In this document: piece after piece, positions 1-43,351 of the stretch
Layout of the letters: each line of letters starts with the position of its first letter
How positions within the stretch are numbered: position 1 is the first letter of the stretch
From: a virus
IMG/VR virus record: IMGVR_UViG_3300022929_000062
Coordinates: 1-43,351 of that record
Direction: 5' to 3' (one strand)
Length of the DNA: 43,351 nucleotides
Made by a program: the position numbers and the translations under genes
Notes under the pieces: generated by a model
The model's input: the letters and a program-made list of their open reading frames with translations, nothing else
Database searches by the model: none
What the model was told of the DNA's origin: nothing

Positions 1-676
1 TATAAGCATCATTAGGTGCGCTATGGGCTACAGCCGCTCTAGTAGCTTCATGCCCTGATAGGAACACATGGTTCTCAAATACGTCTACAAGCGCAGGAGC
101 ATTAAGTGCCTGATCTCCACCAGCCGTGTTGTTAGCTGCGTCATATCCTCCAGCGTGTGAAGACTTTATTTCTTTCCAATTAGCACCATTAAATACGATG
201 GCAGGATTTACTCCATCAACAAATATAATGTGGTTACCTGTACCAAAGTTAAATACGGCATGACGTAACTTGCTTACCGTAAGCCCGTTGAGGGTCATTG
301 GTCTGGTAACGGAATGATCTAGAGTAAACTTACGCCAGCCAATGTAGGCGGTGTAGTAATAGAAGCTATAATCTGTGCCACCAGCATCTTGCCGTGCTGC
401 AATGATCTTAGTGGAATTAGTTACATCGTCTTTAAAAATAGCTAGGCCAAGTACTTTACCCTGACCTGTTGTCTGACCTGCTACGGTTACCTCTCCGTAG
501 TCACTATCATAATCATCGTACCCCTCAATACGACGATAGCCCCCGAAGAGGCCTGGTTCGTAGTTAACTAATCGTGTTGCTGCGCCAGGACTGTTGTCCG
601 AAAGATCTAAGTGATTTTCGTTAGAGTTCAGGCCACCGCCACAGATTACTTTTAGGGATTGTATCTGGTCAGGCAT
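1..676 (-). CDS. Virion structural protein, beta-propeller/nozzle-like (cut by window edge)
   Basis: The frame opens with ATG at 676, directly after the TAG of the adaptor gene, and runs off the left edge without a stop, giving 225 visible residues. The N-terminus has a GGGLNSNEN stretch followed by PGAATRLVNYEPGLFGGYRR, a pattern I associate with a structural protein common in marine podoviruses. It is rich in Gly, Asn, Tyr and short beta-strand-like repeats. Its place just after the gp11-like adaptor is where T7-like phages carry the tail nozzle protein (gp12), so a tail tube or nozzle role is likely. That role rests on gene order, not on a motif. The rest of the protein lies outside the window. 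Confidence 0.6.
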   Translation of the reverse strand, partial: MPDQIQSLKVICGGGLNSNENHLDLSDNSPGAATRLVNYEPGLFGGYRRIEGYDDYDSDYGEVTVAGQTTGQGKVLGLAIFKDDVTNSTKIIAARQDAGGTDYSFYYYTAYIGWRKFTLDHSVTRPMTLNGLTVSKLRHAVFNFGTGNHIIFVDGVNPAIVFNGANWKEIKSSHAGGYDAANNTAGGDQALNAPALVDVFENHVFLSGHEATRAAVAHSAPNDAY

Positions 677-1366
677 CTAGAATTTTATCCTAGTATCTCT
701 GATAGAGACATTGTTATTTATGTAGAGGGTTTGGAGATCCTTGATGCCTTTCTCAAACGATATAAAGGCAGCTTGGGCAGACTCCATGTTATCTTTAAAC
801 ATATACATGTGATAAAGCGCACCATCGATTAAAACGGTGTCGTAGCTTTCGGGTATGCGGGTGACATCAGTTGCATTCGTGATGTCAGAATAATTCATAA
901 AATAGCGAAACTTTAGGGTATACGCTTTGTTGGGTGAAGGGCTAACCCCATAGCCGTTACCATGAGCAGGGAATATATACTCAGGCATATCTCTGCCTGT
1001 AACTCCCGCTGTATAGTCGGCATCACGATGATCAGAGTACCATTCATCCTGTTCGATGAATTTAAGAGTTTTATACCCCGCACCTAGATTGTCGTTTGCT
1101 TGGATTTGAAAGCTGTTCCAATCAGCTACTTTAAAATACTGAGGCCAAGTATATTCTGTTTGCCCTACAATTAAAGTATCAGTTTCTTCCGCAGCATTAA
1201 AAGGCCAACCAAACTCTGCCTGATTGATCTTAGCTACCGCTGCTTTAACGGCGTCTTTAACAAGTGCCTGAACGCCACGGGCTGAACTAAAGTCAGCTTC
1301 CGCAATCTCCACCTCATTTAAGCGGCGAAGGGTTTGGTTACAAAGATCGATATAAGTAGTGGGCAT
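677..1366 (-). CDS. Head-tail adaptor / tail tubular protein A-like
   Basis: This 229-residue protein starts MPTTYIDLCNQTLRRLNEVE, the usual opening of gp11-like adaptors (tail tubular protein A) that dock under the portal and carry the tail. Further typical features are an early helical part (DFSSARGVQALVKDAVKAAV), a central W/Y-rich beta part (FGWPFNAAEE, YTWPQYFKVADW) and a late helix with IPESYDTVLIDGALYHMYMF. The length fits the family. It sits between the major capsid gene and the nozzle-like gene, the same place as gp11 in T7. The stop TAG abuts the next ATG, so the two are probably translated together. Confidence 0.82.
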   Translation of the reverse strand: MPTTYIDLCNQTLRRLNEVEIAEADFSSARGVQALVKDAVKAAVAKINQAEFGWPFNAAEETDTLIVGQTEYTWPQYFKVADWNSFQIQANDNLGAGYKTLKFIEQDEWYSDHRDADYTAGVTGRDMPEYIFPAHGNGYGVSPSPNKAYTLKFRYFMNYSDITNATDVTRIPESYDTVLIDGALYHMYMFKDNMESAQAAFISFEKGIKDLQTLYINNNVSIRDTRIKF

Positions 1367-1387
1367 AATTTAACCTTAATAAAGTGA

Positions 1388-1410
1388 GGGGCAAGTACTT
1401 GACCTGCCCC
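1388..1410 (-). terminator. Stem-loop after major capsid gene (partial terminator)
   Basis: On the minus strand a GGGGCA / TGCCCC stem follows the capsid stop codon. The downstream tract is only CACTTTATT, so a full stop is doubtful. It looks more like an attenuator or an mRNA 3' end that keeps capsid transcripts in excess over the adaptor gene. Confidence 0.45.
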
Positions 1411-1420
1411 CCAAGTAAAG

Positions 1421-2467
1421 CTATGCTAGGTTATAGTTCGCAGTGAACAAGGCTTCGGGCCTTAATACCTTGCGCCCATATAATTGCATGCCCCGGACCA
1501 CATCACTAAAGGTATCTGGAGAACGGAATGTCTCCACCTTGGCGATCTGATCAGCTACTGCTACAGCACTATCGTGACCTGCTACCATCACTCCGAAGTT
1601 TGTTTCGGAACCCGCAGAAGCGGTAGTGTCGAGGTTGCCAACGTAAGGCAAATTGTTTGACACATAGATAGTGAAGTTACGGATCTTAGCTGGAAGCTTG
1701 CCGTTACGGATTTCATCCGAACCACCGAAATCAGCATTAATCAATTTGGAATCTTCGTCCATAAGGATTTCTGCTAGAATTGGTGAGATACACGCCCATC
1801 TCCCATCCGTAGCTACGTTGGCCTCATCCATCTTACGATTGATGCGGTTCAAAATAGCTAACGGTGAAGTAATAGCACCTGCTCCACCACCAGCGGCGAT
1901 TGGAATAGATGTTACTTCGCTAGCTACACCCAAGTCAGAACCACCAAAATCAGTGATATCCAGCTTGTTTGCAGCAAGCAATTCGTCCGTACCAGCATTC
2001 ACATTTGCAACAGAACCAGAGGTGGTTGTGTTCCGTACCCATGCACCTGGAGTTTTCCAACCAGACATGTAGCCCAAAACTTCCGCATCAAACGCATCAC
2101 GAAGATCATAACCAGCACGATCAGATGCTAAGTCCATGAAATTTATATGCGAATGCGCCTGTTCTATATCTGCCAATGTGAACTGGAAGTAGTTCGCTTT
2201 ATCTACAACCATAGTGAAATCGGTATCTGTGAGATCCTGTGTTGCCAGCGTAGTACCACGCTCAAGAGCGTTGATAGTGATCGTGGGTTCACGGATAATT
2301 TTCACTGAATCTCCGTGCGAAGCGATCTCGCCGCTGTAATCAGTGTTAGTTACAGCTTCGACCACAGAACTTTTGCGGAAAGCAAGCTGTGCTTTTTTGC
2401 TGTAAATGATAGGCGAGAAGCCGCCTGAGTTTAAGTTAGTATAGCCAGAGGCCTGTGGAAATGCCAT
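1421..2467 (-). CDS. Major capsid protein
   Basis: This 348-residue protein starts MAFPQASGYTNLNSGGFSPI. An upstream in-frame codon would add 43 residues, but ATG at 2467 is preceded by a strong AAGGAG site, and the added part looks untranslated. It follows the scaffold gene and precedes the adaptor gene, the usual capsid position. Sequence traits fit an HK97-fold podovirus capsid: FSPIIYSKKAQLAFRKSSVVEAVTNTDYSGEIASHGDSVKI near the N-terminus, a long helix-rich middle with RAGYDLRDAFDAEVLGY, and a C-terminus ending in GMQLYGRKVLRPEALF. It has its own predicted promoter and a long structured leader, unlike its neighbours, as expected for the most abundant virion protein. Confidence 0.88.
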   Translation of the reverse strand: MAFPQASGYTNLNSGGFSPIIYSKKAQLAFRKSSVVEAVTNTDYSGEIASHGDSVKIIREPTITINALERGTTLATQDLTDTDFTMVVDKANYFQFTLADIEQAHSHINFMDLASDRAGYDLRDAFDAEVLGYMSGWKTPGAWVRNTTTSGSVANVNAGTDELLAANKLDITDFGGSDLGVASEVTSIPIAAGGGAGAITSPLAILNRINRKMDEANVATDGRWACISPILAEILMDEDSKLINADFGGSDEIRNGKLPAKIRNFTIYVSNNLPYVGNLDTTASAGSETNFGVMVAGHDSAVAVADQIAKVETFRSPDTFSDVVRGMQLYGRKVLRPEALFTANYNLA

Positions 2468-2764
2468 GTTGTTCTCCTTTTGGAATGGCAGGGCAAAACG
2501 CCCGAACAAACCCGAAGAGGACAATTTGGTGGCAGTGATATATGAGGGTGCGAGTGCCTGATTAGTTGCAGCTAACAAGCAGACGGGCCTCACCACACTG
2601 GTGGACTAAACGTCAGAATTCTTGGGAAATAGGCAGAACTAGAGGTAGACCTTTCGGTGGCTCCATTCTGTGATTTGAGAGATCAACTCTCAGAGGATAT
2701 GTCTACTTACAAACGTATCTTCAAAGAGTTGTGGGTAGCAGTTATTGTCCTGCTACTCACGTTT
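2468..2764 (-). promoter_or_regulatory. Long structured 5' leader of the capsid mRNA
   Basis: About 297 bases without a convincing gene lie between the capsid promoter and the capsid start. In minus orientation it holds several small stem-loops: GTAGCAG / CTGCTAC with an 8-base loop just after the predicted start site (about 2733-2756), GAGAG / CTCTC (about 2682-2696), and ACC-GAAA-GGT (about 2651-2660). It ends in the AAGGAG site of the capsid gene. A plus-strand frame crosses it, but it has no context and no ribosome site, so I leave it out. mRNA stabilisation or translational control is likely but inferred. Confidence 0.5.
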
Positions 2765-2793
2765 ATTATAACACTTAACTATTTACTTTGCAA
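2765..2793 (-). promoter_or_regulatory. Sigma70-type promoter for the capsid gene
   Basis: On the minus strand TTGCAA (2793-2788) is followed after exactly 17 bases by TATAAT (2770-2765). It lies immediately after the scaffold stop codon. It would give the capsid gene, and perhaps those after it, a separate transcript made by host RNA polymerase. Confidence 0.7.
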
Positions 2794-2794
2794 G

Positions 2795-3574
2795 CTATCT
2801 AGCAGCGCCTGTTCGATCATAGGTAAAACTACCATTCCGAACTGCTTCCTTAATAGCTTCTTCGTTTTTAGAAAACTCTGAGTCAGTCATAGCTTCGATC
2901 TGACTTTCAGAAAACGTACCACGTTGCTGCGTACTAGGTGCGGAACTAGAGGTACGTCCTACTGCCTGTGCAGCCGACTTGCTCTTAGTCTTACGCTTGC
3001 CAGTATCAGCCTTATATAAGTCAATGGCACGGGCTGCTTCATTTGCATTGGTGTTGTTCTTGTATAGGGCATCCTGAATATACTTTGGCTGCATAGAAAC
3101 CCATTCGTGAAAAGAAGGGTCTTGCCTAATCTGATTAAAGTCAGGATGAAGCTGTACAAGCTGTTGCTCTGCTTCTTTTCGGGTGAGTTTAGTTTCAAGC
3201 TGGCGTAATCCAGCCATCCGCTTTTCACCTTCAGCCAGTGCCTCTCCAGCACGTTTCCTAGCAATCGTGTCCACGATCTTTGCAACATCTGGGTACTTCT
3301 TAGACCACTGGTCAATCTCTTCATCCGTCTTAGGGAATCGAATCTGACCCTTTGCCGCTTTTTCAAGCTGCGCCTTCATCTGTGCAACTTCTTGATCTTT
3401 CTGTTGCAGGAGTTGATGAGAGTGCCGACGAAGATCACCATACCGTTTTTTATAGGTAGCATCTTCAGCATCAGTTGGCTCTGGGCCACCTGCCTGTGGT
3501 TGTTGCTGTTGTGCTAATTCTTCCGAATATGTAAGACCGTTATCGTCTTCTTCTACACGTCTATATTTTGCCAT
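2795..3574 (-). CDS. Capsid scaffolding protein
   Basis: This 259-residue protein is very rich in Gln, Glu, Lys and Arg and strongly helical. It has a Q/P-rich N-terminal part (QQQQPQAGGPEP), a long coiled-coil-like centre (about 40-150, including QKDQEVAQMKAQLEKAA and RQLETKLTRKEAEQQ), a Ser/Thr-rich linker near residue 200 and a basic end. This composition and its place between the structural genes and the capsid gene are those of scaffolding proteins, which guide shell assembly and then leave. Helical scaffolds are poorly conserved in sequence, so the call rests on composition and order. Confidence 0.78.
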   Translation of the reverse strand: MAKYRRVEEDDNGLTYSEELAQQQQPQAGGPEPTDAEDATYKKRYGDLRRHSHQLLQQKDQEVAQMKAQLEKAAKGQIRFPKTDEEIDQWSKKYPDVAKIVDTIARKRAGEALAEGEKRMAGLRQLETKLTRKEAEQQLVQLHPDFNQIRQDPSFHEWVSMQPKYIQDALYKNNTNANEAARAIDLYKADTGKRKTKSKSAAQAVGRTSSSAPSTQQRGTFSESQIEAMTDSEFSKNEEAIKEAVRNGSFTYDRTGAAR

Positions 3575-3613
3575 TTTTGCCTCATTGGGGGCCGCTCTTT
3601 GGCGGGTAGCCCG

Positions 3614-6109
3614 TTAGGACATGATCACCATTTTCTGTTTTTTGATCATGCCTGGTAGTTTGGATGTAGTGGGGTAGACCTCCTCGACTTCCTCATCATC
3701 ATCCATCATGTCATCCACCTCAACGGCGGCGACTTCGATATCGACATCCTCTTCAGGAATATCGTCTTCTGCCTCAGTAACCTCTTCAGGTTCTTCAGCT
3801 TCCTCTTCACCTGCGTATTGAATAAGACCCATATCAAACATGCCCATGAGGCCCATTTCAGCCTCTGCTTGCATATCCATGATATGTTTAAGACCATGCC
3901 ATTTGACCACGTTAGCGGGCAGAACGTATTCACCTTCGCTAATCATCGCCTCAATATCATCCCGTACATTCTCTGCACTGGAACCAATTGGAATAGGGTT
4001 ACCTGATACGGGGTCTGACATCATGCCGCCGCAGGAACCATCACAGTCACCGCCGCAGTCGCATGGCATACCACCGTGATACATCTGCATCTTTTCATCA
4101 TTCTCTGGATCATCCACGTTAGCTTTCTGAATAGCCTCTCCACGGGCTTCTTCGTAATCACTAAGCTTACCGTCTTTATCCAAGTCGGCTTTTTTCTGAT
4201 CTAGTTGAAATCTATTATTAGCCATATCTAAGCCTTCCTGTGTGGTGATGCCTTTTTGAGAGGCGGCAAGACCACCCAATGCAAAAGTAGGGGAGTTTTC
4301 ATCTTTTTGATTTATTCTAAATGCGGGGTCATCGGGGGATGCTTTTTTAACATTTTTAGCAAGCACAAGCGGCCCAACCTGTACTACCTCTGTAGCAGCA
4401 ACCACGGGTTCACCTGTAACTTTGTCGTAAAAGTAAGAATGCCTAAATGGGTTCATCCCTACCTGTGTCCACTCAGGATCATCCATAAGAGAAACAGCAC
4501 GGTTATATACTTCTTGTGGATCTTGGTTTTCCCAATTTCCAAATATACGGGCTATTGTTGTTTTACCTTTTCCTGAAGCGATATTAGCTGCCGCTTTAGG
4601 AACTGAATTAAAGGTAACATCCTTTAATACAGCGGTCTGAGCATACCCAACGGATTCCCCACTTAGCTTTCCACCAGCACCATCGTGAACAGAAACTACC
4701 CAAGTGTCGTATTGCTCATAGGCGGGAATATCCAAACGGGAAGCTACGTAAGTACCGTCCTCAATTCCCTTATTTACCCCTACAATACCTTTTCTAACTT
4801 TATCGGAATTAAGTGCAGAAGCTATATCCTCTACTGTGGGCATCGTGGGAACTTCTTCTAGTAAAGAAATTGGCTGAAAGCCTTCTACTAACTCACGATA
4901 CTCCGCAGAAGTAATCTCTTTTTCCATCAGACCTTTTGCAGCCTGTTGAACTTGCGGAACTCTAGTTTGTTTCTGATTTACTTTATTTACTTTGCGCCAT
5001 TCTTCACGGGCTTCTTCCGTTAAACCTATGTCATCTATGGCATTAGTAGGTGCATCCTTAACAAGGGCACTCATATCCGAAGTTTTACCTACTGAAATAG
5101 AAGAGGATGAATTGTCTATTCGTTCCCATGTAACAAGAGCCGTATCTGGAGATCCATATACGTTTTTTGTATTTCCAAAGTCTGTTTGTACTACCACGTC
5201 AGATTTAAACTGGTACGGCTTTCCTTCAAAAACATCTACAATGGCACTTGTAGGTATTTCCCCTTTTAACCCTATTTCGGTATCGCCAGTAACGTAATCT
5301 ATTTTATTAGGTTTTTTTATAGCCACTACATACGCAGGGCGATCAGGCGTAGCCTTAAATCCTTCTGGCGTGTAATTATTTGCGTATGATTCCGCTTGAC
5401 TAGGGCGAGTAGAAAAAAAAGTTAAACCTTCTTGCTCATCCCCAATATTATAATCCCCTTTAGACTTAATATATCCTTGCTCAAGTGCGCCTCTATACTC
5501 TTCTGCACTCATTCCACGATATAAAACGTTGTCACTCTGTTCTACTATATCCTCAATATATAAAACACCTTTAGTAGGGATAACGGTATTTCTATATTCA
5601 CCGTCATATTCAACCCTTGCTCTACTAGGATCTATAAAAACTGAACTTCTTTCAGGTGCTTCAGGGTAAGTTGGTACTTCTTCAAGTTCTTGCTCTGGGC
5701 CTACTTTTATATCCGTTTCACCTGTCTTTGGATCAGGTCTTTCGGCAATACGATATGTTTCCTCACGGGCTTCCATGTTTGGATATTTTTCACGCATAAG
5801 CCCAACAGTTTCATCTGAGGCTTCCCCGTATCCCTTGGCTTTTAAACCCTTTCTTATAAGGCTTTGTGCTGCGTCACCTACGAAAGGAACCGCTCCTAAT
5901 ACCTCTGCCCCCATAAGACCTGCAATCTTTAATTTGCTAGGGTCTTCTTTATCTAATTCATCAGATATATCGGCAGCAGTATAAGTAGTTCCTGTAATCG
6001 GTGCGTTCTCAGCAATTACTTCAGCCGCCTTAACACTTAAAGGTTTGTTCTTACGATAAGATCCTGTGAGGGGATTAAACTTATCCCAGAAAGATTCTTC
6101 TTCTTCCAC
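3614..6109 (-). CDS. Large multidomain structural/accessory protein with ADP-ribosyltransferase-like domain
   Basis: 831 residues between portal and scaffold genes. An N-terminal helical part includes a Gly/Ala stretch at about 62-82. Residues 194-300 resemble an ADP-ribosyltransferase fold: LYRGM (R198), GLTFFSTR (228-235, the Ser-Thr strand), AYVVAIKKPNKIDYV (259-273) and acidic residues near 284-295. Residues 455-590 match a domain seen in large polyvalent phage proteins (SRLDIPAYEQYDTW, WTQVGMNPFRHSYFYD, VVQVGPLVLAKN). Residues 642-653 form a perfect EF-hand-like loop (D642, D644, D646, G647, E653). A Cys cluster follows (C683, C685, C689, C693), then a marine-phage motif (DPVSGNPIP to EGEYVLPANVVKWHG) and a very acidic tail. 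It is probably packaged in or on the virion; enzymatic activity is unproven. Confidence 0.6.
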   Translation of the reverse strand: MEEEESFWDKFNPLTGSYRKNKPLSVKAAEVIAENAPITGTTYTAADISDELDKEDPSKLKIAGLMGAEVLGAVPFVGDAAQSLIRKGLKAKGYGEASDETVGLMREKYPNMEAREETYRIAERPDPKTGETDIKVGPEQELEEVPTYPEAPERSSVFIDPSRARVEYDGEYRNTVIPTKGVLYIEDIVEQSDNVLYRGMSAEEYRGALEQGYIKSKGDYNIGDEQEGLTFFSTRPSQAESYANNYTPEGFKATPDRPAYVVAIKKPNKIDYVTGDTEIGLKGEIPTSAIVDVFEGKPYQFKSDVVVQTDFGNTKNVYGSPDTALVTWERIDNSSSSISVGKTSDMSALVKDAPTNAIDDIGLTEEAREEWRKVNKVNQKQTRVPQVQQAAKGLMEKEITSAEYRELVEGFQPISLLEEVPTMPTVEDIASALNSDKVRKGIVGVNKGIEDGTYVASRLDIPAYEQYDTWVVSVHDGAGGKLSGESVGYAQTAVLKDVTFNSVPKAAANIASGKGKTTIARIFGNWENQDPQEVYNRAVSLMDDPEWTQVGMNPFRHSYFYDKVTGEPVVAATEVVQVGPLVLAKNVKKASPDDPAFRINQKDENSPTFALGGLAASQKGITTQEGLDMANNRFQLDQKKADLDKDGKLSDYEEARGEAIQKANVDDPENDEKMQMYHGGMPCDCGGDCDGSCGGMMSDPVSGNPIPIGSSAENVRDDIEAMISEGEYVLPANVVKWHGLKHIMDMQAEAEMGLMGMFDMGLIQYAGEEEAEEPEEVTEAEDDIPEEDVDIEVAAVEVDDMMDDDEEVEEVYPTTSKLPGMIKKQKMVIMS

Positions 6110-6324
6110 TATTCTGCACCCTTAATCATTTCATCCCGTAACGTCTTAAATCGACGTAGTTCAGCAATAGCGCCCTGTATCTCTAAGACACGCTGGTGAT
6201 CCTTAGTGTTTTCTAATTGCTGGTGGTAAGCTGCTATCCGTACAGAGACATACTCATGTAAGAGATCCATGTAGGTGGGCGTATTCACCAACAGGAGCAT
6301 TGATTTACAGAACTGCTTATCCAT
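6109..6324 (-). CDS. Small helical protein after portal, unknown function
   Basis: 71 residues, almost entirely predicted helix, with a coiled-coil-like second half (LENTKDHQRVLEIQGAIAEL, then RRFKTLRDEM). The start ATG overlaps the portal stop by one base (TAATG), and its own stop overlaps the next gene the same way, so it is translationally coupled in the packaging operon. I do not recognise a family with a known role. Position suggests a small head-completion or assembly factor, which is inference only. Confidence 0.65.
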   Translation of the reverse strand: MDKQFCKSMLLLVNTPTYMDLLHEYVSVRIAAYHQQLENTKDHQRVLEIQGAIAELRRFKTLRDEMIKGAE

Positions 6325-8477
6325 TACTGTACAGGCCCCTGTGGTGCTGCGTTAGGCGGTGCTGCTTGCTGTCCACCATTCGCTCCACCACCTTCGCCTG
6401 TGAAGCCTTCTGCTCCTGGCTCTGGGGCTGCTCCTGGGGCTATATTACCGCCGCCTGTACCTGTTGGGTCTTCTGGGTTAGGTGGGCCACCTTCTGCGGG
6501 TGCTGGTGGGCCTTCAGGCTGTGGCATCATCGCTTGGATCTCTGCCATCATCTTAGCCTGTATAATGGCCTCACGTTGATCATTCAGGATCTTGTCTTCG
6601 TCCAAGTCCATAGACGCTGCCAACTCACGCAAGACGTAATCGTATTTAACAAATGGAGCCATCTGTTGGTTCTGCGTCATTTGCATAAACTGTAACAAAC
6701 GCTGACTGCGGATCTCATTACGCATTAGGCTTTCCGTACCTTTTGCGATAACTTCCAAATCTCCAACAAATTCCTTACTAAAATTAAATTGCATGTTAAA
6801 ACTGAATAACGCCTTACCTAACGGAGAAAGTAAGTAATCATCGATGTTTCGCACCACTGCTTTGATGTTAGCCTGTGCTGCACCCATCAGCATACTCATT
6901 CCAGACGCTGTACGGCCTACACCCATAACGCCCGTAGTACCGTGAGAGTATGACGGGATACCTGTAGCCTCATCAGCAAGCTGACGTGACTTGTCGAACA
7001 TCATCATTAGTTCTTGGCTGACGTTGGGGAATTTTGTTCCAAAAATCGCCTGTCCTGGGGCACCCGCTTGGCGTCTAAACACCTTGCCAGGGTACACGCT
7101 TAGATCCTGCCCAGGAACCAAGTTTGTCTCATCGATTTCAATCAGAAGGTTACCTGATAACGCACCGTTATCTATCGCCATCCTGTAAAAACCGTTCATT
7201 AACAGTTGGGTATCTTCCATATTTTCTGCAACACCAATTCCAAAGAATGAGTATGGATTCAACTCATACGGTACTGCGTGATAGGGAATACGGCTTGGTG
7301 TAAACGGATTTAGCACTAAACGCAGGATTTGACCGTTACAGACCCATATATTGACCTGTATTTCGTCCTGATCCTCATATTCTTCTGGAATATCTAAATC
7401 AGCCTCTTCAGCCAGTTCAGCGTCAATAATACCCCAATATTCTAATACTTCGTAGCGATCTACCTGATCTGAACTAGCATTATCCTCTAATGCGTCTTCC
7501 CAATACTCTCTGGTGTAGCTGGGGCCGTAATCAATGGCTAATTCAATGCTTTCTTCACGAAAATGTGGGCGCTTCTTTAATCCACGCATCTGTGAACGGT
7601 TTAGACGATGGCGTTGTACCGTATATTCAGCTTCTGCCATGTTTCTGGCATCAGGATCAGGAAAGAAATCCCAAATACTAACAAATTCTACTTTTGGGAT
7701 AGTTTCAAAGAGAGGATCGTACTCACCTTCCTCTGTCCACCGTGGATATTCCTTATCGTAGGCAAACGGGCCTTTAAGTAGGCCGTGACCAAGCAATGCA
7801 CACTCAAATGCCATAGAACGTAGGTGCTTAGACGCCTGAGATTCCTCAAGCTGGTCATGCATACGCTTTTCCATCTTCTGAGCAGCAACTTTAGCAGGTT
7901 CAAACGTAATAGAACCAGGATTTGTACCTGCACCCGCCTCAAGTTCGTCTTCGATAGGCTTTAGCTTGTCTGTATATACGCCTAACTCTTTAGCAATCTC
8001 TGGGCGCACAATATTACGGGGCACGGTATAGTCTACGCCCGTTTTTTCCTTAACTTTTTCCGTTGTCAGGGAATTAGGATCATAATGTACCGCATCTGCT
8101 ACGTTATTTGGAAATTTACGCTGCTCAATACCTAGTGGATACTTACCACCAGCAAAAAGTACGTCCACAACTTGTGCATATGCAGCCAGCACCTTAGTTT
8201 TTGTGATCTTAATGAACGCCTGAGACTTTTCTGTGTCTGTAAACTGTACATCAGCCCCGTATATACCACGATAATTTCGATATGCCGTTAACCAACGGTC
8301 TTCGTCGGTGCGTCGATGTTCTTTAGACCGACGAAACTGCCCGTCGATGAACGAAACAACTCCAGAATACTCTGTATTCTCTTGTTCTACGTCACCATCT
8401 TCTTCCAAAGCCACCACACGATCAGTTTCGGTAGCCTCTTCAGGGTTAGAATCTTCTGGTCTGTCCATTAAAGCCAT
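6324..8477 (-). CDS. Portal protein
   Basis: 717 residues, directly downstream of the large terminase with a 3-base gap. Portals form the dodecameric DNA gate at one capsid vertex and bind terminase during packaging. Portal-like features include VEFVSIWDFFPDPDARNMAE with the following VQRHRLNRSQM (about residues 245-290), YHAVPYELNPYSFFGIGVAE in the wing/stem area, and a long helical section with MMFDKSRQLADEATGIPSY and RTASGMSMLMGAAQANIKAV. The last 70 residues are a low-complexity Pro/Gly/Ala/Glu tail (QPEGPPAPAEGGPPNPED), typical of marine podovirus portals. Length is at the long end for T7-like portals. Confidence 0.88.
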   Translation of the reverse strand: MALMDRPEDSNPEEATETDRVVALEEDGDVEQENTEYSGVVSFIDGQFRRSKEHRRTDEDRWLTAYRNYRGIYGADVQFTDTEKSQAFIKITKTKVLAAYAQVVDVLFAGGKYPLGIEQRKFPNNVADAVHYDPNSLTTEKVKEKTGVDYTVPRNIVRPEIAKELGVYTDKLKPIEDELEAGAGTNPGSITFEPAKVAAQKMEKRMHDQLEESQASKHLRSMAFECALLGHGLLKGPFAYDKEYPRWTEEGEYDPLFETIPKVEFVSIWDFFPDPDARNMAEAEYTVQRHRLNRSQMRGLKKRPHFREESIELAIDYGPSYTREYWEDALEDNASSDQVDRYEVLEYWGIIDAELAEEADLDIPEEYEDQDEIQVNIWVCNGQILRLVLNPFTPSRIPYHAVPYELNPYSFFGIGVAENMEDTQLLMNGFYRMAIDNGALSGNLLIEIDETNLVPGQDLSVYPGKVFRRQAGAPGQAIFGTKFPNVSQELMMMFDKSRQLADEATGIPSYSHGTTGVMGVGRTASGMSMLMGAAQANIKAVVRNIDDYLLSPLGKALFSFNMQFNFSKEFVGDLEVIAKGTESLMRNEIRSQRLLQFMQMTQNQQMAPFVKYDYVLRELAASMDLDEDKILNDQREAIIQAKMMAEIQAMMPQPEGPPAPAEGGPPNPEDPTGTGGGNIAPGAAPEPGAEGFTGEGGGANGGQQAAPPNAAPQGPVQ

Positions 8478-8480
8478 ATT

Positions 8481-10334
8481 TTAATATCCAAATGCTGAAT
8501 CTGCGGGTCGGTAGGGGGTTTGCGGTACGCCTCTACCCATGTCGAAAGGTGAAAACGCCCTTGGTCTGCTCATTAAACCGTACCGAACACTGTCGTAGGC
8601 GTGATCTTGTGCATATCTGGGGTCAATATCATCAGAACCTTTGGGGTCAGACGGTATAGACGGGAGATCTGCAATGATTTGTCGGCAAGTATTAAAGAAA
8701 ACTAATCCTGGTTGCTCTGTAACGTCATCCACTTTTAGCCGTTGATGAAATTGGTTCTTGCCAGCTACCCTTGCTCCTGCGGATCTATCACTAGGACGCC
8801 ATCTGCATCCCATGTTAATCATTTCTTCTGCAATAGATGGGCCTATCTGACCCCGATTATGCCAGCATGAACTGTCCAGAATACCGTAACTGATCCTGTC
8901 GCCCATTTCGGCTTCCATTACAGCCGCTGCTAGATCCTTACCTGTGTGCTTACTGAGATATAATTCACGATAAACGATTAGGGTTTCATAGGCAGGGTCT
9001 ATTGCGAACCAGTGTACTGCACTCCACGAACTATATCCGTAATCCGCTGATCTAAATCGTACCCACTCAGATGGTATATCGAAAGGTTCTACTACATGAA
9101 CCGATTGGTTAAACTCAGGGAACGCAGCGCCATCTGCTACTGCCCAATCGCCTTCAAGTAATTGCCGCCTCTGGTTCTCTGGTAGAGATAAAAGGTTGGC
9201 TTCATACGCACCGTCTTCTGTCAGGTACGGATTGTCGTATAGACTTGCAGGAATAAACTTTCGGTAAAATAACGGCTCACCAGCTTTTTCGTGCTTATCA
9301 GGGTACACAAGGGGTTTGCCTGTTTCGAGATCTTGCGCCACAAACTTTTTATTCGCAGGGGCAGGATCAATAAACATCTTCTTGACCCATTGATGCCCAG
9401 GGCCACCTGGGTTTGTGGTTGCCCTCATATAAGTGGGCAGGTCAGGGTCTGTTGTACGAAGCCGTGAGCGTAAATAATTGAAGCTGTATGGGGTAGAATA
9501 CTGGGTTAGTTCGTCCACCGCTATGTAAGAGAAAGACTGACCTTGGTAACGCATGACATCTTCGTCACGCTCAAGATATGTCATCCATAGTCTTGCTCCG
9601 CTAGGGAACGTCCATTGGCTTTTCTTTTCCTGCCATTTCGCTCCTGGGTACGCTTTCGGGTATAGTTCTTGTGACTTGAAAACCAATTCACGCAGTTCGT
9701 CGTTTGTACGGCGAAGGATGAGTCCACTGAATGCAGGATTTGAAAAATAACGCATGGGATCTGCGAGTAGAGCGTAGCTTTTGCCGCCGCCTGCCGCTCC
9801 CCCAAACAAGACCTCTCTCTCTGGCGCTGCAAGGAAGTCTGTCTGTGGCCCAGGATTTGGGGCGAATACAACTTCCTGTTTCTTTGCCTGTTCTTCAACG
9901 CTTGAGAAATCCAGTGTGTTACTTATGGTTTCTGGCTTGTCTTCGTGTTCAGCCAGCTTCTTAGTCATTAAGGTTGCTACACGTTTGGCGTCTGACCGTT
10001 TGCGCTTAACTGCAGCAATCTTTTTATCTTTGCTAGTCTTAGGTCTACGCTTCTTGGTAGCCCTATCTAGATCTTTTATTCGTTTACTGTCTGGCCTGTG
10101 CCTTCTCCAAATCAGGATAATTCCCTGATGAGAAATCTTACGCCCACCCTTTTCAGTAAGCCACTCTGCCACCTTACGGGTAGCGTGTCCGTTTTCCAGA
10201 TAATCAAGAGCCTCTTCTACAAGTGCTACAAGAGTTTCATCTGGAAACAGTAGTAAGGGGTTGTCTGGGTCAGCTACATAACCAAAAGGTATTCGTGCCG
10301 ACTTGTTAGGCCTAGCCTTATTATCCCATGTCAT
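8481..10334 (-). CDS. terL: Terminase large subunit (ATPase and nuclease)
   Basis: 617 residues from ATG 10334, which overlaps the small-subunit stop by 14 bases; a further upstream in-frame start is unlikely. The ATPase has Walker A GGAAGGGKS (178-186) and Walker B YIAVDE (D274, E275). The nuclease half begins near FRSADYGYSSWSAVHWF with a metal-binding Asp and continues with GILDSSCW. It translocates DNA into the prohead and cuts it. Unusually, the first 170 residues form a basic extension containing HATRKVAEWLTEKGGRKISH, which reads as a helix-turn-helix of the recombinase/resolvase type, then a Lys/Arg-rich linker. Similar extensions are known to me from other marine phage terminases and may help bind DNA. 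Confidence 0.92.
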   Translation of the reverse strand: MTWDNKARPNKSARIPFGYVADPDNPLLLFPDETLVALVEEALDYLENGHATRKVAEWLTEKGGRKISHQGIILIWRRHRPDSKRIKDLDRATKKRRPKTSKDKKIAAVKRKRSDAKRVATLMTKKLAEHEDKPETISNTLDFSSVEEQAKKQEVVFAPNPGPQTDFLAAPEREVLFGGAAGGGKSYALLADPMRYFSNPAFSGLILRRTNDELRELVFKSQELYPKAYPGAKWQEKKSQWTFPSGARLWMTYLERDEDVMRYQGQSFSYIAVDELTQYSTPYSFNYLRSRLRTTDPDLPTYMRATTNPGGPGHQWVKKMFIDPAPANKKFVAQDLETGKPLVYPDKHEKAGEPLFYRKFIPASLYDNPYLTEDGAYEANLLSLPENQRRQLLEGDWAVADGAAFPEFNQSVHVVEPFDIPSEWVRFRSADYGYSSWSAVHWFAIDPAYETLIVYRELYLSKHTGKDLAAAVMEAEMGDRISYGILDSSCWHNRGQIGPSIAEEMINMGCRWRPSDRSAGARVAGKNQFHQRLKVDDVTEQPGLVFFNTCRQIIADLPSIPSDPKGSDDIDPRYAQDHAYDSVRYGLMSRPRAFSPFDMGRGVPQTPYRPADSAFGY

Positions 10335-10704
10335 CTGTAGATTTCGGGGGCAGGATAAACACGCCACCGCCTTGGCTGGTGACCTCTACCTGTTCCTTCT
10401 TTACCAAACCTGTACGGTCTAGTATCTCACGGGCGGCAGAGATCGAATTTCTTGCGCCCATAGCACTAGGATCGTCTAGAACCCCAATAATACCAAAGGC
10501 TGCTTTAGGTGCATTCATAGCCAGCATAAGGCTTGCACGTTCAATAACTTCTTCCCGTAAGTTCTTAACTACTTCACCACTTTTAGTGGATTTAGAATAA
10601 CCAGCTATATCCATAGCTTTTCGGATGTTTCCCCCTGCTTCTCCCATCAGAGCATCCAAAAAGGCTAACTGCTTATCCGTATATTTCTTCTCTACTTCCA
10701 TCAT
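10321..10704 (-). CDS. terS: Terminase small subunit
   Basis: 127 residues when started at the ATG that overlaps the upstream stop (ATGA), with AGGACGTTAGG as ribosome site. The N-terminus, YTDKQLAFLDALMGEAGGNI followed by RKAMDIAGYSKST, is the standard DNA-binding helix-turn-helix of small terminases. A helical oligomerisation part follows with NAPKAAFGIIGVLDDPSAMG, and the tail has ILPPK. It recognises the packaging start and recruits the large subunit, whose gene overlaps it by 14 bases. Confidence 0.85.
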   Translation of the reverse strand: MMEVEKKYTDKQLAFLDALMGEAGGNIRKAMDIAGYSKSTKSGEVVKNLREEVIERASLMLAMNAPKAAFGIIGVLDDPSAMGARNSISAAREILDRTGLVKKEQVEVTSQGGGVFILPPKSTDDMG

Positions 10705-10976
10705 CCTAACGTCCTCATGTACACGAAGCAGGCTCCTATGGACGCCGTGAATACGATCCACCAGATACGCTCAAAGAATTGTAACTTGTGGCCTCTAGAT
10801 GCAGTAAGCTGGTCTAACTTAACGATCCGATCCCACATGGCCTTTTGCTGATCATCGATATTGTCCATACGCTTAAAAACAGTAATCATACGCTCTTCCA
10901 TTCGGGCGAGGGTTACGACTGCGTTTGAAAGCTTATCCAATTTATCCTCAATGCGTGTGAGGCGGTCTTCCGTCAT
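10701..10976 (-). CDS. Coiled-coil protein with C-terminal membrane anchor (XhlA/holin-accessory-like)
   Basis: 91 residues: an N-terminal coiled coil of about 65 residues (RLTRIEDKLDKLSNAVVTLA; RMEERMITVFKRMDNIDDQQ) and one membrane segment near the end (WWIVFTASIGACFVYM). This layout is that of XhlA-like lysis accessory proteins. It lies directly before terS, where T7 has its holin gene. It starts within the stop of the previous gene (ATGA overlap). It is the best holin-type candidate in the window, but the family assignment is by layout only. Confidence 0.5.
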   Translation of the reverse strand: MTEDRLTRIEDKLDKLSNAVVTLARMEERMITVFKRMDNIDDQQKAMWDRIVKLDQLTASRGHKLQFFERIWWIVFTASIGACFVYMRTLG

Positions 10977-11125
10977 TTTCGTTTGGCCTTTTTAACAGCC
11001 GTACCGCCTTTATTCATTTTACCCGCTTTTAAATCCTTATAGGTTTTATCACTAATCGTGCTTTTACCCTTGGAACGTGAAGTTCCAGCTTTTTTACGGG
11101 CGTTCATATTTTTTACCAAAGACAT
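10973..11125 (-). CDS. Small very basic protein (NARKKAGTS type)
   Basis: 50 residues, about one third Lys/Arg, containing MNARKKAGTSRSKGKSTISD. Short basic proteins with this NARKKAGTSR..KSTIS pattern are frequent near structural genes of marine phages; their role is not known. It ends in an ATGA overlap with the coiled-coil membrane protein and begins just after the 80-residue basic protein. Charge suggests nucleic-acid binding, which is inference. Confidence 0.65.
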   Translation of the reverse strand: MSLVKNMNARKKAGTSRSKGKSTISDKTYKDLKAGKMNKGGTAVKKAKRK

Positions 11126-11129
11126 AGGA

Positions 11130-11372
11130 TCACCAATTCTTACATGACCAGTAACGGGCCGTTAGTTTAGATTTAGCCGTGCTGCACTTATGTCTGGCAC
11201 GAAAGGATTTTCGGCGTTTAGGGTTGCTCTTCTTGATCTTCATATCTGGGTCGCCATAGCGAATAATCTTTTCCGTACCGTTCTCACAGGCCTTAACGAC
11301 AAACTTCTTAGGCCCGTCTGGAGTGCGGCGTGGCTTGTTGCATTTCATTTTGGATTTATCGATTTTCGCCAT
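11130..11372 (-). CDS. Conserved basic Cys-containing phage protein
   Basis: 80 residues, strongly basic, with four Cys (C11, C29, C62, C77). Recognisable blocks are GPKKFVVKACENGTEKIIRY, then GDPDMKIKKSNPKRRKSFRA and RHKCSTAKSKLTARYWSCKN. The block KRRKSFRARHKC..A..KLTARYWSC is shared with small proteins of cyanophages and other marine phages. A Cys-coordinated metal site is possible. It starts one base into the previous stop (TAATG), so it is part of the same operon. Function unknown. Confidence 0.72.
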   Translation of the reverse strand: MAKIDKSKMKCNKPRRTPDGPKKFVVKACENGTEKIIRYGDPDMKIKKSNPKRRKSFRARHKCSTAKSKLTARYWSCKNW

Positions 11373-11632
11373 TACGCCACCACAAAATCTACGATCTGAC
11401 CGTCAGGCATTCTCAGCTTATTAGGATCAGGGTTATATGCGTATCTTTGGTCAACTAACTTGAGGTTCTCGACTGGGGTATGCTCATCAATCGGTTCTAC
11501 AGAACCCGCTTCTCCAGCCCGTACCTTCTTCTCTACTTGCTCACCTACGCCATTCTCAAAGATCACATTTACATGCGTCTGAAAGGGCATCGAAGGCAGG
11601 GGGAAATGACTTATGAGGGTTTCACCTGCCAC
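11372..11632 (-). CDS. Hypothetical protein, 86 aa
   Basis: This small protein has no membrane segment or clear motif. A beta-rich first half includes FQTHVNVIFENGVGEQVEKK, and the C-terminus includes LRMPDGQIVDFVVA. The start overlaps the previous gene by 11 bases in another frame, and the stop overlaps the next start by one base. The tight packing argues that it is real. I do not recognise it. Confidence 0.6.
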   Translation of the reverse strand: MAGETLISHFPLPSMPFQTHVNVIFENGVGEQVEKKVRAGEAGSVEPIDEHTPVENLKLVDQRYAYNPDPNKLRMPDGQIVDFVVA

Positions 11633-12092
11633 TTGTAATCCAAGCCCACCAGATTAGCCCAGCGCATCCACCAAGTACGATTACAGCTACTATTAACCAC
11701 TGAAATAATTCCATCAGGAATGCCCGTGCCTTGGCTTGCTCTTCAGCTTCTTCACGCTTACGAACCCGCTCTTGGGCCTGAAATTTTACCCAATCATCGT
11801 AAAGGCCAGGACGCCCATATAAGCGCATATGGCTTTCGATTTCCTTACGGGCTTGCTTCAGCTTATCTAGGTGCAAGAACTCCTCAAAGCTGTTCTCATC
11901 TTTGCCTAGAGCCGCAGAAAATAAACTCTTCTTCTTACGATCACCTTGTGCCTTTAGGGTTTCTTCCGCAGTCAGGATTGCCCCCAACTGTCGGCCCATA
12001 GCAGAGATTTCTTGTCCATGCCCTATAAGCTGCTTTACCTGACCTATAGCGGCATTGGCAGCACCAACGACTGCCAGCGTTTCTGCTATCAT
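11622..12092 (-). CDS. Helical membrane-anchored protein, unknown function
   Basis: 156 residues. The N-terminus MIAETLAVVGAANAAIGQVK is a helix typical of a small protein found in many marine phage head operons. The middle is a charged coiled coil (FEEFLHLDKLKQARKEIESH; RVRKREEAEEQAKARAF). The end is one strong membrane segment (LFQWLIVAVIVLGGCAGLIW). C-terminal anchoring with a large charged body would fit a lysis-related or membrane-docking role, but nothing proves it. Confidence 0.6.
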   Translation of the reverse strand: MIAETLAVVGAANAAIGQVKQLIGHGQEISAMGRQLGAILTAEETLKAQGDRKKKSLFSAALGKDENSFEEFLHLDKLKQARKEIESHMRLYGRPGLYDDWVKFQAQERVRKREEAEEQAKARAFLMELFQWLIVAVIVLGGCAGLIWWAWITSGR

Positions 12093-12113
12093 TTCTCCCC
12101 CCCGAAGAAATAA

Positions 12114-12311
12114 CTAAGTGTGATTTTGTCCTATCGGAAAGCAGTAGGGCCTAGCGTTTAACTCCAGCATGTCTAAGACATACTTTGCTACGCCTCTCAT
12201 TTCCTGTACGCATTCCTGCTTAGTGTCGTACAGGTTTTGAGTATTCATCTTAACGTCACAAGTCTTAACATCCGACATGGATCCGCAAACAAGTAATACG
12301 CCGATAAACAT
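12114..12311 (-). CDS. Small secreted/lipoprotein-like protein
   Basis: 65 residues. The N-terminus MFIGVLLVCGSMSDVKTC is short, hydrophobic and carries an LLVC lipobox-like sequence at residues 6-9, followed by several Cys (C18, C34, C57). It could be lipidated at C9 and periplasmic. The ATG overlaps the stop of the preceding 46-residue gene (TAATG). The hydrophobic part is short for a signal peptide, so export is uncertain. Confidence 0.55.
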   Translation of the reverse strand: MFIGVLLVCGSMSDVKTCDVKMNTQNLYDTKQECVQEMRGVAKYVLDMLELNARPYCFPIGQNHT

Positions 12312-12451
12312 TATTTCTTTTTCTTCGCCATGCCGCCGTAGCTGTAGCCAGGCTTTTTCTTCATAGCCATACCGCCGCCCATCATCTTAACTTTGGCAGA
12401 CTTACCCGCAGGAGGATTAGACGCACCGCACTTTGCTTTAGTCATCTTCAT
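12311..12451 (-). CDS. Tiny basic Gly/Met/Lys-rich protein
   Basis: 46 residues, starting MKMTKAKCGASNPPAGKSAK and ending in GGMAKKKK, with a central MMGGGMAMKKK. Very similar tiny proteins occur next to structural genes in many marine phages; no role is known. It overlaps the upstream 78-residue gene by 14 bases and the downstream gene by one base, so it is coupled to both. Confidence 0.68.
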   Translation of the reverse strand: MKMTKAKCGASNPPAGKSAKVKMMGGGMAMKKKPGYSYGGMAKKKK

Positions 12452-12674
12452 GTTTTATTTCCCTGATAATAAATGGATTAGGATCTTCCACTACGGTTGC
12501 GGCTTCTTCTGTCTCGAAATATTCCGCATAACCTCTAAAGATAAGATCTCTGTCCTGTGCCTGCTTCTTGGTGATTAAGCCTTCCTCTAAAAGAAGGTCA
12601 CGCACAGCTTCCAGAGATAACTCCTTGCCTGTACGCTCACGAATAGCTGCACGAATGTATACGAGATTTATCAT
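12438..12674 (-). CDS. Hypothetical protein, first gene of the packaging operon
   Basis: 78 residues, soluble, helical. It begins MINLVYIRAAIRERTGKELS and continues with EAVRDLLLEEGLITKKQAQ, which could be a small winged-helix-like or helical domain, and ends acidic (EIKHEDD). It is the first gene behind the strong minus-strand promoter at 12701-12730, so it heads the transcript for terminase and head genes. Function unknown. Confidence 0.62.
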   Translation of the reverse strand: MINLVYIRAAIRERTGKELSLEAVRDLLLEEGLITKKQAQDRDLIFRGYAEYFETEEAATVVEDPNPFIIREIKHEDD

Positions 12675-12700
12675 AGGGCCATTTCTGCCCTGACATCTTT

Positions 12701-12730
12701 ATTATAACATCAGGGCCATGATTAGGTCAA
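12701..12730 (-). promoter_or_regulatory. Sigma70-type promoter for the packaging/head operon
   Basis: Minus strand: TTGACC (12730-12725), 18-base spacer, TATAAT (12706-12701). The -10 lies inside an inverted repeat, CCCTGA / TCAGGG (about 12688-12715), that may bind a regulator. It is the nearest promoter to the operon that runs to the left edge. Confidence 0.65.
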
Positions 12731-12746
12731 CCACTTAATTGAGTGG
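12731..12746. promoter_or_regulatory. Inverted-repeat operator between divergent promoters
   Basis: CCACT-TAATTG-AGTGG is a perfect 5-bp inverted repeat lying exactly between the two divergent -35 boxes. With the next two bases it contains ATGCCACTCAATTA (minus strand), similar to the TTGTGCCACTTAGTTA motif seen at other promoters. It is a good candidate site for a repressor or activator. Confidence 0.45.
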
Positions 12747-12757
12747 CATTATTGGGA

Positions 12758-12785
12758 TTGACTTTTCTGAAAAATGCTGTATAAT
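12758..12785 (+). promoter_or_regulatory. Sigma70-type promoter facing right, no gene on its strand
   Basis: TTGACT (12758-12763), 16-base spacer, TATAAT (12780-12785). The next plus-strand gene is almost 6 kb away. The transcript would run antisense through the DUF1127 gene at 12817-12975. It could make a regulatory antisense RNA; this is an inference from the promoter alone. Confidence 0.5.
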
Positions 12786-12816
12786 TTACTTGTAAGCCGG
12801 GGGTTAATACTACTAG

Positions 12817-12975
12817 CTAGTCATAAATACGGCTATAAATCTCACCTCTAGATACGCCCATATCCTTTAACTGTTTGTCAGACATATTCTGTAAGATCCA
12901 ATAATCAGCACGTCTTTGCTGGTTCTTCTGAATAGACTTCCAGAATCCGTTCAAGCTGTTAAACACATAATCCAT
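12817..12975 (-). CDS. DUF1127 (YjiS-like) small protein
   Basis: 52 residues, starting MDYVFNSLNGFWKSIQKNQQ and ending with NMSDKQLKDMGVSRGEIYSR plus three residues. The pattern LSD.eL.DiG.sRg.I is the hallmark of DUF1127, a family of very small Arg-rich proteins abundant in alphaproteobacteria and linked there to RNA turnover and stress or metabolic control. A good ribosome site, TTAGGAG, lies 8 bases before ATG, and an extended -10 promoter is upstream. The gene stands alone between two operons, and a promoter on the other strand points into it. I know of few phage examples. Confidence 0.75.
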   Translation of the reverse strand: MDYVFNSLNGFWKSIQKNQQRRADYWILQNMSDKQLKDMGVSRGEIYSRIYD

Positions 12976-13007
12976 ATCAACTCTCCTAAGTTTGTGTTGC
13001 TGAGTAT

Positions 13008-13016
13008 ATTATAGCA
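13008..13016 (-). promoter_or_regulatory. Extended -10 promoter of the DUF1127 gene
   Basis: Minus strand TGCTATAAT (13016-13008) is an extended -10 element about 35 bases before the DUF1127 start. No good -35 is visible, which the TGn extension can offset. Confidence 0.45.
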
Positions 13017-13039
13017 CCACTCTACTAAGGGGAGTTTTG

Positions 13040-13525
13040 TTATTTAGTAATACCCGCTATGCTATCTATAGCCACCTGAACAGGGATCTTAAACCATTCA
13101 CCCTTACGGTTATCAGAGATCTTCTCTAATGCCTTATGTGCTTTATATTCATCCTTGCGCCTGTCATCAGTAGCAACAGCACAATGCAGAACATAATCTC
13201 TATAAGGACTACTGGTCTGATAGCTACTACAGCGATCATCAGCATCTATAGCCATACCTACCTTAACCCAATCAGGCCAAGCAGGATTAGATAATACATA
13301 AACATATCCTGTCTTAATTTTAGCCAAGTTCTCAAAGCTAGAGAATGCAGCATCGTTAAAACTCTTATAACGACCAGGCTTATGAAGAGGGTGAGACTGA
13401 GGAATATACTTACCATCCACAAACATGCGGGTGGTATTTTTCTTTTTATGGGTATCTAATCTTTGCCTGTAACCAGACGGGCTATAGTACCACAGTTCCC
13501 CATCAATCTCCTGAATATCACTCAT
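13040..13525 (-). CDS. GIY-YIG / T5orf172-type nuclease-like protein
   Basis: 161 residues from ATG 13525, which overlaps the upstream stop by 8 bases (ATGAGTGA). The N-terminal half looks like a small DNA-binding part (GELWYYSPSGYRQRLDTHKK). The C-terminal half, GYVYVLSNPAWPDWVKVGMA, then an Arg in DRCSSYQTS and an acidic HKALEKISDNRKGEWF, matches the GIY-YIG-like domain of T5orf172/MUG113 proteins: strand Y-V-Y-V, KVG turn, and a downstream Glu. Such proteins occur widely in phages, and their nuclease activity is mostly assumed. It forms a two-gene unit with the acidic 106-residue protein. Confidence 0.68.
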   Translation of the reverse strand: MSDIQEIDGELWYYSPSGYRQRLDTHKKKNTTRMFVDGKYIPQSHPLHKPGRYKSFNDAAFSSFENLAKIKTGYVYVLSNPAWPDWVKVGMAIDADDRCSSYQTSSPYRDYVLHCAVATDDRRKDEYKAHKALEKISDNRKGEWFKIPVQVAIDSIAGITK

Positions 13526-13838
13526 CAGGAATGTTGAAGAGATCATCTACAGCTTCAGTGCTGTCCTCTATGCGCCCTGCCGTAGCCCGTAGCCTCTCAG
13601 CTAACCGGGTAAACTCATGGGCAATACTATACAGCTTCTGGTAACCATTAATGTCACCATAAAACTCACTTAATTCTTCAGTAACGCCTTCAAGATCTAC
13701 CTTAGTCTCAGTAGCCTCGTCACCATCACCCACATAGATAAACGTAGCAAGATAACAAATGCCATCAGCATCTATATCAAAGTCGTGATCTACATGAATA
13801 GGGATATCCAGCGTAATATCAGAGCCAAACTCACTCAT
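13518..13838 (-). CDS. Acidic hypothetical protein, 106 aa
   Basis: Strongly acidic protein with a beta-rich N-terminal half (DITLDIPIHVDHDFDIDADG) and a helical C-terminal half (YQKLYSIAHEFTRLAERLRA). It is the first gene behind the promoter at 13885-13913 and is coupled by an 8-base overlap to the GIY-YIG-like gene. The acidity could suggest a DNA mimic or a nuclease-binding partner, but that is speculation; I do not recognise the family. Confidence 0.6.
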   Translation of the reverse strand: MSEFGSDITLDIPIHVDHDFDIDADGICYLATFIYVGDGDEATETKVDLEGVTEELSEFYGDINGYQKLYSIAHEFTRLAERLRATAGRIEDSTEAVDDLFNIPDE

Positions 13839-13884
13839 AATATACTCTCAGTTAATAACAGCCTGCAGTACAGCCTGTGATTGA

Positions 13885-13913
13885 TATATAACTAAGTGGC
13901 ACAACTGAGTCAA
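13885..13913 (-). promoter_or_regulatory. Sigma70-type promoter with TTGTGCCACTTAGTTA motif in its spacer
   Basis: Minus strand: TTGACT (13913-13908), 17-base spacer, TATATA (13890-13885). The spacer carries TTGTGCCACTTAGTTA (13904-13889), identical to the site before the SSB-like gene. A protein bound there would cover the promoter. Confidence 0.65.
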
Positions 13914-14536
13914 TAGCATTTTACACAATACAGGAATAATTTCCCAAAAACAGTATACTGCGTTGACGAAAACAGAACGAAAGTCCTGCAGGGGGCCTAT
14001 TATCGGGCAGGTTTACTATTGTGATTTCCCAAAAATAGGTAGGAGTTGTATACGGTACGGGTACACCCCCCACTGGCGCTCGCCCCCCTCGCATATATCC
14101 GCAAGATATATATAAATCATTGTTTTTATTGCATAAAATAATAATAAACAACGGGCTTTAACCTAAAAGTTATGGGGCCAAAGCTTCTAAAGCCCTTAAA
14201 AATAAAGCGATTGGCGCAAAAAGTATTTGCAAAAAGTATCGGGTTTTAAATTCCTGCAGAAAATAAGCGCAAGGAAAGCAAGCAAAAGGCCCGCAATCTT
14301 TTTGACGTAAATAAAAAGCAAAGGCGGGGGGCTTTGCGGTGTATCGTTTCGGCCCTGTCTTTTCGTTTTGCTTTATCGTTTGGCCCCTGTCTTTTCGCAT
14401 AGGCCCTTACAGCCAATATAAGCCCCGCTGAATAGCCCAAACCGGGTTTCCGCTGTTATCTCCTAGCCCGGCTAGGCTTTGCCTTCTCTATGGGCTTTAT
14501 ATCGCCCCCTATTGCCGCCCTTTATTATGCCCCAAA
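13914..14536. other. Non-coding stretch with direct repeats (possible replication origin)
   Basis: More than 600 bases with no credible gene; the short open frames lack ribosome sites. It holds GCAAAAAGTAT twice (14216-14226, 14229-14239) and a 24-base near-repeat TATCGTTT..GGCCC..TGTCTTTTCG at 14342-14365 and 14374-14397 (period 32). TTTCCCAAAAA also occurs twice, near 13939 and 14030. An AT-rich tract with TATATATAAATC runs from about 14105 to 14155, and a very C-rich patch sits near 14070-14095. Iteron-like repeats beside an AT-rich segment are what an origin or a packaging signal can look like. Confidence 0.4.
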
Positions 14537-14568
14537 GCAAAAGCCCCGCTAAATTAATAGCAGGGCTT
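14537..14568 (-). terminator. Intrinsic terminator of the accessory island
   Basis: On the minus strand AAGCCCTGCT, an 8-base loop and AGCGGGGCTT form a 10-bp stem with one U-G pair, followed by TTGCTTT. It lies just after the 66-residue gene and ends the leftward island transcript. Confidence 0.7.
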
Positions 14569-14594
14569 TCATCTTTTGGTTTTGGCTTGGGGGT

Positions 14595-14795
14595 TTATTC
14601 TTTTGTGATGCCGTTATTTTCCAAGATCTGCTCTACAAGATCCAAGATATTATTGAAGCGGTCTTGTGCGTCTTCGGTGTATACTTCGTCACCGTTTTCT
14701 TGCTCTTCATATATGTCGTCAAGATATGCATCATTTAGCCAAGCCCCTGCAATATCGCTGCATAATTCGAGAAAGTTTTCTGTTTTCATTTTCAT
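14595..14795 (-). CDS. Acidic hypothetical protein, last gene of the island
   Basis: 66 residues, very acidic and helical (MKMKTENFLELCSDIAGAWL; RFNNILDLVEQILENNG). It begins right after the leader GGAACCGAAACC, a variant of the repeated GGAACCGACC leader of this island. The stop precedes an intrinsic terminator. No recognised domain. Its composition and leader tie it to the other island genes. Confidence 0.6.
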   Translation of the reverse strand: MKMKTENFLELCSDIAGAWLNDAYLDDIYEEQENGDEVYTEDAQDRFNNILDLVEQILENNGITKE

Positions 14796-14807
14796 GGTTT
14801 CGGTTCC

Positions 14808-15557
14808 TTATTCTGCAGCCTGTATTTCATTAATAGCTTGGGTGAATTTTATTGCAGGCTCATTTGCTTCAAACACCGCTTGGGCAAAGCCCCTAGGCGT
14901 TGCGCTTCTTATGTTCTTAGTCTTCAAGCTTTTGCCCCCAAGCTTGCGGTGTTGTCTTGAAGCCCCGAAGCTTTCGCAATTAACAGGCAACGGGGCAGGC
15001 ATAGCAAACCCGCCCCCCGTCCAAAGACAGGTTTTCTTGCTATAGGCATCACGGGGCGGGATATGATCGGGCCATTGCGGGTGGATTGCATCTTGGTCTT
15101 GGATATAGCCCCCGAATTCATACGGGTGAAAAGTATGATCGGGCTTGCGCCACAACGTAGATAATACGCTTACGGGGTTTTCGATCATAAAGGGGCAATC
15201 AAGCTTTGCCGCAAGATCTGCAATGGCTTTGCAATGGCCTGCAGCCTTATCTTGAAAAGCGGGATCTTTTGCCCGTTTCTTTGCAAAATGCGCCGCCCCC
15301 GATACTGCAAGATCGGTGCAAGGCGGGAAGCCTAAAACTAAAGCAACCCGCCCCGTATATTCTGCAGCAATATCTTGCATTGTTTCGGGGCTGTAAAGAT
15401 CAAGCTTTGCTTTAACCATAAAGCCCCCGTTTTGATAATGTTCACAAGATGCGCCGTTGTGTTGTATATCGAAAGCAATGCCCCCATAACCTGCATTCAC
15501 CCAAGGCTGCAGCGCAACCCCTGTAAAATCATAAAGCGATAGAACAAGATCACGCAT
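14808..15557 (-). CDS. Dcm-like DNA cytosine methyltransferase family protein
   Basis: 249 residues from ATG 15557, which overlaps the previous stop by 8 bases (ATGCGTGA). The start region LVLSLYDFTGVALQPWVNAG resembles the S-adenosylmethionine-binding motif I of C5 methyltransferases (F-x-G). LVLGFPPCTDLAVSGAAHF carries the Pro-Cys of motif IV, where the catalytic Cys sits, and FMIENPVSVLS resembles motif VI (E-N-V, here E-N-P). This short form without an obvious target-recognition domain is common in phages. The usual role would be methylating phage DNA against host restriction; the activity of this short form is uncertain. Its Gly codons are biased to GGG/GGC, unlike the core genes. Confidence 0.68.
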   Translation of the reverse strand: MRDLVLSLYDFTGVALQPWVNAGYGGIAFDIQHNGASCEHYQNGGFMVKAKLDLYSPETMQDIAAEYTGRVALVLGFPPCTDLAVSGAAHFAKKRAKDPAFQDKAAGHCKAIADLAAKLDCPFMIENPVSVLSTLWRKPDHTFHPYEFGGYIQDQDAIHPQWPDHIPPRDAYSKKTCLWTGGGFAMPAPLPVNCESFGASRQHRKLGGKSLKTKNIRSATPRGFAQAVFEANEPAIKFTQAINEIQAAE

Positions 15558-15948
15558 TTTGCACCGCCTTTGCGAAAAGGCTTTTTGCATGATCAAGGCT
15601 TATTTTGTATTCCTTGCCCGTTGCTAAATCTTGTAATTCAAACGGGTATTTGCTGGCCTTGTAATTATAGCCAATAAGGGCAAAGCTTTTGCCTTGCTCT
15701 TTTGCTATCTTTGAAACGTCCAAACCATAGTGATCGGCATAAAGATCAAGGGCCTGTTGGCTTTGGCTTTTGGCCCCCTTAATTTTGATTGATAGTTTAA
15801 AATCTGCTTGATCTTGATCAAAGCGGCAATGCCCTGCAGATATGTCCAAGCCTTCTAAATGCTGCAGGCAAGGCAAGGCCCCAAGATCTTGCAACATTGC
15901 GTTTATTTCGGTGCGTAAAATTTTTACTGTTTCTTTTGTAATTTTCAT
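15550..15948 (-). CDS. Conserved phage hypothetical protein next to methyltransferase
   Basis: 132 residues, starting MKITKETVKILRTEINAMLQ. The second half has the order GLDVSKIAKEQGKSFALIGY, then NYKASKYPFELQDLATGKEY. A G.sF.l.Gy....KYPf.....G..y pattern is one I have seen in unannotated phage proteins. The fold looks like an alpha helix followed by a beta sandwich. The leader GGAACCGACCAAA stands directly before ATG. It is coupled by overlap to the Dcm-like gene, so a shared role in DNA handling is possible but unproven. Confidence 0.62.
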   Translation of the reverse strand: MKITKETVKILRTEINAMLQDLGALPCLQHLEGLDISAGHCRFDQDQADFKLSIKIKGAKSQSQQALDLYADHYGLDVSKIAKEQGKSFALIGYNYKASKYPFELQDLATGKEYKISLDHAKSLFAKAVQNA

Positions 15949-15951
15949 TTT

Positions 15952-15961
15952 GGTCGGTTCC
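15952..15961 (-). promoter_or_regulatory. Repeated leader / ribosome site GGAACCGACC (copy 1)
   Basis: Minus strand GGAACCGACC followed by AAA and the start codon of the 132-residue gene. The AAGGAA part can serve as the ribosome site, but the CCGACC part is not needed for that and is conserved among island genes. Confidence 0.55.
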
Positions 15962-15976
15962 TTTTGCTAGATAAAA

Positions 15977-16038
15977 GCTGCAAAATCTGCAGCCCAAGGC
16001 CCCCGCCAAAAGGCAGGGGCTAAAGGCTAAAGACTAAG
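15977..16038 (-). repeat. Duplicated intergenic stem-loop element, copy A
   Basis: About 60 bases nearly identical to 16983-17042. The shared core reads GCAGCCCAAGGCCCCCGC followed by GCAGGGGCTAA. In minus orientation it makes GCCCCTGCC / GGCGGGGGC and then GCTGCA / TGCAGC with a TTTTAT tail. It sits before the leader of the next gene and may be a processing site or a leaky terminator. Confidence 0.6.
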
Positions 16039-16123
16039 TGAAAAGAAACGGGGCAAATTGCAGCATGATCATTATGCCAAACAAGCAAAGCCCCCCGATA
16101 AGATCGGATATAAAGCCCCGCAT
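16034..16123 (-). CDS. Tiny membrane peptide, 29 aa
   Basis: Starts MRGFISDLIGGLCLFGIMIM and ends LQFAPFLFT, one membrane segment. The ATG overlaps the DUF932 stop by one base (TAATG), so it should be translated by coupling. Comparable tiny membrane peptides follow other genes of this island. No function is known. The tight coupling and clean hydrophobic segment are the reasons to call it a gene. Confidence 0.55.
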   Translation of the reverse strand: MRGFISDLIGGLCLFGIMIMLQFAPFLFT

Positions 16124-16953
16124 TATGCTGCAGCCTTTTCTGCGATATCCCACAAGCCTTGGTTTAATCGCACAATTTCTTTAAGGCCTGTCACCGCTCT
16201 TGCGGATCTTGTTTTTATGCCTTTTGCGTTTCGAGATATGATCGGCAGGCCTGCCCCCAAAATGCTTTCTTGGAGCCTGTTGTATACCGTCCACAAATCT
16301 TGGCTTGCGTCTTCAATCCGCTTTGGGTGGTTGGCGTGTATCATGGTAACGCTATCCCAAAAGGCCCCCGTGTCGGGGCTTCTATCTATTTGTTTCCAGC
16401 GTAAATCTAAAGCCTGCCTTGCAAGATCTTGCTGTTGCTTGATATCAAGCTTTGTTGCCTTCATTAAATCCGCATGCGCCATTGCAAGGGGCATATTTTG
16501 GGCTTGGTCTTTAACAAGCTTTTCAAAGCCTGCAGTTTGCCCCCCGTCATGCCGCAATTTGGCTTGCAGGCCTTCACCGCAAACTATGCCGTTATCACAA
16601 GCGAAACGATACAAGCCCGAAAGCAATCGCAAGCTTTGTGATGCATCGTGCGAATTCCAAAGCAATATTTCTGGTCTATGTTGCTCGTCTTCAAGATCTT
16701 GAGCAAAGGCTATCAAGTGGCTTGCGAAAGGAATGTTTGCGCTTTTGCGTGATGGTCTTTGCGCCGCATAAACGGGCTTGAAGCCATGATCTTGCAGTAT
16801 TTCAACGGCCTGCATTGTATCAACAAAATCATAATTTTTTGACGTTTTAGGGGCAGGGCTTGGGGTAAATGCTGCAGGGCATTTATCGAAAAGATCCGCT
16901 TGCGTAAGCATTGTGCGGGGGGTTTTGTCAGTTATCATAAGATCATAAGGCAT
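16123..16953 (-). CDS. DUF932 / phage-plasmid-like protein
   Basis: 276 residues. The block RPEILLWNSHDASQSLRLLS followed by GLYRFACDNGIVCGEGLQAK matches the DUF932 signature R.Pei...NSHDGs.a..l..GlfR.vC.NGlv. The family is common in phages, plasmids and mobile islands; its role has not been established. The leader GGAACCGACCAAA precedes ATG 16953. It is followed by the coupled 29-residue membrane peptide. Codon use is like the other island genes (many GCC, GGC and AAG/CTT pairs). Confidence 0.72.
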   Translation of the reverse strand: MPYDLMITDKTPRTMLTQADLFDKCPAAFTPSPAPKTSKNYDFVDTMQAVEILQDHGFKPVYAAQRPSRKSANIPFASHLIAFAQDLEDEQHRPEILLWNSHDASQSLRLLSGLYRFACDNGIVCGEGLQAKLRHDGGQTAGFEKLVKDQAQNMPLAMAHADLMKATKLDIKQQQDLARQALDLRWKQIDRSPDTGAFWDSVTMIHANHPKRIEDASQDLWTVYNRLQESILGAGLPIISRNAKGIKTRSARAVTGLKEIVRLNQGLWDIAEKAAA

Positions 16954-16956
16954 TTT

Positions 16957-16966
16957 GGTCGGTTCC
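16957..16966 (-). promoter_or_regulatory. Repeated leader GGAACCGACC (copy 2)
   Basis: Minus strand copy directly before the DUF932 start, with AAA between it and ATG and an A/T-rich tract upstream. Same layout as at 15952-15961. Confidence 0.55.
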
Positions 16967-16982
16967 TTTTTTTAGGTTTATT

Positions 16983-17042
16983 GCTGCAAGATTGCAGCCC
17001 AAGGCCCCCGCAATTTGCAGGGGCTAAGGGCTAAAATCTTAG
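16983..17042 (-). repeat. Duplicated intergenic stem-loop element, copy B
   Basis: Second copy of the element at 15977-16038, with matching GCAGCCCAAGGCCCCCGC and GCAGGGGCTAA parts. It overlaps the last codons of the 73-residue gene and lies just before the DUF932 leader, the same relative place as copy A. Confidence 0.6.
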
Positions 17043-17260
17043 GGATTAATTTTGCGGTTTATTTCTGCCATAAATGCAGCATGTTTTGCATCATCCGCAG
17101 CCCGTCTTGCTGCATATTTTGCAGAAATTGCATCAAGCTTTTTGCGGTCTGCTCTATCTTGCAAGGCAGTAATTACTGCAGCAATTGCCCAAGATACGAA
17201 AACAGCAACAGCAAAAAAGGCGGTCATAAAAAGCGGGCTTGTTAGCGTTTCAATTGTCAT
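17039..17260 (-). CDS. Small membrane protein with charged tail
   Basis: 73 residues. One membrane segment near the N-terminus (LFMTAFFAVAVFVSWAIAAV) is followed by a charged helix (DRADRKKLDAISAKYAARRA). The start overlaps the stop of the 55-residue gene by one base (TAATG). A single-span inner-membrane protein with a cytoplasmic coil is the likely layout. No known family. Confidence 0.58.
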   Translation of the reverse strand: MTIETLTSPLFMTAFFAVAVFVSWAIAAVITALQDRADRKKLDAISAKYAARRAADDAKHAAFMAEINRKINP

Positions 17261-17427
17261 TAAACCGCCCCCGCTTTTTTTACTTCAAACACAAGACAGT
17301 CGCTTTCATGCAATCCCCAAACATTGCGCCATGTTTTAACTGCTAAAGAAGCGGATTTTTTGCGGGTGAAATTTTGCTCAAAAAAATCACCGTTTTCTTC
17401 TAAGCGCCAAATAATTGTAAATTTCAT
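17260..17427 (-). CDS. Hypothetical protein, 55 aa
   Basis: Starts MKFTIIWRLEENGDFFEQNF and continues with TRKKSASLAVKTWRNVWG, an alpha/beta-looking small domain with several aromatic residues. The leader GGAACCGACC lies four bases before ATG. The stop TAA shares a base with the next ATG. The leader and coupling support a real gene although no family is recognised. Confidence 0.6.
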   Translation of the reverse strand: MKFTIIWRLEENGDFFEQNFTRKKSASLAVKTWRNVWGLHESDCLVFEVKKAGAV

Positions 17428-17431
17428 TTTT

Positions 17432-17441
17432 GGTCGGTTCC
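17432..17441 (-). promoter_or_regulatory. Repeated leader GGAACCGACC (copy 3)
   Basis: Minus strand copy before the 55-residue gene. A GGGCAAA / TTTGCCC stem-loop (17460-17476) stands upstream of it, between this gene and the tiny peptide gene. Confidence 0.5.
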
Positions 17442-17528
17442 TTTTGTCTAAAAGTTAAGGGGCAAAGCTTTTGCCCTGCCCCTTGTTATTTCATTTTCAC
17501 AATTTAGTAAAGGCCCTTTATTAATCTT

Positions 17529-17597
17529 TCAAAATAAAAGATCTAAAGCCCATAACCAAAAGACAATAAAGCCCAAGGCAGTATAAAAGATTTTCAT
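17529..17597 (-). CDS. Tiny membrane peptide, 22 aa
   Basis: Starts MKIFYTALGFIVFWLWALDL and ends LF; the whole peptide is one membrane segment. ATG lies 8 bases after the GP88-like stop, with TAGGGGCGCT as ribosome site. It mirrors the 29-residue peptide after the DUF932 gene. Very short, so confidence is limited. Confidence 0.42.
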   Translation of the reverse strand: MKIFYTALGFIVFWLWALDLLF

Positions 17598-17604
17598 AGC
17601 GCCC

Positions 17605-18324
17605 CTATTCTGCAGCGATTGCAAAAGGGGCAGGGCTTGCTTGGCTTGGTTCTACAATAAACAGGCTTTTGCTTTTCTTGGCTTCATTGCCTTTAAGCTT
17701 TAGCCCGATAATTTTGCCCTGTTGCTTTTGGTTTTTGATATCGGACAAATCACCGTCTACAATTTCCCGCCCCAAGAAATAAGAACCGACAGGCACAAAG
17801 CCCCGAAAGACTACAGCAACGGGCCTGTCAGTTAACAAAGCCCGCTTCACTTGCTTTTGATAGGCGGGGTTTTGAGAATATGAAAAGATTAAATCATAAT
17901 TTGGCGGGGTTCTATCAAGCCTTGCCGCAACCTTTGTATAATCTAAAAAATACGATTGCGGGAATTCTTGCGGGATCCCGTATTTTGTCCAATCAATATC
18001 GCTTATTGTGTTTAAACGATAAGCGGGCTTTTCGTCGTTCTTTTTGCAAAGCTTTTCGAAATTAAAAATTTCATGCTTTACTTGATCAACAAAACCGTTG
18101 GGATCTTTCATAAAGAATTCTGTTTTTAATTGCCGCCCCGTTTTTACATTATCAAAGATGCCAAATCCCGCATCTTTAAGACAAGGCTTCATGCAATCGG
18201 CAAGCTTTGCCCCGCTACATATAAAATCATTGGGATATAAAGACAGGCTTGCAATCCGCAACCCGCTTTCTTTTTGGCTCTTTCTCACTTTTGTATTGCT
18301 TGCGCTTGTGTCTAAAAGTTTCAT
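17605..18324 (-). CDS. GP88-like (gene 88 protein) family protein
   Basis: 239 residues, starting MKLLDTSASNTKVRKSQKES. Blocks I associate with the GP88 family are RIASLSLYPNDFICSGAKLA with nearby Cys, CMKPCLKDAGFGIFDNVKTG, RLNTISDIDWTKYGIPQEFP, and EIVDGDLSDIKNQKQQGKII followed by GLKLKG. The family is widespread in phages and unexplained; the early Cys group (C36, C43, C48) may hold a metal. It is the first gene of the accessory island. Its start is preceded by GGAAAACCAAGAA, a degenerate form of the island leader. Confidence 0.6.
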   Translation of the reverse strand: MKLLDTSASNTKVRKSQKESGLRIASLSLYPNDFICSGAKLADCMKPCLKDAGFGIFDNVKTGRQLKTEFFMKDPNGFVDQVKHEIFNFEKLCKKNDEKPAYRLNTISDIDWTKYGIPQEFPQSYFLDYTKVAARLDRTPPNYDLIFSYSQNPAYQKQVKRALLTDRPVAVVFRGFVPVGSYFLGREIVDGDLSDIKNQKQQGKIIGLKLKGNEAKKSKSLFIVEPSQASPAPFAIAAE

Positions 18325-18571
18325 TTCTTGGTTTTCCTTTTCGTTTTAGATTTTTGCAGATCTTGGGGTTTTGTCTTTTGGGTTGGTTAAGCCCGCCCCT
18401 TGATCTGCCACCCAATAGAAACGAAAAAAGCCAAGCAATCAAGCGCAAATTTGCACAAATAAAAAGCACATAAAAAAGAATTTATTATGCCCGCCTGGAT
18501 GCGCTTATTAGTTGTTGATTTAAGGGATACGATATCATAAAGATACCTGGTGTTTTAGGTATAGGTATATC
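18325..18571. other. Divergent non-coding region before the accessory island
   Basis: About 250 bases with no gene. On the minus strand TTGATT, 17 bases, TCTATT (about 18400-18445) could be the island promoter. Nearer 18530-18570 a repeat of GATACC / GGTATA type (GATACCTGG and AGGTATAGGTATATC) looks like an operator. Rightward from here the 58-residue gene starts. Confidence 0.35.
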
Positions 18572-18585
18572 TTGACGCCAGAGTA
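18572..18585 (+). repeat. Direct repeat TTGACGCCAGAGTA, left copy
   Basis: Fourteen bases identical to 18812-18825. This copy ends 43 bases before the start of the 58-residue gene and contains a -35-like TTGACG. The pair brackets that gene. Confidence 0.55.
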
Positions 18586-18628
18586 AAATTAGAACAGAGT
18601 GAGAACATTCAAAAAATCGGAGAATCGT

Positions 18629-18805
18629 ATGATACTAAGCCAGGCGCAAGCTAGGGAGTTGGGAGAGGCGTTGTTGGATGCCTCAGAAGACACTAAAACC
18701 GACAACAGCCAAGCAATAGTAATTTTGGACGGCTCTGCCGTTGCCGTACCTTTTAACGAAGATCTACAAGACCTATATGAAACACCCATTATTGTTCAGG
18801 TATAA
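18629..18805 (+). CDS. Hypothetical protein, 58 aa, between direct repeats
   Basis: Starts MILSQAQARELGEALLDASE at ATG 18629 with GGAG seven bases before it; a longer reading from an upstream alternative start lacks support. A helix of about 20 residues is followed by DNSQAIVILDGSAVAVPFNE, a small alpha/beta layout. It has no clear helix-turn-helix, so I cannot call it a repressor. It has its own strong terminator and is framed by two identical 14-base repeats, so it is an independent unit between the island and the integrase. Confidence 0.58.
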   Translation: MILSQAQARELGEALLDASEDTKTDNSQAIVILDGSAVAVPFNEDLQDLYETPIIVQV

Positions 18806-18811
18806 ACACGT

Positions 18812-18825
18812 TTGACGCCAGAGTA
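18812..18825 (+). repeat. Direct repeat TTGACGCCAGAGTA, right copy
   Basis: Second copy of the 14-base repeat, six bases after the stop of the 58-residue gene and just before its terminator. Confidence 0.55.
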
Positions 18826-18834
18826 TTTTAAATT

Positions 18835-18856
18835 AGGCCCTTTGGGGCCTTTTTTG
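18835..18856 (+). terminator. Intrinsic terminator after the 58-aa gene
   Basis: AGGCCC, a four-base loop, GGGCCT and then six T. A textbook rightward terminator. Confidence 0.8.
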
Positions 18857-18878
18857 TTTGAAAACCACACTTCTTATT

Positions 18879-18915
18879 GTGACAGGTTCCTATAGAACCT
18901 ATAGCACCTTGTCAC
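18879..18915. promoter_or_regulatory. Imperfect 37-bp inverted repeat (operator-like)
   Basis: GTGACA-GGTTCCTATAG on one strand pairs with GTGACAAGGTGCTATAG on the other, so both halves of 18879-18915 match at most positions. It lies between the 58-residue gene and the integrase. A dimeric DNA-binding protein or an integrase/excisionase accessory factor could bind it. Confidence 0.45.
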
Positions 18916-18930
18916 TTTAAGCATCAGCAT

Positions 18931-18963
18931 AAAGAAACCCCCTGCCAACGAATCGACAGGGGG
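18931..18963 (-). terminator. Leftward intrinsic terminator
   Basis: Minus strand CCCCCTG, 12-base loop, CAGGGGG followed by TTTCTTT. It would stop leftward transcripts coming from the integrase side, for which no gene is visible. Confidence 0.5.
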
Positions 18964-19053
18964 CTGCTACTAGCAAGGAAGAGACAGGCTGGGAGGATGC
19001 CTGCGGATTCACTATATCTAATACACTATATAATGCAACTACTATTTTATTAA

Positions 19054-19082
19054 TTGACTTTACTTGTGCCACACAGCTACAT
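19054..19082 (+). promoter_or_regulatory. Candidate integrase promoter with TTGTGCCAC motif
   Basis: TTGACT at 19054-19059 is followed after 17 bases by CTACAT. TTGTGCCACACAGCTA (19064-19079) fills the spacer, the same geometry as in the promoter at 13885-13913. The -10 is poor, so activation by a bound protein would be plausible. Confidence 0.45.
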
Positions 19083-19113
19083 GGTATCAGCCTCATAACC
19101 TTGGGAGACTGAT

Positions 19114-20187
19114 ATGGCGCATATAAAATACCTGCGAAGGAAAACATTAGAGAGTGGACATAAGATCTGGGTGGTTAATCCACCTAAATACGTCAAAGAA
19201 GCTATAGGTGCTTACTATGAGCAGTTTTCTGACCAATCAGATGCTACTGCGAGAGCAATCAGTATTGCGGATCAGTATACCGACTACAAAAGAAACATTA
19301 AGCGTGAAGTTCATATTAATGAGCGCACGGTTGGTGGCTTAGTTAATCAGTATAAGCAAACTAACAGTTGGAATAAGCTAACCGACAACTCTAAAAGAAC
19401 CTACGACCAGTTGTTGCGGGGTACACTTAGATTACGGGTTAGTGAGTCACCCAAGCTGTTACAGGACATGTTGATAGAGCATATTTCTGTAAAACATGCA
19501 GAGTATTTGTACTCACAGCTATGTAAAGACGTAAGTATGCACAGAGCGAACCATGTGTGTAAGGTACTCAGACGCATATGGACAGTAGGCCAACGTCTTG
19601 GGTTAACAAAAGTCAATCCATTTAAGAATATGGGTCTACGAAAGACGCCAGCCCGTACTGTTCTATGGGAACCAGAGCAAGTCCATGCATTTGTCGATAA
19701 AGCAGATGAAATGGGCTTCCCTTCTCTGGGTACTATGGCTTTGCTTTGCTATGACCTATGCCAGAGGCCAGGAGATATGCGCCAACTTACTTGGCAGGAC
19801 TTTCGTGATCAGATCTTTGGGTTTGAGCAAGAAAAGAATAAGACATGGGTGGATATCCCTGCTTCTCCACGGCTGTTAGAGCGGATGCAATCTGTATCCC
19901 CAAGCAACTGGCATGATCAGATCGTGTATTACGAAAAGACAGGCAAGCCGTATGACCGTAGACAGTACAATAAAGTCTTCTGTCGTATTAGAAACGCTGC
20001 AGGCTTACCCTCTGAGTTACAACTGAGAGATCTTAGACGCACAGGTGCAACTGAAATGGCAGAAGCTGGCTGTACTGAGGACGAATTACGTTCTGTAACG
20101 GGCCACCAGAGCCGTGACGTTCTTTCTATCTATGTAAGGCCTACAAGAAAGCTTGCCGCTGCAGGTATAAACAAGAGGTTTGGATGA
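19114..20187 (+). CDS. int: Tyrosine-type phage integrase
   Basis: 357 residues. Catalytic residues can be placed: R218 in LCQRPGDMRQL, R308 in LRDLRRTGATEMAEAG, H331 in VTGHQS and the nucleophile Y340 in LSIYVRPT. The usual first His of the HxxR box is R305 here, a variant I have seen in marine phage integrases. A core-binding domain (about 70-175) precedes the catalytic part. It inserts phage DNA at a host site, probably an initiator tRNA-Met gene, given the attP-like sequence at 21287-21332. ATG 19114 has GGGAG in front. The next gene overlaps its stop. Confidence 0.9.
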   Translation: MAHIKYLRRKTLESGHKIWVVNPPKYVKEAIGAYYEQFSDQSDATARAISIADQYTDYKRNIKREVHINERTVGGLVNQYKQTNSWNKLTDNSKRTYDQLLRGTLRLRVSESPKLLQDMLIEHISVKHAEYLYSQLCKDVSMHRANHVCKVLRRIWTVGQRLGLTKVNPFKNMGLRKTPARTVLWEPEQVHAFVDKADEMGFPSLGTMALLCYDLCQRPGDMRQLTWQDFRDQIFGFEQEKNKTWVDIPASPRLLERMQSVSPSNWHDQIVYYEKTGKPYDRRQYNKVFCRIRNAAGLPSELQLRDLRRTGATEMAEAGCTEDELRSVTGHQSRDVLSIYVRPTRKLAAAGINKRFG

Positions 20188-20327
20188 TGAACGTAAATGA
20201 GGCCAGAGCAGCCTTCGAAGCTGAATTACAGCGTGTGATTGAACATCCACCCCAGCAATTAACTGAACGCCTGATCGACTTGGTTAAGGCAATTCGTGTG
20301 GAGTTAAGGAAAACTGATGGAAAGTAA
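20184..20327 (+). CDS. Hypothetical protein, 47 aa, coupled to integrase
   Basis: Starts MMNVNEARAAFEAELQRVIE, fully helical and charged. Its ATG overlaps the integrase stop (ATGA). It could be an excisionase-like or regulatory peptide by position, but it has no visible DNA-binding motif. It overlaps the next small gene by 11 bases. Confidence 0.5.
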   Translation: MMNVNEARAAFEAELQRVIEHPPQQLTERLIDLVKAIRVELRKTDGK

Positions 20328-20466
20328 GGAACTTTCGCATTTAGCATACCACCTAGATATGTTAGGTGTAGTGCCACTCAAGAAGGTGGAAGAAGAAAAG
20401 AAGCTTCCCCGTACATATGAGTTTAGAAAAGTTGAATTAGATGAAAATGGAGAGCCGCCGTGGTAG
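20317..20466 (+). CDS. Hypothetical protein, 49 aa
   Basis: Starts MESKELSHLAYHLDMLGVVP, then LKKVEEEKKLPRTYEFRKVE. The helical first half is followed by a charged beta-like end. It overlaps the previous gene by 11 bases and the ThyX start by 7 bases, so translation is coupled along integrase, two small genes and ThyX. Unknown function. Confidence 0.52.
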   Translation: MESKELSHLAYHLDMLGVVPLKKVEEEKKLPRTYEFRKVELDENGEPPW

Positions 20467-21209
20467 CAGAAATAACAGTAGAATATGTAGATCATTGCGG
20501 TACAGACCTTTCAGTCTGTGATGCTGCACGGGTATCCTACTCAAAGAAATCTAAGCCATTGGGATACTCAGGGGCAGATGGAAACCCACTACTGCCTATC
20601 CTGCATGATAAGGATAGGAATCTAATAAAATATCTGGCTGATCATAATCATCATAGCCCATTCAATCATACATTTGTAACTTTCAGATGCTATGCACCGT
20701 TGTTTGTTATCGCCCAGCTTCAGAAACACGAATACATGCCGTGGAACCAAGAGAGCCGTAGATATATCGATGATGAACCTGAGTTTTATATCCCAAAGAA
20801 ATGGCGTGGGCGTCCGAAGAACTCCAAGCAAGGTTCTGATGGTATTGTAGAGATAGGCGGTAGTGTTCCTGTAGGGCGGGCTATGTATGCTTGTCGGGAT
20901 GCATATAACGGCCTGCTAAAGGCTGGTGTAGCCCCTGAAATGGCTAGGATGGTATTACCTCAAAATATGATGGCACGATGGATATGGAGTGGTACGGTCA
21001 AAGCTATATCTAAAATGGTAGGCCTAAGAAGTGCATCAGATAGCCAATTTGAAAGCCAAGTGATTGCAAATCAAATCAGTGATATCGTAAGAGGGTTGTT
21101 CCCCGTAAGCTGGGATGCACTGGTTCCCCGTAAAGATGTCATTCGTTCAATGGATGATGAAGAGCGGCAGCAAGCCGTTTATAAAGCTATCCAGAATCAG
21201 TACATTTAA
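20460..21209 (+). CDS. thyX: Flavin-dependent thymidylate synthase
   Basis: 249 residues. ThyX makes dTMP from dUMP using methylene-tetrahydrofolate and FAD. Visible features are HHSPFNH (64-70), the signature region QLQKHEYMPWNQESRRY (86-102), and RMVLPQNMMARWIWSG later. The usual RHR of the signature is K89-H90-E91, while N96, S99, R100 and R101 are kept, so it is a divergent form. GTG at 20460 is the start, with GGAGA seven bases before it, inside the end of the preceding small gene. It belongs with NrdJ and MazG as nucleotide supply genes. Confidence 0.88.
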   Translation: MVAEITVEYVDHCGTDLSVCDAARVSYSKKSKPLGYSGADGNPLLPILHDKDRNLIKYLADHNHHSPFNHTFVTFRCYAPLFVIAQLQKHEYMPWNQESRRYIDDEPEFYIPKKWRGRPKNSKQGSDGIVEIGGSVPVGRAMYACRDAYNGLLKAGVAPEMARMVLPQNMMARWIWSGTVKAISKMVGLRSASDSQFESQVIANQISDIVRGLFPVSWDALVPRKDVIRSMDDEERQQAVYKAIQNQYI

Positions 21210-21260
21210 TTTCTTGACATACGATTTCGGATACTTTTATGTACTATACTTAACTCTGGG

Positions 21261-21375
21261 TATTAACCTATTGTTTTTATTGGCTTTGGTTGCGGGAGTA
21301 GGATTTGAACCTACGACCTTCAGGTTATGAGACTATTCAATGAAAACAATGGGTTATAGACGCCAAAGGTTAATA
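21261..21375. other. attP region with inverted arm repeats
   Basis: TATTAACCT (21261-21269) and its inverted copy AGGTTAATA (21367-21375) flank the tRNA-like core, with related GGG-TATTAACCT and GGGCCTATTAACCT contexts. Paired arm sites around a core are usual for tyrosine integrases. The interval lies between ThyX and the next operon and contains no gene. Confidence 0.5.
21287..21332 (-). other. attP: attP core: 3' half of an initiator tRNA-Met gene
   Basis: On the minus strand the sequence runs from the anticodon loop CTCATAA (CAU anticodon) through the 3' anticodon stem CCTGA, variable AGGTC, T stem-loop GTAGG-TTCAAAT-CCTAC, acceptor TCCCGCA, A and CCA. The 5' half of a tRNA is absent: matching stops just after the anticodon loop. 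A truncated tRNA copy ending in CCA next to an integrase is the standard form of a phage attachment site that restores the host tRNA gene on insertion. Confidence 0.85.
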
Positions 21376-21466
21376 GGCCCATAACTCTGCCACATAATAA
21401 TGTGCTTGACTTATATCAAAAAGCCTATAGCCTGCGGCTAACCCGCCCAGGGTTAGTAATAGCAAC

Positions 21467-21482
21467 TAGCTAAGAGGCACAA
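21467..21482 (-). promoter_or_regulatory. TTGTGCCACTTAGTTA-like site before the primase operon
   Basis: Minus strand TTGTGCCTCTTAGCTA, 13 of 16 bases equal to the consensus. On the plus strand its AAGAGG part lies where a ribosome site for the 73-residue gene would be, so the match could have two roles or be partly chance. Confidence 0.4.
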
Positions 21483-21486
21483 GGCA

Positions 21487-21708
21487 ATGAATAAAGAGCA
21501 AGAAGATTTAAAGGGCAAAGAAGATTATATAAGCCCTACTACCTTTCTATGTGAATACTGCACAATACCAGTACTTATCTCTCAGCCTGCAACTGTATTA
21601 ATGTACACATGCAAGGGGCCAAAATTCCCGAAGTATCTAGGAGAAATAGGCCCATCCTTAAAATTCACAAGACTATGCAGAGATTGTGGGGATCACTTTG
21701 ATGTCTAG
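21487..21708 (+). CDS. Small Cys-rich (zinc-ribbon-like) protein
   Basis: 73 residues with two CxxC pairs, C22-C25 (FLCEYC) and C65-C68 (RLCRDC), plus C42. A small zinc-binding fold is likely. It is the first gene of the replication operon and overlaps the primase start by 8 bases (ATGTCTAG), so a link to primase is reasonable but not shown. Confidence 0.6.
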   Translation: MNKEQEDLKGKEDYISPTTFLCEYCTIPVLISQPATVLMYTCKGPKFPKYLGEIGPSLKFTRLCRDCGDHFDV

Positions 21709-22480
21709 TTATCGTGAGCAGATAGAATGGGTTAAAACCTTATCAATCAAAGAAGGCAGTCGGATAACAACCGACTGTCCTTTCTGTGGTGGTAAGAACA
21801 AATTCACGCTAGATAAGTTTGATGGTAAGCTTGTCTGGAATTGTTATAGAGCATCCTGCAATGTTAAAGGCGCACATTCAGGTGAGCGTAATCTTGATGC
21901 GGTAAAGGCTAGACTATCTGGTTCTGCTATCAAGAGACATAAGCCCGAACCTAAACCTATTCCAACAATCACAACGAATGTATCAAACAGTGATACAGCT
22001 TTATCTTACCTTAAAAAGGTTAACAGTTATGATGCATTCCTTAGAGGCGATATAAAGATTCGCTATGCCCCTAAAGAAAGTAGGGTACTTTTCTATAACA
22101 AAGACAGTACAGGCGCTGTAGGACGTTCTATGAGGCCTGTACGTTCTAAGTGGTGGAGTTACGGTGAACTATCTAAAGGAATACATGTAGGTAACGGTGA
22201 TCATGCAATCCTGGTCGAAGATGTAGCTTCTGCATGTGCGGTATCAAACGTAACAGGTCTTACTGGTGTTGCGCTATTAGGTACGAACATTACTAAAAGC
22301 ATTAAAAGAGCCATTAGTAATTATAAAAAAGTAACATTAGTTCTTGACAATGACGCAAGTACTAAGGCAGTGTCTCTGTTAGGTGTACTTGGGTATAACT
22401 CCCAGGTACGATTGACTCTGGTAGATTTAAAGTATCTATCACCCGACAAGATAAGCGAGGTTATTAAATATGGAAAATAA
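21701..22480 (+). CDS. DNA primase (zinc-finger plus TOPRIM)
   Basis: 259 residues from ATG 21701; a GTG 15 bases upstream is less likely. The zinc-binding part has C26-P-F-C29 and C48/C53 (NCYRASC), as in T7-like primases. The TOPRIM part has AILVEDVASACA (E173, D174) and LVLDNDAS (D216, D218). It makes RNA primers on lagging-strand DNA. Unlike T7 gp4, the helicase is a separate gene, at 23012. Confidence 0.85.
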   Translation: MSSYREQIEWVKTLSIKEGSRITTDCPFCGGKNKFTLDKFDGKLVWNCYRASCNVKGAHSGERNLDAVKARLSGSAIKRHKPEPKPIPTITTNVSNSDTALSYLKKVNSYDAFLRGDIKIRYAPKESRVLFYNKDSTGAVGRSMRPVRSKWWSYGELSKGIHVGNGDHAILVEDVASACAVSNVTGLTGVALLGTNITKSIKRAISNYKKVTLVLDNDASTKAVSLLGVLGYNSQVRLTLVDLKYLSPDKISEVIKYGK

Positions 22481-22686
22481 ACATCTACGGATTAATAGAA
22501 AAGTGTTACCTGCAATAATTTTTAAAACAGCTTGCAGATATTTGAAATGGAAATTTCCTCCAACAGCACCTCCAGCTTTTTCTTGAACATATTGAAAATT
22601 TAAAATAGAGGCGCAGGCAATCGGCTGCGTAAACAACTATTCGTCTATGTCGCCAGTACAGACGTTAAAGTGAAGGGAATGGTATA
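22481..22686. other. Non-coding gap after primase with an antisense-looking stretch
   Basis: Two hundred bases without a plus-strand gene. On the minus strand part of it reads as a protein-like frame (about 22500-22600, including QEKAGGAVGGNFHFKYLQAV) that has no ribosome site and runs against the operon. A CGCAG / CTGCG stem-loop stands at about 22612-22628. It may be a remnant of foreign coding DNA. Confidence 0.35.
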
Positions 22687-22890
22687 ATGAAAGCTAGAGG
22701 GATTGTAGTAATAGACTACGATATTGAGGGTGGTTTCCTAGAGGCTGCAGAAGAGCAACAGAAACTTCAAGAAGCAATTGCTTCTATCGTGAAAGGCAAC
22801 AAGCGTGTTGTATTTCACCAAGTGGATATGAAAGAGCGCAGAGGTGATCAAACCCCCGACATCAAGTCCATGAAGTTTAGGAACAGCTAA
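22687..22890 (+). CDS. Hypothetical protein, 67 aa
   Basis: Starts MKARGIVVIDYDIEGGFLEA, then EEQQKLQEAIASIVKGNKRV; an alpha/beta layout with beta strand, long helix, strand and a basic end. Preceded by AAGGGAATGGTATA. An intrinsic terminator follows. Similar small RG.VV.DYDI..gfleAA proteins occur in marine phages to my knowledge, without assigned role. Confidence 0.62.
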   Translation: MKARGIVVIDYDIEGGFLEAAEEQQKLQEAIASIVKGNKRVVFHQVDMKERRGDQTPDIKSMKFRNS

Positions 22891-22923
22891 CATCCTGTTT
22901 TAGAACAGTTTTAAAAGAAAGAT

Positions 22924-22952
22924 GCCCTGATCGAAAGATTGGGGCTTTTTTT
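22924..22952 (+). terminator. Intrinsic terminator
   Basis: GCCCTGATC, GAAA tetraloop, GATTGGGGC form a 9-bp stem with two G-U pairs, followed by seven T. It separates the primase transcript from the helicase-polymerase transcript. Confidence 0.85.
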
Positions 22953-23011
22953 ATGTCCATTTTCTGCTATTACTCTGCCCTTAACTATGCCACAGAGCAA
23001 GGGAGAGCAGA

Positions 23012-24232
23012 ATGGAAATACAATTATTAAAAACATTATTAACTAAAGACTGTTACAACAGCACAAAACCCCGGCTGAGAAGATCAATATTTTCAGATGA
23101 AACGGGAAGCCTATACAATCTTCTAGGCGAAACCCATAGCAAGTACGATACGGATATAACTCCAGATGACCTCTACGGAATCTGGTTATCTGAAAACCCT
23201 GTCGCCACTACTTCAGAGATTGGTGATTTTCGTGATACGATTGATGAACTCAAGTATGCAGATCCTATCACCCCTGACATAGCTACTGACATAATTGAAA
23301 ACCTCTGGCGGCGTGAGATAGGCAGAGATATTGCCAATCTTGGTCTTAATATGTCTGAGGGTGACCTGTCAGCTATGACACGCCTGCAGTCATTACTTGA
23401 GCGCACCAAAGACAGCTACATGCCTGACAACTTTGGTGAACCAACTACTGACGATATTTATGAACTACTAGCGGAAACCTCAGATGAAAACCGCTGGAAG
23501 TTTAACATAGAAACGCTTGCCCGTAACGTCTATGGCATTGGGCCATCGGAGTTTGGGATAGTATTTGCCCGTCCTGAAACAGGTAAGTCAGCTTTTGTTA
23601 TCAGCATAGTTGCAGGCCCTGGCGGCTTTTGCCAACAAGGTGCAAAGGTTCTCTACTTAGGCAACGAAGAGAAAACTACCCGTACTAAACTGAGGGCAAT
23701 ACAAGCCTGTTCAGGTATGACCCGTGAGCAGATAGCCGACAATCCTGATCTGGCTATGAGTAAATACCTGTCGATCAAAGACCGCCTGATAATGAAAGAT
23801 GTTCAGGAGTGGGATCTAGATACGATCAACTCTTATTGCGAGAAGATTAAGCCTGATATTATAGTTGTAGACCAAGCAGACAAGATTAATATTGCTGGTA
23901 ACTATAACGCCAGCCATGAGCGTATTCGTGAACTTTATAGGTCACTACGGGAACTAGCTAAGAGACATGATGCTGCCCTGCTAGGTGTAAGCCAAGCTTC
24001 TGCAGATGCAGAGGGCCGTACCCGTATCGACTTCTCTATGCTTGAAGGCTCAAAGACAGGTAAGGCCGCAGAGGCAGATCTTATCATAGGTATTGGTAAG
24101 CATAACGGGGATGGTGACGATAACTCACCTAACCATGATCGTTTTCTAAACATCAGTAAGAACAAACTCAGCGGGTATCACGGCTGCGTTCAATGCGTAA
24201 TTCTACCAGAGGTGAGCCGCTATGTTGAGTGA
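23012..24232 (+). CDS. Replicative DNA helicase, DnaB-like
   Basis: 406 residues. The RecA-like domain has Walker A ARPETGKSA (186-194), the acidic LGNEE (216-220) and Walker B DIIVVDQAD (282-290). A helical N-terminal domain of about 150 residues precedes it. It unwinds DNA ahead of the polymerase as a hexamer. It begins a new transcription unit after the terminator; ATGCCACAGAG just upstream resembles the TGCCAC motif. The next gene overlaps its end. Confidence 0.86.
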   Translation: MEIQLLKTLLTKDCYNSTKPRLRRSIFSDETGSLYNLLGETHSKYDTDITPDDLYGIWLSENPVATTSEIGDFRDTIDELKYADPITPDIATDIIENLWRREIGRDIANLGLNMSEGDLSAMTRLQSLLERTKDSYMPDNFGEPTTDDIYELLAETSDENRWKFNIETLARNVYGIGPSEFGIVFARPETGKSAFVISIVAGPGGFCQQGAKVLYLGNEEKTTRTKLRAIQACSGMTREQIADNPDLAMSKYLSIKDRLIMKDVQEWDLDTINSYCEKIKPDIIVVDQADKINIAGNYNASHERIRELYRSLRELAKRHDAALLGVSQASADAEGRTRIDFSMLEGSKTGKAAEADLIIGIGKHNGDGDDNSPNHDRFLNISKNKLSGYHGCVQCVILPEVSRYVE

Positions 24233-24401
24233 AGATGATTTAAAAGAATTCTACGAACTTCTTGAGAAGAATAAAGCTGAGTATAAGAAAACCTCATCCC
24301 CTGAGATTAAGGATCTTTTGGATGAACAGTTTGATTTGATCAACGCCTTTATTCTCAATCAAACCAAGATTGCCGCAAAGCTGGCAGGCTTCAAAGTATG
24401 A
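24222..24401 (+). CDS. Small helical protein between helicase and polymerase
   Basis: 59 residues, starting MLSEDDLKEFYELLEKNKAE, all helix and charged. It overlaps the helicase by 11 bases and the polymerase start by 4 bases (ATGA), so it is surely translated with both. It could be a replication accessory or loader peptide, judged only by position. Confidence 0.6.
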   Translation: MLSEDDLKEFYELLEKNKAEYKKTSSPEIKDLLDEQFDLINAFILNQTKIAAKLAGFKV

Positions 24402-26536
24402 GAGTCTTAGTACTCGACTTAGAAACCACCGTTAATAAAATTGATGGCAAGATTGATAATAGTCCTTTCAATCCACAAAATAAGTGTGTCTCAGCGCACT
24501 TTGGTTTTCTTGGTTGGGATACGGTAGATGAGGTGACTAACCTTGTCTTCCATCATAATGAAATAGAAATCCCTGATAGCCGAAAAGCGTTAGAACATTC
24601 GTTAGAACAGGCTGACGTGCTAGTAGCACACAACGCCAAGTTTGATGTTGCTTGGCTTATTGCAATGGGCTTCGACATACCAGAAACCGTATTCTGCACA
24701 ATGCTTTGCGAATATGTACTGGCAAAGGGCCAGAGGCAGGAATTATCGCTTAAAGCTACAGCGGAACGCAGGGATGTAACCCGCAAGAAATCCGATCTGG
24801 TAGATGAACTTTTTAAGAGTGGTACGGGCTTTGAAGCAATGCCACTGGATACTGTTCTAGAATATGCAGAAGCTGATGTTATCTCCTGCGCTGAAATATA
24901 TCTGGCCCAACAGAATGACCTAGCCCATGAAAGCAACCAATCGTTAAGTGAAACGATTAAGCTTACAAACGAAATGCTTCTGTTTCTTGTAGAGATAGAA
25001 GGCAACGGCATTAAAGTCGATCTGGATATACTTGCAGGGATCAAAGAAGAGTTTCTTGCAGAACAAGCTGAATTAACCAAGCGCCTAGAAGAAATTGTTG
25101 AGCAAGTGATGGGCGATACCGTCATAAATCTCAATAGCGGTCAGGATATGACACGGGTTGTCTACAGCCGTGAGGTTATTGATCGTGATGATCATCAACA
25201 GGTCTGGAATATAGGCACAGATAGCAACAACAAGCCTCTATTCCCGCCTAGAATGAACAGATCACAGTTTAACGCTGCGGTGCGGGCTACTACACGGGTT
25301 GTATATAAAACCAATGCTATTTGTTGTGATGCCTGTGATGGTAGGGCGTATATACAGAAGTATAAACAGAAGACCCGTCAAAAGAACGGTAAGAAGTATC
25401 GTGTTCAAGGCGAAGCCTACAAGAATCTGTCTAAATGCCCTTCCTGTGCGGGTGTTGGCGCATTCTATCAGCCTAATGGTAAGGTAGCAGGCTTACGTCT
25501 TAACCCTACCATGCCTTCTGATGCTTCTATCAATGGATTTAAGACCGACAAGGTTACCATACAGCGTTTAATCTCGCAGGCAGAGGCCAAGGGCAATGAT
25601 ACCGCCGTTGAGTTCCTGACTAAGAGCAGTAGGCTTAACGCAGTCAGTGTGTATTTAGATTCTTTCGTTAAGGGGTTTGAAAATTGGACACGGGCAGATG
25701 GTATTCTGCATACTAATTTTACCCAGCATGTCACGGCAACAGGCCGACTATCTAGTACTTCGCCAAATATGCAGAACGCCCCAAAGCGTGGGTTTCCTGT
25801 GCGTAAGGCTGTCGTTAGTAGATTTGAAAACGGAATCATCGTTGAAAGTGATTTCAGTTCTGTTGAATTCGTTTTGGCTGGGGAATTATCCCGTGACCCC
25901 CAGATCATATCTGATGTTAAGACAGGCAAGGATCTACACAAACAGACTGCATCTATCATCTACCAGTGCAGTGAAGATGAAGTGACAAAAGACCGCCGCC
26001 AGGCGTCGAAGAAATTCAGTTTTGCGCCGATTTATGGGGGATTAGGCGCTGGAGAGGCAGATCACGTCCGATCATATTTTTCAACTTTTTTTGAGATTTA
26101 TGAAGGTCTGGGTGCGTATCACCGTAGGCTTGCAGACGGAGTTCTAAAGAACGGTATTGTTCAGATTCCATCGGGAAGACAGTTCTTTTGGCCTAACGTA
26201 GTTCGTAAGCGTGGGGGCCGCACCAGCCACTACACACAGATCGTAAATTACCCTGTGCAATCCTCTGCGGCAGATTTGATGCTACTGTCCTGTGTTCGTG
26301 CGCTTCGCAAGTTCAGAGAACTTAACCTACGTTCTAAACTGATACTCACCGTCCACGACTCAATTGTCTCAGATGTCTATCCCGGCGAACTTGAGAAAGT
26401 TAAAGAAGCCCTGACATGGGCTATGGTGGACGTAATCAAAGAGGCTGAACAGCGTTGGAATTACACCTTCGCCCTGCCCTTAGAAATTGAAATATCAGGC
26501 GGCAAAAATTGGCTGGATCAAGTCGAATATGATTGA
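24398..26536 (+). CDS. polA: Family A DNA polymerase with partial DnaJ-type zinc insert
   Basis: 712 residues. The 3'-5' exonuclease has LDLETT (D7, E9), VAHNAKFD (D83) and YAEADVISCAEIY (D160). Polymerase motif A is VESDFSSVEF (D485), motif B RRQASKKFSFAPIYGG (K538, F542, Y546) and motif C TVHDSI (H653, D654). Between exonuclease and polymerase parts, about residues 300-360, sits an insert with C310-D-A-C313-D-G and C347-P-S-C350-A-G-V-G, two CxxC units of the DnaJ zinc-finger type. This insert is the hallmark of the marine phage HMO-2011. F542 is at the position called 762 in E. coli Pol I. Confidence 0.93.
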   Translation: MRVLVLDLETTVNKIDGKIDNSPFNPQNKCVSAHFGFLGWDTVDEVTNLVFHHNEIEIPDSRKALEHSLEQADVLVAHNAKFDVAWLIAMGFDIPETVFCTMLCEYVLAKGQRQELSLKATAERRDVTRKKSDLVDELFKSGTGFEAMPLDTVLEYAEADVISCAEIYLAQQNDLAHESNQSLSETIKLTNEMLLFLVEIEGNGIKVDLDILAGIKEEFLAEQAELTKRLEEIVEQVMGDTVINLNSGQDMTRVVYSREVIDRDDHQQVWNIGTDSNNKPLFPPRMNRSQFNAAVRATTRVVYKTNAICCDACDGRAYIQKYKQKTRQKNGKKYRVQGEAYKNLSKCPSCAGVGAFYQPNGKVAGLRLNPTMPSDASINGFKTDKVTIQRLISQAEAKGNDTAVEFLTKSSRLNAVSVYLDSFVKGFENWTRADGILHTNFTQHVTATGRLSSTSPNMQNAPKRGFPVRKAVVSRFENGIIVESDFSSVEFVLAGELSRDPQIISDVKTGKDLHKQTASIIYQCSEDEVTKDRRQASKKFSFAPIYGGLGAGEADHVRSYFSTFFEIYEGLGAYHRRLADGVLKNGIVQIPSGRQFFWPNVVRKRGGRTSHYTQIVNYPVQSSAADLMLLSCVRALRKFRELNLRSKLILTVHDSIVSDVYPGELEKVKEALTWAMVDVIKEAEQRWNYTFALPLEIEISGGKNWLDQVEYD

Positions 26537-26537
26537 C

Positions 26538-26567
26538 TTGTGCCACTTAGTTATGCCACAATATAAG
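26538..26567 (+). promoter_or_regulatory. Promoter region with TTGTGCCACTTAGTTA
   Basis: TTGTGCCACTTAGTTA (26538-26553), identical to the site at 13889-13904, then a second TGCCAC and TATAAG (26562-26567). TTGTGC to TATAAG spacing is 18. It would start a transcript for the SSB-like gene and the recombination and nucleotide genes after it. Confidence 0.5.
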
Positions 26568-26590
26568 TTCCAATAAAGAAAGGTTCCTAG

Positions 26591-27421
26591 ATGAACGATA
26601 TAACAACAGTTGATGGCCACGAGTTAGAACAATTCTCCGATATTTTAGGCTCCGCAAGGAGCGGGGATTCTGGTGACGGTCTAGTTCGTGTACCAAAATT
26701 TGATCACCAGCATTCACCAGATGATGATGATGGAAACGTAATGCCCCGTGGTGAGTTTCGGCTCCATATGCCCGAAGGGATTGTCTACGCAAAGAAGCCT
26801 TTATTCAGGCCTCTTATGGCCCACATTCAGTATTATTTGTGGGAAGACGATAAGCTTACAAAATCACTGGTCTGTAATAATTTGCGGGATGAAGCCCGTG
26901 ATACGGCTGGCGGTATAGCGTGTGGAATGCCTGAGTGGGAAGTTCGTGCCGAAGATAAAGAATTACGCCAGAAATACAAAGACTGCCAACGGCGTGTGGT
27001 TCGTGGATTGGTTACGATGGACGGTCATACCTTAGACGGTTCGCCTGTTAAAATTGAAAACCAACCAGCTATTTACTTTGGTAAAGGCAGCACGAATTAC
27101 GGCGGGTTTTTTAATGAATATATGAATGTTCTGCCAAAAGGCGCACGTCTTCACGATTACCAATCTGAAATGTCTACTGAGCGCATGAAGGTTGGTGAAA
27201 CAGTATTCTTTAAGATCCACTGGAAGCCGCTTCTTAACAACAAGCTTGCGCTTGATCGTGATGCTTTTGAAACAATGAAGGTTTTTGCACAAACCATTCG
27301 TGACGAAAACAAATACATCGATAAAGAACATTTTGCGAAGATGAAGCAGGGCAGCCTCGATACCAAGGCCATCAAAGCTTTGGGCGAAAGTCTTGACGAT
27401 GATTTTGAAGACGTAGCATGA
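26591..27421 (+). CDS. Probable single-stranded DNA-binding protein
   Basis: 276 residues without a recognised motif. It is an acidic, beta-rich protein and ends in a strongly acidic tail, ALGESLDDDFEDVA, as phage SSBs do to recruit polymerase and helicase. It sits between polymerase and exonuclease, where T7 and its relatives place SSB (gp2.5) among the replication genes. Aromatic residues suited to stacking on DNA are present (QYYLWEDD, FFNEYMNV, FKIHWKP). The call is an inference from tail and position. Confidence 0.45.
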   Translation: MNDITTVDGHELEQFSDILGSARSGDSGDGLVRVPKFDHQHSPDDDDGNVMPRGEFRLHMPEGIVYAKKPLFRPLMAHIQYYLWEDDKLTKSLVCNNLRDEARDTAGGIACGMPEWEVRAEDKELRQKYKDCQRRVVRGLVTMDGHTLDGSPVKIENQPAIYFGKGSTNYGGFFNEYMNVLPKGARLHDYQSEMSTERMKVGETVFFKIHWKPLLNNKLALDRDAFETMKVFAQTIRDENKYIDKEHFAKMKQGSLDTKAIKALGESLDDDFEDVA

Positions 27422-28287
27422 GCCTGCAAGCTGACATACACAAGGTCTTAGACCAGCTATCTAACAACGAAGGCGATACGCTGGATATTGATGATAGCTG
27501 GATAGAAGAAGCGGGTGAGGCATTCAAAGATGCCTTACGCCGACAGTTTGCCAAGCGTGAGGATGAAGACTTTCGTCTTCGCATGTCCAACATTGGTAAG
27601 CCCTTGTGCCAGCTACAGATGGCTAAAAGCGGCGCTAAGAAGGAACGCAAAGACTATAACTTCATTATGCGGATGCTGCACGGTGACGCTGTTGAATGCA
27701 TAATGGACGTGATCCTTAAAATCGCCAAAGCCAACATCACGGGCAGTAAAGATAAGGTGGTACTGGAGTTAGAAGGTACAACCGTTAAAGGCGAAGATGA
27801 TGTTGAGATTGATAACAAAGTCTATGATATCAAGTCCTGTTCTCCCTTTGCCTTTGAACGCAAGTGGAAGATGGGGTTACCTGCCTTAAAAGCTAATGAT
27901 GACTTTGGTTATGTTGGTCAGCTAGTTGGTTATTCAGAAGCCAAAAGTAAGAAAGCAGGCGGCTGGATTGTAGTATGCAAAAGCACTGGACAGGTTCTGG
28001 TGATGGATGCTGCTTTTTCTAAAGATGAAAAGGATACAGTTCTGCAGGATATGCAGATGAAGGCCACTGCTCTTAAAGATGATTGGTCGTTTGATAGGGG
28101 TTTTGAGCCTGTCGATGATTTTTTCAATAAGAAGTACACAGGTTCTAAAAAGCTTCCTGCATCTTGTAACTGGTGCGACTTTAAAAAGTCATGCTGGCCC
28201 AAAGCCAAGCTACTTCCACAACCTATGTCAAAGGCCAAAGAGCCTAAGAAAAACTGGTATGTCCAGTATGAGGGCATGGAACTTTAA
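27418..28287 (+). CDS. RecB/Cas4-like exonuclease (PD-(D/E)XK, likely iron-sulfur)
   Basis: 289 residues. The nuclease core shows H88 (MLHGDAVE), D128, and D137-I-K139 (KVYDIKSCSP) with Q168 (VGQLVGYSE). Four Cys, C64 (GKPLCQLQ), C250, C253 and C259 (CNWCDFKKSC), match the split arrangement of the 4Fe-4S cluster in Cas4 and AddB nucleases. It probably resects DNA in phage recombination or degrades host DNA. Its start overlaps the SSB-like gene (ATGA). Confidence 0.75.
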   Translation: MSLQADIHKVLDQLSNNEGDTLDIDDSWIEEAGEAFKDALRRQFAKREDEDFRLRMSNIGKPLCQLQMAKSGAKKERKDYNFIMRMLHGDAVECIMDVILKIAKANITGSKDKVVLELEGTTVKGEDDVEIDNKVYDIKSCSPFAFERKWKMGLPALKANDDFGYVGQLVGYSEAKSKKAGGWIVVCKSTGQVLVMDAAFSKDEKDTVLQDMQMKATALKDDWSFDRGFEPVDDFFNKKYTGSKKLPASCNWCDFKKSCWPKAKLLPQPMSKAKEPKKNWYVQYEGMEL

Positions 28288-28641
28288 ATGGCAATAACCC
28301 CGCAGTCTGCGAAAGCAAAAGGTCGCCGCCTGCAGCAATGGGTGAGAGACAGGCTCTACTCCACTTTCCCTAAGTTAGAAGACGGAGACATCCGCTCTAC
28401 AAGCATGGGGGCATCTGGAGAAGACCTGTTGTTCTCACCCGCCGCAAGACGCTGCTTTCCATACTCAGTGGAATGCAAAAACAATAAAAGTAATGCGATT
28501 TATAAAGTGATGGAACAGGCCATCAGCAACTGCCCCAAGGGCGCTACTCCACTAGCCATAATTAAGGCTGACCAGAAGAAGCCATTGGCGGTTGTGGATG
28601 CAGATCACTTTTTCAAATTGGCTAAAAGGAATAAAAAATGA
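28288..28641 (+). CDS. PD-(D/E)XK endonuclease, Holliday-junction-resolvase-like
   Basis: 117 residues. KAKGRRLQQWVRDRL at the start, GASGEDLLFSP (D46) and YSVECKNNKS (E62, K64) give the catalytic D...ExK set, followed by the helix YKVMEQAISNC. Small resolvase-like endonucleases of this form occur in many marine phages beside polymerase and exonuclease, playing the part of T7 gp3. It begins right after the exonuclease stop. Confidence 0.72.
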   Translation: MAITPQSAKAKGRRLQQWVRDRLYSTFPKLEDGDIRSTSMGASGEDLLFSPAARRCFPYSVECKNNKSNAIYKVMEQAISNCPKGATPLAIIKADQKKPLAVVDADHFFKLAKRNKK

Positions 28642-28958
28642 ATTCTAAATACCTTCCCAAAAATTCAGTCTCTTTGGTTATATCTCTGGATGATGAAGGT
28701 CTACCTGTTGTTGATGCGTATGCTAACCTTACAAATGAACAGACAGAAGAGCAAAATACATTTCTGGCTCTGCTACTTAAAGGATTAGAGTTTAGCGCTT
28801 ATGCGGGGGGTAACTTCTTCGCTTCTATAGGTAACGTCCACGCAATATTGGATAAGTATGAAGAAAACGATCTGGAATTTGAGCCTGACGAAGAACTGGT
28901 AGAGAAGCTTCAAGACGCAAAAATCATCCCTATCAACGGCAAGCAGAGGCCAAACTGA
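28638..28958 (+). CDS. Hypothetical protein, 106 aa
   Basis: Acidic protein starting MNSKYLPKNSVSLVISLDDE; the middle NTFLALLLKGLEFSAYAGGN is hydrophobic but not a clear membrane segment, and the C-terminus is charged. It overlaps the resolvase-like gene by 4 bases and the next start by one base, so it belongs to the operon. Unknown function. Confidence 0.58.
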   Translation: MNSKYLPKNSVSLVISLDDEGLPVVDAYANLTNEQTEEQNTFLALLLKGLEFSAYAGGNFFASIGNVHAILDKYEENDLEFEPDEELVEKLQDAKIIPINGKQRPN

Positions 28959-29263
28959 TGGGTATGGATGATACCTGGTATGATCTTAACGAAGATCCAA
29001 ACCCCACTTTCGACATTACCCATGATCGGAAAAAAGTGGCATCAGATGGGCTTTCTACTTCTTATTACCAGATCCCTCAACATGCCACTGAACTGCGGCA
29101 TCTGATTAGTCACAAGGCAATGTCTAAGAGCCGTGGAGACATCTTTAAGGCTTGTTACAGGCTGGGCGAGAAACAGGGCACGGACACGCTCTATGACCTC
29201 AATAAGATGAAGTTTTTCATCGAAGATTTAATCGAAATGCATAAGCGGGGAGAGCATCTATGA
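28958..29263 (+). CDS. DUF3310-like protein
   Basis: 101 residues. SYYQIPQHATELRHLISHKA, then FKACYRLGEKQGTDTLYDLN and KMKFFIEDLIEM, follow the DUF3310 (SaV-like) plan: a YY...I.p motif, an internal hinge G.iFKa.yRlg.K.G..DL.K and a final helix. In T7, the related gp1.7 is a nucleotide kinase; for most DUF3310 proteins the role is unknown. Its place beside MazG and NrdJ supports a nucleotide link. Confidence 0.6.
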   Translation: MGMDDTWYDLNEDPNPTFDITHDRKKVASDGLSTSYYQIPQHATELRHLISHKAMSKSRGDIFKACYRLGEKQGTDTLYDLNKMKFFIEDLIEMHKRGEHL

Positions 29264-29586
29264 ATATGCAAGATTATCAAACACAGGCCTCTAAAACCGC
29301 AATCTATCCTGACTGTGAGATAGTGGTATACCCCGCACTTGGGCTTGTCAGTGAGGCGGGAGAGGTTGCAGGTAAAGTAAAAAAAGTCCTGCGTGATAAC
29401 AACGGTAGCTTTGACCCCGTTCAGCGGGAGAAAATTGCCGAAGAAATCGGTGACGTGCTTTGGTACATTGCTGCCCTCTGCACCGATCTAGATATCGGTA
29501 TGGAAACTATTGCCCAGCGCAATCTGGATAAACTCAACAGCCGCATGGCCCGTGGGGTTATCTCTGGCAGCGGTGATCACAGGTGA
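29260..29586 (+). CDS. mazG: MazG-like nucleotide pyrophosphohydrolase
   Basis: 108 residues with the metal-binding set SEAGE (E32, E35) and EEIGD (E61, E62, D65), in an all-helical layout. MazG-type enzymes split NTPs or dNTPs to monophosphate and pyrophosphate. Phage MazG has been proposed to act on stress alarmones or on host nucleotides released for phage DNA. It overlaps both neighbours by 4 bases, so it is coupled. Confidence 0.85.
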   Translation: MNMQDYQTQASKTAIYPDCEIVVYPALGLVSEAGEVAGKVKKVLRDNNGSFDPVQREKIAEEIGDVLWYIAALCTDLDIGMETIAQRNLDKLNSRMARGVISGSGDHR

Positions 29587-29810
29587 AGTCGTACAGAGAT
29601 CAGACATTTTGTGAGTGCGACTGCACAAACATGATCTGCCATCTTTATTACGATCAAGGTGTTCTGAAAGACGCCAAAGATGCGGGTTTACCCATCTTAA
29701 CATCGGATCAGTCAAAAGGCTGTTCCTCATATTTAAAACCAAAAACAGTACCTGCTGATCAATTTGTTGACGTTAACAAAATGATCGATCAAGAAAAAAG
29801 GGAGCAGTAA
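29583..29810 (+). CDS. Small Cys-rich hypothetical protein
   Basis: 75 residues, starting MKSYRDQTFCECDCTNMICH from a GTG that overlaps the mazG stop (GTGA). Cys are at 10, 12, 14, 19 and 47, suggesting a metal site or redox role. It directly precedes the ribonucleotide reductase gene, which suggests a link but does not prove one. Confidence 0.55.
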   Translation: MKSYRDQTFCECDCTNMICHLYYDQGVLKDAKDAGLPILTSDQSKGCSSYLKPKTVPADQFVDVNKMIDQEKREQ

Positions 29811-31553
29811 ATGCTAAAGAATTCATACGGGCCTACACTTACTATCAGTGAACATATTCACGCAGAAAAGTATCGTAGTGAAGGAGAAACCTTCCAAGAA
29901 GCCATGACTAGGGTTGCTGAAGCCCTTAAAGATGATGAAACACACTTCAATCAATTCCGCACTATTCTGTATAATCAGCGGTTTTTGCCAGCGGGTAGAG
30001 TGCAATCGGCTATGGGCGCTCCTCGCACTGTCACGCCGTACAACTGCTTTGTAAGCGGTACAATTGAGGATAGTATGGACGGTATCATGGACGCCGCTAA
30101 AGACGCCGCTAAGACAATGCAGCTTGGCGGTGGGATAGGTTATGATTTCTCTACACTACGTCCTCACGGGGCGCTTATAAAAAGCCTAGACAGTCGTTCT
30201 AGTGGCCCACTAAGCTTTATGAAAATCTTTGATAGTGTCTGCCATACGATTGCTTCTGCAGGTCACCGTAGAGGCGCTCAGATGGGCGTGTTAAGGGTGG
30301 ATCACCCCGATATCGAAAAGTACATCAGCGCAAAGAATAACAGCACCGAATTAACAGGATTTAATATTTCTGTTGGGGTGACTGATGCGTTCATGGATGC
30401 CGTTAAATCAAACAGTGATTTTGATCTTGTGTTTGAGGGGCGTACATATTCCACGGTAAATGCCCGTAATTTGTGGGATAGTATTTTACGTTCTACTTGG
30501 GATTGGGCAGAGCCTGGAATCCTGTTTATTGATCGAATTAACCGTAAGAATAACCTGCATTATTGCGAGAAGATTGTTGCCACTAATCCTTGCGGAGAGC
30601 AACCATTACCGCCTTACGGTGCTTGTCTTTTAGGATCATTTAACCTCACTAAATACATCGTAGAGCATGATGGTAAATACGTCTTCAATATGAACATGTT
30701 GAAGGAAGATATTCCTTATGTGGTACGGGCAATGGATAATGTGGTTGATCGTGCGACATACCCTCTACCGCAACAAGAGAAGCAAGCCAAAGATACACGC
30801 CGTATGGGATTAGGCGTCACAGGTGTTGCAAATGCGATTGAAGCGTTGGGCTTTGATTTTGGATCAGATGAATTCATTCGAGTACTTGAGGATATTATGA
30901 GTACTATTCGTGACGTTTGCTATGAAACCTCTATCGAACTGGCAAAGGAGAAAGGTGCGTTCCCTCTGTTTAAGAAGGATTACCTAACCAGCGAATTTGC
31001 TATGACCCTGCCTACCAAGATCCGCACAAAGATTGCCAAGTATGGAATTCGTAACAGCCACCTTCTTAGTGTTGCCCCTACAGGCACAATCAGTCTAAGC
31101 GCAGATAATGTGTCTAGCGGAATTGAACCTGTATTTAGCTATGTAACCAAGCGAACCATACAAACTTTTGATGGGCCAACAGAAGAGATTGTTGAAGACT
31201 ACGGATACAGAGAATTTGGGGTCAAAGGTAAAACGGCAGATCAACTATCAGTATTCGATCATGTTCGTGTTTTAAACGTAGCTTCCCGATATGTGGATAG
31301 TGCCTGCAGCAAAACCTGTAATGTAGGTGATGATGTTACATGGGAACAATTTAAACAAGTCTACATGGACGCTTATGAAGGCGGTTCGTCTGGTTGTACA
31401 ACCTTTCGTGCCAGCGGAAAGCGTTTTGGAATTTTGAATGCTGCTTCATCAGAAAACGATGTTGAAGAAAAGCCCGCAGAAAAGGACAATTTCATTGAAG
31501 AAGGTGGAGCGTGTTACTTTGACCCATCAACTGGATTACGGAAGTGTGAGTAG
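29811..31553 (+). CDS. nrdJ: Ribonucleotide reductase, class II (B12-dependent)
   Basis: 580 residues. Active-site features are C79 (PYNCF), N259-P-C261-G-E263 in TNPCGEQPLPPYGACLLGS, C272 as the partner Cys, the phosphate loop VAPTGTIS and the end pair C..C (GGACYFDPSTGLRKC). The sequence is of the NrdJ type, which uses adenosylcobalamin and needs no separate radical subunit; none is encoded here. It turns host ribonucleotides into deoxynucleotides for phage DNA. Class assignment is from sequence style, and the length is typical of phage NrdJ. It starts one base after the previous stop. Confidence 0.88.
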   Translation: MLKNSYGPTLTISEHIHAEKYRSEGETFQEAMTRVAEALKDDETHFNQFRTILYNQRFLPAGRVQSAMGAPRTVTPYNCFVSGTIEDSMDGIMDAAKDAAKTMQLGGGIGYDFSTLRPHGALIKSLDSRSSGPLSFMKIFDSVCHTIASAGHRRGAQMGVLRVDHPDIEKYISAKNNSTELTGFNISVGVTDAFMDAVKSNSDFDLVFEGRTYSTVNARNLWDSILRSTWDWAEPGILFIDRINRKNNLHYCEKIVATNPCGEQPLPPYGACLLGSFNLTKYIVEHDGKYVFNMNMLKEDIPYVVRAMDNVVDRATYPLPQQEKQAKDTRRMGLGVTGVANAIEALGFDFGSDEFIRVLEDIMSTIRDVCYETSIELAKEKGAFPLFKKDYLTSEFAMTLPTKIRTKIAKYGIRNSHLLSVAPTGTISLSADNVSSGIEPVFSYVTKRTIQTFDGPTEEIVEDYGYREFGVKGKTADQLSVFDHVRVLNVASRYVDSACSKTCNVGDDVTWEQFKQVYMDAYEGGSSGCTTFRASGKRFGILNAASSENDVEEKPAEKDNFIEEGGACYFDPSTGLRKCE

Positions 31554-31555
31554 CC

Positions 31556-31732
31556 ATGAATAAACCCTTTGATGAAGGCTACGAAGCCTTCTTTAGGGGG
31601 GATTTCATATGTAACTACAGGCTCCGCTCTCACTACCATCGTGAGTGGCAGCGGGGCTTCAATACAGCATATTTTTACAACAGGAATACACATGTACAAA
31701 GCATTCCAATCGAAAGACTTCAACAAGTATGA
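31556..31732 (+). CDS. Ribosome modulation factor-like small protein
   Basis: 58 residues. The pattern EGYEAFFRGDFICNYRL then HREWQRGFNTAYF matches ribosome modulation factor: G-Y-x-A-x3-G, C-x-Y, R-x2-W-x2-G-(W/F)-x2-A, in the same order and similar spacing as in E. coli RMF. RMF pairs ribosomes into inactive 100S dimers in stationary cells. ATG is 3 bases after the nrdJ stop, and the gene overlaps the next by 41 bases. Short RMF-like proteins are known in phages to me only in passing; ribosome binding is unproven. Confidence 0.6.
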   Translation: MNKPFDEGYEAFFRGDFICNYRLRSHYHREWQRGFNTAYFYNRNTHVQSIPIERLQQV

Positions 31733-32111
31733 CGAAGCTGCCAGAAATCGTGCTAAAGAGTTTTGGGAGAGCCAAGGATATACCTGCACGGATCACGATG
31801 ATGAATATGATGTAGACCTTGTAGTAGAAAAGAATGGTAAGCGGTTTTACTGTGAGGTTGAGGTTAAAACCGTCTGGCATGGCAAAGAATTTAAGTATGA
31901 TACCATTCATATTCCTGTGCGGAAGGCTAAGTTCTTAGGTAAACCTACGCAGTTTATGGTCTTTAATAATAGCCTTACCCATGCTGCCGTAATAGGTCGC
32001 AAAAAGGTGCTAAATGCGACTAAAGTAGATGTGCCTAACAGGAAGATTGCCTTTGGCGAAAAGTTCTTCGATATACCGAAAGAAGATGCCATATTTGTGC
32101 AAACTATATAA
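31692..32111 (+). CDS. PD-(D/E)XK nuclease-like protein
   Basis: 139 residues from ATG 31692 (AGGAA site); a longer reading from 31569 would only translate the RMF-like gene in another frame. After a helix (YDEAARNRAKEFWESQGY) comes the core DDHDDEYDVDLVVEK and FYCEVEVKTVW, giving D...E-x-K of a restriction-endonuclease-like fold. The remainder (TIHIPVRKAKFLGKPTQFMV) is beta-rich. It may be a small nuclease against host or rival DNA. Last gene before the plus-strand terminator. Confidence 0.6.
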   Translation: MYKAFQSKDFNKYDEAARNRAKEFWESQGYTCTDHDDEYDVDLVVEKNGKRFYCEVEVKTVWHGKEFKYDTIHIPVRKAKFLGKPTQFMVFNNSLTHAAVIGRKKVLNATKVDVPNRKIAFGEKFFDIPKEDAIFVQTI

Positions 32112-32206
32112 AAGAAAAAAACCTCAAGGCGATTGACCTCAAGGCTTAATTTTTATATAACAGTAGGTGAATTGAACCTTGGTCGGTTCCAATTCGTTTT
32201 AGATTG
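32112..32206. promoter_or_regulatory. Convergent intergenic region with orphan GGAACCGACC
   Basis: No gene. CCTCAAGG occurs twice (32124-32146), pairs with itself imperfectly and is followed by a T-rich tail, a weak terminator. ATTGAACC / GGTTCCAAT (about 32171-32193) forms a stem-loop that contains GGTCGGTTCC (32181-32190), identical to the island leaders but without a gene start. Confidence 0.45.
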
Positions 32207-32239
32207 AACCCTCAGATTTAGGTCTGGGGGTTTTTCTTT
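32207..32239 (+). terminator. Intrinsic terminator of the plus-strand operon
   Basis: AACCCTCAGA, six-base loop, TCTGGGGGTT (one G-U pair) and then TTTCTTT. It ends the replication transcript and touches the stop codon of the convergent structural gene. Confidence 0.82.
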
Positions 32240-35200
32240 ACTGAGGAACAAGATCCATCATTTGCTGATCTACATTGTTTTGATCGTACATATATTCTTT
32301 CTCAGCACTTACTGCTTTAGTTGTACCCGCAGTTATTGCTGTAATTAAGTTTTCATAAACTAAAGGATCCATTGGGTATGTATCGTATTTTTTAGCTAAT
32401 TCTAGAAACCTCTCTGGGTCTGCTAAAATATTATCTAAAATTTTCTGCGCCCTGTTAGTTGTATCTAAAGCATCAAATGTTGCACCTGCTATCGAACGAA
32501 TTTTTGCACCAGTTCTATTGAGAGGCCCAATAAGTGTCATAATCATTCGATTAGTTGCTTGTACCGCTTCTTTATTAAATGCCGTTGCAGATACCCCCGG
32601 AACAGGAGTTGCCTGATTAGATTTATCAATCATACGGGCTGCATCTAACAGGATCTCAAAAGTTTCCATTCGCTCTGGTTGTTCAGAGTAAATTTCTCTG
32701 CCTATCGAAAGTATATTGTTAGCCTCTTCCAGTGTTCGATCAACATTAGCACCCTTTAATGTTGTAGCCCCGCCGCTTTGTACTTTCGCACCTGATACTT
32801 TTTCTGACAGATATCTTAGATAAGCAGTTTCCATACCATCACGAACTACAGAAGCACGGGCTGGGGGCATATCATCTAATCGGGCAACAATATCCTGTAT
32901 TGTTCCTATGCCTTCAGATTCTCTAAATATTTTAACAAAAGCATCTTCTGGGTTTAGGTTTGTAGCCATTTCCCTTCCGTATACATTACTTAAAAACTTA
33001 CCCAATTCTGTTTTTTTAACTTCTTTTCGTGTCTGTGATGCGACTTCCTCTGCAGAAGTAAGGGCAGCTTCTAGTAATTTTTTATTTCCCGCTGCAGATT
33101 CAATTGAAGCAACTAAAGAATTAATTTGTTTAGCCCGTTCAGGAAAGGCTTGGTTAAGTGAATCAGCGTATTGTTGTAGTCGATCCGACATTCCTTTTAG
33201 TGCTTCAGGCGTCATAGATCCTTCTGACCTTACCTTTGAAGCAAACCCATTAATTACATCCGTAATCATGTAATCAGCAATTGCCTTTGGGTCTTCTACT
33301 TGCTCAAGTGCTGTTTTCATATTTAATACAGCATCAGCATTATTACCCTCAAGAACAGAGGTTACCAGTTCACGGCTACGCTCTTTAAAACCAGCTTTCT
33401 GAGTTCCCCTTGTCATAACTGGCTCATAGAGATCGCCAAAATCAGCTACTACTCCACCATCTCGCCAAACAGGGGCGTATTGATCGGAATAATATGTATA
33501 TGCTTTCGTGGCAGCATCTGCCGCCTCTTCGTCTGCATTTTCCGCAACCCACTGTACCTGATCATCAATAGCACGTTTAACATCTATAAGGCGTTTGGCT
33601 ACCATATCATCGCCACGCTTATAGGCCTGATCAATTAGGTTAGAAAGTTCTGGGCGAACCTTGTTGTATAAGGTTTTAAAATCAACGCCACCGTTGAGTA
33701 ACTCTTCAGCAAAGTCTCCTGCTTCTGTAGTAGTTGTAGTTGTTCCCTGTACCCCAAATGGTACAAAGGGCGCATCTTCTACGGCTTCTTTTGGTTTTAA
33801 AACAGACCTAATTGTATTGATAAGATCAACACTCTTGGTTCTTGTACCGCTTGTATCCAAAAGGTTTATTTGTTTTACGGCCTCTTCTACCTGTGCGGCA
33901 AAGCTACTATAATCAAAAGGCGTACCGTCTGGTATTGCATTATACAGATCGTCTTTTGTTTTGCTCATTGTTTCTTTGGCTTGCATCAAACCGTTTCTGA
34001 TTTGATCAAAGGAAGCAGATTTATCTGTAACAATGTCCGTTCCAGTTACCTGCTCTAAACGACTAATCTGACCACTAAGTTCCAGATCTGCATTCTGGAT
34101 ACCTTCGACTACCTGTTTTGCTGCAGCGTCAAAATTAGTTTGTGCATCTACGGCGTTAATATCAGCGGATGCTACGGAAGCACGGGCATCTGTTGCCAAT
34201 TCATCTGCGGCAGCCGCAATAGTATCAACTTGTTCTGTAGGAACCTCTGAGGATATTTCCGCAAGGCGGTCATCCACTTGTTTTTGTAGTTCTCTAGCAG
34301 GCCCTTCAGAAGCAGCAATTAACTGCGGGTTATTAGATGCTTTTTGTATATTACCTGCACGAACCCCTGAAATTCTTGCTATATCTTCTGGTTCTGCAGT
34401 GCCCCTCAAAAGAGCAGAAAGAGTATCTACTGGTACTTCTTTAGCAGCAAGATTTTGTATCTCAGGAAGAAGAACAGTTTTATTTTCTTCAACAATTCGG
34501 GCAAGTTCTCTTTTTGCTTCTGCTATTTCTTGAGGTGTAGTAGAAAAATCAATCTTTATAAGGCTTTCGGTTAATTCATCATAGATCCTACGGGTAATAG
34601 TTTGTTCTCTTCCTGCGTCTAGTAATGGAAGGATAGTGAATTTAGATGCCAGTTTAGCGGCTTGTGCGGTTGTCATTACAACCCCTGAAAGCGCACTGTT
34701 TAAAAACATACCTTCAACAAGCACATTTACACGCTGCTCAATTATGTCTTCTGCCTTGCTGTCGCCAAGATCAAGGCCCTGCGCTATTGGGATAAGAGCA
34801 GCCTTTTCTCCACCAAGGAATAAGGTTCCTTCATCTGTACTGGTTGTAGCTGCAGCGCCTGTTTCGGCGGCGGCAAGAACTGCAAAACCTCTAATTACTT
34901 TAGGTAGAGCCTTTGTAACTACCTGTGCGGCAGCACCGCCCCCAAAAGAAGTTATTACCGCAGGAACAGCATCTGTTAGGATAGCATCCCCAAAGCTGTC
35001 GCCAGTATCGACATTAACGATTAACGGGCTTATGGCATCTACTGCGCCCTCTGCCCCTAATACTTCTGCTCCTGCAGCGCCCGCTTCAAGTATAGCCCCA
35101 GCACTTTCACTAAGACCCAAAGCAATTTTACTAAATTCATCTACCTTGGCTTCAGTGTCATCAAAAGCCGTCGATGCCCTGTCCAAATCACCAGTTAGTA

Positions 35201-35639
35201 GCCCCGCAATAACATCATAAGTATTGTCCAACATACCATTTTTACCAAACATCTTCATATCTGGTCGGGGTATATATTCACGCCTACCTGTTTCGGGGTC
35301 TTCGTATACTGCGTAACCCAAACCAAATAAAGGCTTTATAACATCAGGGCTTTCCATGAGAGTATCGTATTTTTCTCTAGCCTCACTATAAGTAAGGCCT
35401 GAGTACATCTGTGTGCTAATAGCATCAGGTTCTTCTTCAGCTATTTCTTTTAAAGTAGGCTCATCTTCTTCGCCCTCTTGTGTATTTTCTAAATCATCAG
35501 AAGCAAAAGGATCAACGATGCTAGTTTCACTACTTGCCTCTACAGGAACAGGCTCTGTGTTGTCTGTTTCTATAGGTATAACACTACTTGTATTTGTTTC
35601 GTCTTCTTCAGTAGCAAATGGGTCTACAATATCTACCAT
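32238..35639 (-). CDS. Very large internal virion/ejection-type protein
   Basis: 1133 residues. The acidic N-terminus contains IVDPFATEED (residues 4-13) and IVDPFASDDL (about 41-50), a duplicated motif. Residues of roughly 165-345 are Gly/Ala-rich and hydrophobic (VPAVITSFGGGAAAQVVTKA), the rest long helical segments with coiled-coil character. This build, and the last place in the structural operon, fit the internal virion proteins that are ejected with podovirus DNA. I see no lytic transglycosylase motif such as T7 gp16 has. Start ATG overlaps the previous stop by one base. Confidence 0.65.
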   Translation of the reverse strand: MVDIVDPFATEEDETNTSSVIPIETDNTEPVPVEASSETSIVDPFASDDLENTQEGEEDEPTLKEIAEEEPDAISTQMYSGLTYSEAREKYDTLMESPDVIKPLFGLGYAVYEDPETGRREYIPRPDMKMFGKNGMLDNTYDVIAGLLTGDLDRASTAFDDTEAKVDEFSKIALGLSESAGAILEAGAAGAEVLGAEGAVDAISPLIVNVDTGDSFGDAILTDAVPAVITSFGGGAAAQVVTKALPKVIRGFAVLAAAETGAAATTSTDEGTLFLGGEKAALIPIAQGLDLGDSKAEDIIEQRVNVLVEGMFLNSALSGVVMTTAQAAKLASKFTILPLLDAGREQTITRRIYDELTESLIKIDFSTTPQEIAEAKRELARIVEENKTVLLPEIQNLAAKEVPVDTLSALLRGTAEPEDIARISGVRAGNIQKASNNPQLIAASEGPARELQKQVDDRLAEISSEVPTEQVDTIAAAADELATDARASVASADINAVDAQTNFDAAAKQVVEGIQNADLELSGQISRLEQVTGTDIVTDKSASFDQIRNGLMQAKETMSKTKDDLYNAIPDGTPFDYSSFAAQVEEAVKQINLLDTSGTRTKSVDLINTIRSVLKPKEAVEDAPFVPFGVQGTTTTTTEAGDFAEELLNGGVDFKTLYNKVRPELSNLIDQAYKRGDDMVAKRLIDVKRAIDDQVQWVAENADEEAADAATKAYTYYSDQYAPVWRDGGVVADFGDLYEPVMTRGTQKAGFKERSRELVTSVLEGNNADAVLNMKTALEQVEDPKAIADYMITDVINGFASKVRSEGSMTPEALKGMSDRLQQYADSLNQAFPERAKQINSLVASIESAAGNKKLLEAALTSAEEVASQTRKEVKKTELGKFLSNVYGREMATNLNPEDAFVKIFRESEGIGTIQDIVARLDDMPPARASVVRDGMETAYLRYLSEKVSGAKVQSGGATTLKGANVDRTLEEANNILSIGREIYSEQPERMETFEILLDAARMIDKSNQATPVPGVSATAFNKEAVQATNRMIMTLIGPLNRTGAKIRSIAGATFDALDTTNRAQKILDNILADPERFLELAKKYDTYPMDPLVYENLITAITAGTTKAVSAEKEYMYDQNNVDQQMMDLVPQ

Positions 35640-38119
35640 TACTTTAATACCCCGTAAGTTTTAGACCAGAAATCTGTTAAATCCTTATCGCTTACACCAG
35701 GATTTTCTTCCCTAGCACGGGATAAGAAATTTTCTAAAGTAGGTTTTCCTGATAACCATGAGAATGCGTCTGCCAACCCATTATCATTTGCATAAAGACC
35801 TGTTGATTTTCCGTAACCTTTAAATAGGTTTTGATCACGCCGCTGTAACATAATAACAGCATCATCTTCGTTGAAGTCATTTATCAACCTCTGGGTCTTT
35901 TTAACGACTGCTTCTGCTTGACTTTTCAGGTTAGCACTAAAGGTTGTATAGGTGTTACCTTGATCCAATATGGCAAGTGCTTTTTCAAAGTCTTTGTTAG
36001 ATAGTCCTTGCCCTGATTGTCCTAGAGAACTTGCTGCAAAGGTGAACGCCAGTTTAATCTTCTCCGCTTGAAACAAGGCAGCTTTTCTTGTGGTTTCGTC
36101 TAATCCGGGGATACTATTTAGATATTGAGTTACTGCGCTATCAATACTTGTCTCAATATCTGATAACGATCTAGTTTCGTTAAACGTATCTATGATAGTT
36201 CCAACTTCTACGCCTACTCTTTTTATAAATGGAAGTACTTTACCACCAACTGTAGTTAAGATAGCAGGATTACCCCCCATTTCAGGGTTAACCAAATCAT
36301 CAAGTTTCTTTGCTGATTCCAGCGTAGTAGCCATACCTATACGCTGCTTTTTAAGAGGCTGGATAGTAGATTGGTTAATCTTAATTACACCATCGTATAT
36401 ATCATCTTGTAGATCCAAGTTTATAACCTGTTCTCCCTCAACAGGAACACGGGTTTTAGTAGGATCATTAAGATCAACATACTGATTATTTTCATTGAGT
36501 TTAGCAGTAGTACTTTCAATTTCTCCCGTTTCAGATTTATACTTAATTAGGAAAGTTTCGCTTCCTGGTAAAATCTTAGGTGCTTGAGCATTCCTGTTAT
36601 TAAGAAGTTCTTGTAACTTTACAATATTTTGAGGTGCAGTGCCTTCCGTATTTATTATAGAAGTAATAGTAGCGGTATCTACATCGTCATAGTCTGCAAT
36701 ATTAAAATCATTTATTTCTTGTGCTGCAGCGGATGCGCTTTTCTGTACTCTTACCCTATCAATGTCTGCCTTATAATTAGAATCTGTAACGGTAGACGAT
36801 AGAATTTCAAGAACATCATCACTTAGTTTATCTAAATCGACTATACTTAGAGGCTTATCTGCAGATATTGCCTTGCCGTATTCTCTTACTCTCTTAGCAC
36901 CATCGGCATCACCAGCATCTTCAAGTTCTTTGGCGTTGCCTTCAAAGTTATCTTTAGTAATTGTACTCCATTCGATTGGTTCCTTGATTTCCTTTTGTGC
37001 CGCTATTTCTGCATCAATAATCTTTAGGTCATCATCTTTAGCGCCCAAAGATTTAGCAACCCGCCGCTTCTGTTCCAAAGCAGCTTTATCCAATCCTACA
37101 AAAGAGTCAGGCTCTACTATAGTTTCCCACGGTTTAAGGTTTTTCTCTTCAGCATCCACAAGTGCTTTAATAGCAACAAATTCGTCTGTATTCGTTTCCT
37201 TTAATAACTCTAAGGTCTGAAGCTGGTTTTTTGCAGCTTCTAAATCACCAGCAAGAGAATTAATTGTAGATTTTAAACTTCTTCCTTTAAGCAGTGCTTC
37301 TCTGTCTTCCATTATTTTTAAGAGATCCGCATCTAAGGTAACATTGTCGCCCTTGAGTTCATCTTTATATAACTCAATGTCTTCTAATGTTTTTAATCTT
37401 GTGTAATCGAGTTTAGCAGGGGTTTCCCCGAATGGAGTGATTTTAATTCCACGCTTTTCTATTTCCACAGGTTCAAGGGATGCATCATTTTCACCTTCAG
37501 GGCCAAGAATAGCATCCATCTGCTTTTCCATGCCCTTTTGCATACTACCTTCGCCTGATTTAGCTAAATCATCTACAGAGTTTGCAATTTGGTCTGCCGC
37601 CTCATTATCATCTCTACTATCAGCATCATAATAAGCATTTAATGTACTTTTAGAAGCAACATCCAAATCTACATCACTACGCTGTAGCAGCGGCCCCTGT
37701 AATTCACGGCTCTCAGTTTCAGTTGTAAATTCCAGCCTTCCGCTTTCCACCATATTCTGAGTAGCAGTCATAACTGCACCAACATCCCCATCCATAAGGG
37801 TAAGTTGCTGTTGGAAATAATTTACCGCCTGCGGGTTATTGTTTGTACCAGAAAAAGTTTCAGATAAGATCAGGGCATTCTTTTTATTCTTCTGTGCCTT
37901 GTCTTCTGCTTTACGTTGCCGTTCAGCCGCAGCCCTTCGTGCCGCTCTTTCCTCTTTAGCTTTAATCTTTGCTTCTTCCTTTTCATCAGCCGCTTGCTGC
38001 ATCCAGCTTTTAGCAATGATGTCTGCGCCCTTTGAGAAGGCTAAACCAAATGAATCTTCGTTTTTGTAATAGTTCTTTTTACCAGAAGAAACCGCCGCTT
38101 GTGTATCACGCCAACCCAT
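35639..38119 (-). CDS. Large helical virion protein (internal core-like)
   Basis: 826 residues, highly charged and helical. Residues of about 40-80 are a very strong coiled coil (KEEAKIKAKEERAARRAAAE). Many heptad-like stretches follow, and there is an acidic middle. It has no catalytic motif that I recognise. Together with the 1133-residue protein it resembles the gp15/gp16 pair of podovirus core proteins in size, order and composition. It overlaps the upstream gene by 14 bases and is coupled to the downstream one (TAATG). Confidence 0.6.
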   Translation of the reverse strand: MGWRDTQAAVSSGKKNYYKNEDSFGLAFSKGADIIAKSWMQQAADEKEEAKIKAKEERAARRAAAERQRKAEDKAQKNKKNALILSETFSGTNNNPQAVNYFQQQLTLMDGDVGAVMTATQNMVESGRLEFTTETESRELQGPLLQRSDVDLDVASKSTLNAYYDADSRDDNEAADQIANSVDDLAKSGEGSMQKGMEKQMDAILGPEGENDASLEPVEIEKRGIKITPFGETPAKLDYTRLKTLEDIELYKDELKGDNVTLDADLLKIMEDREALLKGRSLKSTINSLAGDLEAAKNQLQTLELLKETNTDEFVAIKALVDAEEKNLKPWETIVEPDSFVGLDKAALEQKRRVAKSLGAKDDDLKIIDAEIAAQKEIKEPIEWSTITKDNFEGNAKELEDAGDADGAKRVREYGKAISADKPLSIVDLDKLSDDVLEILSSTVTDSNYKADIDRVRVQKSASAAAQEINDFNIADYDDVDTATITSIINTEGTAPQNIVKLQELLNNRNAQAPKILPGSETFLIKYKSETGEIESTTAKLNENNQYVDLNDPTKTRVPVEGEQVINLDLQDDIYDGVIKINQSTIQPLKKQRIGMATTLESAKKLDDLVNPEMGGNPAILTTVGGKVLPFIKRVGVEVGTIIDTFNETRSLSDIETSIDSAVTQYLNSIPGLDETTRKAALFQAEKIKLAFTFAASSLGQSGQGLSNKDFEKALAILDQGNTYTTFSANLKSQAEAVVKKTQRLINDFNEDDAVIMLQRRDQNLFKGYGKSTGLYANDNGLADAFSWLSGKPTLENFLSRAREENPGVSDKDLTDFWSKTYGVLK

Positions 38120-38663
38120 CTACAGGCTCCTCTTCTTCATTTGATAAACCTAGCATTGCAGCCTGTTCTTCTTCACTGGCTGTTTCTACATCTGTTGGTG
38201 TAGCCATTAAGCCACCCTCTGAATTGGTCACTGACTCTTCAACAATTTCATCAGGATCGTCTTCTTCGTCATCATCAAAGATACCAAGCGCCAGTTTTAG
38301 GGAAGTAGGGGTAATTACCACACGGTTCTCATCGTTGAGGCCCATGTCATATTTGATGTCCTGTTCGTCAGCTATAATACCAATGTAACGGGCTAGTGGG
38401 CCTGCCATTAAAATAGCTAAGTCGATAGAAAACTTACCACGGGAAATACCCTGCATGAGTATTGCGCTTACTACCGTAGCAACGTGCGTATCAATTTTTA
38501 AAAGAGCATAAACCAGTTCTAATTCTTCTGGCTCATTCATTTTTCTAATTAAATAATCAACACCCTCATCGTAACTGACGATATCAGGTGGCCTGTGCCA
38601 AGGATAATTACGGGTGTCTGCAGCGTAGTTCGCACCAGCAATCGGGAAATCAAACATCTTCAT
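38106..38663 (-). CDS. Structural-operon hypothetical protein, 185 aa
   Basis: Helical N-terminal two thirds (NEPEELELVYALLKIDTHVA, SIDLAILMAGPLARYIGIIA) and a very acidic C-terminal tail (FDDDEEDDPDEIVEE). Its ATG lies inside the end of the previous gene, and its end overlaps the next start by 14 bases. It is likely a virion or assembly protein by location; I do not know the family. The acidic end resembles those of chaperone-like phage proteins. Confidence 0.6.
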   Translation of the reverse strand: MKMFDFPIAGANYAADTRNYPWHRPPDIVSYDEGVDYLIRKMNEPEELELVYALLKIDTHVATVVSAILMQGISRGKFSIDLAILMAGPLARYIGIIADEQDIKYDMGLNDENRVVITPTSLKLALGIFDDDEEDDPDEIVEESVTNSEGGLMATPTDVETASEEEQAAMLGLSNEEEEPVDGLA

Positions 38664-38829
38664 CTACGATCTCCTCATCATTGTCTTCTGACAACATCTC
38701 TTCTTCAAGTTCATCGAAATATGCAGGGGTATGAAATATTCCCTCTTCGCTTAATTTATTGGTAGCGGCGGGTATTTTACCGTTCATAAAAGCCTTAATC
38801 GACTTCTTTACTGCGTCTTCAAACTTCAT
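38650..38829 (-). CDS. Small acidic protein, 59 aa
   Basis: Starts MKFEDAVKKSIKAFMNGKIP and ends acidic (EMLSEDNDEEIVDEDV). The ATG overlaps the stop of the S74-type gene (ATGA), and its own end overlaps the next start by 14 bases, so it is firmly part of the operon. No motif visible. It may act with its acidic neighbour. Confidence 0.58.
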   Translation of the reverse strand: MKFEDAVKKSIKAFMNGKIPAATNKLSEEGIFHTPAYFDELEEEMLSEDNDEEIVDEDV

Positions 38830-41231
38830 TGGATTTCTCCGTAGTTAACTGTGAGATAGCCATGAGAACCTACAGAAACAGCATTTGGATATTTTTTCTG
38901 AACTTGTTGGGCTATAACCCCGTAAGCAGGAAACTTATCTGCCCCTATACGCTTGGCTTCTTTGTTCCATTTCCAGCTATAAATCTTTATGCCTTTTTCA
39001 GTATTCAGGTACTGAATGTCTGTCTTTAGTCGTTCATCAGAGGGCCACCCTCGACCAGAACTGATCCACGCAGCACCTAGCGTTATGAGGCCATCCATAA
39101 TGCCATTACCGCCGCTGCTTTGTCCTGCTTGCGCTCTAATCTCTGCGCCTAATATAGTGGCGTCACGATCAGCTTCTGCATTCCATCCCTTGAAGATATA
39201 ATCCAAAAGATTGTCCACACGATCCCACAGTCGGGTCATTGATTCTGTAGACAGATCAAACGCATTTTTAACATCTAGAGTTGCCGCCTCAAATTCCATT
39301 TCTGTATTTGTAGTGGCTACTGTTTGTCTCCATTTGGCATTAGCAAGATCCAAGTTGTATTGCATATCTGCATAAAACTCTTGGCGAGACTGCTCTAGCT
39401 TAGAATTAAACTCACGGTTGTCGTTAATTTCGCCAGTATTAAATCGCTTCATCTGATTGATTTGTTCAGAGTTCTGCAAAGATATCTGTGCATTCATATT
39501 GTCATAATATTTCTGCATATCGTTGGCTTGCTCTGCACCAAACAAACGGGCTGCGTTAATAGCAGACTGATCGTTAAAGATGGCATCAACCATTGCCTGT
39601 GTATTCACAACTTCAGCCTGTTGCTCATTAGTCAGGTTAGCCAAATCCATTTCCAAGAAGGCTTTAGCATTCTGTACCGCAGCGGCCTGACGTGCATCTA
39701 GATTTGCCACTTCAAACTTAGCCAGTACAGCGGCTTTATTAATGATAGCTTCTTGGCGGTTATCTAGGTTCTTAGTTGTAAGGGTTTGGAAAAACGATGC
39801 TTCTTTTTCTGCAATACCAAGGGTTGCTTCCATGATGGCATTACTCATGGCTGCGGTCATAGCGGTTCCAGAGATACCAGAGAAAGCCATTGTCTTTGCA
39901 ACGTCACGGGAAAGTGATTGTGCCCAAGGCGGTATTACAGGGTTGCCATTACTATCTTTAAATTCGGCAGAGATAATTTCCATCTGCCCTAGAATAGTAG
40001 CCTTACTATCGGTGTAATTACCTTCACCCAGCTTCTGGGCTAACAGCTTACCCGCTACTGTAGAGGTGTCGATGATATTGCTGATGTTTTGTGTAGCAAA
40101 GTCGTTGAGGGCTTCGCCTGTTACGCTAACTGTACCGTCTTCATTAACGCCTGTAGCAGCGCCTGTCATATCAATCTGAGCAGCGTCTACTAGGTTCTCA
40201 TCACGAATTTCACCTGTGGCTGCATCGACCGTTGTCGCATCGGTTCCTAGCTGATCTGCGCTTGTACTGGCATCATACGTTTCTGCGCCAGGATTAACTA
40301 CACCATCTACCGTAGCTGCATCACCTGTAGTTGCTACTGCAACAGTAGGACTATCACCTAAAAGGTAGTTGGGGTTAGTAGGGTCTAGGAGGGTTCCCGC
40401 AGTCTCAGGGTCAAGGTTAGGCAGATTGTCTACAAGACTTGCACCGTTGGCCTTTAGCCATCCCGCAGGATCATCTAGGATAGCCTGTATCTGTTCATTG
40501 CTTGTAGCCATACCAGCTTCTTCAGCCATCTTGATAATGGTTTCTGCGCCCTTAGTGGTATCATTACTTCCATCATCCTCAGTAGCATTATCTTCTGCTT
40601 CTTGTAGGATAGCCGCAGCTTGATCGTCATCACCGTTATCACGGGCGTCTTGGGCCATTTTCTCATAACCAGATGTTGATTGATCATATCCTTCGTCGCC
40701 AGGATATTTACCAGAGGCATCTTTTCGTAAGAAGTCTTGTACCTGACCTGCTTCGTTTACTTCTACTTGGTAAGGAAGCCCTAGAAAGTTGTAGGAATAC
40801 TGCATACCTGTTTCTTTATTTTCATATACCTGCTTACCGCCGTACACGCCTTTTTCTTGGGTTTCTGGGTCAAGGCCATTAGCCCACCCCGCTATAGCCC
40901 CAATAACACCTACAGGAGAAGCGAAGCCTAGAACCTTATTAATACCTGACGGTGCAGCACCTGTTACTTTTTCAGGTTCAGCATTAGGTGTATTAGACGC
41001 AGGGCTGTAATCAGAGTTATTTGTATTAGTACTATTTGCAGATCCTGAATATGTGCCGCCTTCGCCTATATCAGAGGATGGTACAACAACATTATTTGAT
41101 GGGTTATTATCGTCATCGTCATACACTAATGTACCGCCTACATAGGATGCACCATCATTAGGAGTAAATGTATTGGCTACGCTTTCCGTAAAGCTATTGC
41201 CGCCGCCGAATGTGTCTGACCAAAAGCCCAT
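38826..41231 (-). CDS. Structural protein with C-terminal S74-type chaperone domain
   Basis: 801 residues. The first 300 are low-complexity (Asp, Asn, Ser, Thr, Gly), and the middle from about 380 to 700 is long helix with many Gln and Asn. The end reads SDERLKTDIQYLNTEKGIKI, YSWKWNKEA, YGVIAQQVQKKYPNAVSV and GYLTVNYGEIQ. That is the pattern of the intramolecular chaperone of endosialidase-type tail spikes (peptidase S74), which trimerises a fibre and usually cuts itself off. A tail fibre or spike role is therefore likely. The cleavage Ser may be the S of SDERL. Overlaps Rz1 by one base. Confidence 0.7.
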   Translation of the reverse strand: MGFWSDTFGGGNSFTESVANTFTPNDGASYVGGTLVYDDDDNNPSNNVVVPSSDIGEGGTYSGSANSTNTNNSDYSPASNTPNAEPEKVTGAAPSGINKVLGFASPVGVIGAIAGWANGLDPETQEKGVYGGKQVYENKETGMQYSYNFLGLPYQVEVNEAGQVQDFLRKDASGKYPGDEGYDQSTSGYEKMAQDARDNGDDDQAAAILQEAEDNATEDDGSNDTTKGAETIIKMAEEAGMATSNEQIQAILDDPAGWLKANGASLVDNLPNLDPETAGTLLDPTNPNYLLGDSPTVAVATTGDAATVDGVVNPGAETYDASTSADQLGTDATTVDAATGEIRDENLVDAAQIDMTGAATGVNEDGTVSVTGEALNDFATQNISNIIDTSTVAGKLLAQKLGEGNYTDSKATILGQMEIISAEFKDSNGNPVIPPWAQSLSRDVAKTMAFSGISGTAMTAAMSNAIMEATLGIAEKEASFFQTLTTKNLDNRQEAIINKAAVLAKFEVANLDARQAAAVQNAKAFLEMDLANLTNEQQAEVVNTQAMVDAIFNDQSAINAARLFGAEQANDMQKYYDNMNAQISLQNSEQINQMKRFNTGEINDNREFNSKLEQSRQEFYADMQYNLDLANAKWRQTVATTNTEMEFEAATLDVKNAFDLSTESMTRLWDRVDNLLDYIFKGWNAEADRDATILGAEIRAQAGQSSGGNGIMDGLITLGAAWISSGRGWPSDERLKTDIQYLNTEKGIKIYSWKWNKEAKRIGADKFPAYGVIAQQVQKKYPNAVSVGSHGYLTVNYGEIQ

Positions 41232-41476
41232 TAGATATTATCCTTCTCTTTTTCACATGCACGGATTCGGTCACGCAGCTTTGCGTAATCAGCGATTGCC
41301 ATCGGTATAGTTGTCTGATCCCCGTCTAGGGCATCCAACTCATCCGCTAATTCTTGATTAAACTCTGAAGAATACTGCTCTATAGGCGGGCAGTAGACTT
41401 CCAGATTGGTTCTATAAACCGTTCCCCCGCAGCCGCTCAGTAAGAGACTTGCGGTCAGTAAGACTGTCAGCTTCAT
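41231..41476 (-). CDS. Rz1: Outer-membrane spanin subunit (Rz1-like lipoprotein)
   Basis: 81 residues. Signal peptide MKLTVLLTASLLLSGCGG with the lipobox LLSGC, lipidation at C16; mature part short and charged. The start lies inside the Rz gene in another frame with 65 bases of overlap, the classic Rz/Rz1 arrangement. With Rz it fuses inner and outer membrane to finish lysis. TAATG overlap with the next structural gene. Confidence 0.8.
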   Translation of the reverse strand: MKLTVLLTASLLLSGCGGTVYRTNLEVYCPPIEQYSSEFNQELADELDALDGDQTTIPMAIADYAKLRDRIRACEKEKDNI

Positions 41477-41651
41477 GTTCTGCCATTTTCTTATAAAAAT
41501 CAGTCGTTTTCTTTTGCGCCTGAAGATCGTCTTGCAGGACTTTATTCTTTTCTTTGGCCCGACCCTTAACCTGACCCATCACATAAATAATGGGCAAAGC
41601 TAAAGCCAAAGTGGCAATGATATAGGTTTTTATCTTGCCAAATATGAACAT
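41412..41651 (-). CDS. Rz: Inner-membrane spanin subunit (Rz-like)
   Basis: 79 residues from ATG 41651 (a preceding TTG codon would add one). One N-terminal membrane segment (TYIIATLALALPIIYVMG) followed by a periplasmic coiled coil (EKNKVLQDDLQAQKKTTDFY). ATG shares a base with the lysozyme stop (TGATG). Size and layout are those of an i-spanin, and the embedded Rz1 confirms the pair. Confidence 0.8.
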   Translation of the reverse strand: MFIFGKIKTYIIATLALALPIIYVMGQVKGRAKEKNKVLQDDLQAQKKTTDFYKKMAEHEADSLTDRKSLTERLRGNGL

Positions 41652-42382
41652 CAATGGATGCCCTCTTTATTATCTTTAAATCGTGCATATGCAGCCAAAC
41701 CAATGCCGCCGATTGCACAGATTAAAAAGATGGTTTTAAGCATGGGAGCATAGGCAACCAACCCTTGGATCTGCCCTGCTACCTCATTCATTGCAGTAGC
41801 TGCCCCAGCAATCCCTGCACCTGCCATTGTCTTACTCTTAGCAAGCGATTTAGGGGCCTCTGCGGTAGGCTTCTGGGGCATTGCTGGGCCGCCTTCATCA
41901 GAAGGCAACTGTGCATCACGGGCAAATATAGCAGCCTCTGCGGAACGTCTGCGAGTTAGCCCACGAAGAGGTGTTAGTTTGCCATCCACACGGGCTTTAT
42001 TCCAGCGCATGATCTGTTCAGGACAATCGTCGTAATTTCCGCTGTTCAGGCGCTTCAGCAAAGTTGATGACCTGAACGCCCCACCACCTAAGTTAAATAC
42101 AAATGAAGTCAGGGCATCGTACTGAGATTGCGTTAAAGGTACGTTAACGTATTTCTTAACTATCTTACCATGTTCATCTAGATCTTCGATAAGACGTTGT
42201 TCGCAATACTCTTTTGTCCATTTAACGCCAGATCTTACGCCACGGGTTGCGCCAAATCCGCAAGTCCAACGTCCTGCCACGCAGCGATATGCGTGTACCA
42301 TTCCATCGTCTTTTACTTTGTGCAGACCTTCAAACTTTTTAACAAGTTCTACGCAATCTTGAGATACTGTTGTTGGATGCAT
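41651..42382 (-). CDS. Phage lysozyme (GH24) with C-terminal membrane anchor
   Basis: 243 residues. The catalytic Glu is E18 (KKFEGL), followed by C34-x5-T40 (YRCVAGRWTCGFG), the E-(C/D)-T layout of R21/P22-type endolysins. VPLTQSQYDALTSFVFNLG and RWNKARVDGKLTPLRGLTRR (LxGLxxRR) are typical of the family. Unusual is the C-terminal addition of about 75 residues with a membrane segment (LKTIFLICAIGGIGLAAYA). No signal sequence is visible at the front. Starts with AAGGAA 9 bases upstream. Confidence 0.85.
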   Translation of the reverse strand: MHPTTVSQDCVELVKKFEGLHKVKDDGMVHAYRCVAGRWTCGFGATRGVRSGVKWTKEYCEQRLIEDLDEHGKIVKKYVNVPLTQSQYDALTSFVFNLGGGAFRSSTLLKRLNSGNYDDCPEQIMRWNKARVDGKLTPLRGLTRRRSAEAAIFARDAQLPSDEGGPAMPQKPTAEAPKSLAKSKTMAGAGIAGAATAMNEVAGQIQGLVAYAPMLKTIFLICAIGGIGLAAYARFKDNKEGIH

Positions 42383-42400
42383 TAATTAAATTCCTTAATT

Positions 42401-43351
42401 TTACGCATTAGGGTTTGGTGCAAACTGTGATTGAATCATTGACAGGTCAGATTTATTGTCTCTGCCTAGCGCCGTATTCGTATTGCCTGTCGTAGCAAAC
42501 GGTGAAGCAAAGCCAGAACTAGGAACAGCCGAAGACATTGGTGGGCTAAGATTACCCATAGATGCGTTACCGCCTTGCATATTCTGTATGTTGCTCAAAT
42601 CGTTTAGGGATTTATTGATGTTTATTACTTTATTGCCAATCTGCTTACCTGTTACGTCGAAAGAACGAAGCAGTAGATTACCTTGATTATCCATAGCACG
42701 GGAGATTGTATTACCCTGCTCATCAATGCTGTTTTTAATCAATTGCCCGTTGTCGGAGAAAGCTGCACCAAGCTGGTTAAAGTCTTGTCGCATGTTCATA
42801 TCCAGATCAGTCTGAGCCGCAGCAATCTTAGCTAGATCACGGGCCTGTGCTACCTGACCACCATCTAACTTATCGAAGCCACCTGCCATAGCTTGTTGAA
42901 CGTCAGTGACAGCGTTGTTGGTGGTAGTTTGGTTTTGCCCGACTTGCTGAGTCAAATCAGCCTGACCAGACATAAGACCGTCACCTACGCCCTGTATCTG
43001 TCCTGTTAGATCACGCTGATAATTCTCAGCCTGTGTCAGCATTTCGTTGACGTTCATATTGACCTGATCAACTTGATTGCCTGACTGATCAAAACGGGTC
43101 GCAATGATATTGCCCTGATCGTCCATCTGGCGGCTAATAGTGTCACCGTTTTCCGTAATCGAATTTTGAATTAGCTGACCGTTTTCATCAAAACTAGAAG
43201 ACAGGGCTTGGTATTGTTGCTGAGTATTCGCATCAATATTAGCGCCCGTAGTAGTCATAATGTCGCCAAGGTTACCAAGTCGGGTTGTGAGGTTTTCTTG
43301 TTGTGCTAGGGCATCAGTACCAGCCTGACTAAATCCACCTTCAACAGCCGT
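42401..43351 (-). CDS. Repeat-rich structural protein, cut at the right edge
   Basis: The frame is open back to base 43351, 31 codons beyond the first internal ATG (43258), so the gene begins outside the window; 316 residues are visible. It has two copies of a unit of about 55 residues: FDENGQLIQNSITENGDTIS with RQMDDQGNII, and FSDNGQLIKNSIDEQGNTIS with RAMDNQGNLL, each followed by (R)FD..G.Q. and a N-rich end. Gly/Asn/Gln-rich composition without membrane part suggests a fibrous or tail-associated virion protein. The true start and size are unknown. Confidence 0.6.
   Translation of the reverse strand, partial: TAVEGGFSQAGTDALAQQENLTTRLGNLGDIMTTTGANIDANTQQQYQALSSSFDENGQLIQNSITENGDTISRQMDDQGNIIATRFDQSGNQVDQVNMNVNEMLTQAENYQRDLTGQIQGVGDGLMSGQADLTQQVGQNQTTTNNAVTDVQQAMAGGFDKLDGGQVAQARDLAKIAAAQTDLDMNMRQDFNQLGAAFSDNGQLIKNSIDEQGNTISRAMDNQGNLLLRSFDVTGKQIGNKVININKSLNDLSNIQNMQGGNASMGNLSPPMSSAVPSSGFASPFATTGNTNTALGRDNKSDLSMIQSQFAPNPNA

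Follow-up and report, generated by a model that had tools for sequence, protein, structure and literature searches.

The window (the whole analysed stretch of 43,351 nucleotides, IMG/VR record IMGVR_UViG_3300022929_000062) contains a block of leftward genes that differs in composition from the rest of the genome. Unusual composition is routinely taken as a sign of recent foreign DNA, and a preliminary description proposed that the block was acquired as a whole. The question considered here is whether the signature belongs to such an insert or to the position that it occupies in the genome.

Source Phage and Position of the Slot

The source phage is a putatively temperate HMO-2011-type phage of the marine Roseobacter type, with the roseophages CRP-235 and CRP-3 as its kin; HMO-2011 gene order and terminase/portal homology are both present in the window. 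With CRP-235 and CRP-3, integrase-bearing phages of the same type, it shares gene order, a related integrase, a putative tRNA-Met attP and an accessory slot, and its terminase is 72% identical to that of CRP-235 (PMC9038755, PMC6918029). CRP-3 has been shown to integrate into the 3′ end of tRNA-Met(CAT). In the searched passages of these sources, a composition island or leader is not mentioned. A tRNA-Met 3′ segment, the putative attP by sequence match, is found at 21282–21328 of the window. It was rejected as the border of the island, since at 21.28 kb it lies downstream of the integrase and ThyX. In relatives the slot has the late-gene side at one end and the integrase at the other, and the island of the window adjoins the integrase region, as previously described.

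Genes and Elements of the Slot

The elements of the slot and its borders are as follows:
14048–14071, plus strand: conserved 24-nt element GTATACGGTACGGGTAYACCCCCC, marking the left composition border
14075–14540, unstranded: non-coding stretch with the strongest signature score
14540–14569, minus strand: hairpin followed by a T-rich tail, at the end of the leftward unit (folding energy −31.1 kcal/mol, z −5.2)
14595–14795, minus strand: 66-aa protein, optional cassette, no family match; degenerate leader at 14796–14807
14808–15557, minus strand: Dcm-like DNA methyltransferase, 249 aa (phrog_757, 1.6e-72)
15550–15948, minus strand: 132-aa protein, no family match, conserved among close relatives
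15949–15965, minus strand: start-associated leader AAAAGGAACCGACCAAA, upstream of the 132-aa protein gene
15966–16040, minus strand: hairpin unit upstream of the preceding leader (z −3.1), paralogous to 16971–17045
16034–16153, minus strand: ORF for a hydrophobic peptide, 39 aa (29 aa counted from ATG), retained in relatives
16123–16953, minus strand: DUF932 protein (PF06067, 3.5e-24; phrog_12094, 2.6e-38)
16954–16970, minus strand: start-associated leader of DUF932, by its leader motif
16971–17045, minus strand: hairpin unit, located upstream of the leader of DUF932 (z −3.8)
17039–17260, minus strand: ORF for a 73-aa protein with a hydrophobic N-terminal segment, 96% identical in relatives
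17260–17427, minus strand: 55-aa protein, swappable cassette, absent from L031
17428–17445, minus strand: start-associated leader, preceding five unrelated genes across the window and four relatives
17457–17484, minus strand: hairpin upstream of the preceding leader (z −3.0)
17529–17624, minus strand: ORF for a hydrophobic peptide, 31 aa (22 aa counted from ATG), retained in relatives
17605–18324, minus strand: GP88 protein, usually the first slot gene (PF17338, 7e-25)
18480–18600, unstranded: right composition border, a divergent start region (GP88 leftward, 18599–18805 rightward)

The retained genes (14595–18324) all lie on the minus strand, and the GP88, DUF932 and Dcm-like contents given in the preliminary description were identified by family matches. 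Its single terminator is only roughly right: a strong hairpin closes the unit, but further terminator-like hairpins occur within it. The family score, together with the C5-methyltransferase motifs PPC and EN visible in the sequence, confirms the Dcm-like assignment as far as sequence can; homologues of this enzyme were found in 1520 phage records.

GP88 has invariant cysteines 36, 44 and 48, matched in all 15 aligned members. A radical SAM-like protein was considered and rejected, since the window protein has CX7CX3C instead of CX3CX2C. Its AF2 model is barrel-like and gave no significant PDB match; structure searches with the GP88 and DUF932 models yielded no significant match to any solved structure. 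Along the slot GP88 usually comes first and DUF932 often next, and the other small genes are variable. In Lo5R7ANS and CRP-143, GP88 is located in the early region, ahead of the RNA polymerase gene. Judging by gene order and homologues, the operon would be transcribed early and its products could target the host or host defences; early host takeover or counter-defence is its probable role. The anti-restriction or host take-over role earlier ascribed to the cargo is a reasonable guess.

Composition of the Island

The dinucleotide distance between island and core is 249, compared with 27–51 for eight core chunks; the composition step is thus real and extreme, and larger than first noted. GTAC is absent from the island (3.4/kb elsewhere), as are GAGT/ACTC and GAGG/CCTC, and CTGA/TCAG, counted on both strands, occurs twice in the island and 394 times in the rest of the window. 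The preferences reported previously were recovered for glycine (island versus core: GGG 0.40 vs. 0.14, GGC 0.44 vs. 0.28), for proline (CCC 0.34 vs. 0.14) and for the strings AAGCTT (3.47 vs. 0.36/kb), CTGCAG (2.97 vs. 0.52/kb) and GATC (7.7 vs. 5.1/kb).

The island was also said to have its own codon use. Codon frequencies do differ, but the bias is not a codon preference, because it is strand-symmetric and strongest in non-coding DNA. Relative to the core, GAG and CTC are reduced to 0.20 and 0.21, and GGAG and CTCC to 0.03 and 0.05. The bias operates on nearest neighbours (lag 1), and codon periodicity is absent. The non-coding stretch 14075–14540 scores 2.73, compared with 0.44 ± 0.34 (maximum 1.59) for equally long core windows. 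Avoidance of CGCG and GGGCCC is genome-wide and not specific to the island.

The island is wider than described: its left border lies at ~14.07 kb, not 14.54 kb, and the right one at ~18.48 kb. The 24-nt border element is found as an exact copy in 24 IMG/VR stretches. Wherever both sides are readable the signature starts right of it, except in L122, where the element is present and the signature absent.

The Same Slot in Relatives

Comparison was made with 13 sampled phages carrying the locus, with integrase identity as low as ~45%. The direction of the slot deviation is shared across these lineages (mean cosine 0.72; random core segments 0.005), and its size is 0.53–1.21 (random core segments, mean 0.19). 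Island GC ranges from 32 to 57%, below or above that of the core, with the dinucleotide direction constant. In 22 of 22 phages GP88 DNA deviates more than its codon-shuffled null (z 0.9–9.9; 7.5 in the window), with 21 of them above 2.5 and L037 at only 0.9; integrase DNA does so in none of the phages tested. GP88 is deviant inside each phage even at only ~50% protein identity. The dinucleotide signature of the slot persists at the DNA level across distant lineages; it is absent from HMO-2011 itself and from CRP-143.

Leader and Hairpins

The proposal that the island has its own leader was correct: AAAAGGAACCGACCAAAATG is repeated exactly at three genes and in degenerate form at two more. Many slot genes begin directly behind such a leader, and in the window hairpins precede the leaders. 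Across the same 13 loci the motif precedes 31 of 86 slot ORFs and 0 of 503 other ORFs. Its lineage-specific versions retain GACC in CRP-235 (GGAAATGACCAAATG), L048 (GGAAACTGACCAAATG), L046 (GGAACTGACCAAATG) and CRP-3 (GGAGACTGACCAATG); the deepest lineages (L069, L075 and L089) are without a GACC leader. The leader also stands before rightward genes behind the integrase in L034, L036, L038, L039, L084 and L088. Since the composition of these genes is mostly core-like, leader and signature are separable.

The AAGGA of the leader may be its ribosome-binding part, and the conserved GACCAA could aid start selection through extra 16S pairing or factor binding. With an assumed 16S tail, the GACCAA half forms duplexes in every leader version, and shuffles of the 3′ part equal them in 1–22% of cases; such pairing is no more than a lead. 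A promoter consensus scan gave 10 matches against 10.0 in shuffles. Alignment and consensus folding of the hairpin units 15966–16040 and 16971–17045 revealed one compensatory pair change. RNA family candidates were rejected, all being below threshold (ctRNA_pGA1 came closest, with 25.9 of 45 bits).

Gene Exchange inside the Slot

The mobile units are single genes within the slot, and the clear cases are exact at the junction of leader and ATG. L031 misses exactly 17261–17427, the 55-aa gene, and its leader there is joined to the following ATG; it also lacks the 66-aa gene, with similarity breaking at 14601/14808. A single ~95-nt leader is followed by a different gene in each of five phages, namely that of the window and four relatives. 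The repeated leaders would provide short homology, enabling swaps of whole reading frames. Phage cassette mosaicism and morons are similar in that single genes are inserted among otherwise constant genes; here, unlike there, the swap points lie at a common leader and the entire slot holds one DNA signature.

Explanations of the Signature

According to the preliminary description, one foreign block was recently acquired from a donor with this signature. The sharp composition step, the typical mobile cargo and the 79% identity of the window GP88 to that of phages whose integrase is 97–99% identical would agree with this. However, in relatives the same flanks enclose a slot filled with partly different genes of other GC, and the deviation has the same direction. 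The check proposed was whether relatives lack or swap the block; genes within it are swapped, but every inspected relative with both flanks has slot genes. GP88 distances track integrase distances (Mantel r 0.79). Signature scores stay at or below 1.4 over the whole length of 20 alphaproteobacterial pieces, some with the exact tRNA-Met site, a plasmid search gave only an 84-nt methyltransferase match, and 84,980 genomes yielded three distant GP88 matches. Because the same slot deviates alike in relatives despite different genes and GC, and GP88 deviates in 22 of 22 phages and the integrase never, a single acquisition is largely refuted and retains little probability. The slot looks long-maintained, not like a recent foreign insert. 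Selection on codons or mRNA, such as host-adapted codons or endoribonuclease avoidance, could account for the clear difference in codon use, but it is disfavoured as very improbable: the two strands are depleted equally, the effect is seen between adjacent nucleotides (lag 1) with no codon periodicity, and it peaks outside genes. Avoidance of restriction sites, limited to the first-entering DNA, would suit a block without GTAC. It is hardly credible, given that in five pooled islands GTAC, CTAG and most palindromes are near expectation from trinucleotides, CTGCAG is enriched, AAGCTT and GATC are not depleted, and the avoidance of CGCG and GGGCCC extends beyond the island.

The leftward operon is, rather probably, a conserved accessory plug-in slot of integrase-bearing HMO-2011-type phages, in which the start tag also marks swap points. 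The signature could have been inherited from an old common source, with exchange almost only among slot-using phages and no maintaining process. Cassettes are exchanged among relatives, and CRP-6, a roseophage of another group, has a GP88 segment that deviates similarly (size 0.90, cosine 0.72). Nevertheless, a bias that was merely inherited should have been lost by the time the proteins had diverged to ~50% identity, and the signature is strongest in non-coding 14075–14540, so that such a gene pool seems rather unlikely. We tentatively suggest that the nearest-neighbour composition of the fixed slot, extreme and strand-symmetric, might instead be maintained by a slot-only process, regardless of genes and GC, together with reading-frame exchange guided by the start tag. 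The maintaining agent would act on DNA in the slot, through selection or a regional mutation process, accompanied by exchange among same-slot phages. If true, it would represent a regional composition code or targeted mutation process undescribed for phages. As composition is here a conserved property of genome position while genes change, the usual inference of recent foreign DNA fails, and the slot is a case in which the causes that maintain regional signatures in phages can be tested.

Comparison with Start-Associated Sequences of Cluster K

Judged by its features, the leader appears to function as start-associated sequences do in cluster K mycobacteriophages, yet is not homologous to them by consensus. 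Both are short conserved non-palindromic motifs in a single orientation, lie only a few nt from the start codon and span the ribosome-binding site, with conservation extending beyond the Shine-Dalgarno core. Both precede non-structural genes of different, unrelated families, and some copies have an inverted repeat directly upstream. The consensus is AAAAGGAA-n-GACCAAATG here and GGGATAGGAGCCC or GGGAAAGGACCCC in cluster K; the window copies, reading AAAAGGAACCGACCAAAATG, do not match the 13-nt consensus GGGATAGGAGCCC. The hosts here, unlike those of cluster K, are alphaproteobacterial, and the leader occurs mostly inside one composition island. The leader is another, apparently unrelated, occurrence of such sequences, and could serve as a handle to find genes with accessory or counter-defence roles in this marine phage group, which is an abundant one. 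The extended part in cluster K is a 17-nt inverted repeat, holding a SigA-like promoter in Adephagia, whereas the hairpins upstream of three leaders in the window differ in sequence and have no recognised promoter.

Composition of the Slot

Word use in the window (43,351 nt, one IMG/VR virus record) shifts abruptly between about 14.07 and 18.48 kb, in the minus-strand accessory slot, or island. In 250-nt steps the change begins near 14.1 kb and ends near 18.5 kb; GC content is nearly constant across the borders. Between 14537 and 18571, GAGT/ACTC, GAGG/CCTC and GTAC are absent and CTGA/TCAG occurs twice (394 times in the remaining window). GGGG, TTGC, CTTG and GCTT are enriched 2.5–4-fold in the island. 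Among its dinucleotides, AC/GT (0.51, core genome 0.88) and GA/TC (0.66) are reduced, and GC (1.83) and AA/TT (1.53) are raised. The composition island of the preliminary description is confirmed by this step and by an island–core distance of 249, versus 27–51 for eight equal-size core chunks.

The bias is a property of DNA and not of codons, since it is strand-equal, limited to neighbouring bases and strongest in non-coding sequence. In four pooled islands GAG and CTC are depleted to 0.20 and 0.21 of core, GGAG and CTCC to 0.03 and 0.05. Strong/weak autocorrelation at lag 1 is 0.226 in the island versus 0.010 in the core, with nothing comparable at longer lags, and bases in runs of at least four are threefold more frequent in the island. 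The signature (dinucleotide deviation of slot from core) peaks in non-coding 14075–14540 (2.73 versus 0.44 ± 0.34). The codon preferences described earlier are real but secondary, following from the DNA-level bias.

The window as a whole lacks CGCG (about 70 expected), GGGCCC and CCCGGG and has only 9 CCGG (about 88 expected), a scarcity resembling restriction-site avoidance. Roseophage CRP-235 has the same pattern; CRP-3 lacks CGCG and GGGCCC, yet has 192 CCGG.

Slot Genes and Borders

The slot comprises, from right to left:

Minus strand, rightmost: GP88 (PF17338, family match)
Minus strand, next left of GP88: 31-aa hydrophobic peptide
Minus strand, left of the 31-aa peptide: 55-aa protein
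Minus strand, left of the 55-aa protein: 73-aa protein with hydrophobic segment
Minus strand, left of the 73-aa protein: DUF932 (PF06067, family match)
Minus strand, left of DUF932: 39-aa hydrophobic peptide
Minus strand, left of the 39-aa peptide: 132-aa protein
Minus strand, left of the 132-aa protein: Dcm-like methyltransferase (phrog_757, family match)
Minus strand, leftmost: 66-aa protein
After the 66-aa gene: strong hairpin (fold z −5.2)

The GP88 model is confident and barrel-like (pLDDT 87); three cysteines of the protein are invariant, and it has no relative of solved structure. On the left, GTATACGGTACGGGTAYACCCCCC (14048–14071) is conserved in 24 viral stretches, and the signature begins to its right wherever both sides are readable, with one exception (L122). 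Outside the slot, to its right, TTGACGCCAGAGTA (18572–18585 and 18812–18825) flanks a 68-aa gene; the other loci that were inspected lack this repeat.

The Slot in Related Phages

The window phage groups with CRP-235 and CRP-3 by terminase, portal, integrase and gene order; both are HMO-2011-type phages (PMC9038755). A tRNA-Met(CAT) 3′ part including CCA (21282–21328) is the putative attP, in agreement with the mapped CRP-3 integration site, tRNA-Met(CAT) (PMC6918029); in CRP-3 the segment is enclosed by the two phage-side primers of that paper. The segment recurs in some 85 related loci, with at least 39 nt identical in most.

The comparison drew on 70 loci that share a related integrase, and the slot was read in those extending far enough. 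Between a conserved 106-aa gene and the integrase, most of these carry GP88 and many carry DUF932; the signature score of this stretch is raised even at 45–56% integrase identity. In 13 partly non-independent lineages, with analyst-chosen bounds, island-minus-core vectors are aligned (mean cosine 0.72 versus 0.005 for random core segments), at island GC from 32 to 57%. Protein sequence and codon use were controlled by comparing GP88 with 300 codon-shuffled versions of itself per phage: it exceeds the shuffled mean in 22/22 phages (z 0.9–9.9, 21 above 2.5), and the integrase gives no signal. The preliminary description was right about the island, but its acquisition as one block is rejected, given the same-direction signature in 13 lineages and the lack of any donor in donor searches. 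We conclude that the signature belongs to the genome position and not to one insertion event. It is weak in CRP-3 and absent from the early regions of HMO-2011 and CRP-143.

GP88 distances track integrase distances (r 0.79, 0/5000 permutations). Phages whose integrase is 97–99% identical to the window's, however, match its GP88 at only 79% identity; exchange therefore occurs inside the slot. A GP88 segment of the unrelated roseophage CRP-6 (L108, 42600–44900), from another group, shows a similar dinucleotide deviation (size 0.90, cosine 0.72 to the window's island).

Leader and Cassette Swapping

Three window genes have an exact copy of the leader AAAAGGAACCGACCAAAATG in front of them and two more a degenerate one; other lineages have their own versions, all ending GACC(A)nATG. 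In 13 loci it stands at 31/86 slot ORFs versus 0/503 others, a p-value being indicative only, as ORFs were called mechanically and the genomes are related. Elsewhere, beyond these loci, the leader also stands before some rightward genes located behind the integrase, mostly of normal composition; leader and signature are therefore separable. These copies (L034, L036, L038, L039, L084, L088) possibly mark a second accessory site.

A paralogous, conserved 75-nt hairpin unit with one compensatory change lies upstream of two leaders, and a different hairpin upstream of a third. The GACCAA half of the leader can extend 16S-tail pairing with one bulge, with weak statistics.

One leader of about 95 nt, common to the window and to four of its close relatives, is followed in these five phages by five unrelated genes, diverging exactly from the ATG. 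The relative L031 lacks precisely the 55-aa gene (17261–17427) and the 66-aa gene (14602–14807). Whole-reading-frame swapping at the leader, presumably by recombination, would produce this pattern.

Possible Function

The observed slot, signature, leader and swap points are best read as a conserved plug-in slot that has a start tag and whose DNA signature is maintained. Early expression is suggested by Lo5R7ANS and CRP-143, where GP88 homologues precede the gene for the phage RNA polymerase; the products could act in host takeover or counter-defence, and the leader may take part in start selection. The leader works like the cluster EF Microbacterium phage motif (PMC7302621) and like the cluster K mycobacteriophage SAS/ESAS (PMC3203893), but is not a member by consensus. 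For SAS/ESAS, PMC11373665 and PMC12699233 still call the function unproven. A limited literature search gave no counterpart of a position-fixed signature.

At the non-coding island end (14494–14583), a sub-threshold ctRNA_pGA1 likeness (25.9 of 45 bits) is probably due to chance. Among the small late-side genes, 12311–12451 encodes a peptide of 46 aa with a high content of Lys, Met and Gly (MKMTKAKCGASNPPAGKSAKVKMMGGGMAMKKKPGYSYGGMAKKKK).
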